The position numbers were made by a program, and so were the translations under genes. Positions 1 through 31,170 of a stretch of DNA of 31,170 nt are shown piece after piece (position 1 is the stretch's first letter; each line of letters opens with the position of its first letter). The notes under the pieces are model-generated. The model ran no database searches. It saw only the letters and a program-made list of their open reading frames with translations, and was not told the DNA's origin. The stretch spans positions 1 to 31,170 of IMG/VR virus record IMGVR_UViG_3300042298_002449; one strand, given 5' to 3'. The DNA is from a virus.

Positions 1-6
1 GCGAGC

Positions 7-426
7 GTGGCCATCCCTGTGCTCGACACGACCGCGACGGCGGCGGCGGCCCGCTACGCCGACTCGACCCGCGCACACGTGGACACGGTGCTCGTACGCG
101 TCACGCGCACGCGCTACGCCGTGGACACCATCATCGTGCAGATCCCCGACACGATCCGGATCGAGCCGTCGGTGGCGGCGCTCATTGCCACCGTGACGAC
201 GCTCACGGCGCAGGTGGACACGCTCACGCATGCCGTGGACGTGGCTCAAGCGGCGGCGCGGATGCAAGCGGCGGTTGACCGTGCGGCGCTCACGACGGCG
301 TACGCGCACGTGGCTGAGCGCGATGCCGCCATTGCCACCTTATCACGGCGGCCGACATTGCGCCGCGCGATTGCCTCCACCGTGGCCGGCGCGGCGGTCG
401 CGTTTGCGGCTGGCGTGTGGCGCTAA
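7..426 (+). CDS. Coiled-coil protein with C-terminal membrane segment (possibly lysis-related)
   Basis: Product of 139 residues if it starts at the GTG at 7; the frame is open to the left edge, so the true start may lie outside the window. The middle (about residues 55-110) is rich in Ala, Leu, Val, Thr and Gln with heptad-like spacing, suggesting a coiled coil. The last 20 residues form a hydrophobic Ala/Val/Gly stretch after an Arg-rich RRPTLRR, consistent with one C-terminal membrane anchor. Repeated V-D-T motifs occur in the first 50 residues. Coiled-coil proteins with one membrane segment in late regions are often spanins or holin partners, but the topology here (anchor at the C-terminus) is not the usual i-spanin one. 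Function is therefore unassigned; the lysis idea is inference only. Confidence 0.6.
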   Translation: MAIPVLDTTATAAAARYADSTRAHVDTVLVRVTRTRYAVDTIIVQIPDTIRIEPSVAALIATVTTLTAQVDTLTHAVDVAQAAARMQAAVDRAALTTAYAHVAERDAAIATLSRRPTLRRAIASTVAGAAVAFAAGVWR

Positions 427-441
427 CCCTTTGAGGATCTC

Positions 442-831
442 ATGGCTATCACACTCAATACGACGCTCAAGAACACGCTCCTCGACGGGCTGGACACGAC
501 GTTCAACAGCGGATCTCTGACGATCTACACCGGCACCGCACCGGGCGCGGGCAACGCGGCGACGGGGACCGTGCTGGCGACGATCACGCTACCGGCGGAC
601 GCTTTCGCGGCCGCGAGCGGCGGCACCAAGAACGCGCAAGGGACGTGGCAGGACGCGAGCGCGGATTCCTCCGGTGCGGGCGGATATTTCCGCATCGTCG
701 GCGGGAGCAACATCTTGGAAGGCACCGTCACGGCGACCGGCGGCGGCGGCGATCTCACGCTCGACAACATCAACATCGTGGCGGGCCAGCAGGTCACGGT
801 GACCTCGTTTACGCTGAGCTCGACCAACTAA
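442..831 (+). CDS. Small phage structural-type protein
   Basis: Product of 129 residues. The start ATG follows a GAGG ribosome site at about 6 bases. The N-terminus (MAITLNTTLKNTLLDGLD) followed by an S-L-x-I-Y-T-G-x-x-P-G segment is a pattern I associate with small structural proteins in many tailed phages. The rest is Gly-, Ala- and Thr-rich, predicted mostly beta, with no catalytic motif and no membrane segment. The stop TAA shares its last A with the ATG of the next gene, so the two are probably translated together. A virion or appendage role is inferred from the composition and from the fibre-like neighbours; no specific function can be given. Confidence 0.75.
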   Translation: MAITLNTTLKNTLLDGLDTTFNSGSLTIYTGTAPGAGNAATGTVLATITLPADAFAAASGGTKNAQGTWQDASADSSGAGGYFRIVGGSNILEGTVTATGGGGDLTLDNINIVAGQQVTVTSFTLSSTN

Positions 832-1232
832 TGGCTGACAACGTCGGGTATACGCCAGGGACGGGCGCGGTCGTCGCGGCCGACGAGATCGGCGGCGTGC
901 TGTTTCAGCGCATGAAGCTCACGCACGGCGCAGACGGCACGGCCGTGGACGCCAGCGACGACGCGCCGTTGCCGGTGCTTGATAGGTACGCCTCGGAAGA
1001 GCTGTCGCGGATTCACCAAATCCTGTCCAGCCCGCAAGGCTACGACCGATCTATTCAACGGCAGCGCGTGACGGCTACGCTTGAAAGCGGCACCGTCACC
1101 ACGGTCACGACGGTCATCGCGGTCAACACGGTCAACACGGTCACCGCGTTGGGCGGCGATCAGGCGCAGCTCCTCACGCGCGGCTCCAATCTGTCCGCGT
1201 GGCGCGATTGCGTCCGCACACTTATCACGTAA
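831..1232 (+). CDS. Phage appendage-like protein with xVx triplet repeats
   Basis: Product of 133 residues; the ATG overlaps the preceding stop by one base (TAATG). The N-terminus (MADNVGYTPGTGAVVAADEI, then GGVLFQR and GADGTA) resembles a family of small phage structural proteins often found near tail fibres. Residues 88-105 form a three-residue repeat with Val in the middle position (TVT TVT TVI AVN TVN TVT), encoded by near-identical 9-base units around 1090-1146. Such a segment could form a stalk or triple-stranded beta structure. The C-terminal part (LSAWRDCVRTLIT) is not repetitive. I infer a virion appendage or adaptor; no enzymatic motif is seen. Confidence 0.75.
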   Translation: MADNVGYTPGTGAVVAADEIGGVLFQRMKLTHGADGTAVDASDDAPLPVLDRYASEELSRIHQILSSPQGYDRSIQRQRVTATLESGTVTTVTTVIAVNTVNTVTALGGDQAQLLTRGSNLSAWRDCVRTLIT

Positions 1233-1244
1233 CGAGGGCGCGGC

Positions 1245-2858
1245 ATGCCGAACACGTTTAAGAAGGTCATCGACCGGCTGATCTGGGCGCAGGTGCCACC
1301 GGCACCGAACGCGCACGCGGCGGGGCAAGGGTTCGTGAGCGACCTGCGCAGCGATGTGTCGCGCAATCCGTTCGTGTACCAGATCGCCAGCAACACCGTG
1401 CTCAACCGCTTTAACATCGTCACGAAGGCGTGGAATTTTGTGCAGTCGCCGGCGTTGGCGGGCACGTTCGGTATCGGCGCTACGGCGGGCTTCGCGCCCT
1501 CCTTCGGGCTAGTGGGCACCATTGCCGCCGGCGCGACGACGACGCGCGTGACGCTCTCCACCGCGCTCCCGACGGCGGTGGGCACCAACATGCTGGCCAA
1601 TCGCGGCGGGTCGGGCGATTTCGGGTTCAAGATCCGCATCATCGACACCGTGGCCGGCAAAACGGCCGAACGCTACATCGTCGGCAACACGTCCGGCACG
1701 ACGCCGGTCATTGATGTGCTCTCCTCGTTCGGCTTCACGCCGGCGACCGGCTCGCGCTACGAGATTGTCGCGGGGCGCGTGTTCATGTTGGGCGCGGGCG
1801 TCACGGCCGCGAACATCTGGCGCAGCTTTGAGGTGGGGAGCAACACGCTGTCGACCGGCCTCAGCACGACCGGACTGCCGGCCACGATTGCGACCGACTC
1901 GGCGCTGTTGGTGCTCGACGAGCAATACACGCCGTACAATTGCCAACCCGGCGAAGGCATGATCAAGGGCGCCTACGTGTACGACACGGGCATCGTGACG
2001 CGATCCGCGCTGACGGCCACGGCGGCGGGCGCGTCCACGTTGACGGGACAGGCGACGCTCGGCGATGCGGTGGTTGCGGCGAACGAGTACCGCAACTTCC
2101 AGATTCGTATCGTGGAGGACACGACGACGACGGCCGCCGTCGGGCAGCGGCGCGTGATCGCGTCGCACACGGCCGGACCCTCGCCGGTGTACACGCTCGG
2201 CACGGCATGGGCGACGCAGCCAAGCGCGACGGCCAAGTACGTCATCGAGCTGCCGAATCTGATGTTGCTGCGGTCGTCGGCCACGACGACGGTGTACACG
2301 TACAATTACATGGACGCCACGATCAATAACGGCACGAACAGCATCGTGGCCAACGCGTGGAGCACAACGTATTTCGGCGCGGCACCGGCCGCCAACGCGG
2401 CGGGCGGGCTGTGGGCGCCATCGTTCGGGATGCAACCGGACGTCGGGCGCAACGCACGGCACTCGGTGCAGTTCTTCTTCCGCGGATCGGCCGTCACGCT
2501 CGACACGCTCGACATTGCGGGCAGCATCACGGGGACGTGGGCGGGCGCGGTGGTGTACGACGGCGCAGTGGCTACGACGGTCGGCACGACGGGCGCCTAT
2601 GCCCCGTTCGGGCAAGAGGGGCGCATGTGCTACCTCAACATCTACGTCGCCTCGGGCATCAACCAGATGTTCCGGTTCGACGTGAAGAACCGCGTGCTCA
2701 GTCCGCACACCGCGACTGACTTTCTGCAAAGCGGCGTCGCGGCCGGCGGCCAACGGATAGCGGCGTATGCGGCCATCGACACGGCCGACACGTACGACGT
2801 GATTTTGTTGCAGTCTCACCTGAGCACAGTGGCTCAGGAACTTATCGCGCTGGTGTGA
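1245..2858 (+). CDS. Large phage structural protein (probable tail appendage)
   Basis: Product of 537 residues, preceded by GAGGGCG about 4 bases before the ATG. It is rich in Thr, Ala, Gly and Val, poor in charged residues, and probably mostly beta-sheet. Two stretches look like internal duplicates: 'AAGATTTRVTLSTALP' near residues 90-105 and 'ATAAGASTLTGQATLG' near 255-270, each followed by a hydrophobic/charged segment (FKIRIIDT, FQIRIVED), a V-G-linked turn and a Y-x-(I/V) strand. This suggests repeated beta domains. No signal peptide, membrane segment or catalytic motif is visible. Its place among small appendage proteins supports a virion role such as a tail-fibre or head-decoration component. 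The exact position in the particle is unknown. Confidence 0.75.
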   Translation: MPNTFKKVIDRLIWAQVPPAPNAHAAGQGFVSDLRSDVSRNPFVYQIASNTVLNRFNIVTKAWNFVQSPALAGTFGIGATAGFAPSFGLVGTIAAGATTTRVTLSTALPTAVGTNMLANRGGSGDFGFKIRIIDTVAGKTAERYIVGNTSGTTPVIDVLSSFGFTPATGSRYEIVAGRVFMLGAGVTAANIWRSFEVGSNTLSTGLSTTGLPATIATDSALLVLDEQYTPYNCQPGEGMIKGAYVYDTGIVTRSALTATAAGASTLTGQATLGDAVVAANEYRNFQIRIVEDTTTTAAVGQRRVIASHTAGPSPVYTLGTAWATQPSATAKYVIELPNLMLLRSSATTTVYTYNYMDATINNGTNSIVANAWSTTYFGAAPAANAAGGLWAPSFGMQPDVGRNARHSVQFFFRGSAVTLDTLDIAGSITGTWAGAVVYDGAVATTVGTTGAYAPFGQEGRMCYLNIYVASGINQMFRFDVKNRVLSPHTATDFLQSGVAAGGQRIAAYAAIDTADTYDVILLQSHLSTVAQELIALV

Positions 2859-2862
2859 CGCC

Positions 2863-3027
2863 ATGACCATCGCTGAACTGATCTCGCTGGCACAAGCACG
2901 CCTGGCGCATTTGAATAACCGGATGGCGACGGCCACGATGGCCGGTGACGCGGCCGCCATGGCGGTGCTTGAGCAGAGCATTGCGGAAACTGAGGACACC
3001 ATCGCGCGTCTGATCGCGGCGGCGTAG
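2863..3027 (+). CDS. Small helical phage protein
   Basis: Product of 54 residues (MTIAELISLAQARLAHLNNR..., ending in ETEDTIARLIAAA). It starts 4 bases after the preceding stop and ends one base before the next ATG. The composition (Ala, Leu, Glu, Met) predicts two amphipathic helices, probably a helical hairpin. Short proteins beginning M-T-I-A-E-L-I and ending in a T-x-x-x-L motif sit beside tail-fibre genes in other phages, to my recollection, and have no known function. It may be an assembly aid or virion accessory protein. The tight packing between two real genes and the absence of a better frame support it as genuine. Confidence 0.7.
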   Translation: MTIAELISLAQARLAHLNNRMATATMAGDAAAMAVLEQSIAETEDTIARLIAAA

Positions 3028-3028
3028 C

Positions 3029-3886
3029 ATGTCGCTGCTGCTGCTGCTCCAAACGATAGGGGGTGGCGGCGGCGCCGTGGTCGGCGTTGGCGGCGCGGCG
3101 CTCGGTGTGGCGGCGCAGTCGGCCGCCGTCGTGCGCGTGGCGGGGAGCGGTGGCGCGGCGCTGGGACTCGCGGGGCAATCCTCCGCACGGGTCCGCGTGG
3201 CGGGCACTGGCGGCGCGGCGCTCGGTGTCAGCGGGTCCGGCGCGGCACGAGTGCGCGTGGCGGGCGCCGGTGGCGCTGGAATAGGCATCGGCTCGACGGG
3301 CGTCGCCCGAGTGCTGCTCCGTGGCGCCGGCGGCGCGGCGCTCGGACTCTCGACCATCGGACGCGCGGGGCGTGTCATCGCGGTCACGGTGTTCGACGCC
3401 TCACGTGCGCGGGTGCACCTGCTCGACGCGAGCGCGGTACGGCTTGAGATCGCCGACGCGTCCGACGTGCGGGTGCATTTGCTCGACGTCAGTGTCCCGC
3501 GTGTGGCGACCGTGGACGACTCGGCGTTACGCGTGGCGGTGCGCGATGGGCGCGACACGTCACCGGCGTTTGACGTGCTCCAAGGCGTTGGCGCGGCGCC
3601 GGTTGGTCTGTCGGCCGCCGGCGTGGGGATCACGCGCCGGTACGGCGCGGGCGGTGCGGCCCTTGGCGTAAGCGTCACGTCGGCCGCTCGCGTGCGCGTG
3701 GGCGCGTCGGGCGGCGCCCTGCTCGGGGTGGCGGTCACGGCCTCTGGGACGGTGCGCCCGAACTGGAGCGGCGGGGCGGCGCTCGGTCTCGCGGCGTCCG
3801 GCGCGGTCGATCTCGGGCAGCGTCTGGCGCAGGAAGATGGGTTCCACGTGCTGCTTGAGAGCGGCGCGCAACTTCTACTGGAGTAA
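3029..3886 (+). CDS. Gly/Ala-rich repeat protein, probable tail appendage
   Basis: Product of 285 residues with two kinds of internal repeat. Residues 21-116 and about 188-267 consist of 20-residue units beginning GGAALG and often ending ARVRVAG. Between them, residues 123-172 consist of five 10-residue units beginning D-(A/V/D)-S with R-V near the middle (for example DASDVRVHLL). The C-terminus (EDGFHVLLESGAQLLLE) matches the ending 'G-x-(L/I)-L-L-E-S-G-x-x-L-L-L-E' common on phage virion proteins. Nothing catalytic is present. The regular periods suggest a stacked beta or glycine-rich fold such as a fibre shaft. The first residues (MSLLLLLQTI) are hydrophobic but too short and uncharged to call a signal peptide. 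Confidence 0.75.
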   Translation: MSLLLLLQTIGGGGGAVVGVGGAALGVAAQSAAVVRVAGSGGAALGLAGQSSARVRVAGTGGAALGVSGSGAARVRVAGAGGAGIGIGSTGVARVLLRGAGGAALGLSTIGRAGRVIAVTVFDASRARVHLLDASAVRLEIADASDVRVHLLDVSVPRVATVDDSALRVAVRDGRDTSPAFDVLQGVGAAPVGLSAAGVGITRRYGAGGAALGVSVTSAARVRVGASGGALLGVAVTASGTVRPNWSGGAALGLAASGAVDLGQRLAQEDGFHVLLESGAQLLLE

Positions 3887-3889
3887 GGG

Positions 3890-4234
3890 ATGGCGTGCGC
3901 AATCGAAGAGATCTCGGGTCTGGACGACCTCGCGTATGATGTGACGCTTACCGACGCGTCCGGCGCGGCGATCACAACGGGCGTGGTGACGATGAGCTTG
4001 TGCGCGGCCGGCACGGCGTCGCCCTTGGGCGGCCTCGCGGCGGCCTCACAGGCGCTTACGCACGTGAGCGGCGGCCGGTGGACGGGCACGCACGACGATA
4101 CCAACGTGGCGCTCGCGATTGCGCCGCTGGCGATCGGGCAGCGGTTCGACCGCGTGCTCACCGTCACCGGCCTCGCGGTGCGGACGCAGGCGCAGTGTGT
4201 GCGGGTGGCGGTGGTGGCGCGCGTGTGCACTTAG
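3890..4234 (+). CDS. Small phage protein, possible virion component
   Basis: Product of 114 residues, with GTAAGGG just upstream of the ATG and only 3 bases after the preceding stop. The sequence (LDDLAYDVTLTDASGAAITT, then SLCAAGT, SGGRWTGTHDD, and RVLTV) predicts a small beta-sandwich of alternating strands. There are three or four cysteines but no metal-binding spacing. It sits between the repeat protein and the phosphoesterase gene and stops 3 bases before the latter. Similar short beta proteins near tail and appendage genes are usually structural; I cannot assign a role beyond that. Confidence 0.65.
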   Translation: MACAIEEISGLDDLAYDVTLTDASGAAITTGVVTMSLCAAGTASPLGGLAAASQALTHVSGGRWTGTHDDTNVALAIAPLAIGQRFDRVLTVTGLAVRTQAQCVRVAVVARVCT

Positions 4235-4237
4235 CCG

Positions 4238-5377
4238 ATGAAGTCACGGGGGAGTAATTACCGGCCGTGGAACGAAAAGGAACTTGAGGCGCTTAAGCGC
4301 GGCTCGGAGTCGATGATGACGGCCGTGCAGATGGCGCAAGCCTATTTCCCGTATCGCTCGCCAAGTAGCATCCGGCAGAAGCTCGACGCGCTGGGATGGG
4401 GCATGCACACGCGCGTGAACGCGGACACGATCCCGCTCGTGCGCCCCGTGGCGCAGTACTCGGAGCCCGAGGGGCCCACGCTGGCGCAAGTGTACGCGCC
4501 GCAGGACAGCGCCGAAGAGGATGAGGCGACGTTCATCGCCCGGATGCTCGGCACGGCCACGGCCAGCATCACCAAGGCCGCCGCGCAGCGCCACGCGAAG
4601 ATCCGCATTGCGTCGAAGGGTCCGGTCGCCATCTCGCTCCTGAGCGACGCGCACGTGAGCGCCACCGGGACGGATCTCGTGGCGCTGCTCGAATACGCGC
4701 AGTTTGTGGCCGATACGCCAGGCGTCTACTCGCTCGGCATGGGCGACTTGCTCGACAACCCCATCAAGCACAAGGGCGGCAACGTCGGACAGATTGCCGA
4801 CGACCTGCGGTTCCTCGACCTGCTGGTGGCACGATTCCGCGGCAAGCTCTTAGGCACCACCAGCGGCAATCATGACGACTGGTCAAAAGTGCTCGCCGGC
4901 ACCGATCACCTCGCGGCGCTCGCGAAGCGGCATAAAATCCACTACGCGCCCGACGAGCTGCTGTGGGTGGTCGAGATCGTAAATCCGGACGACGCCGACG
5001 ACGTGACCGCGCGATACCGCATCCACACGCGGCACCAGTGGCGACGCGGGTCCGCGCTCAACCCATGTCACGCGTGCTGGACGTGGTGGCAAGAAGAGGG
5101 GATGAATTGGGACGGCTTCCCCGACGTGCTGGCGATCGGGCACAACCACGTAAGCGCCGTGGAATCGCGGCAGTTTGAGACCCGCGATATGTGGGCGATT
5201 CGCCCGGGTACGTTCCAGAAAGACAGTAGCTTCGCACGCGCGAAAGGCTACGGCCGGTATCGGGCCACGACGCCCACGATCGTGCTGCCGCCGACGAGGG
5301 CGGATCGGGTGGTGTGCTTCGCGGACCCGGTGGACGCGGTGCGGTTTATGAACGGGGACCGGAGCGACGCCGCGTGA
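4238..5377 (+). CDS. Calcineurin-like metallophosphoesterase with N-terminal DNA-binding-like segment
   Basis: Product of 379 residues. The metal-binding motifs of the calcineurin-like superfamily are present in order: SDAH (136-139), GD (169-170), GNHD (210-213), His263/266 in RIHTRHQW, and GHNH (301-304). This indicates a two-metal phosphodiesterase or phosphatase; the substrate cannot be told. Residues 8-55 (YRPWNEKELEALKRG..., ending IRQKLDALGWG) resemble a SANT/Myb-like or GcrA-like helix-turn-helix, the 'tooth' of proteins that scan DNA, so a nuclease-type substrate is plausible. It sits downstream of virion genes, and its last codons overlap the next start (GTGA). Phage proteins with this HxW...GSxxNP...GHNH layout are common, but their role is usually unknown. 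Confidence 0.85.
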   Translation: MKSRGSNYRPWNEKELEALKRGSESMMTAVQMAQAYFPYRSPSSIRQKLDALGWGMHTRVNADTIPLVRPVAQYSEPEGPTLAQVYAPQDSAEEDEATFIARMLGTATASITKAAAQRHAKIRIASKGPVAISLLSDAHVSATGTDLVALLEYAQFVADTPGVYSLGMGDLLDNPIKHKGGNVGQIADDLRFLDLLVARFRGKLLGTTSGNHDDWSKVLAGTDHLAALAKRHKIHYAPDELLWVVEIVNPDDADDVTARYRIHTRHQWRRGSALNPCHACWTWWQEEGMNWDGFPDVLAIGHNHVSAVESRQFETRDMWAIRPGTFQKDSSFARAKGYGRYRATTPTIVLPPTRADRVVCFADPVDAVRFMNGDRSDAA

Positions 5378-5652
5378 GCCGCCGCAAGGCACCGGCATGG
5401 GCGCCGCCGAGCGGCCTCAAGATCGAGGTATGCGTCTCGCGCGGAGACTGCTATTTCAAAGCCGAGGCGGCCGTCTCCGACGCGCTCAACGTCGCGCGGC
5501 TGCTCACCGCCATGGCGCGACAGCTCACCGCCGACGCGCCGGACCTCTTGCCCACGGCCGACAGCGTGCCGGGCACCGTCATCGGCTACGACTGGGACGA
5601 AGAGTTTTTCGGCGGCGGAAAGGTGAAGCCACCCAAGCCGGTCGGATTCTGA
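5374..5652 (+). CDS. Small protein of unknown function
   Basis: Product of 92 residues from the GTG at 5374, which overlaps the phosphoesterase stop (GTGA). A longer reading from an upstream ATG at 5314 exists in the same frame but would run through 60 bases of the phosphoesterase gene, so the overlap start is preferred. The N-terminus is basic (SRRKAPAW), the middle predicts one helix (VSDALNVARLLTAMARQL), and the end is acidic then Lys/Pro-rich (DWDEEFFGGGKVKPPKPVGF). I do not recognise it. It is the last gene before the regulatory gap that opens the early operon. Confidence 0.6.
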   Translation: MSRRKAPAWAPPSGLKIEVCVSRGDCYFKAEAAVSDALNVARLLTAMARQLTADAPDLLPTADSVPGTVIGYDWDEEFFGGGKVKPPKPVGF

Positions 5653-5728
5653 GAAAGATTTCAGGGGGGGTTGCGCTATTCCAAAGGCATAGCTAGATAT
5701 CATCCAAGCAAGCGCACGACGCGCTTTG

Positions 5729-5743
5729 ATGTAGTCACTACAT
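5729..5743. promoter_or_regulatory. Perfect 15-bp palindrome, operator candidate 1
   Basis: ATGTAGTCACTACAT reads the same on both strands around a central C. It lies 15 bases before the ATG of the first early gene, directly upstream of its AGGAGA ribosome site. The core GTAGTCWCTAC recurs at 6504-6514 just after the Xre-type gene. Position and symmetry suggest binding by a dimeric regulator; the Xre-like protein encoded at 6286-6489 is the natural candidate. That link is inference. A TATCAT sequence at 5698-5703 could be a -10 box, but no matching -35 box is clear. Confidence 0.5.
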
Positions 5744-5758
5744 AGTTAGGAGAATTCC

Positions 5759-6289
5759 ATGCCTCTCATTTCCCAGCAAATCGCCGACGCGCTCGACAAC
5801 GACGGCCAGCAGTGGCGGACCCGCCCAACCGACGACAGCGAACCGGAGACGTTCAACGAATTAATTGACCGGCACGGTGGCGCGTCTGTCTCGTGGCGCG
5901 ACGGCTGGCAAACCGGTGACGTTTGCAGCCACACGTTTGCGGACGGCTCGGTGATCACGGTGGCTGGTGATGCGTGGGATCTCGGGTTCCCGACCTGCTA
6001 CTGCTGGCAGGGCGCGGGGCATGATGACCGTTGCGACGCCGACAACGCCCTCGAGATCTTCGACGCGATCACAGACGACGCGCACGAGCCTAACGCGGAC
6101 GAAATGTCGCACGACGACCTCGTTGAAGCGGCCTTGGCACAGGGTGAGCACTTTTATCGCGAGATCCGCAAAACTGAAGCGCGCCTCATCTCGTCCGCGA
6201 TACTGGAGTGGCTCGGGGCTGACAATAGCCTTGACCGGGATTGTGTGCGGCGCGGTCTCCGCCGGACTTTCGACCCGACGCGGTCATGA
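5759..6289 (+). CDS. First gene of the early operon, unknown function
   Basis: Product of 176 residues, with AGGAGA 5-6 bases before the ATG and the operator-like palindrome just upstream. The protein is strongly acidic (many Asp and Glu), with a Trp/Cys-containing middle (SWRDGWQTGDVCSHTF, then FPTCYCWQG) and a helical C-terminal half ending in a basic tail (RRGLRRTFDPTRS). No recognised domain. As the promoter-proximal gene of the early cluster it would be made first after infection or induction. Its stop overlaps the Xre start (ATGA), so the two are probably co-translated. A host-interaction or DNA-mimic role would fit the acidity but is speculation. Confidence 0.7.
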   Translation: MPLISQQIADALDNDGQQWRTRPTDDSEPETFNELIDRHGGASVSWRDGWQTGDVCSHTFADGSVITVAGDAWDLGFPTCYCWQGAGHDDRCDADNALEIFDAITDDAHEPNADEMSHDDLVEAALAQGEHFYREIRKTEARLISSAILEWLGADNSLDRDCVRRGLRRTFDPTRS

Positions 6290-6489
6290 CCGGCGCCGAC
6301 CTCCGCACGGCGCGCCTGTCGCTCAAGCTGACGCAACGCGAGATGGCCGAGCATCTGCATTTGACGGCCAACAGCGTCGCCCGCATGGAGCGCGGCCATC
6401 GCGCAATCACGGCGCGGACGGCGGCGGCCGTTGAGGCCCTGCTCAAGCTGCACGCGTGGACCGTGGCGACGCCGGCGGCATCGTGTTAA
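6286..6489 (+). CDS. Xre-family helix-turn-helix regulator
   Basis: Product of 67 residues; the ATG overlaps the upstream stop (ATGA). Residues 3-55 fit the Cro/C1-type helix-turn-helix: LRTARLSLKLTQREMAEHLHL, then TANSVARMERGHRAIT, where the Q-x-E-x-A and S-x-x-R-x-E-x-G pattern marks helices 2 and 3. It is little more than the DNA-binding domain with a short tail (TVATPAASC). A very similar small Xre protein type is common in phage early regions. The two GTAGTCWCTAC sites, one before the operon and one 14 bases after this gene, are plausible operators, which would give autoregulation and control of the next gene. Whether it represses lysis or only tunes expression cannot be told. Confidence 0.85.
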   Translation: MTGADLRTARLSLKLTQREMAEHLHLTANSVARMERGHRAITARTAAAVEALLKLHAWTVATPAASC

Positions 6490-6502
6490 GTTCGGTGCGT
6501 GG

Positions 6503-6517
6503 TGTAGTCTCTACCAT
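6503..6517. promoter_or_regulatory. Imperfect palindrome, operator candidate 2
   Basis: TGTAGTCTCTACCAT contains GTAG-TCT-CTAC (6504-6514), the same core as the perfect palindrome at 5729-5743 (GTAG-TCA-CTAC). It lies in the 44-base gap between the Xre gene and the ribbon-helix-helix-like gene, 16 bases before the latter's ATG. That gap is one of only two real intergenic spaces in the early region. A regulator-binding site or a promoter element is likely; I see no convincing sigma-70 boxes beside it. Confidence 0.45.
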
Positions 6518-6533
6518 TTACCGGACCCCAACC

Positions 6534-6731
6534 ATGCCTCTTCGACCAAAGCGCGAGCCACGGCTGCGCGTGGTGCAATCGCTGCACATGGCACCAAACG
6601 AGCACGCCGACGTGACGGCGGCGGCTCGGTTGTCGGGCGAGTCTATTGCCCAATTCATTCGCGCCGCGGCGGCAGACCGCGCGGCATCCTTGCTCCCCAC
6701 ACCCCGCTCTACCGAGGACACCGCAGCATGA
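6534..6731 (+). CDS. Ribbon-helix-helix-like small protein
   Basis: Product of 65 residues. After a basic N-terminus (MPLRPKREPRL) comes a beta strand and two helices: RVVQSLHMAPNEHADVT, then AARLSGESIAQFIRAAAADRA. This is the pattern of CopG/Arc and DUF1778-type ribbon-helix-helix proteins (strand, 'P-x-E-H', 'G-x-S-x-x-x-F-I-R-x-A'). These dimerise to bind DNA, often autoregulating. The ATG has no good ribosome site upstream, so either the message begins close to the start or a site is hidden; the same frame runs upstream to 6456, but starting there would overlap the Xre gene and cross operator 2. Its stop overlaps the next start. Confidence 0.6.
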   Translation: MPLRPKREPRLRVVQSLHMAPNEHADVTAAARLSGESIAQFIRAAAADRAASLLPTPRSTEDTAA

Positions 6732-6889
6732 CCCGAATCGCGCATTACCTGAGCCACGACGCGACGCGCCGGTATTCCGGCCCGATCCGTGACGGCGTGA
6801 CGCCGGCGCAGACGATGACGACCAAGGACGGCACCGAGCTTCGTCTCGTGATGATCTGGACCGCGCCGAGCGACGAGGTGGCCGCATGA
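6728..6889 (+). CDS. Small early protein of unknown function
   Basis: Product of 53 residues (MTRIAHYLSHDATRRYSGPI..., ending MIWTAPSDEVAA), overlapping its neighbours at both ends by ATGA. It is compact, predicted mostly beta, with no metal or catalytic motif. I do not recognise it. The double overlap and the absence of a competing frame are the main evidence that it is translated. Confidence 0.6.
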   Translation: MTRIAHYLSHDATRRYSGPIRDGVTPAQTMTTKDGTELRLVMIWTAPSDEVAA

Positions 6890-7359
6890 GCCACGACCTC
6901 GATCCATCCGACGACCCGACGCTCTCGCATACGCTGGACCTGCTCGTGTCGTCTCTCGCGGCACGCCGCGCGGAACGCGACCGGCACATGGAGATCGTTC
7001 GCGCGAAGCGGGAAGAGGCCGACCTCGCGTTGGCGGCCGACGTCAAGGCGTTGGACCACGTAAAGGCCGACGTGAGCAGCTTGGAAGCCGAGATCCGGAG
7101 CCTCGCGCTCTTGCTGCACGCGAAAACGGGCGACAGCAAGCCGACGACGGGCGTCTCGATAGTGCAGACGAAATCGTACGAGATCGACCAAGAGGCCGGC
7201 CTCGCGTGGGCGCGGGTGCATCGGATGTGCCTCGTTCCCGAGCAGCTCGACCGCAAAGCGGTGGAGAAGATGTGCCAAGTCGTGCCGCTGCCGTTCGTCG
7301 TCGTCACCACGGTGCCGGCGGTGCGGATTGCCACCAACCTGATGGAGCAAATGACATGA
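6886..7359 (+). CDS. Coiled-coil protein, Gp157-like
   Basis: Product of 157 residues; the ATG overlaps the preceding stop. Residues 15-80 form a long charged heptad pattern (ARRAERDRHMEIVRAKREEA, then VKADVSSLEAEIRSLALLL), a confident coiled coil. The C-terminal half is compact: TTGVSIVQTKSYEID, LDRKAVEKM, and PFVVVTTVPAVRIATNL. The 'leucine-x-P-E-x-L-D-(R/K)-K-A' followed by an '(A/V)-(R/K)-I' ending is typical of siphovirus Gp157-type proteins. They sit beside single-strand annealing proteins and are sometimes linked to phage resistance or nuclease inhibition. The next gene is a possible annealing protein, which supports this. A Gam-like nuclease inhibitor is the main alternative. Confidence 0.6.
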   Translation: MSHDLDPSDDPTLSHTLDLLVSSLAARRAERDRHMEIVRAKREEADLALAADVKALDHVKADVSSLEAEIRSLALLLHAKTGDSKPTTGVSIVQTKSYEIDQEAGLAWARVHRMCLVPEQLDRKAVEKMCQVVPLPFVVVTTVPAVRIATNLMEQMT

Positions 7360-8168
7360 GCAGCGAGACCGGGGTCGTCAAGCAGGGTGCGTTCGGGCCG
7401 GAAGCCGAGGCGCGGATCGCGGAGAATAAGGCCAAAAATCGCATGGCGGCCGCCATCCGCGGGACGCAGTGGAGCAAGGACTTGAGCGCGGAAGGCGTCT
7501 ATGCGCTGGCCGAATACTGCCGCGCCAACAGCCTTGATCCGCTGCGGCACATCGAGGTACTGGGCGGCCGTCCGTACTTGACGGCCACGTTGTACGAAGA
7601 GCGAGCCGCGCCGCTGATTCAAGCGGGCATGCTGATTCCGCACGAGCCCGAAATGGTGCACGTGGACGCGCGTCTCGACCAGCTCGCGCTCGCGGGCGAC
7701 GCCTGGGCGATTGAGGAGAGCACCAAGCGCATGCGCGCCCGCATCACGCACGGCGTGCCGGAAAAGGCGGCGGCGGCGGTCGTGTTCCGCGTCACCGTGG
7801 CGGCCACCGGCAAGACGGTCGTCGGCGTGAACTGGTGCGGCGGCGGCACGCGGCAGCGTGATCCCGTGGGCGACGCGGAGCCGACCAAGACGGCGATCAC
7901 ACGCGCCGGCCGTCGGGCGTGGAAGCAAATCGCGGACGCGGTGCCGATGTACGCGGCTGCGGTGCCGGTGTCAGAGCCGCTTGCTATGGAGATCCGCAAC
8001 GCCACCGAAGTGGTGGCGGCGCCGGCGGCCAAGCAACTGAGCGTGACGACGGACCCGTACGGCGCGGGCGACGCGATGCCTGACCGCGCGGCGGCATTGG
8101 CCACGGCGCGCCGGGCGTTGGCGCAGCCGGACCCGTACGGGATCCCGGACGTCGAGGTGGTCGCATGA
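7356..8168 (+). CDS. Possible RecT/Red-beta-like single-strand annealing protein
   Basis: Product of 270 residues from the ATG at 7356, which overlaps the upstream stop (ATGA); a longer in-frame reading from 7206 would lie inside the previous gene. The region 45-85 (EGVYALAEYCRANSLDPLRH, then EVLGGRPYLTATLYEERA) matches the pattern of Bet/RecT proteins: a helix, 'L-D-P', then a 'G-G-x-P-Y-L' strand turn. Later, 'GTRQRDPVGDAEPTKTAITR' and 'AGRRAWKQIADAVPM' resemble the 'T-K-A-x-x-R-A-x-R-x-A' helix of these proteins. The last 60 residues are a low-complexity tail ending IPDVEVVA, perhaps a partner-binding tail. Such proteins anneal ssDNA during recombination-dependent replication. The assignment is from pattern memory only. 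Confidence 0.5.
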   Translation: MSSETGVVKQGAFGPEAEARIAENKAKNRMAAAIRGTQWSKDLSAEGVYALAEYCRANSLDPLRHIEVLGGRPYLTATLYEERAAPLIQAGMLIPHEPEMVHVDARLDQLALAGDAWAIEESTKRMRARITHGVPEKAAAAVVFRVTVAATGKTVVGVNWCGGGTRQRDPVGDAEPTKTAITRAGRRAWKQIADAVPMYAAAVPVSEPLAMEIRNATEVVAAPAAKQLSVTTDPYGAGDAMPDRAAALATARRALAQPDPYGIPDVEVVA

Positions 8169-8299
8169 CCGTGACCCCATTTTGGCTGTCCTACGCCGTG
8201 GTGCTGGTGGGGCTCTATTTCTGGGCCGCGAGCCTTGTAAAGGACGGCGAGCGCCGCGACGACGCGACGGACGACCGCGCCGACGAGGGGGACGCATGA
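8165..8299 (+). CDS. Small single-pass membrane protein
   Basis: Product of 44 residues, ATGA overlaps at both ends. Residues 5-25 (PFWLSYAVVLVGLYFWAAS) form one transmembrane helix; the rest is a short charged tail (KDGERRDDATDDRADEGDA) that is strongly acidic. With the short N-terminus it would insert with the acidic tail in the cytoplasm or, less likely, outside. Small membrane proteins in phage early operons often act on host envelope functions, but nothing specific can be inferred. Confidence 0.6.
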   Translation: MTVTPFWLSYAVVLVGLYFWAASLVKDGERRDDATDDRADEGDA

Positions 8300-8682
8300 C
8301 CACCACCCTCCGCGTAAGGCTCGACGGCGAGGTGCATAACGTGACCGTGCATTACGAGCATTGGATCCCGCACTGGTTGCGCGTCGGTGGCGTGTCCATC
8401 GGGCGGTCAATTTTCATCCGCCGCGCCCGTTCTGTGCCGCATCGCATCCTGCTCGGGCACGAACTAGTTCATACGCTGGATTATGTGCGAAAGCTGGACC
8501 GCGTGCCGGGGCGCGTGCAGTGGATCGCCGTGCTGTGGGACTTGCTGGCCTACTTCCTGTCGTGGGTGCGGGTGGGGTTCCGCTATGACGCGATGCCGGA
8601 AGAGATCAAAGCGTATGCCGAGCAGGGCGTGGTGGCGTACGGCAACCATGTGGACATTCAGATCATCGAGGGGGACGCATGA
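8296..8682 (+). CDS. Small HELVH zinc-metalloprotease-like protein
   Basis: Product of 128 residues from the ATG at 8296 (ATGA overlap). It holds a classical HExxH zinc motif, HELVH at residues 55-59 in 'ILLGHELVHTLDYV', and a downstream acidic helix at 100-108 (MPEEIKAYAEQ) whose Glu102 or Glu103 could be the third ligand of a gluzincin-like site. Between them lies a hydrophobic aromatic stretch (VQWIAVLWDLLAYFLSWVRV, about 74-93) that may contact a membrane. Minimal HExxH proteins of this size occur in bacteria (DUF4157-like and similar 'HE-x-x-H...P-x-E-x-x-A' families). If active it would cleave a host or phage protein; a toxin-like or maturation role are both open. Its membrane-protein neighbour may be a partner. 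Confidence 0.65.
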   Translation: MTTTLRVRLDGEVHNVTVHYEHWIPHWLRVGGVSIGRSIFIRRARSVPHRILLGHELVHTLDYVRKLDRVPGRVQWIAVLWDLLAYFLSWVRVGFRYDAMPEEIKAYAEQGVVAYGNHVDIQIIEGDA

Positions 8683-9068
8683 CGGACGCGAAGGAGGATG
8701 TCTTGGAGGTTGCGAAATACTTCAACAGCCTGACGCTGTATTCGCCAACCTCGCAGATGTTGCCAGCGGCCATGAGTCATGTTCGCGTGACCCTGCCAAT
8801 AGCTTTGTCGATGCAGGAGTGCATTCGCAGCATGGCCGACCGCCTCACCACCCTCACCCGCGAGCGGGACGATGCGGTTGACCGTGGGCTGGAGCTCCAA
8901 GCGCAGCTTATGACAATGCTTGTCCAGCGAGACGAGGCGCGCGTGGTGACGGATGCGATGGTGGAACGGGCATCGGTGGCGTTGTGGCATAGGTATGGAG
9001 ACCACGGCGTAGAAGATGCCGATATCCGCGTAATGCTCACCGCCGCCCTCACACAGGAGGACGCATGA
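8679..9068 (+). CDS. Coiled-coil early protein, unknown function
   Basis: Product of 129 residues with ATGA overlaps at both ends. Residues 45-85 (CIRSMADRLTTLTRERDDAV, then RGLELQAQLMTMLVQRDEAR) form a clear heptad coiled coil; the N- and C-terminal parts are not repetitive. The ending ALTQEDA is nearly the same as the ending of the product of 9217-9624 (SALTQRDA), hinting at a shared origin of the two gene ends. No domain is recognised. A structural or scaffolding function is the safest guess. Confidence 0.6.
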   Translation: MTDAKEDVLEVAKYFNSLTLYSPTSQMLPAAMSHVRVTLPIALSMQECIRSMADRLTTLTRERDDAVDRGLELQAQLMTMLVQRDEARVVTDAMVERASVALWHRYGDHGVEDADIRVMLTAALTQEDA

Positions 9069-9220
9069 GCACATTTGATGTTGCGCCGCCAACGCCGCTG
9101 GGCTTTTGGGTGCTGGACACTGGCAGTTACGAATTCCGTGTCGCGATGCGCCGCCGTCCGTCGTGGCTCGCACGGTGGGCAATGCAAGTGGTGTTCGAGA
9201 TAGCGTGGAGGGACGCATGA
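9065..9220 (+). CDS. Small early protein of unknown function
   Basis: Product of 51 residues (MSTFDVAPPTPLGFWVLDTG, then a basic RRRPSWLARWAMQ and a short hydrophobic ending FEIAWRDA). ATGA overlaps join it to both neighbours. The Trp- and Arg-rich middle could contact a membrane or nucleic acid. It ends with the same W/L-R-D-A-stop context seen in several genes of this cluster, because the ATG of the next gene and its ribosome site (GGAGGGACGC) are embedded in its last codons. No family is recognised. Confidence 0.55.
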   Translation: MSTFDVAPPTPLGFWVLDTGSYEFRVAMRRRPSWLARWAMQVVFEIAWRDA

Positions 9221-9624
9221 ACAACGAAATAACAGACCTCCGCATTTTGGCATACGTGCGCGGGGTAAACGAACGCGGCGAAAGTATTGTCGATGTTTCG
9301 TCTATGGCTGACGAAATCGACGCTTTCAAAAGTGAACTGGACGAGGCGAGAAAGGAACGAGAATCTGTGTCGTCGCAGTTGTGGGACTGCATGGGAGAAA
9401 GGGATGGGCTTCGCAATCGTCTTGCAACGTGCGAAACGGCGTTAGCGGTGGTGCTCCCTTACGTGCGTGTAATCCGCGAGCCGCAAAGAGTCGATTCTAT
9501 AGGGGAGATTCACGGGGATCGTGATCGCGTGTATTTAAATGGTATGGCGTTGCGATACCAACAATATAGCGCCGCCGTTTTGGACTTGCTGCGTACCTCC
9601 GCCCTTACACAGAGGGACGCATGA
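9217..9624 (+). CDS. Coiled-coil early protein, unknown function
   Basis: Product of 135 residues from the ATG at 9217 (ATGA overlap); the site GGAGG lies 6 bases upstream. Residues 28-66 (SMADEIDAFKSELDEARKER, then SVSSQLWDCMGERDGLRNRL) form a strong heptad coiled coil. The tail ends LLRTSALTQRDA, near-identical to the ending of the product of 8679-9068. Base use here is noticeably more AT-rich than its neighbours (for example 'attttggcatacgtg', 'gtatttaaat'), which may mark a recent arrival. No function recognised. Confidence 0.6.
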   Translation: MNNEITDLRILAYVRGVNERGESIVDVSSMADEIDAFKSELDEARKERESVSSQLWDCMGERDGLRNRLATCETALAVVLPYVRVIREPQRVDSIGEIHGDRDRVYLNGMALRYQQYSAAVLDLLRTSALTQRDA

Positions 9625-9857
9625 AGCCCACCGCGCTGGCCAAACACGTTCGCGTCCTGCGGCAGCACGCCGAGACCATCGCGGCACGGTGCAAAGCCAT
9701 TGAGGACGCGATGCTGCGCGGCGAGATGTGGGGGCTGCCGATTCCGGAGGGCAAGATTGAGCGGCAGGTGCGGGACATTGAGACGAGACTACTGGACGCT
9801 GCGACGATGATCGGCGTTCGCTACGAAGGCAAACACCAACACAAGGGGGAGACATGA
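9621..9857 (+). CDS. Small helical early protein
   Basis: Product of 78 residues, ATGA overlaps at both ends. It is almost entirely helical and charged (KPTALAKHVRVLRQHAETIA, then RQVRDIETRLLDAATMIGVR), with a Pro/Gly break in the middle (GLPIPEGK), suggesting a helical hairpin. The end is basic (YEGKHQHKGET). I recognise no domain; it could be a nucleic-acid or protein partner of its neighbours. Confidence 0.6.
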   Translation: MKPTALAKHVRVLRQHAETIAARCKAIEDAMLRGEMWGLPIPEGKIERQVRDIETRLLDAATMIGVRYEGKHQHKGET

Positions 9858-10555
9858 GCAGCACACTGACGCACGAAGAGGAACAGCAGATTGCGGACTG
9901 GCTTGCCGAGCACCCGACGTTGACGCAAGGAGTTGGCACGGAGGAAGCGGCGTGCAGTGTCGCTGCGTGGAATCTCGCGTTGACAGGCACGTTGACCGAC
10001 AAGATTCCTGACTGCGCCAGCGAAGTGATTGGTCGGTGGATCATTGCCGTGCAGGACAATTGCCCACCGGAGCACGGTCGGGGGCACCCCGAGTGGCTGC
10101 GGCTATTGCCGCTGGCGGCTGGGACGGGGCGAGCGCACGAAGCCGAGCGGCTGGCGATTGTGCTGGACTGGATGTGGCGCACCGTGTTGCCGTTTTTGCA
10201 GACAATTGCGGATCAAGAGGGTTTTGGGAAGCAGTGGAAGGTGATGTGCGAAAACCGCACGAGGTATGCGGCGGATGCGGCGAGTGCGGCGGGGTATGCG
10301 GCGGCGAATGCGGCGTATGCGGCGGGGTATGCGGCGCATGCGGCGGCGAATGCGGCGTATGCGGCGGCGGATGCGGCGTATGCGGCGGCGGATGCGGCGT
10401 ATGCGGCGAGGTATGCGGCGGATGCGGCGAGGTATGCGGCGTATGCGGCGAGGTATGCGGCGTATGCGGCGGGACCAGACGTGTGGGCTACGTTTGCGCC
10501 AATCGAGGTGCTGCGGAAGCTGATCGCGGTCACTGATGCGAGGGCGGTCGCATGA
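9854..10555 (+). CDS. Protein with alanine-rich heptad-repeat tail
   Basis: Product of 233 residues. The first 137 residues are a normal globular region (LTHEEEQQIADWLAEHPTLT, then VGRWIIAVQDNCPPEHG, then LDWMWRTVLPFLQTIADQ). Residues 138-206 are a tandem heptad repeat of the form A-Y-A-A-x-(Y/N/D)-A, with variable positions Gly, Arg, Asp, Asn or His; the DNA is a 21-base-period repeat of 'gcggcgtatgcg' units at about 10265-10475. The sequence ends with a unique stretch (VWATFAPIEVLRKLIAV...). Spacing of aromatic and small residues every 3 and 4 positions predicts a long helix able to pack as an Ala-rich coil. Function is unknown; similar Ala-rich helices occur in diverse bacterial proteins. 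Confidence 0.7.
   Translation: MSSTLTHEEEQQIADWLAEHPTLTQGVGTEEAACSVAAWNLALTGTLTDKIPDCASEVIGRWIIAVQDNCPPEHGRGHPEWLRLLPLAAGTGRAHEAERLAIVLDWMWRTVLPFLQTIADQEGFGKQWKVMCENRTRYAADAASAAGYAAANAAYAAGYAAHAAANAAYAAADAAYAAADAAYAARYAADAARYAAYAARYAAYAAGPDVWATFAPIEVLRKLIAVTDARAVA
10265..10475 (+). repeat. 21-bp-period minisatellite (Ala-heptad coding)
   Basis: The region is built of near-identical units 'gcggcgtatgcg', 'gcggcggatgcg', 'gcgaggtatgcg' that alternate in 9- and 12-base steps, giving a 21-base overall period. All units stay in frame with the gene at 9854-10555. The same segment reads as Arg- and Gly/Cys-rich repeats in the other two forward frames, which are by-products. Copy number is likely to vary between related genomes by slippage. 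Confidence 0.85.
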
Positions 10556-10767
10556 ATAAGACTGTCGATCATTGGATCGCTGTTGCGGACACGCTCAAGC
10601 AGCAGCGGGACCAGGCGGAAAAGGAGCGGGATGCGCTGCGGCTCCGCATGACTCAGCTAGTTGTGTTCGTGTCGAGTGACGCACGCGCCGCAACGTTTCA
10701 GACGATGGGGCAATACCGGGATGCTCTTGTGGCAGCAATTAAACACGCCATGGTGGCCACGCCATGA
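10552..10767 (+). CDS. Small coiled-coil early protein
   Basis: Product of 71 residues, ATGA overlaps at both ends. Residues 8-35 (WIAVADTLKQQRDQAEKERD, then ALRLRMTQL) form a short coiled coil similar in style to the coil segments of the two longer proteins at 8679-9068 and 9217-9624 ('RER/KER-D'). The rest (VVFVSSDARAATFQTMGQYR, then DALVAAIKHAM) predicts helix. It could be a shortened relative of those proteins; function unknown. Confidence 0.6.
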   Translation: MNKTVDHWIAVADTLKQQRDQAEKERDALRLRMTQLVVFVSSDARAATFQTMGQYRDALVAAIKHAMVATP

Positions 10768-10973
10768 ACCCGACACAGCTAGGCGTGACGATCACGGGCG
10801 AGGTGGCTACGATCACGGTTACCGTGCCGGCGTTATGGCTGCTCACCGTGCTCGTGATGGCGGGCATCTTCCTCACGGTGACGCAACTGCGCGACTGGTT
10901 GTCAGGCGTGCTCGCGCGCGTGTGGAACGAGGACCGCACGGCACGTACGGGAGGGGCCACCGCATGGGAGTAG
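10764..10973 (+). CDS. Small membrane protein
   Basis: Product of 69 residues, starting within the ATGA overlap. A short beta-like N-terminus (MNPTQLGVTITGEVATITVT) leads into a hydrophobic stretch at about 21-43 (VPALWLLTVLVMAGIFLTVT), then a charged tail (RDWLSGVLARVWNEDRTART). One membrane helix is clear. Its stop lies 10 bases inside the first winged-helix gene. Together with the protein at 8165-8299 it is the second small membrane protein of the early operon. Confidence 0.6.
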   Translation: MNPTQLGVTITGEVATITVTVPALWLLTVLVMAGIFLTVTQLRDWLSGVLARVWNEDRTARTGGATAWE

Positions 10974-11392
10974 CGGCACATCGAGCGCCGCGCGGCGGCG
11001 ACGCGGCCCGCGTGCGTCGGGCGACCATTCGGCATGCGGTCGCGGCGGGCATCGTGGCGCATCCCGGCGCGACGGTGCGGACGCTCGCGCGGGCGCTGCA
11101 TCTGGAGGATCTGAGCGTGAGGAAGGCGCTGGAGCACTGGCGCGACCGCGGATTTACGCGGAGCGTGCGCGTGACCGACTCAAAAGGCGTGGCGTGCCTG
11201 TGGTTTGCCGAGAACGAGCTGGTGGCGCTCGTGCAGTCGGGCGCGATTCAATCGCTCACGGCGCTCGAGGTGGCCGACGGCGCGGCGTCGGCGCCGAATC
11301 CATGGGTGCATCCGTATCGCGTCGGGCGCACGGTCAGCACGAGACAGACGGTCCCGCTCGATTACGCGTCACCGTTGCGGGGGGCGGCGTGA
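10964..11392 (+). CDS. Winged-helix DNA-binding-like protein, paralogue 1 of 3
   Basis: Product of 142 residues from the ATG at 10964, overlapping the previous gene by 10 bases. Residues 15-75 fit a winged helix: RRATIRHAVAAGIVAHPGAT, then VRTLARALHLEDLSVRKALE, then WRDRGFTRSVRV. It shares this 'P-G-x(3)-x-x-L-A-x-x-L' arrangement with the next two genes, and with the third a 'W-V-H-P-(Y/I)-R' motif. It ends DYASPLRGAA, like the next product (DYGSPFARGAA). All three genes are therefore tandem duplicates that have diverged. A transcription regulator or origin-binding role is possible. The last codons carry the ribosome site and GTG start of the next gene. Confidence 0.65.
   Translation: MGVAAHRAPRGGDAARVRRATIRHAVAAGIVAHPGATVRTLARALHLEDLSVRKALEHWRDRGFTRSVRVTDSKGVACLWFAENELVALVQSGAIQSLTALEVADGAASAPNPWVHPYRVGRTVSTRQTVPLDYASPLRGAA
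11379..11392 (+). promoter_or_regulatory. Recurrent stop/start junction (copy 1)
   Basis: GGGGGGCGGCGTGA contains a G-run as ribosome site, a GTG start (11389) and the TGA stop (11390) of the upstream gene. It also encodes the last residues Arg-Gly-Ala-Ala. The same 14-mer is found at 11816 and 12319, and in a 13-base form at 12948. Confidence 0.6.
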
Positions 11393-11829
11393 GATCCTAC
11401 CGCGTGAGCCAACAGTGGCCAGCCGTGGCGTCGCGGGCCGTGGTGCCCTACCACGTGTTCCGGCATCGTGTGCTAGACGGGTGGGACGCGCTGAAGGCGG
11501 CGACGACGCCGGCGCGATCCTACACCAGCATCGCCGACCGCGTGCGCGAGCTCGTGACCGACACGCCAGGCATCACCACGGCCGACCTCGCGGCGCGGCT
11601 TGGCGTCACGCCGTTGCAGGTCTACTACGCCGTGGCGCGGGAGTGCCGTGAGGGGCGCATGACGCGCACGCTCGTGGCCAAGGGCGCCAAGGGCGAGCGG
11701 CCGACGTACGCCGTGACGATGGCCGCCGTGGTCGCCGTAGCGCCGGTGGTGGTGGCGCCGCCGGTCGTGTTGATGCGACGGGCGCCGATGATCGACTACG
11801 GGTCGCCGTTTGCGCGGGGGGCGGCGTGA
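11389..11829 (+). CDS. Winged-helix DNA-binding-like protein, paralogue 2 of 3
   Basis: Product of 146 residues from the GTG at 11389, coupled to the previous stop (GTGA). The winged-helix core is at about 45-105: SIADRVRELVTDTPGITTAD, then LAARLGVTPLQVYYAVAREC, then REGRMTRTLV, with 'E-R-P-T-Y-A-V' as a wing strand. A hydrophobic Val/Ala/Pro linker (VVAVAPVVVAPPVVLM) separates it from the conserved tail DYGSPFARGAA. The linker looks long and greasy but has two prolines in the middle and is probably extended rather than membrane-spanning. Its relation to the flanking paralogues is clear from the core and the tail. Confidence 0.65.
   Translation: MRSYRVSQQWPAVASRAVVPYHVFRHRVLDGWDALKAATTPARSYTSIADRVRELVTDTPGITTADLAARLGVTPLQVYYAVARECREGRMTRTLVAKGAKGERPTYAVTMAAVVAVAPVVVAPPVVLMRRAPMIDYGSPFARGAA
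11816..11829 (+). promoter_or_regulatory. Recurrent stop/start junction (copy 2)
   Basis: The 14-mer GGGGGGCGGCGTGA again joins two genes: the G-run precedes a GTG start at 11826 by 4 bases, and TGA ends the upstream gene at 11829. Confidence 0.6.
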
Positions 11830-12332
11830 GCCCGAGCCGCACGCGCGACAGCAACTTCCGCGACACCGCGGAACAGTGGGAAGCGGTCAAGGACCGGTGC
11901 GTGGTGGACCGCGAGACGCTGCGCGACCGCATGCGGCGCGGCTGGGCGTTGGGTCCGGCGCTCGTGACGCCCAAGGCCAACCGGAAGCCCGTGATGGCGC
12001 GGATTCGGGCGGTGGTGCGCAGCTCGCCCGGCATCTCGGCCGAAGGCGTGCGGGCGGCGCTGCACGACAAGGCGCCGTCCATCGTGGACCGCACGCTCGG
12101 CCGCGAGGTGGGGGCGGGACGGATTCGCACGGTGACGACGGGCGCGGTGGTGCGGCATTGGATCGTGCCGGTGGACGGCGAGCGGGCGCAGGGACGGCCG
12201 CACCGAGACGAGGAGTGGACGCCGGGAGCATGGGTGCATCCCATTCGCGCGCGGGCGTTGGGGTTGCCGGTGGCGGCGACGGCGCACGTGGAGACGGCGA
12301 CGGACTTCGCGCATCCCCGGGGGGCGGCGTGA
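11826..12332 (+). CDS. Winged-helix DNA-binding-like protein, paralogue 3 of 3
   Basis: Product of 168 residues from the GTG at 11826 (GTGA overlap). An extra N-terminal segment (RTRDSNFRDTAEQWEAVKDR, then DRETLRDRMRRGWALGPAL) precedes the winged-helix core at about 55-112: VMARIRAVVRSSPGISAEGV, then RAALHDKAPSIVDRTLGREV, then GAGRIRTVTT, VRHWIV. It shares 'W-V-H-P-I-R' with paralogue 1 and a C-terminus ending HPRGAA. The N-terminal part resembles a second helix-turn-helix of the kind that reads 'L-R-x-R-M-x-x-G-W', so the protein may bind two DNA half-sites. Function is inferred only from fold pattern. Confidence 0.65.
   Translation: MSPSRTRDSNFRDTAEQWEAVKDRCVVDRETLRDRMRRGWALGPALVTPKANRKPVMARIRAVVRSSPGISAEGVRAALHDKAPSIVDRTLGREVGAGRIRTVTTGAVVRHWIVPVDGERAQGRPHRDEEWTPGAWVHPIRARALGLPVAATAHVETATDFAHPRGAA
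12319..12332 (+). promoter_or_regulatory. Recurrent stop/start junction (copy 3)
   Basis: Third copy of GGGGGGCGGCGTGA. Here the GTG at 12329 is followed immediately by an ATG at 12332 in the same frame, so the next gene has two possible starts, both coupled to the upstream stop. Confidence 0.55.
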
Positions 12333-12517
12333 TGGACACCGCGCGGGGCGTGCGGGGTTGGTTTGGGTTGGCGTGTGGTGTATGCTGGATGGTCGGTGTT
12401 GACCCCACCGACGCCGAACGTCTGGAGCATTGGCGCCCCGACGTCTCCGTGCCCACGGCGCAAGCGGTGGGGGGTCACGCGGAGGCGCGGGGCGCTTTGT
12501 GTGGGAGGGTGGGATGA
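12332..12517 (+). CDS. Small putative protein between winged-helix and HNH genes
   Basis: Product of 61 residues from the ATG at 12332 (or 62 from the GTG at 12329). The sequence (MDTARGVRGWFGLACGVCWM, then VGVDPTDAERLEHWRPDVSV, ending GALCGRVG) is Gly- and Cys-rich and matches nothing I know. Its support is positional: it starts at the third copy of the recurrent junction, and its TGA overlaps the ATG of the HNH gene (ATGA). The alternative is that this is a spacer of about 180 bases carrying a promoter; TTGGTT (12358) and TATGCT (12381) are 17 bases apart but match consensus weakly. Confidence 0.4.
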   Translation: MDTARGVRGWFGLACGVCWMVGVDPTDAERLEHWRPDVSVPTAQAVGGHAEARGALCGRVG

Positions 12518-12960
12518 CGACACGAGACGACGCGGAAACCGCGCAGACGGACACGGCGCCACGGGCGGCGTCGGTCGCGCGATTGATTGAGCGGATGGAG
12601 CGCGTGAGCAAGGGGCTCCGCGCGATGACGATGGGCAGCAAGGGCACCAACCTCAGCGTGCCGCGCGCGGTCCTTGAGCATCACAGTAGCGCCGTCGATG
12701 GGGTGCTGGCGGACTTGCGTGGCCTCGACGGCGCGACGCCGGCGCGACAGGTCACGGCGCGTGACCGCCATGCCGTGTTGCTGGCGGCGTGGGATGCCGG
12801 CCGTGGCGGGTGGTGGTGCGCGAAGTGCGCGGCCCATGTGACCGATCGGTCGGGCGTCCACGTCGACCATGTGGTGCCGCTCGCGCGAGGCGGGAGCAAC
12901 GGGCGCGACAACCTGCAAATCCTCTGTGCCTCCTGCAATTTGACGAAGGGGGCGGCGTGA
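12514..12960 (+). CDS. HNH endonuclease
   Basis: Product of 148 residues from the ATG at 12514, with GGGAGGG shortly upstream. The C-terminal 50 residues are a standard HNH domain: C102-x2-C105 (WWCAKCAAHV), then VHVDHVVPLARGGSNGRD with Asp118-His119, Asn133, and C138-x2-C141 plus N142 and K145. The two CxxC pairs bind a structural zinc; His119 and the Asn are the catalytic group. The N-terminal half is helical and basic (VARLIERMERVSKGLRAMTM), with no known domain. HNH proteins in phages cut DNA in packaging, recombination or homing; here the position in the early operon next to the helicase suggests a replication or host-DNA role. It ends KGAA at the fourth junction. Confidence 0.85.
   Translation: MTTRDDAETAQTDTAPRAASVARLIERMERVSKGLRAMTMGSKGTNLSVPRAVLEHHSSAVDGVLADLRGLDGATPARQVTARDRHAVLLAAWDAGRGGWWCAKCAAHVTDRSGVHVDHVVPLARGGSNGRDNLQILCASCNLTKGAA
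12948..12960 (+). promoter_or_regulatory. Recurrent stop/start junction (copy 4)
   Basis: GGGGGCGGCGTGA ends the HNH gene and starts the next at GTG 12957. It differs from the other three copies only in the G-run (5 instead of 6), although the HNH gene is not related to the winged-helix genes. Confidence 0.55.
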
Positions 12961-13472
12961 GCGCCTTGGTGGTGGCGTTGCGGGTGCCTCGATCGGATCA
13001 TCTGGCGCCCGACGAGCCTGACGGCGCGTGGCGCCTGACGCCACGGGCGCGGATGATGGCCACGCGCTCGATGGCCACGGCGATGGGGGTGACGTATTTG
13101 GCGCCCTATGTGCGCGTTGGCCACGATCGCGGACTGGTGCGGGCGACCGGCATACGGGCCCTGCGGCAATATTTTAACGATAGCGCGGCGATGGCGGCCG
13201 AATGTGCGAGCTGCCGCACGATGGCGCTGGCGGCGGCCTATAAGGCCGTCGATGCGTCGGTGCGGTGGGCCGATATGGGAGAGCTCGACGAGTGGCCGAT
13301 GGCGCTGCGGGTCGATGCGCGGCGATTGGCCGAGCGGTTTACCGTGCTGGCGTCGGCGCTGTGGTGCCGGGCGTGCGATAACGAACCGGCGGCCTCGGCC
13401 GCGGGGTGGTGCGTGTGGTGCGAATATCACGCCAACCCGCCGCGCGTCACGCCGATCGCTCGGGGAGAATGA
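12957..13472 (+). CDS. Zinc-ribbon protein of unknown function
   Basis: Product of 171 residues from the GTG at 12957 (GTGA overlap with the HNH gene). The C-terminal part has a four-cysteine zinc-ribbon pattern, C137-x2-C140 then C152-x2-C155 (LWCRACDNEP, AGWCVWCEYH), and an extra C83-x2-C86 pair upstream (AECASCRTMA) that could be part of a second site. The N-terminal 80 residues are mixed helix and strand with no known domain; 'GRDLVRATGIRALRQYF'-like helices occur around 57-73. Zinc-ribbon proteins of this kind in phage early regions often bind DNA or RNA polymerase. No specific role can be claimed. Confidence 0.65.
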   Translation: MSALVVALRVPRSDHLAPDEPDGAWRLTPRARMMATRSMATAMGVTYLAPYVRVGHDRGLVRATGIRALRQYFNDSAAMAAECASCRTMALAAAYKAVDASVRWADMGELDEWPMALRVDARRLAERFTVLASALWCRACDNEPAASAAGWCVWCEYHANPPRVTPIARGE

Positions 13473-13924
13473 TGACGGAGACGACCACACGGCGCAGCGT
13501 GGCGGCATGGATTGACGACGCGCACTACGCCCTCACGGAATGGGCTGAGGGTCGGGCGCCGTCCCTGTCCGTGGACACGCTCCGGGCGCTGGCGGCGACG
13601 CCACACCGGCCGATCCGATCGCCGTCCGATCGACATACCTACTGGACTGAGGCCTATACGAGCATGATGAAGGAGCAGCTACGGGACGGCGTGCCGATCG
13701 ATGGCGGCGCCGACACCGTGGACGCCTGGCGCGCACGGCAGGACGCGCGGCAGTCGGCCATGGATGACCTCTTAGAGGCGCACGCCGAGTGTCTGCTGGC
13801 GGCGGCGCCGTTCGCGGTGGACGCTGGCCGAGGGGAAGGGGCGGATACGCCACGCCGGCGGCCCAAGAAGCGGCGCCGCACGTCGGCCGATGCGTACCTC
13901 GCGTCGGTCGGGGGTGAGCCATGA
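13472..13924 (+). CDS. Early protein upstream of the helicase, unknown function
   Basis: Product of 150 residues from the ATG at 13472 (TGATG overlap). An adjacent in-frame ATG at 13469 would add one Met; GGGGAG at 13462-13467 is better spaced for the second. The protein is mostly helical (TTTRRSVAAWIDDAHYALTE, then DDLLEAHAECLLAAAPFAVD) and ends with a strongly basic segment (RRRPKKRRRTSADAYLASV) that could bind DNA or act as a tether. Its stop overlaps the helicase start (ATGA). It might be a helicase loader or accessory protein, but this is only inferred from position. Confidence 0.6.
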   Translation: MTETTTRRSVAAWIDDAHYALTEWAEGRAPSLSVDTLRALAATPHRPIRSPSDRHTYWTEAYTSMMKEQLRDGVPIDGGADTVDAWRARQDARQSAMDDLLEAHAECLLAAAPFAVDAGRGEGADTPRRRPKKRRRTSADAYLASVGGEP

Positions 13925-15312
13925 GCGTCCGGCCCGCGTTGGCGCGCACCACCTACACGTTTACGGACACAGGCAACGCGCGGCGTCTAGTGGACACGCA
14001 TGGGCGAGATTTGCGGTGGGTCGCGCGGTGGAAAGCGTGGTACGTCTTTGATGGCCGCCGATGGGCCCGCGACGAGACGGGCGAGGTGGAACGGCGCGCC
14101 AAGTCTGTGGTGACGGATATGTTCCACCACGCCATGACGTTGGATGGAGAGAAGCGATCGGCGCTGGTGACGCATGCCTTGCGGTCGGAGGCGGCGGGGC
14201 GTCTTGAGGCCATGGTGAAGCTGGCCCGATCGGAACCGGGCGTCGCCATCAGCCACAGCATGCTCGACGAGCAGCCATGGGTGCTCACGTGCCGCAATGG
14301 GACGATCGACCTGCGCACGGGAAAGCTCGGCCCGCACAACCGAAGCGATCTGTCCACGAAAATGACCAATATTGACTACGACCCGGACGCCACCTGTCCG
14401 ACGTGGATCAAGACCCTTCGGGTGTTGTTCGCGGGCGACCAGAGCTTGATCGACTACGTGCAGCGGGCGATTGGGTACAGTTTGACGGGCGACACGCGCG
14501 AGCAGGTGCTTCACCTCTGCTACGGCACTGGGGCCAACGGGAAAAGCACGATGCTTGACGTGTTGGCGCAACTGAGCGACGAGTACGGCATGCAAGCCGA
14601 CTTCCAGACGTTCCTCGACGCCGGCAACCGATCAGGGCCGCGCAACGATGTGGCGCGCCTCGCCGGCGCACGGCTGGTGCGGTCGTCGGAGGTCGGCGAA
14701 AACAAAAAGCTGAACGAAGGGCTGATTAAGTCTCTGACCGGCGGCGACATCGTCTCGGCGCGGTTCCTGTACTCCGAGGACTTTGAGTTTAAGCCGCAAT
14801 TCAAGCTGTGGCTTGCGGCCAACCATAAGCCGGTGATCCGCGGGACCGACTATGCCATCTGGCGCCGCATGCGGCTGATCCCGTTTGAGGTCACCATCAG
14901 CCCGGAACAACGGGACGAAACGTTGCCAGCAACGCTCCGCGCGGAATTGCCGGGCATACTGGCGTGGGCCGTCTCGGGCTGCGTGGAGTGGCTCGCCGGC
15001 GGGCTCAGGCCGCCCGAAGTGGTACTGGCGGCTACCGACGCGTACCGGCACGAGTCGGACACGATCGGCGCCTTCCTGGATGAAGAGTGCGAGATCGGGG
15101 CGGGCTTTGAGATGTCGGCCGGACCCTTGTATCAGGCCTACACGCGCTGGGCCAAGGACAACGGCGAATATGCGATCACGGCCACGGCGTTCGGGCGCCG
15201 CTTGTCTGAACGGGGGCACGCGGTGGTGAAGCGGACGGGCCTCAAGTTTCGCGCGGGGTTGCGGGTGGTCACCGAGCGATCGGCACGGCCGGATTGGCGA
15301 GATGACTGGTGA
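13921..15312 (+). CDS. D5/P4-type SF3 DNA helicase (primase-helicase family)
   Basis: Product of 463 residues. Residues 10-160 match the D5_N-type region that precedes the helicase (WVARWKAWYVFDGRRWARDE, then PWVLTCRNGTIDLRTGKLGP, DYDPDATCPTWIKTL). The SF3 ATPase follows: Walker A GTGANGKST at 202-210, an acidic Walker-B-like stretch (RLVRSSEVGENKKLN, about 251-265), motif C around KLWLAANHKP (295-304, sensor Asn301), and arginines 315-316 in IWRRMRL. The C-terminal 70 residues hold a small helix-turn-helix-like region (YQAYTRWAKDNGEYAITATA). No archaeo-eukaryotic primase domain is present at the N-terminus, so the protein is probably a helicase only. It ends just before the iteron region, which is the likely site of its action. 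Confidence 0.9.
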   Translation: MSVRPALARTTYTFTDTGNARRLVDTHGRDLRWVARWKAWYVFDGRRWARDETGEVERRAKSVVTDMFHHAMTLDGEKRSALVTHALRSEAAGRLEAMVKLARSEPGVAISHSMLDEQPWVLTCRNGTIDLRTGKLGPHNRSDLSTKMTNIDYDPDATCPTWIKTLRVLFAGDQSLIDYVQRAIGYSLTGDTREQVLHLCYGTGANGKSTMLDVLAQLSDEYGMQADFQTFLDAGNRSGPRNDVARLAGARLVRSSEVGENKKLNEGLIKSLTGGDIVSARFLYSEDFEFKPQFKLWLAANHKPVIRGTDYAIWRRMRLIPFEVTISPEQRDETLPATLRAELPGILAWAVSGCVEWLAGGLRPPEVVLAATDAYRHESDTIGAFLDEECEIGAGFEMSAGPLYQAYTRWAKDNGEYAITATAFGRRLSERGHAVVKRTGLKFRAGLRVVTERSARPDWRDDW

Positions 15313-15341
15313 TGCTGTATGCCACCATGAGGCCTCAGGAA

Positions 15342-15368
15342 GGACGGTTGGGACAGTTAGGACGGTTC
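15342..15368 (+). repeat. Iterons, direct array (3 units)
   Basis: Three consecutive 9-bp units with consensus GGAC(G/A)GTT(N) on the plus strand, immediately left of the AT-rich core. Confidence 0.8.
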
Positions 15369-15422
15369 TCCCCACTCGTTAATACCTACATACACATGAG
15401 GGGCTTTTATGTATAACTATCC

Positions 15423-15440
15423 TAACTGTCCTAACTGTCC
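15423..15440 (-). repeat. Iterons, inverted array (2 units)
   Basis: Two identical units TAACTGTCC on the plus strand, that is GGACAGTTA on the minus strand, head to tail. They mirror the left array across the AT-rich core. Confidence 0.8.
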
Positions 15441-15495
15441 TGAAAAGAACAAACGACTAAGAAGCAAACAGACCGGTGGCGTAATAACTCCCCTT

Positions 15496-15508
15496 CGTGC
15501 TTCGCACG
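15496..15508 (+). terminator. Small hairpin before rusA, weak terminator candidate
   Basis: CGTGC-TTC-GCACG forms a 5-bp stem with a 3-base loop, with wobble pairs possible below it, followed by GGGCTTTCT. The stem is short and the T-run is broken, so termination is doubtful; it could also shield the next ribosome site. Confidence 0.25.
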
Positions 15509-15530
15509 GGCTTTCTCGTGGAGGGCGTCC

Positions 15531-16055
15531 ATGACCATGACACGGCGCAGGAGGGCAGTAGACGGCGCGAATGGTGGCGAAGAGGGGCAGAGGAAGGGGG
15601 CAACGAAAAAGCGCGCCAAATCGCCACGCAAAGCCCCGCGCGCCGACCCGTTGGCATGGTCAGAGGCGACGGCTACCCCACTCGGCAACGGCGGGTGGCG
15701 GTTTACGATGCCGGTGGTGACGTCTGCGAACCGGACATGGCGCACGGGAAAGGGTAGGACGTACAAGGCAAAGCAGGCCAACAGCGACACGAAGGCGGCG
15801 GCGCAGGCGTTTGCGCGGATCGTGCCTCTGGTCGGAGAGCTGTCGGTCTCGATCGTCTGGTATCGTGCGCAACGGTCAGGCGATGTGGATAATCGCATCA
15901 AGGGGACCCTCGACCTGCTCCGGAAGATTGCTTATCCCGACGATGCCAGTGTCGCGCGGGTAAGCTGCGAGCGGGTGGACGACGGGAGCCCGGCGCGGTT
16001 GGTGGTGGACGTGCAGCCGGCACACAGACGGCCCTGTCAGACGTTTTTAATATAG
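15531..16055 (+). CDS. rusA: RusA-type Holliday junction resolvase
   Basis: Product of 174 residues; GGAGGG lies 5 bases before the ATG at 15531 (a second ATG at 15537 is further from it). Residues 117-145 hold the RusA signature: GDVDNRIKGTLDLLRK with Asp118, Asp120 and Lys124, then AYPDDASVARVSCER with Asp138 as the third acidic metal ligand. RusA enzymes bind as dimers and cut four-way DNA junctions made during recombination and replication. The N-terminal 40 residues are an unusual basic extension (TRRRRAV, KKRAKSPRKAPRADP), which may add DNA affinity. A poly-G run follows the stop and may serve as the ribosome site of the next gene. Confidence 0.85.
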   Translation: MTMTRRRRAVDGANGGEEGQRKGATKKRAKSPRKAPRADPLAWSEATATPLGNGGWRFTMPVVTSANRTWRTGKGRTYKAKQANSDTKAAAQAFARIVPLVGELSVSIVWYRAQRSGDVDNRIKGTLDLLRKIAYPDDASVARVSCERVDDGSPARLVVDVQPAHRRPCQTFLI

Positions 16056-16065
16056 GGGGGGGGAG

Positions 16066-16704
16066 ATGGCACGACAGGTGATTGAAATACGACACTCGGC
16101 CGAGGTCACGGCGGCCCTGCGGAACATCGGACGCCAGGCGCCCTTCGCGCTGTCGCTGGCCCTCAACCGCACGGCGAACGAGGCGCAACGGGAGATCCGG
16201 CGCGGGCTGTCCGCGTTCACGCTGCGGCGCAAGGAGTTCATCGAGCGGACCATCTACCGCGGCGTCGGGGACAAGGCGACCAAGGCGTCGCCATTCGCTT
16301 CGGTGCGCGTGAATCCCGCGCGTGACGTGCTGGCCCAACACGAGGAGGGTGGGCAGAAGACGGCCAAGTTCGGCACCAACGTGGCCATCCCGTTGCCGGC
16401 GGTGCGGCAGCTGGCGGGCTCGCCGGTGATCCCCAAGCGGTTGCGCCCGCAAGGCTTACGGATGAACGAGAAGGTGCGAAAGGTGGTCACGCCGAACGGG
16501 ACGTTCCTCGTGAGGAATGTGGCTGGGAAAGGTCGAGGACGACTGAATGGGTGGCGAACAGACTTCCTGTACAGACTCAAACCATCTGTACCGCTCCGCC
16601 CTCGCCTCGGCTTTCATCGGTCGGCGATGAAGGCGATCAACGCGCATTGGTCGCGCTTGGCGTTCGAGGCCATCGACGAGGCGGTGACGACCGCGATGAA
16701 ATGA
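16066..16704 (+). CDS. Possible gpZ-like minor tail protein
   Basis: Product of 212 residues preceded by GGGGGGGGAG just before the ATG. Residues 18-65 (LRNIGRQAPFALSLALNRTA, then NEAQREIRRGLSAFTLRRKE, FIERTIYR) match my memory of lambda gpZ-type minor tail proteins: 'A-x-x-x-A-L-N-R-x-A' followed by an amphipathic helix and a 'R-x-x-(V/I)-x-(E/K)-R' segment. gpZ is needed for correct tail completion. The middle is basic and glycine-poor; the end (FHRSAMKAINAHWSRLAFEA) is helical. The location, between rusA and a free-standing HNH gene, well away from the tail block, is unusual. A DNA-binding role is the main alternative given the high Arg content. Confidence 0.45.
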   Translation: MARQVIEIRHSAEVTAALRNIGRQAPFALSLALNRTANEAQREIRRGLSAFTLRRKEFIERTIYRGVGDKATKASPFASVRVNPARDVLAQHEEGGQKTAKFGTNVAIPLPAVRQLAGSPVIPKRLRPQGLRMNEKVRKVVTPNGTFLVRNVAGKGRGRLNGWRTDFLYRLKPSVPLRPRLGFHRSAMKAINAHWSRLAFEAIDEAVTTAMK

Positions 16705-16710
16705 TCGGAC

Positions 16711-16753
16711 GAGTTTTCCACAGAGTTTTCCACATTCGACCGGTTTTCGGTCG
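16711..16753. promoter_or_regulatory. Tandem DnaA-box-like repeats and hairpin
   Basis: The 12-bp unit GAGTTTTCCACA is repeated exactly at 16711-16722 and 16723-16734. Each holds TTTTCCACA, one base from the DnaA-box consensus TTATCCACA. Directly after, CGACCG-GTTTT-CGGTCG (16737-16753) is a 6-bp stem with a 5-base loop. The gap also carries the ribosome site of the HNH gene. Host DnaA binding, or control of the HNH gene, are the two obvious readings. Confidence 0.45.
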
Positions 16754-16793
16754 GCAACTCTTGCCGTCAAGGTACTTCCACGGGGAGGGCGTC

Positions 16794-17957
16794 ATGCGGG
16801 ACCCGCGCAGCCCATCTAATCAGCCAGAGAATGATTTTTCATTCTCGGTTGCACTTGCTTCTGAAACGGCCAAAAAGATTGAGGCATTCGTTTCAGTTAA
16901 GGCGAAAGAAACCGGCAAGCTGACGAATTCGCAGAAAAAGCAGATTCTAGAGCGATTCTGCTCAGGGGAGAAAGTTGAGAAAATCGCCGAACGGTTTTTT
17001 GCCCACCCTTTGCACGTTTATAAGCTTGCCAAGCTCGCGGGGGTATCCCGCCCACGCCTATTGCGCGGCAAGGCTCCTCGCACTTGGCAGGACAGGGCCA
17101 AAGAGCAGTATGAGAACGGTGTTCCGTGCGCCGCAATCGCCAAGAGCCTTGGACTGGCTACGGCGACGGTAGAGCAGCAGTCATACACGGAAGACTGGCA
17201 GCGCAAGCAAGCGCTCTGCTCAGACTGCGGAGTGGTTGTGCCACTCGGCATCGCGGCCAACCGCGCCGTGCGCCGGGTGTGCGAACCGTGCCGGAAGGAG
17301 CGAAAGAAAACGAACCCATCTCGCACCAAGGAAGCCAAGCGTGCTGCCCGTGAGCGCTTCACGTTACGGCACAAGGGGCGGCTCCCATTGACAAAACAAG
17401 AGATGGAATACCGATGGGAACAGCAGCGGAAGAAGGCGCCTCGCCGCCAGCGCCCTGCCGTTCAGCTTGGCCGGTTCCGCCACTACGGCGAGCCTCCGAC
17501 GACCCGCGAGGGCGCGCTGGCAGTCCTGAAGTCCACACTAATCAAGCTGCTGGACGTACGGTGCTCTGAGGACGGTATCGCTCGATGCAGCGTGGAATAC
17601 ACCGCCAAGTATCGGACGAACGACCTTTTTCGCCAGAAGCAAAAGGTTAAATCAGTGAAGAGCCGTGTGCGTCGAGAAAAGATGCCGTCTGACGGCACCC
17701 TTACGTCGCTGACGACACAGGCTCTCTTCGCCGCTGCCAAGTGCTGCGCCTACTGCGATAAGCCGATCAGCGGTAAGGATAAGACCCTAGACCATATGCA
17801 TCCCTTGTCCCTTGGTGGGCTGCACAGCATGCACAATGCCGTGATTTGCTGCTACTCCTGCAACTCACGGAAGCACGCTGTTCCGTTTGACCAATGGCTA
17901 ACGCGCATTAACCCGGACATTGCGGCGCGCTTTCACAAGACCGAGCGTGTCGCATGA
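16794..17957 (+). CDS. Free-standing HNH endonuclease with HTH and zinc segments
   Basis: Product of 387 residues from the ATG at 16794, with GGGGAGGG upstream; longer readings would run back over the previous gene. The C-terminal HNH core has C318-x2-C321 (CCAYCDKP), Asp333-His334 in TLDHMHPLSLGG, Asn348, and C353-x2-C356 with Asn357 and Lys360 (CCYSCNSRK). Upstream are two helix-turn-helix-like segments (about 43-82 'SQKKQILERFCSGEKVEKIA', and 100-128) and a zinc-ribbon-like pair C142-x2-C145 / C163-x2-C166. This layout resembles mobile HNH endonucleases that recognise long DNA sites. Codon use is clearly more A/T-rich than its neighbours, suggesting transfer. It ends overlapping the small terminase gene (ATGA), so it may alternatively assist packaging, as HNH proteins beside terminases do in some phages. 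Confidence 0.85.
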   Translation: MRDPRSPSNQPENDFSFSVALASETAKKIEAFVSVKAKETGKLTNSQKKQILERFCSGEKVEKIAERFFAHPLHVYKLAKLAGVSRPRLLRGKAPRTWQDRAKEQYENGVPCAAIAKSLGLATATVEQQSYTEDWQRKQALCSDCGVVVPLGIAANRAVRRVCEPCRKERKKTNPSRTKEAKRAARERFTLRHKGRLPLTKQEMEYRWEQQRKKAPRRQRPAVQLGRFRHYGEPPTTREGALAVLKSTLIKLLDVRCSEDGIARCSVEYTAKYRTNDLFRQKQKVKSVKSRVRREKMPSDGTLTSLTTQALFAAAKCCAYCDKPISGKDKTLDHMHPLSLGGLHSMHNAVICCYSCNSRKHAVPFDQWLTRINPDIAARFHKTERVA

Positions 17958-18445
17958 GCGCCCGATGGGTTTCCCTCAACCAATTGGCCGCCGAAACGGG
18001 CCTCGCGGTGCGGACCATTCAGTACATCCGCGCGCAAGAACCGTCAGTGCTGGTGACACGCCAGGGCAAGTCGCTGGAGTACAAGCAGCCTGACTGCGCC
18101 GTCAACCTGCGGAAGCGAGAAGCCGACAAGGCCGTTGCCGACGCCAACCCCGGCGACCTCGACACCGCCCGGACCCGCAAAGCCAACGCCGAAGCCGAAC
18201 TGGCCGAGATCGACGTGGCCAAGGCGCGGGGCGAGGTGGTGAGCGTGGCCGACTACGAGGCGGCGCTGGCGCGGGTGCTCGACCGGCTTACGGCGCGGTT
18301 GCGGGCGATGCCGGTGCGGCTGGCACATCTCGGGACCGAGGCCGAACTGGCGGCGGAAACGGAAGCCGAGCGGATCGTGGTGGAGCTGTCCACGTTCGAC
18401 GAGGACGTGATCGACGAACCCGAACCGGCGAAGGTGGCGGCATGA
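17954..18445 (+). CDS. Terminase small subunit, Nu1-like
   Basis: Product of 163 residues, ATGA overlap with the HNH gene. Residues 5-28 (WVSLNQLAAETGLAVRTIQY) form the winged helix-turn-helix that lambda Nu1 uses to read cos; the 'L-A-x-x-x-G-x-(A/S)-x-R-T-I-Q' match is good. A long charged helix follows (NLRKREADKAVADANPGDLD, then RKANAEAELAEIDVAKARGE), then 'VVSVADYEAALARVLDRLTA', the dimerisation and large-subunit-contact part seen in Nu1. The length is close to Nu1 (181). Position just before the GpA-type large subunit confirms the call. It should bind the packaging-start site of this phage. Confidence 0.85.
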   Translation: MSARWVSLNQLAAETGLAVRTIQYIRAQEPSVLVTRQGKSLEYKQPDCAVNLRKREADKAVADANPGDLDTARTRKANAEAELAEIDVAKARGEVVSVADYEAALARVLDRLTARLRAMPVRLAHLGTEAELAAETEAERIVVELSTFDEDVIDEPEPAKVAA

Positions 18446-18621
18446 CGCAGACCGAAGTACTGGCGCTTGGTGCCGTTTGTGGGTGGGTTATTTGTTTGTG
18501 CCGACGCGGGCCACGCCGGAAGGTCAGTCGCAAGGTTGCGCCGCTGATTAAACCGCCCCCACCGCCGGCGCCGCCCGCTAAAACCCCAATGGTTTCGACC
18601 GTTTTTTGGTGGACGGCATGA
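18442..18621 (+). CDS. Small Pro-rich membrane-anchored protein between terminase genes
   Basis: Product of 59 residues, joined by ATGA overlaps to the small and large terminase genes. Residues 5-20 (EVLALGAVCGWVICLC) form a short hydrophobic segment with three Cys, followed by a basic stretch (RRGPRRKVSRKV), a proline run (PPPPPAPPAK) and a Trp-containing end (VFWWTA). It would sit with the basic part inside the cell. I know of no standard phage protein in this place. Base context and the double overlap support translation. It may be a membrane tether, or a passenger gene with an unrelated role. Confidence 0.5.
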   Translation: MTQTEVLALGAVCGWVICLCRRGPRRKVSRKVAPLIKPPPPPAPPAKTPMVSTVFWWTA

Positions 18622-20543
18622 CCCACGCCCTCGGCCGCGAGGCCCTCAACCGCGTGACCCGCGAACGGTTCCGCCGGCACTGTCGGCCCCTGCCCCGTCT
18701 CTCGATGAGTCAGTGGGCCGAGAAGTACCGCGTGTTGTCACCAGAGGCGACGGCCAATCATGGCCCGTGGCTCAACGCGATGGTGCCCTACCTGCCCGAG
18801 ATCATGGACGCCGTGAGCGATCGGACCACGCAAGAGATTGTCGTGGTGAGCCCCAGCCAAGCGGCCAAGACGGAGCTGATCTTGAACGCCATCGGCTATT
18901 TCATCCACCAAGAGCCGAGCCCCATGCTCTGCGTACAGCCGACGGTGGAAACGGCCGAGAGCTTCAGCAAGGACCGCGTGGCGCCCATGATCCGCGATTG
19001 CGGCGCCCTCAACGCGCTCGTGGCGCCGGCGCGGTCGCGCGAGAGCAACAACACGATCCTGAGCAAAAGCTACGCGGCCGGCCAGCTCGACATGACCGGC
19101 GCCAACGCCCCGAGCGGTCTCGCGATGCGGCCAAAGCGGGTCATCCTGCTCGATGAACGTGACCGCCATCCGCGGAGCGCGGGCACCGAGGGCGACGTCA
19201 AAGCCATCGCCCGCGCCCGCACGCGGTCCTTCCAGCGGCGGCGCAAGATCGTCGAAGTCTCGAGCCCGACGAGCGCCGAAGAGTCGCTGATCTGGCCGAG
19301 CTACCTCGAAGGCACGCAAGAGGTGTACGAAGTGCCCTGCCCCGACTGCGGACACTGGCAGACGCTGCACTTTGACCGGCTCAAGTGGCAGATTGACGGG
19401 GCTGGCAAGGTCGACCCGGTGTCGGTGGCGTACGAGTGCGCGGCGTGCGAGTACCGGATGCCAGCGCGTGAGAAGGGGGCGTTGCTGCGGGCTGGCCGGT
19501 GGACCTCGACCGCCGACGCGCGGGTGCCGCACAAGCGGTCTTTTCACATTCACGGGCTGGTGGCGGCGTTCGCGCTCTGGGAAGAGGTGGCGCAGGAGTT
19601 CGTCACGGCCAACGGGCAGAAAGATCCCGCGATGCGGGCCGAGATGCTCCGGGCGTTCTTCAACACGACGCTCGGGGAGCTCTACCGCGACCAGACGGCC
19701 GAGACGGTCAAGTCGACCGTCCTCGCGCGGGCGAAGCGGTACGACAGCGCCGACGACCTCGCGCCGATCACGTGGCACGTCCCGCGCGACGCGGCGATCC
19801 TCACGGCCGGCGTGGATCTTCAGCACGATCGCGGCGAGATCGTGGTCCGCGCGTGGGGCGTCGGGGAAACGTCGTGGCTGGTGGAACGCGCCATCCTGCG
19901 CGGCGACACCAGTCAGCCGGAATGGTGGGCGCGGCTCGAGGACTTTCGCACGACCCGACGGTGGACCCATGAACGTGGAGCACTCATGGCGATTCGGTCG
20001 CTCACTATCGACGCGGGCGACGGCACGCACAGCAAAGCGGTGTACACGTATTGCGCCCCACGCCTCGCGTTTCACGTGTACGCCATCAAGGGCTCGAGCA
20101 ACCCCACGGCGCCCATGGTGCCGTCGAAGCCCACGAAAGTGAAGCCGGGACGGCTCTATATCCTCGGGGTGCATGCCATCATGGATCGCCTGTACCGACG
20201 GATTGGGATGGACGAAGTGGGGCCGGGCTATTTGCACCTCAACCAGCACGCCGACGACGACTACGTGACGCAATTGCTTTCGATGCGGCGCCGGATCGAC
20301 GAGAAAACCCGCAAGCGCAAATGGGAAGCGACGCCAGGCGTGCGCAATGAGGTGGCCGACTGTGAGACGTACGCCTACGCCGCGCTCCTGCTCGGGCCCG
20401 TGCCGGTGGCGTCGCTCGCGGCGGAGGTGGATCGCGTGAACGCCGACGGCCAGTCGCGGACGGCCACGAAACCCGAGCCACCAACCCCGACCCCACCACG
20501 CCCGACCGGCACATGGATTCCGCGGCGTAAGGGGTGGCGCTAA
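18618..20543 (+). CDS. Terminase large subunit, GpA family
   Basis: Product of 641 residues from the ATG at 18618 (ATGA overlap; a GTG at 18606 would add four). The N-terminal ATPase has a Walker-A-like SPSQAAKTE at 78-86 and Walker B VILLDERDR at 175-183 with Asp179-Glu180, as in lambda gpA, whose P-loop is also non-classical. A zinc ribbon follows (C241-x2-C244, C274-x2-C277). The nuclease domain begins at GVDLQHDRGEIVV (about 398-410) with Asp400 and continues to Asp465 (SLTIDAGDG) as likely metal ligands. The length equals gpA (641). It drives DNA into the prohead and cuts the concatemer; a cos-type mechanism is likely for this family. The C-terminus is a Pro/Thr/Arg-rich tail that would contact the portal. 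Confidence 0.95.
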   Translation: MTHALGREALNRVTRERFRRHCRPLPRLSMSQWAEKYRVLSPEATANHGPWLNAMVPYLPEIMDAVSDRTTQEIVVVSPSQAAKTELILNAIGYFIHQEPSPMLCVQPTVETAESFSKDRVAPMIRDCGALNALVAPARSRESNNTILSKSYAAGQLDMTGANAPSGLAMRPKRVILLDERDRHPRSAGTEGDVKAIARARTRSFQRRRKIVEVSSPTSAEESLIWPSYLEGTQEVYEVPCPDCGHWQTLHFDRLKWQIDGAGKVDPVSVAYECAACEYRMPAREKGALLRAGRWTSTADARVPHKRSFHIHGLVAAFALWEEVAQEFVTANGQKDPAMRAEMLRAFFNTTLGELYRDQTAETVKSTVLARAKRYDSADDLAPITWHVPRDAAILTAGVDLQHDRGEIVVRAWGVGETSWLVERAILRGDTSQPEWWARLEDFRTTRRWTHERGALMAIRSLTIDAGDGTHSKAVYTYCAPRLAFHVYAIKGSSNPTAPMVPSKPTKVKPGRLYILGVHAIMDRLYRRIGMDEVGPGYLHLNQHADDDYVTQLLSMRRRIDEKTRKRKWEATPGVRNEVADCETYAYAALLLGPVPVASLAAEVDRVNADGQSRTATKPEPPTPTPPRPTGTWIPRRKGWR

Positions 20544-20851
20544 TGAGCATTGCCCACGCGGTGCATCCGGTCGTCCATCAGGCGCTCGGCGACGTGCAGA
20601 TGCCGGCGCTCGCGCGGCTGACGATGTGGCACTTGGCCGCCCGCCTCGACGTGCAAGAATATCGCGAAGTGAAGGGCGCGAGCTTGGCGTCCGAGATGCG
20701 GATTCGGGAGACCACCGTCGGGCAGATGCTCAATCTGCTTTGCGAACGTGGATACCTCGACGCGAGGCCGACGACGCGCCGCTCGCGGGCGTTTCGGTTG
20801 CCGTGGTCGCGTCGGATTGGGCGGGCGATCGAGGCGCCGACGCCAAAATAG
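20543..20851 (+). CDS. Small winged-helix protein
   Basis: Product of 102 residues from the ATG at 20543, overlapping the terminase stop by one base (TAATG). Residues 20-90 fit a winged helix-turn-helix: MPALARLTMWHLAARLDVQE, then VKGASLASEMRIRETTVGQM, then LNLLCERGYLDARPTTRRSR, AFRL. The 'L-A-x-x-(M/L)-x-(I/V)-x-x-x-T-(V/I)-x-x-x-L-x-x-L-x-x-x-G-Y-L' pattern is the one used by MarR/GntR and replication-initiator helices. Its place between terminase and the head-joining gene is odd for a regulator. It might act on late transcription. No evidence beyond the fold pattern. Confidence 0.6.
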   Translation: MSIAHAVHPVVHQALGDVQMPALARLTMWHLAARLDVQEYREVKGASLASEMRIRETTVGQMLNLLCERGYLDARPTTRRSRAFRLPWSRRIGRAIEAPTPK

Positions 20852-20875
20852 CCCCGTGCCGTACTAGTCGCGGGG
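20852..20875 (+). other. Short hairpin after winged-helix gene
   Basis: CCCCG (20852-20856) pairs with CGGGG (20871-20875) around a 14-base loop. There is no T-run, so it is not a convincing terminator. Confidence 0.25.
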
Positions 20876-20884
20876 CGGATCAAT

Positions 20885-20915
20885 AGGAACGTGCGCGGCG
20901 CGGGGTGACGTTCCT
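20885..20915 (+). other. 8-bp inverted repeat before connector gene
   Basis: AGGAACGT (20885-20892) and ACGTTCCT (20908-20915) are perfectly complementary with a 15-base GC-rich spacer, and end 3 bases before the GTG start at 20919. The structure would hide the start region, so it may regulate translation, or be a protein-binding site. Confidence 0.35.
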
Positions 20916-20918
20916 TCC

Positions 20919-21455
20919 GTGACCACCTTGGCGCACGTTCCCTCGCAGATCACGGCCGGCGATTCGATCGCGCTCACGCTCGTGTATCCGGATCATCCGG
21001 CGCCGACGTGGACGCTGTCGCTCGCGCTGGCCGGCGCGTCAACTGCCGTGACGGTGTCCACCCCGAACGGCACGGCGCACGATCTTGCGTTGACGGCCGC
21101 CGAGACGTCGGGTCTTGCCGCTGGGCTGTATCAGTGGCGCGTGCGGGCCACGTCCGGCGCCACGGCTACGACGCTGACCACGGGCACGCTCACGGTGGCG
21201 GCCGACGTCGCGACGCTGACGGCCGGACAGGGGGTGAGCTATTGGCAGACGCTCAAAGAGGCCGCCCAAAGCGCCCTCGTGACGCTGATGGAGGGCGGTG
21301 GCGTGCAGATGTCCACGATCTTGGGGCGTCAGACGATGTTCCGCAGCCCGAAAGACTGCCTCGCGGTGATCGCGCAGTGCGACGCGCAGCTCGCGGCCGC
21401 GCAATCGCGCACGTTCGGCACGCCGGCGCTCTTTAACGTCGTGGGGATGCGATGA
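20919..21455 (+). CDS. gpW-like head-tail connector with beta N-terminal domain
   Basis: Product of 178 residues from the GTG at 20919, the only start before the conserved region. Residues 1-95 are an Ig-like beta domain (DSIALTLVYPDHPAPTWTLS, then GLYQWRVRATSGATATTLTT). Residues 110-175 (LKEAAQSALVTLMEGGGVQM, then RQTMFRSPKDCLAVIAQCDA, QLAAAQSR) have the order of lambda gpW: a helix, a 'G-(G/K)-x-V' turn, a short hairpin, 'S-x-x-x-L-x-x-x-I-x-x-x-(E/D)-x-Q' helix. gpW is 68 residues and closes the head for tail joining; the slot between the terminase and portal genes is the same as in lambda. The added beta domain is unusual. Some annotations would only call this hypothetical. Confidence 0.5.
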   Translation: MTTLAHVPSQITAGDSIALTLVYPDHPAPTWTLSLALAGASTAVTVSTPNGTAHDLALTAAETSGLAAGLYQWRVRATSGATATTLTTGTLTVAADVATLTAGQGVSYWQTLKEAAQSALVTLMEGGGVQMSTILGRQTMFRSPKDCLAVIAQCDAQLAAAQSRTFGTPALFNVVGMR

Positions 21456-22984
21456 AGCTCGCCGCGCGACTCCGCTATTTGACGACCGCGATCACGGGAC
21501 GCGTTGGGGCGTCGAAGGTGCGCACCTACGGCGGCGCGGCCAATTCGCGCATCGTGGCGCGCTGGTTTGCGGATCTCGCCGACGCCAACGAGGAAATCCG
21601 CTACGATTTGGCCGAATTACGCGCGAGATCGCGCCAATTGGTGCGCGATAACGGCGAAGCGGCGGGCCTCCTGCTCGATTTCGAGGCCGATATCGTCGGC
21701 GCGGCAGGAGCGCGGCTGCAATTCCGCGCGCGGCGCCCGCGTGGCGTGCCGATGGACGCGCTGAACGACCGCGTCGAGGCCGAATGGGCCGCGTGGTCGC
21801 ACCGCGACGTCTGCACCGTGTCGGGCGATTACTCGCTCGCGGCGCTGCAACGGCTGATGATCCGGTCGGTGATCCAAGACGGCGAGTTCCTCGCGTTGCG
21901 CGAGCGCGACCCGCGGCGGCCGTACGGCTTCGCGCTCCGCGTGCTTGATCCCGACCAGCTGGACGAGGGCGAGAACCGCACGCCGAACGGCACGCAACGC
22001 GCGATCATCATGGGCGTCGAGGTCGACGACGCGGGCAAGCCGGTCGCGTATCACGTGTGGGACCGGCATCCGAGTCTCCCTGGGCGCGTCAAGCTGATCG
22101 TGCCGGCCGAGGACGTGCGGCACGTGTTCAAGCGGACGCGCGTCGGCCAGCGGCGCGGGGTGCCATGGTTCGCGCCCGCGCTCGTGTCGTGGAAGCTGGG
22201 CGACCGCTACACCGAGGCCGAACTCTATCAGAGTCTCTTGGCGGCAGCGCAAGGCGGCTTCTTCGTCAACAAGGACGGATCGGGCGGCATCGAGGCGCCA
22301 CGCGACGCGGACGGGAACGTCGTGCCGCTGGTGATGGAAGCCGAACCCGGCTCGGCGCGTGTGCTCCCCGGCGGCTACGAGTTCCAAGCGTGGGAACCCA
22401 AGCATCCGACGGCGAACTTCGGCGGCTTCATGAAGGTCGTGAAGCGCGGCATTGCGCGCGCGTTCGGCCGCAGCTACGCGAGCCTCACGGGCGACCTGTC
22501 CGACGTGAACTTCTCAAGCATGCGCACGGATCGCCTCCGCGAGATGGCGCAGAGCAAGATGCACCAGCAGGACCTGCTCGTAGAGCAGTTCCTTGCGCCC
22601 ACGTTCGCCGATTGGGTGCGCATGGCGTCGCTCACCGGTGCGCTTGGGGCGATGCCGTACGACGCGGCGCAGCTCACGCAGTTCGCGACGTTCATGTGCA
22701 CGGGCTGGCCGTGGATTGATCCCGTGAAAGACGCCACGGCCGCGGCGATGGAGCTCAACATGGGCACCACGAGCCCGCAGCGCATTTGCAGCGAGAAGGG
22801 GCGCGATTTTTATGAGGTCATCGACGAAATCGCGGATGCCAAGGCGTACGCGCTCTTGAAAGGCATCACGCTGGAATCGGTGCCGCTGGCGGTGAACGTG
22901 ACCGCGGACAGCACGGCCACGGCCGATGACGACACCACCACAACCACGGGGCGCGTGTTGCCGCTCCGCAAGGGGACGGCATGA
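21452..22984 (+). CDS. Portal protein, lambda family
   Basis: Product of 510 residues (lambda gpB is 533), ATGA overlap at both ends. The N-terminus (LRYLTTAITGRVGASKVRTY, then GGAANSRIVARWFADLADAN, EEIRYDLAELRARSRQLVRD) and the phrase 'NGEAAGLLLDFEADIVGAAG' are typical of lambda-type portals. Also present are 'VIQDGEFLALRERDPRRPYG', 'LRVLDPDQLDE', 'HVFKRTRVGQRRGVPWFAPA' and a C-terminal 'SYASLTGDLSDVNFSSMRTD'. The protein forms the dodecameric ring through which DNA enters, and it contacts the large terminase upstream. The final 30 residues (TATADDDTTTTTGRVLPLRK) are a low-complexity tail. Confidence 0.95.
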   Translation: MKLAARLRYLTTAITGRVGASKVRTYGGAANSRIVARWFADLADANEEIRYDLAELRARSRQLVRDNGEAAGLLLDFEADIVGAAGARLQFRARRPRGVPMDALNDRVEAEWAAWSHRDVCTVSGDYSLAALQRLMIRSVIQDGEFLALRERDPRRPYGFALRVLDPDQLDEGENRTPNGTQRAIIMGVEVDDAGKPVAYHVWDRHPSLPGRVKLIVPAEDVRHVFKRTRVGQRRGVPWFAPALVSWKLGDRYTEAELYQSLLAAAQGGFFVNKDGSGGIEAPRDADGNVVPLVMEAEPGSARVLPGGYEFQAWEPKHPTANFGGFMKVVKRGIARAFGRSYASLTGDLSDVNFSSMRTDRLREMAQSKMHQQDLLVEQFLAPTFADWVRMASLTGALGAMPYDAAQLTQFATFMCTGWPWIDPVKDATAAAMELNMGTTSPQRICSEKGRDFYEVIDEIADAKAYALLKGITLESVPLAVNVTADSTATADDDTTTTTGRVLPLRKGTA

Positions 22985-24888
22985 CGACACAGGACGCACA
23001 GCGACGGCAGCCCGCAACCGCCGAGAATCCGGCGGGCGTGCGGTACCGCGAGGTGATCGTCTCGCGCCGCAACGGCGAGGAGATGGAGGACGCGCAAGAC
23101 ATGGCTCCGGTGGCCGTGGCGCTGTCCTCAGAGTCGCCGGTGGAGCGGTATGACTGGCGCACGGGCGAGTACTACATGGAGGTGCTCGACCACAGCCCCG
23201 ACGCCATCGACTTGAGCTATGCGCGCGACGGCTTGCCGTTCTGCCTCGACCACACGTTGTCGGCGCAGATCGGCATTATCGACGGCGTGGCGATTGGCGA
23301 CGACCGCGTGATGCGCGGCGTGGCGCGTCCCGGCTCGCATCCGGAGGCCGAGTGGGTATTCAGGGACATGCGCGACGGCATCCGCAAGAGGGTCAGCATC
23401 GGCTACTGGCCGGGCGAGGCGTACACGCAAACCAAAGACGCGAACGGCACCATCACGCGTCGCTATACCGGCTGGACGTTATACGAAGCGTCCAGCGTGG
23501 CAGTGCCGGCGGATTATTCCGTCGGTGTGGGGCGGAGCGCATCCGGCGCGCCGCTCGATCAATCGGCCGGTGTTGGTCCGGCCCTTTCGACGGAGTCGAA
23601 GATGGCGGGTGAGATTCAGTCGGAGCGGGGCGTGGCCCTGACTCCGGACACGCGCGCGGCCGAATTAGCGGCGCTGGCTCGTGATGGCGGCATGCCCGAG
23701 AAGGCGGCCGAGTGGATCGTGAACGGCGTGACGGTGGACGCGGCACGCACCGAAGTGCTGGCGACGTTGCGCGCGGCCGCTGAGACGCGGGCGCCGATGT
23801 CGAGCGCGGCCCCCGTAGTCGAAGTGGGCCGCGACCGCGCCGCCGACAAGCCGTGGAACGACGACGGCGCCGACTTCTTCCGCGCCGTGGTGTCGGCCGG
23901 TCGCGGTGGCAACGTGGACGTGCGGCTGGCGGCCTCGCGGGCGCAGAACACGCTCATGGGCGAAGAGGGCGGATTTGCGGTCCCGGCGCCGGTGGTGCAG
24001 AACTTCCTCGAAGCCACGATGACCGGCGGCGAGATCCTCTCGCGCGTGTCCACGCGTCCCGTGACCACGGGCAACAGCTACGTCGAGACGCTGGTGAAGG
24101 AAGAGGCCCGCACGAACGGCGCCCGGAACGGCGGCGTGCGCGGCTACTGGTTGGCCGAGGACGGCACGTACGTCGAGTCTCAGGCCGCCACGCGGCAGCT
24201 GGATCTCAAGCTCCAGAAGCTCGGCGCGCTGGTCAAGCTGACCGAAGAGCAGATCGAGGACGGCCCTGCGCTGGTCTCGTTTTTGAACGAGCAGGTGCCC
24301 GAGGAGTTGCGTTTCGTGGCCGAACAGGCGGTCTGGGAAGGCGACGGCACGGGCAAGCCGCTCGGCGCCATGTCGTCGGGGGCGCTGGTAACGGTGGCCA
24401 TTGAGTCGGGCCAGACCATCGCGAACACGGCCGGCCACATCTGGCAGAACGCCGCCAAGATGTACTCCCGCATGCCGGCGCGTATGCTCGACGGCGCGGC
24501 GTTCTTCATCAATCAGCAGCTCTGGGCCAAGATCCTCACGTCGACGGCCGGCGCGGCGGGTGCCTCGCACCCCATGTTCATCATGCCGGGACAGTTGGCC
24601 GACGCCCCGAACGGCACGATCTACGGCAAGCCCATTGTGCCGGTCGAGTATGCCAGTGCCGAGGGCACCGTCGGGGACTTCGTGTTCGCGAACTTTGCCG
24701 ACTACCTGCTCATCGCCAAGGGCGGCATCAAGCAAGCGACCTCGTTGCACGTGGAATTCACGCGCGACCGGCAGCTCATGAAGTTCACGTGGCGCGTCAA
24801 CGGCGCACCGCGGACCCGCGTGCCCCTCACGCCGTTCAAGGGCAGCGACACCATGTCGCCGTACATCGCTCTTGCGGCTCGCAGCTAA
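22981..24888 (+). CDS. Prohead protease-major capsid protein fusion (HK97 type)
   Basis: Product of 635 residues. Residues 1-185 are an HK97-type (U35) prohead protease: His91 in 'LPFCLDHT', Ser139 in 'IRKRVSIGYW', and an acidic 'YEASSVAVPAD' at 168-178. Residues about 210-290 are a linker or scaffold-like delta domain rich in Ala and Glu. Residues 290-635 are an HK97-fold capsid protein: 'LMGEEGGFAVPAPVVQNFLE' (N-arm), 'RPVTTGNSYVETLVKEEA', 'QLDLKLQKLGALVKLTEEQI' (spine helix), 'FVAEQAVWEGDGTGKPLGAM' (A-domain), 'ADYLLIAKGG', 'RVNGAPRTRVPLTPFKG'. The protease would cut itself off and trim the delta domain during maturation. A strong terminator follows the stop. Confidence 0.92.
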   Translation: MTTQDAQRRQPATAENPAGVRYREVIVSRRNGEEMEDAQDMAPVAVALSSESPVERYDWRTGEYYMEVLDHSPDAIDLSYARDGLPFCLDHTLSAQIGIIDGVAIGDDRVMRGVARPGSHPEAEWVFRDMRDGIRKRVSIGYWPGEAYTQTKDANGTITRRYTGWTLYEASSVAVPADYSVGVGRSASGAPLDQSAGVGPALSTESKMAGEIQSERGVALTPDTRAAELAALARDGGMPEKAAEWIVNGVTVDAARTEVLATLRAAAETRAPMSSAAPVVEVGRDRAADKPWNDDGADFFRAVVSAGRGGNVDVRLAASRAQNTLMGEEGGFAVPAPVVQNFLEATMTGGEILSRVSTRPVTTGNSYVETLVKEEARTNGARNGGVRGYWLAEDGTYVESQAATRQLDLKLQKLGALVKLTEEQIEDGPALVSFLNEQVPEELRFVAEQAVWEGDGTGKPLGAMSSGALVTVAIESGQTIANTAGHIWQNAAKMYSRMPARMLDGAAFFINQQLWAKILTSTAGAAGASHPMFIMPGQLADAPNGTIYGKPIVPVEYASAEGTVGDFVFANFADYLLIAKGGIKQATSLHVEFTRDRQLMKFTWRVNGAPRTRVPLTPFKGSDTMSPYIALAARS

Positions 24889-24896
24889 CTGATTGA

Positions 24897-24923
24897 CCGG
24901 AGGGGTCACGACGACCCCTCCGG
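24897..24923 (+). terminator. Intrinsic terminator after the capsid gene
   Basis: CCGGAGGGGTC (24897-24907) pairs perfectly with GACCCCTCCGG (24913-24923) around the loop ACGAC, followed by CTTCCCTTCGTTTT. An 11-bp GC-rich stem with a T-rich tail is a standard rho-independent terminator. It sits in the 63-base gap between the capsid gene and the next gene, which must therefore be reached by read-through or by another promoter. Confidence 0.85.
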
Positions 24924-24951
24924 CTTCCCTTCGTTTTGAGGCAACAGACCG

Positions 24952-25434
24952 ATGCGTGTTTTCCCCGAAATGATTCACGTGGTCGACGTGATGGCGCCAG
25001 CCGCCGACGCGGCCGGACGCAACAGCGACGCCGTGTCTCTCAAGAACTTTAGCCTCGCTATCGTCGAGGCCAGCATCAACCAGGGCAACGCGGCGACCAT
25101 CGCCCTCACGTTGCAGCAGTGCACCGCTGTCGACGGCACCGGCGCCAAGGCGCTCACCGTCAACGTGCCGATCTTCGCGTCGCAGGACGTGGGCGGCGCC
25201 TCGGGTGACGTGCTCACGCGGCAGACCGACGCCGTGGCGTTCACCACGTCGGCCGCGCTCACGCGCAAGACGATCCGGTTCGTGATTGATCCCGCGACGC
25301 TCGACCTCGCTGGCGGCTTCGACTGCTTGCGTGTCACCACGGGCGCCAGCAATGCGGCCAACATCACGTCGGCCCGCGTGATCCTCACGCCGACCTACGC
25401 GCAGACGCCGCAGACCTCGGCGCGGATCAACTAG
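24952..25434 (+). CDS. Small head-associated structural protein
   Basis: Product of 160 residues; the ribosome site is weak (TGAGGCAAC). The sequence (MIHVVDVMAPAADAAGRNSD, then SLKNFSLAIVEASINQGNAA, TIALTLQQCTAVDGTGAKAL) is a pattern I know from phage proteins encoded directly after the major capsid gene. Also conserved are 'QTDAVAFTTSAALTRKTIRF' and 'GFDCLRVTTGASNAANITSA'. It is all-beta with no catalytic residues. A capsid decoration or head-stabilising protein is most likely; abundance in virions would be expected. The one base between its stop and the next ATG suggests coupled translation. Confidence 0.75.
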   Translation: MRVFPEMIHVVDVMAPAADAAGRNSDAVSLKNFSLAIVEASINQGNAATIALTLQQCTAVDGTGAKALTVNVPIFASQDVGGASGDVLTRQTDAVAFTTSAALTRKTIRFVIDPATLDLAGGFDCLRVTTGASNAANITSARVILTPTYAQTPQTSARIN

Positions 25435-25435
25435 G

Positions 25436-25648
25436 ATGCTGGTCCGGCTCATGTTCGGTCACCAAGCGGGCGACGTTATCGACGCGCAACCGTTGGAGGC
25501 GCGCGCCATGTTGGCCGACGGACGCGCCGTGGTGCCGGACATGATGCCGACCGCGGCCCCGGTCGATTCGGTGGCCGTGGATCTCAACGATGTGGACCGA
25601 CGCGTGGACCGCGGCAAGCCGCGCCACCGTCGACACGCGACACGCTGA
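25436..25648 (+). CDS. Small head-region protein
   Basis: Product of 70 residues that starts one base after the preceding stop and shares its last base with the next ATG (TGATG). The first 35 residues (MLVRLMFGHQAGDVIDAQPL, then EARAMLADGRAVV) are compact: a strand, then a helix ending in 'A-x-x-x-x-A-D-G-R-A', as in small proteins often seen between capsid and connector genes. The tail is basic (DRRVDRGKPRHRRHATR). Role not known; a head-completion accessory is plausible from the slot. Confidence 0.65.
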   Translation: MLVRLMFGHQAGDVIDAQPLEARAMLADGRAVVPDMMPTAAPVDSVAVDLNDVDRRVDRGKPRHRRHATR

Positions 25649-25956
25649 TGCCGCTTAACACGCGCGCCATGGCGCTGATGGCGTTTCGGCTCGCGCCGGA
25701 CGGCAAGCGGATTGTCGTCGGCACGCAATCGACGTGGGGACTGCTCGACGACGCCGAGGACATGGTAGACGACGGCACGGGCGAGCCGGTGACGGTGCGC
25801 ACGCGCGTCGTGCACTTTACCGTCGGCACGCTCACGGGCGTCGAGGACGGCACGACGATGACCGTCGGCGCCGACACGTACGTGGTGCGCGGCCGACCGA
25901 TGCCGCGCGAGAACGGCGACCTGCTCACGGTGCGCGTCACGCAGGCGGCGTCGTGA
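25648..25956 (+). CDS. Probable head-tail joining protein
   Basis: Product of 102 residues, TGATG overlap upstream and GTGA overlap downstream. It is an all-beta small protein: 'DGKRIVVGTQSTWGLLDDAE', then 'GEPVTVRTRVVHFTVGTLTG', 'VEDGTTMTVGADTYVVRGRP'. The '(I/V)-x-V-(G/D)-x-x-x-Y-x-V-R' strand pair near the end, with the length and the position between small head genes and the tail-terminator slot, resembles lambda gpFII and related head-tail joining proteins. It would sit at the neck of the particle. The assignment is by position and fold pattern, not by a distinctive motif. Confidence 0.6.
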   Translation: MPLNTRAMALMAFRLAPDGKRIVVGTQSTWGLLDDAEDMVDDGTGEPVTVRTRVVHFTVGTLTGVEDGTTMTVGADTYVVRGRPMPRENGDLLTVRVTQAAS

Positions 25957-26486
25957 TCTTGGAAACGGTGCGCATCATCGCCGATTGGCTCGGCGGTGCG
26001 ACCTACGGCATTAACGCCGTACGGCTTGCGGTGCCCAAGGACAGCGGCGTGACCGATTTTCCGGCGGTCACGGTGATTGACTCGACCCGCGACGGGCGCG
26101 TGACGCGCGGGGGCGTGCCGAATCTGCCGCTGACGTTGTTTCCCGCGGTGCTCGTGACACCGGCCGATCAGCCGATGGAGCAAGCGTCTCCCGCGGTGCG
26201 GCCGTTCCCACCGGACGCCACGGTCACGGTGCTGGTGCGCTACGCGACCCGCGAGATCGACACGGCCAAGGCCGAACGGGACGCGAGCCAAACGATCAAA
26301 GCGATCTGGTGGCAGGTGGCGCAGCTGCTGCTCACGCCAGACGGCGAAGCGGCGAGAACGCGCGGCAACGTGCAGCTCTACGGCATCCCGAGCATGCAAG
26401 CCGCGACGCTGTACGAATCCGCGGACGACGTGACGGTAACGGGCGGCGTGCTCGTGACCTGTCGCGTCCGATACCTAGGGCCCTGA
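25953..26486 (+). CDS. Probable tail terminator / tail completion protein
   Basis: Product of 177 residues from the GTG at 25953 (GTGA overlap). The N-terminal 'ETVRIIADWLGGATYGINAV' helix, the central 'VTVIDSTRDGRVTRGGVPNL' and 'DATVTVLVRYATREIDTAKA', and the C-terminal 'VTVTGGVLVTCRVRYLGP' are the layout of small alpha/beta proteins that cap tails (gpU-like). The position directly before the tail genes matches. It should form a ring that stops tail-tube growth and joins the head. Lambda gpU is shorter (131 residues). Confidence 0.6.
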   Translation: MILETVRIIADWLGGATYGINAVRLAVPKDSGVTDFPAVTVIDSTRDGRVTRGGVPNLPLTLFPAVLVTPADQPMEQASPAVRPFPPDATVTVLVRYATREIDTAKAERDASQTIKAIWWQVAQLLLTPDGEAARTRGNVQLYGIPSMQAATLYESADDVTVTGGVLVTCRVRYLGP

Positions 26487-26487
26487 T

Positions 26488-26640
26488 ATGCGCGAATACT
26501 TTGAGTTTACGACCCCGTCGGGCGAGGTGATCCGCGCGGCGTTCCCCGATGATCTCCCGCTCGCTGAACGCGACGCGTTTGTGGCGCTTGCTCTTGCGGC
26601 GCATCTCCCGACCCCGACCACACTTCCCAAGAAGAGGTAA
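26488..26640 (+). CDS. Small protein before the tail tube gene
   Basis: Product of 50 residues (MREYFEFTTPSGEVIRAAFP, ending HLPTPTTLPKKR), starting 1 base after the preceding stop. The ribosome site of the tail-tube gene (GAGGTAA) is built into its last codons. The sequence is compact with a beta start and a helix (LAERDAFVALALAAHL). No family recognised; a tail-assembly accessory is possible by position. Confidence 0.6.
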   Translation: MREYFEFTTPSGEVIRAAFPDDLPLAERDAFVALALAAHLPTPTTLPKKR

Positions 26641-26646
26641 CGTCCC

Positions 26647-27651
26647 ATGCCTACCGCAGCGCGGCTGAATCAGGTTATTGGCTTTCTTGCCAAGGAGGAG
26701 GCCGACTACGGAACGGCCGAGACTTTGAGTAATACGGCCGACGGCATCAACCCGTACATCGGCGACGGCGACCCAGCCGCTCCCGAGGCGTACGACTACG
26801 TATTCGACGGCAACATCGGCCGCGCCGCGGGCAACCTCGCGCCGCAGCGCCGCACGACGCCCAACGGGCGCTTCCGCACGGGCTCGCTGCAAGTGCTGCC
26901 GAAAGGCTTCGGCACCGCGTACTCGGCCGGCGTGTTTCCGCCGCGCGAAGTGCACCGGATGCTCAAGGGCTCGGGGCTCGACGCCACGTACAGCGCGTCA
27001 CCGACGCCCCAGTGGACCTACACGCCGACGCTGCACGGCACCACGTTCACGTCGCTGACGTTGCGGCAATTCGCGCAGGGGATGCAGTTCGACCAGGCGG
27101 GCGTGCTGTGCGACTGGTCGTTCGAGACGCAGGGGCTCGGCGTGCCGGTGTTCACGTTCAACTGGCGTGGCGTGGGCGTGCTCCCGACCGACACGGCCAC
27201 ACCGGCCATTACGATTGACTCGCCGTCGGTGATCCCTCCGGTGGCCTCGGCCATCGTGGGCAACATCGGCGCCTTTACCACGGCCACGATTCGCCGCGTG
27301 GCGTTCCGCTTGGGCCGCAACGTCGAGACGGCGCGTGTGGCGCAGAACTTGGCCGGCGGTCACGCGGGCTTCATTCCCGGCGGCATCGCGCCCGAGCTTG
27401 AGCTTGAGATCGAGCGGCCGACGCTCGCCACGTTTAACGCCGAAAGCGAACTGGCCTCGGCCACGTCCCGCGCGGTCGATGTGACGTTCGGGGCGACGCA
27501 GTACAACCGCTGGCGCCTGTCGATGCCGCAGTCGCAGCTCGTGAGCGTCGCGCCGGGCGCGGAAGGGTCGCTCGCCACGGTGGTCTTGACCTATCGCGGC
27601 TTCGCCTCAACGCCGACGACGAACGACGCCCTGAGCGTGCTGTTTAACTGA
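26647..27651 (+). CDS. Tail tube (major tail) protein
   Basis: Product of 334 residues with GAGGTAA about 6 bases before the ATG. The N-terminus 'RLNQVIGFLAKEEADYGTAE' and the body (RRTTPNGRFRTGSLQVLPKG, 'TPQWTYTPTLHGTTFTSLTL', 'GMQFDQAGVLCDWSFETQGL', 'GVPVFTFNWRGVG') match the phage tail-tube layout: beta-barrel strands with a 'G-V-x-x-x-x-(F/W)' core and 'KE-x-x-Y-G-T'. The C-terminal 'ELELEIERPTLATFN' and 'TYRGFASTPTTNDALSVLFN' complete the barrel. Hexamers stack to form the long non-contractile tail. The tape measure two genes on supports the call. Confidence 0.85.
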   Translation: MPTAARLNQVIGFLAKEEADYGTAETLSNTADGINPYIGDGDPAAPEAYDYVFDGNIGRAAGNLAPQRRTTPNGRFRTGSLQVLPKGFGTAYSAGVFPPREVHRMLKGSGLDATYSASPTPQWTYTPTLHGTTFTSLTLRQFAQGMQFDQAGVLCDWSFETQGLGVPVFTFNWRGVGVLPTDTATPAITIDSPSVIPPVASAIVGNIGAFTTATIRRVAFRLGRNVETARVAQNLAGGHAGFIPGGIAPELELEIERPTLATFNAESELASATSRAVDVTFGATQYNRWRLSMPQSQLVSVAPGAEGSLATVVLTYRGFASTPTTNDALSVLFN

Positions 27652-27653
27652 CC

Positions 27654-28343
27654 GTGCGGTACAGCGCGGCCACCTGTACGCGCGCCGCGCGTCCGATCAC
27701 GATCACGATCGGGCGCGCGTCGACGCGTCGCGGGTGGCGCGTGGTGTCGCGCTGGTGGATTCGGCACGCGCGGACGTGGCACTTGGCGCCGTTGTCGGTG
27801 CCGCAGATGATGGCGTTGCAAGCGGTCGCGGGCGACCCGCTGGCGTACGTGGTGGCGTTGGTAGAGGCGTTACGGACAGCGGTGCCGCGCCGATGGTGGC
27901 ATCGCGTCGTCGGTGATCCGGTGCGGCTGCTGCTGCAACTGCCGCCGGACTTGGTGCCGGTGGTGCTTCGCGCCATGGTGTCGGCGCCAAGCGGGGACGA
28001 TGTGAGCACGCAGCCGCACGACGCAACCGAGGAGATCCGGCGCGCGCAACGGATGGCGGTGCACGGGAAAGACGCGCCGCGCGGCGGCATCTCGCTCGCG
28101 ATGGCGGCGCTCAGTGTACGGGCCGTGTACGGCGACGCCTGGTACTACGCGCCCGACCGATGGCCGACCACCGACGGGTATGTGCCGTTCGCCGTGGCGC
28201 TGGTGGAATACGCGGGCGTGCAAGCGTTGGACGCGCGTCGCCGGTTGGAGATCGCGGACGGCACGGGCATGGCGCAAGCGAAAGACGGGGCGCGGGTGCG
28301 GCGTCAGATGGAAGCGTTGGCCTATCCTGCGGAGGTGTGCTAA
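27654..28343 (+). CDS. Protein in the tail-assembly-chaperone position
   Basis: Product of 229 residues from the GTG at 27654, 2 bases after the tube stop; it ends directly before the tape-measure ATG. The first 45 residues are very basic (CTRAARPITITIGRASTRRG, then WRVVSRWWIRHARTWHLAPL). The rest is helical: 'VPQMMALQAVAGDPLAYVVA', 'WHRVVGDPVRLLLQLPPDLV', 'GISLAMAALSVRAVYGDAWY'. The slot between tail tube and tape measure is where tail assembly chaperones lie, normally two products joined by a -1 frameshift. I see only one frame here and no convincing slippery heptamer, so either the second product is missing or this is a different protein. The call rests on position. Confidence 0.55.
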   Translation: MRYSAATCTRAARPITITIGRASTRRGWRVVSRWWIRHARTWHLAPLSVPQMMALQAVAGDPLAYVVALVEALRTAVPRRWWHRVVGDPVRLLLQLPPDLVPVVLRAMVSAPSGDDVSTQPHDATEEIRRAQRMAVHGKDAPRGGISLAMAALSVRAVYGDAWYYAPDRWPTTDGYVPFAVALVEYAGVQALDARRRLEIADGTGMAQAKDGARVRRQMEALAYPAEVC

Positions 28344-30839
28344 ATGGCGAAACGGGAAGTAACGGTCACGATTGCCGGCGAAGAAACGGTCTCGACCGCG
28401 GCCGACGCGGCCGGCGGATCGCTGTCGGGATTTGCGGGCAAGATCCCCGGATGGGCGCAGGGGCTGGCGGCGCTCAAGCTCGGATACGAGGCGATCGCCA
28501 AGGCTATCAATTTTGCGAAAGAGTACGTGCTGGACAGCCTCGCGGCGTATGACCGATTCGAGCAAACACAGGCAAAGCTCGGCGCGCAGAGCAAGCTCAC
28601 CGGCATTTCACAAGACACGCTCCGCAAAAGCATTGAGCTAGGGAGGAAAGAGTTCGGGCTATCCGAACAAGTCGCGACCGAACTGTCCATCACCACGGCG
28701 AAGTACGCCTCACGCGCTGGCGATGCGACGCTACAAAACAAGCTCCTCGCGGCGGCGCTCGATCTTGGCGCGGCGTCAGGTCTTGATGCGGCGGCATCTC
28801 TGGAAGCGTTGGAGCAGGGGCTCCGTGGCCAAGATGAGGGGTTCGACAAATTGCTCGGAAAAAACCCGAGCAACCTGTGGAAAGAGTATGCGGCAGCCAA
28901 CGATCTCGCCGTCGGCAAGATGACCGACACCGAAAAGCGTATGGCCGAACTGACGGCCGTCGTCGAGGCGGGCGGGATGGTGATGGGCTCCTACGCGGCA
29001 CGCCTCGACACCGGCGCGGGCAAGTCTGAAAAGCTCAACCAAGCCATCGAGGAACAGAAAAAGCAATTTGGGCAAGCCATTCAGCCGCTCCGCATTTTCG
29101 TCACGCAGGGGCTCATCAATCTCGTGGACGTGCTCGGACGCGCCGCGCTGGCGTTCGGCCGCGTAGTTAACGCCATCGGCGTCGGCTTTACCGGCGCCAT
29201 CGAATTCGCCCGCAGCAAAGTCGGCGGGCTGGTTGGGGGCATTGGCAAGCTGACCGGCAACAAAGAGCTCGAAGCGTGGGGCCGGACACAGGCCGACGCG
29301 TTCACGGACTTTTTGGTGCAGATGGACAAGCTGGAGAAGAAGTATCTCTTGACCGGCGACGCGGCCACCGAGAGCGCGAGCAAGCAGGACGCCGCCGCCA
29401 AGAAGGTGCAGGGCACGACCAAGGCGGCCGCCGAGACGACCGAGCAACAGTTGGACCGACTCGGGAAGGCGGTGGACGCCAAGCTCGGGAAGCCGTTGGA
29501 GCTGGCCATCGGCATGACCGAAGGGGCGATCAAGCGGCTCGGCGACTCGGCGCGTGACCAATTGCCACCGGAGAAGGCGGAGCAATTTGCGGCGCATATG
29601 CAGACGTTGGCCGACCGCGCGGAGGAAGTGCGGGCGCGGTTGAGCGACACGAGCAGCGCGATCGGTGAAGGGACGACGAAAGGCGGCGATCTCGTTAAGC
29701 AAGTTATTGGCGTGGCGCGTGCCGGACTCGACGCGGCGCAAGCCTTTGGCGTCATCAATGCCAGCGCGGCCTCGACGCTCACGTCGGTCATCAACATGGG
29801 CGAAGGCCTGTATCGTGTGTCCGGCGGCGATCTCACGGCCATCCCCGGCATCATCGCCTCGGCGGTGAATCTGATCGCGCAACTGACCAGCGACGGCGGC
29901 CGGCGGCGGCTCATTACGGAGAACACACGCGCGATGGATCGGCTGCGCACGGAGCTCGGCAATCTGTCGCTCGACGTGACGGGCGAGGACTTTGGCAAGA
30001 TTGAGGACGCGCTCCGCGAGGTGCTCCCGCGCATTCAAGGCGGGCGCGGCGCGGCGAACACGACCGACATCATGAACGCGCTGCTTAAGCGCGGCATGAA
30101 CATGGGCGACTTGAAAAACCTCGCCGACCAGCTCGGGATTCGCATTTATTCCGATTCTGGCGCCCTGAGCGTCGACGGGATCCGGCAACTGTTCCAAGCG
30201 ATGGGCATGGTGGAGCTGGGCAAGTTCGGGCAGGACTTCCAAAGCCAACGGCAAAGCACCATGGCGGGATTTGACGTCAACGCCACGACCGACGTCGGGC
30301 AAATTCAGGCCCTCGGGCAGCTGGGCGGCCGCTTTGCCTCGGCGCTCTCGGGCGTCGTGGACGTGAACGACCTCGCCGGCTCACGCGCGAGACTGGCAGC
30401 CTTGTTCCAGCGCATGAACGACGGCGGCCTGTCGTCGTCAGAGTTGGGCGGACTCACCGGGACCGAGTTTCTCGACTTCCTGACCGACATTATCGGCCGC
30501 ATCGACCGATTGACGCCGGGCACCGGCACCACGAGCGGCACCAGCTCCGGCGTGACCGTCGGCACGGTGGGCGGCGGCACGGTCACCGTACCAGCCGAGA
30601 GCATCCAATCGGTCATCGGCGCCATGAACGCCAACCTTGGCAGCATCCTCACCACGCACACCACGCTGCACGAGCGGGTCGCCACGGCCACCGAAACGAG
30701 CGCGGCGCGGCTTGAAAGCATCGACGCCAAGATGGACCGGCTGATCGCCGTGAGCTCCAGCGTCAACGGCACCGACGAGGCGCTTGAGGCGTCGCGCTTT
30801 GCGCTGGGCGTGCAGCAAGGCCGTGGGGCATCGTTTTGA
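28344..30839 (+). CDS. Tail tape measure protein
   Basis: Product of 831 residues directly after the previous stop. The N-terminal 250 residues contain typical tape-measure phrases (ALKLGYEAIAKAINFAKEYV, then LAAYDRFEQTQAKLGAQSKL, TGISQDTLRKSIELGRKEFG). A membrane-like hydrophobic part lies near 255-285 (GLINLVDVLGRAALAFGRVV, NAIGVGFTGAIEF). Helices continue with 'AAAETTEQQLDRLGKAVDAK' and 'EQFAAHMQTLADRAEEVRAR'. The C-terminal part is Gly/Thr-rich and ends with a coil. At about 0.15 nm per residue, the family rule, the tail would be near 125 nm. The hydrophobic segment may cross the host membrane during DNA entry. Confidence 0.92.
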   Translation: MAKREVTVTIAGEETVSTAADAAGGSLSGFAGKIPGWAQGLAALKLGYEAIAKAINFAKEYVLDSLAAYDRFEQTQAKLGAQSKLTGISQDTLRKSIELGRKEFGLSEQVATELSITTAKYASRAGDATLQNKLLAAALDLGAASGLDAAASLEALEQGLRGQDEGFDKLLGKNPSNLWKEYAAANDLAVGKMTDTEKRMAELTAVVEAGGMVMGSYAARLDTGAGKSEKLNQAIEEQKKQFGQAIQPLRIFVTQGLINLVDVLGRAALAFGRVVNAIGVGFTGAIEFARSKVGGLVGGIGKLTGNKELEAWGRTQADAFTDFLVQMDKLEKKYLLTGDAATESASKQDAAAKKVQGTTKAAAETTEQQLDRLGKAVDAKLGKPLELAIGMTEGAIKRLGDSARDQLPPEKAEQFAAHMQTLADRAEEVRARLSDTSSAIGEGTTKGGDLVKQVIGVARAGLDAAQAFGVINASAASTLTSVINMGEGLYRVSGGDLTAIPGIIASAVNLIAQLTSDGGRRRLITENTRAMDRLRTELGNLSLDVTGEDFGKIEDALREVLPRIQGGRGAANTTDIMNALLKRGMNMGDLKNLADQLGIRIYSDSGALSVDGIRQLFQAMGMVELGKFGQDFQSQRQSTMAGFDVNATTDVGQIQALGQLGGRFASALSGVVDVNDLAGSRARLAALFQRMNDGGLSSSELGGLTGTEFLDFLTDIIGRIDRLTPGTGTTSGTSSGVTVGTVGGGTVTVPAESIQSVIGAMNANLGSILTTHTTLHERVATATETSAARLESIDAKMDRLIAVSSSVNGTDEALEASRFALGVQQGRGASF

Positions 30840-31170
30840 GCGCCATTCTCCAGCTCTGGGACGCGCCAAGCTGCGAGCCCGGCGCGGTGTGCTTGGGATC
30901 GCTGGCGCCGTGGCAATCGGCGACCGGCAGCGAATCCCTTGGCACGCCGGCCGCACTGCGGGTCACGATCCCGCGCGAGGTGGCCGACGCCGTCGGAGTG
31001 GCTGATGGCCAGTGCATTCGGGTGGTGAGCCAGAGTCGCGGCGAACAGTGGTGGAGCGTGCAGCAGGTCACCGACGGTGACGGCGGCAGTGCGTCGTCGG
31101 TCACCATCACGGCGGGACCGTTGCGGACCTTGCTCACGGTGCGAGGACTCGTGCGCACCACCGGCGCGGG
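30836..31170 (+). CDS. Minor tail / distal tail protein (partial)
   Basis: Reading frame open to the right edge, 111 residues seen. It starts at TTG 30836, overlapping the tape-measure stop (TTGA), the same 4-base style as its neighbours. The sequence (SAILQLWDAPSCEPGAVCLG, then SLAPWQSATGSESLGTPAAL, RVTIPREVADAV, CIRVVSQSRGEQWWSVQQVT) is beta-rich. The 'L-x-V-x-(I/V)-P-R' and 'E-x-W-W-x-V-x-x-V' phrases are typical of small hub or distal tail proteins coded right after the tape measure. Truncation by the window prevents a firmer call. Confidence 0.6.
   Translation, partial: MSAILQLWDAPSCEPGAVCLGSLAPWQSATGSESLGTPAALRVTIPREVADAVGVADGQCIRVVSQSRGEQWWSVQQVTDGDGGSASSVTITAGPLRTLLTVRGLVRTTGA

Follow-up and report, generated by a model that had tools for sequence, protein, structure and literature searches.

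The PICI origin consists of two iteron sets that flank an AT-rich region 3' of rep, and this rep-ori segment drives plasmid replication in E. coli, while deletion of ori lowers replication (PMC6092414). A 2018 survey of PICIs stated that such an organisation is unique to these elements among known replicons (PMC6092414). The SaPI Rep protein and the C-terminal domain of Cch2 likewise bind iterons located just 3' of their own genes, and the Cch2 site comprises short AAGTG repeats, three of them direct, with inverted repeats that are dispensable for binding (PMC7581432). The P4 alpha protein is an SF3 helicase with a C-terminal winged-helix DNA-binding domain (PMC4234260). A 2014 study of pRN1 described an essential stem-loop 3' of the replication gene for which no specific binding was seen, and the inverted structure of phage BIP-1 was read in the same study as an iteron-free stem-loop (PMC4234260).

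The window analyzed here, a stretch of 31,170 nucleotides that spans positions 1 to 31,170 of IMG/VR virus record IMGVR_UViG_3300042298_002449, contains a segment (15341-15441) that is, in our judgement, very probably a phage replication origin recognized by the adjoining helicase. Its likeness to the SaPI/PICI Rep-ori pairs lies in the placement of the candidate origin directly behind the initiator gene (28 bp separate it from the stop codon), in the two iteron sets around an AT-rich region (three plus three facing units), and in a self-loading-type helicase with a C-terminal DNA-binding domain, which in the window is a D5_N/DUF5906/Pox_D5 protein with a predicted winged helix at residues 381-449. 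SaPI5 Rep is itself D5-type, and its structures (7ola/7om0) match the AlphaFold model of the window helicase over its length (Z 30.2, 388-391 residues, C-terminal domain included). This likeness covers the layout and the initiator rather than individual units, and the window differs from the SaPI/PICI pairs in having its array on a tailed phage instead of a satellite, a helicase that lacks a fused primase, 9-bp GGACRGTT units, and a central alternating pyrimidine-purine tract. The helper-dependent satellite trait of PICIs was not found here; the window encodes its own terminase large subunit (Pfam) and a minor-tail-like protein (PHROG), so it represents a phage that shares only the origin type with PICIs.

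Other described systems resemble the window in part. SCCmec Cch2 is also a D5_N helicase that stands alone and has iterons immediately behind its gene (the window helicase has 463 aa and no primase domain), but three direct repeats are found there, as opposed to three plus three inverted units in the window. The crr region 3' of P4 alpha contains 8-bp GGTGAACA units, so that P4 and the window have in common iterons in both orientations behind the helicase gene; however, P4 alpha carries a fused Toprim-type primase that the window helicase lacks, crr is duplicated and spread across ~300 bp where the window array is a compact 3+3, and P4 alpha is only a remote relative of the window helicase (27% identity across 49% of the query). 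In the pRN1 and BIP-1 loci, as in the window, an inverted structure of ~100 nt closely follows the gene for a helicase with a C-terminal winged helix, which there is a primase-SF3 helicase (PMC4234260). They were described without iterons, whereas the arms in the window and in the BPP-1-like locus L016, from a phage related to BIP-1, are built of repeated units. The BPP-1-type origin-like region (L016:5814-5917) has CATACGTGTACATG at its centre and TTTGCCTCG units arranged in tandem in each arm.

The putative origin of the window has the Rep-ori organisation already known from SaPIs/PICIs, SCCmec Cch2 and P4, now seen in tailed phages. Within the open-access literature searched, the breadth of this organisation among tailed phages and its central tract appear under-described. 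Examples may already exist in the origins of Streptococcus thermophilus phages, Sfi21 among them.

The iteron array and its gene neighbourhood

The features of the locus, with the basis for each call, are as follows.

13921 to 15312, + strand: stand-alone SF3 helicase, 463 aa, proposed initiator (Pfam, PHROG, AlphaFold model)
15061 to 15267, + strand: predicted C-terminal winged helix, residues 381-449 (model secondary structure; iteron covariation)
15181 to 15210, + strand: predicted recognition helix ATAFGRRLSE, residues 421-430 (model secondary structure)
15341 to 15349, + strand: iteron L1, AGGACGGTT (unit scan of the window)
15350 to 15358, + strand: iteron L2, GGGACAGTT (unit scan of the window)
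15359 to 15367, + strand: iteron L3, AGGACGGTT (unit scan of the window)
15368 to 15414, no strand: AT-rich core, 47 bp, proposed opening site
15387 to 15398, no strand: alternating pyrimidine-purine tract TACATACACATG, a 12-nt run across the dyad centre (15391)
15415 to 15423, - strand: iteron R1, AGGATAGTT, one mismatch (unit scan)
15424 to 15432, - strand: iteron R2, AGGACAGTT (unit scan)
15433 to 15441, - strand: iteron R3, AGGACAGTT (unit scan)
15494 to 15515, + strand: terminator-like hairpin TTCGTGCTTCGCACGGG followed by CTTTC (weak consensus match; counterpart hairpin in L004)
15531 to 16055, + strand: next gene, RusA-like Holliday junction resolvase (Pfam PF05866, E 4.9e-13)

The array is composed of six 9-bp units, three direct on the left and three inverted on the right, around the 47-bp core; the preliminary description had counted the direct units correctly and had listed two inverted ones, overlooking R1 with its one mismatch. 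The arms are 27 nt each, 85% complementary and separated by 47 nt, and both the 13-bp perfect inverted repeat (15351-15363 with 15428-15440) and the nested 6-bp inverted repeat TACATA/TATGTA (15387-15392 with 15408-15413) reported earlier are present. Positions 15368-15423 have an AT content of 59%, compared with 33% for the window. The array ends 89 bp before the RusA-like gene, and the hairpin at 15494-15515 probably terminates the helicase transcript.

The GGACRGTT motif occurs seven times in the window (1.68 expected), five times inside 99 bp and twice as isolated copies elsewhere, so that, apart from these two strays, the scattered copies that would have spoken against an origin are absent. 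When one mismatch was permitted, AGGACAGTT had 10 matches in the window compared with 2.0 expected, a number reached by 0 of 100 shuffles, and when comparable regions were shuffled with dinucleotides preserved, a tandem pair with an inverted tandem pair arose in 1 of 825 cases. A shift in cumulative GC skew had also been anticipated at the origin and was not seen, as the curve climbs through ~15.4 kb with its sign unchanged; this is weak and uninformative evidence, since nearly all genes in the window share one direction.

Pfam places D5_N at residues 20-169 of the helicase (E 1.2e-33), DUF5906 at 201-316 and Pox_D5 at 377-430, and the protein falls in PHROG DNA primase/helicase families. Its AlphaFold model (mean pLDDT 90.3) matches ASFV C962R and pox D5 structures in addition to SaPI5 Rep, and shows a two-strand wing (residues 435-449) after the recognition helix. 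Many relatives have a primase domain, whereas by Pfam this protein has none, and no primase was recognized by Pfam among the scanned genes of the window. Two further features of the window are noted in passing. The minor-tail or neck-like protein (PHROG 1924, 16066-16704) is encoded between the RusA and terminase genes, away from other structural genes. The protein encoded at 9854-10555 is rich in alanine, contains numerous short repeats of the YAA/AAxAA type and has no match in Pfam; the repetitive DNA there accounts for long frames in several reading frames.

In the closest relative, L004, the helicase is 97% identical to that of the window. The array is 88% identical between the two loci, with values of 89% for the left arm, 83% for the core and 96% for the right arm, while the 28-bp spacer that precedes it is 32% identical and the stretch that follows 51%. 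The array, whose loss from a relative that keeps the helicase had been named as a reason to abandon the origin reading, is therefore retained and, because it is conserved above its flanks, appears to be under selection.

Facing iterons and a central tract at other D5-helicase loci

A set of 165 D5-helicase loci with distinct C-termini was collected from IMG/VR, GTDB genomes, named phages and motif matches; for the GTDB genomes a single-protein search gave no match and an alignment search found the loci. An initial scan of 600 bp for repeats was dropped as too lax, as 327 of 495 shuffles scored at least 4 copies, and was superseded by a strict test that asked for a tandem pair at 8-12 bp spacing and an inverted tandem pair 15-130 bp off, with at most one mismatch in eight. 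At 56 of the 165 loci such an array was present in the 600 bp that follow the helicase, with the first unit a median of 36 bp from the helicase stop. The corresponding figures were 0/152 for upstream regions, 3/150 for regions further downstream, 3/165 for the interior of the helicase gene and 1/825 for shuffles. Among the named phages with such arrays are Acidithiobacillus phage AcaML1 (TCTGACGGG units), Mycobacterium phage Angelica (AGCACAGAT units) and a Bordetella BPP-1-like phage (TTTGCCTCG units). At many loci the unit numbers are unequal on the two sides and the spacings vary. About two thirds of the 165 loci gave no array by the strict test; among them, L019 has a looser array visible by eye, and L018 and L021 apparently have none 3' of the helicase, the polymerase gene of L021 overlapping the helicase stop and leaving no room for one.

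In IMG/VR, the GGACRGTT motif was also sought as exact 2+2 inverted copies separated by a gap of 20-50, which gave no match and was too strict. Contigs in which a lone direct GGACRGTT pair has no inverted counterpart were set aside as mostly due to chance; the DNA retrieved for nearly all of them contains no D5 helicase, and in the one contig that has such a helicase it lies 3.9 kb away.

The cores of these arrays tend to carry a long central alternating pyrimidine-purine run. In the window this run is 12 nt long, compared with 6.0 expected in the shuffled core (p 0.02). Across the 56 arrays the longest such run averages 10.1 nt, whereas 1883 control windows of equal length average 6.2 nt, and runs of at least 12 nt occur in 27% of array cores and 0.6% of controls; the excess persists without close relatives (29 loci, 9.2 vs 6.3, p 7e-5), and the mean position of the run is mid-core. 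Its sequence varies, some phages having ATATATATATA and others CGCGCGCGCGCG, and is mixed in the window, with ATATATAT as an example from AT-rich phages and CGCGCGCGCG from others, and it is retained whether the core centre is AT-rich or pure CGCG. Alternating pyrimidine-purine tracts are flexible and able to take non-B forms, and the tract may be the site at which the origin opens. A purine/pyrimidine asymmetry of the core halves was also found (left below right in 36 of 55, p 0.001), which is not clear in the window.

From these observations we tentatively suggest, at somewhat less than even confidence, that the facing-iteron origin is general in tailed phages with D5 helicases, that the pyrimidine-purine tract rather than AT-richness is what opens, and that the iteron is partly readable from the recognition helix and wing. 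Most sequenced phages lack a mapped origin. A compact origin right after the helicase gene would allow origins to be called in many phages from sequence alone, and would allow prediction of helicase-origin pairs and of origin sharing between phages and satellites. The retention of the alternating core even as pure CGCG also raises the question of how SF3 helicases open sites that are not AT-rich.

Which protein reads the units

The preliminary description had named two possible binders, the helicase and an upstream winged-helix protein. The unit sequence varies from locus to locus, so a site for a universal host protein is unlikely. Iteron similarity correlated with winged-helix identity when ATPase identity was controlled (56 loci, partial r 0.21, p 0.0005), and the same covariation was found at the 29 loci with ATPase identity below 60% (r 0.18, p 0.0065); ATPase identity, with the winged helix controlled, added no prediction of iteron similarity. 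The correlation is modest. Because the units follow the C-terminal winged helix of the helicase and not its ATPase, the helicase itself is the likely binder, and of the two possibilities left by the preliminary description the upstream proteins are now disfavoured.

Individual loci illustrate the relationship. The helicases of L005 and L006 are ~70% identical to that of the window, and both their units (ATGGGCGAT in L006) and their recognition helix (QMFGRRM) differ. The helicases of L008, L010 and L012, which were found through DNA motif search alone, are only 37-38% identical to the window helicase and have its unit and TAFGRRL in common with it. TA[F/W]GR was present in the recognition helix at 7 of 7 D5 loci with at least three GGACRGTT copies and at 4 of 155 others, these loci not being all independent and forming about four groups. 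A prediction made before a new motif scan, that further GGACRGTT arrays would be accompanied by a TAFGR helix, held for 3 of 6 D5 helicases (L188, L190 and the contig of L228, whose array is ~1.7 kb distant) and failed for L191, L235 and L262, which is far over the ~3% background and below what was predicted. This outcome makes the relation between helix and unit a tendency rather than a one-to-one code. Such a code equating TAFGR with GGACRGTT was rejected on the forward test and on L099, L149 and L176, which have TAFGR with other units or none detected.

Proposed origin function, competing readings and arrays beside other helicases

By analogy with the homologous SaPI Rep and Cch2, copies of the helicase would bind the 9-bp iterons via the C-terminal winged helix. 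Since the unit triplets face each other, the probable assembly would be a head-to-head pair of hexamers on either side of the core. The hexamers would open the core at its central flexible tract, load on the single strands and move apart to give two forks, so that replication would be bidirectional. Because the helicase has no primase domain, primers would come from the host or from some other phage protein.

The reading that fares best among the alternatives, although we regard it as improbable, is that the origin acts by extrusion of its arms as a stem-loop (cruciform) and not by iteron recognition. The 85% complementarity of the arms in the window fits this proposal, as do the essential pRN1 stem-loop, for which specific binding was not seen, and the similar drawing of BIP-1 (PMC4234260). 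However, the arms consist of repeated 9-bp units, the BPP-1-like phage has tandem units in both of its arms, many loci have unequal unit numbers per side and differing spacings, and the covariation of the units with the winged helix is not predicted by pairing alone.

Slightly less probable still is a model in which the array is bound by an upstream winged-helix protein or a host factor, with the helicase only recruited. The protein encoded at 11194-11829 is one such candidate, with a weak HTH_24-like match (E 0.018), and GGACRGTT arrays in contigs where the neighbouring helicase is AAA_25, DUF927 or VapE-like would be consistent with a binder other than a D5 helicase. Against this stand the differences in iterons among phages, which vary with the helicase's own winged helix, and the finding that the Cch2 C-terminal domain alone binds its iterons (PMC7581432).

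It is very unlikely that the repeats serve instead in regulation, partition or packaging, or as a transcription terminator. The array is intergenic, its two flanking genes are on the same strand and a terminator-like hairpin lies downstream at 15494, all of which could be expected of such a site. Yet no promoter-like site was found within 15250-15650 and no Rfam family at the array, the arms lack a T-run, the position 3' of an initiator helicase recurs across distant phages, and the layout agrees with that of functional PICI origins (PMC6092414). Chance repeats in a GC-rich genome have a negligible probability, for although short repeats are common and the lax scan matched many controls, this explanation is refuted by the motif excess, by the strict scan and by how well L004 conserves the array.

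A candidate origin served by the adjacent SF3 helicase, as first proposed in the preliminary description, is therefore the best reading of the array, given its conservation in L004 and the same layout behind 56 of 165 D5 helicases. Weighing against it are the GC skew, which does not switch, the roughly two thirds of D5 loci that fail the strict test, the occurrence of GGACRGTT near helicases of other types and the imperfect match between helix and unit.

The 9-bp motif, described earlier as unfamiliar, recurs beside other helicases, including non-D5 families. GGACRGTT arrays of similar layout neighbour AAA_25 helicases in L193 (1622-1865) and L238 (4247-4314), a DUF927 helicase in L205 (5673-5987) and a VapE-like helicase in L202 (1160-1324). 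The L193 array overlaps the 3' end of the gene, where it encodes GTVGTVGTV. In L013 (5051-5229) an inverted AGGACAGTT array is located 5', not 3', of a prim-pol/PriCT_2/DUF5906 replication gene. The helicases at these loci may read the unit through a similarly specific winged helix, or the arrays may have arisen by convergence. Finally, L216 (3614-3707) contains an array with a long alternating tract, CATGTGTGTGCGTGCGC, after a 632-aa gene that has no Pfam match and possibly encodes an undescribed replication protein.
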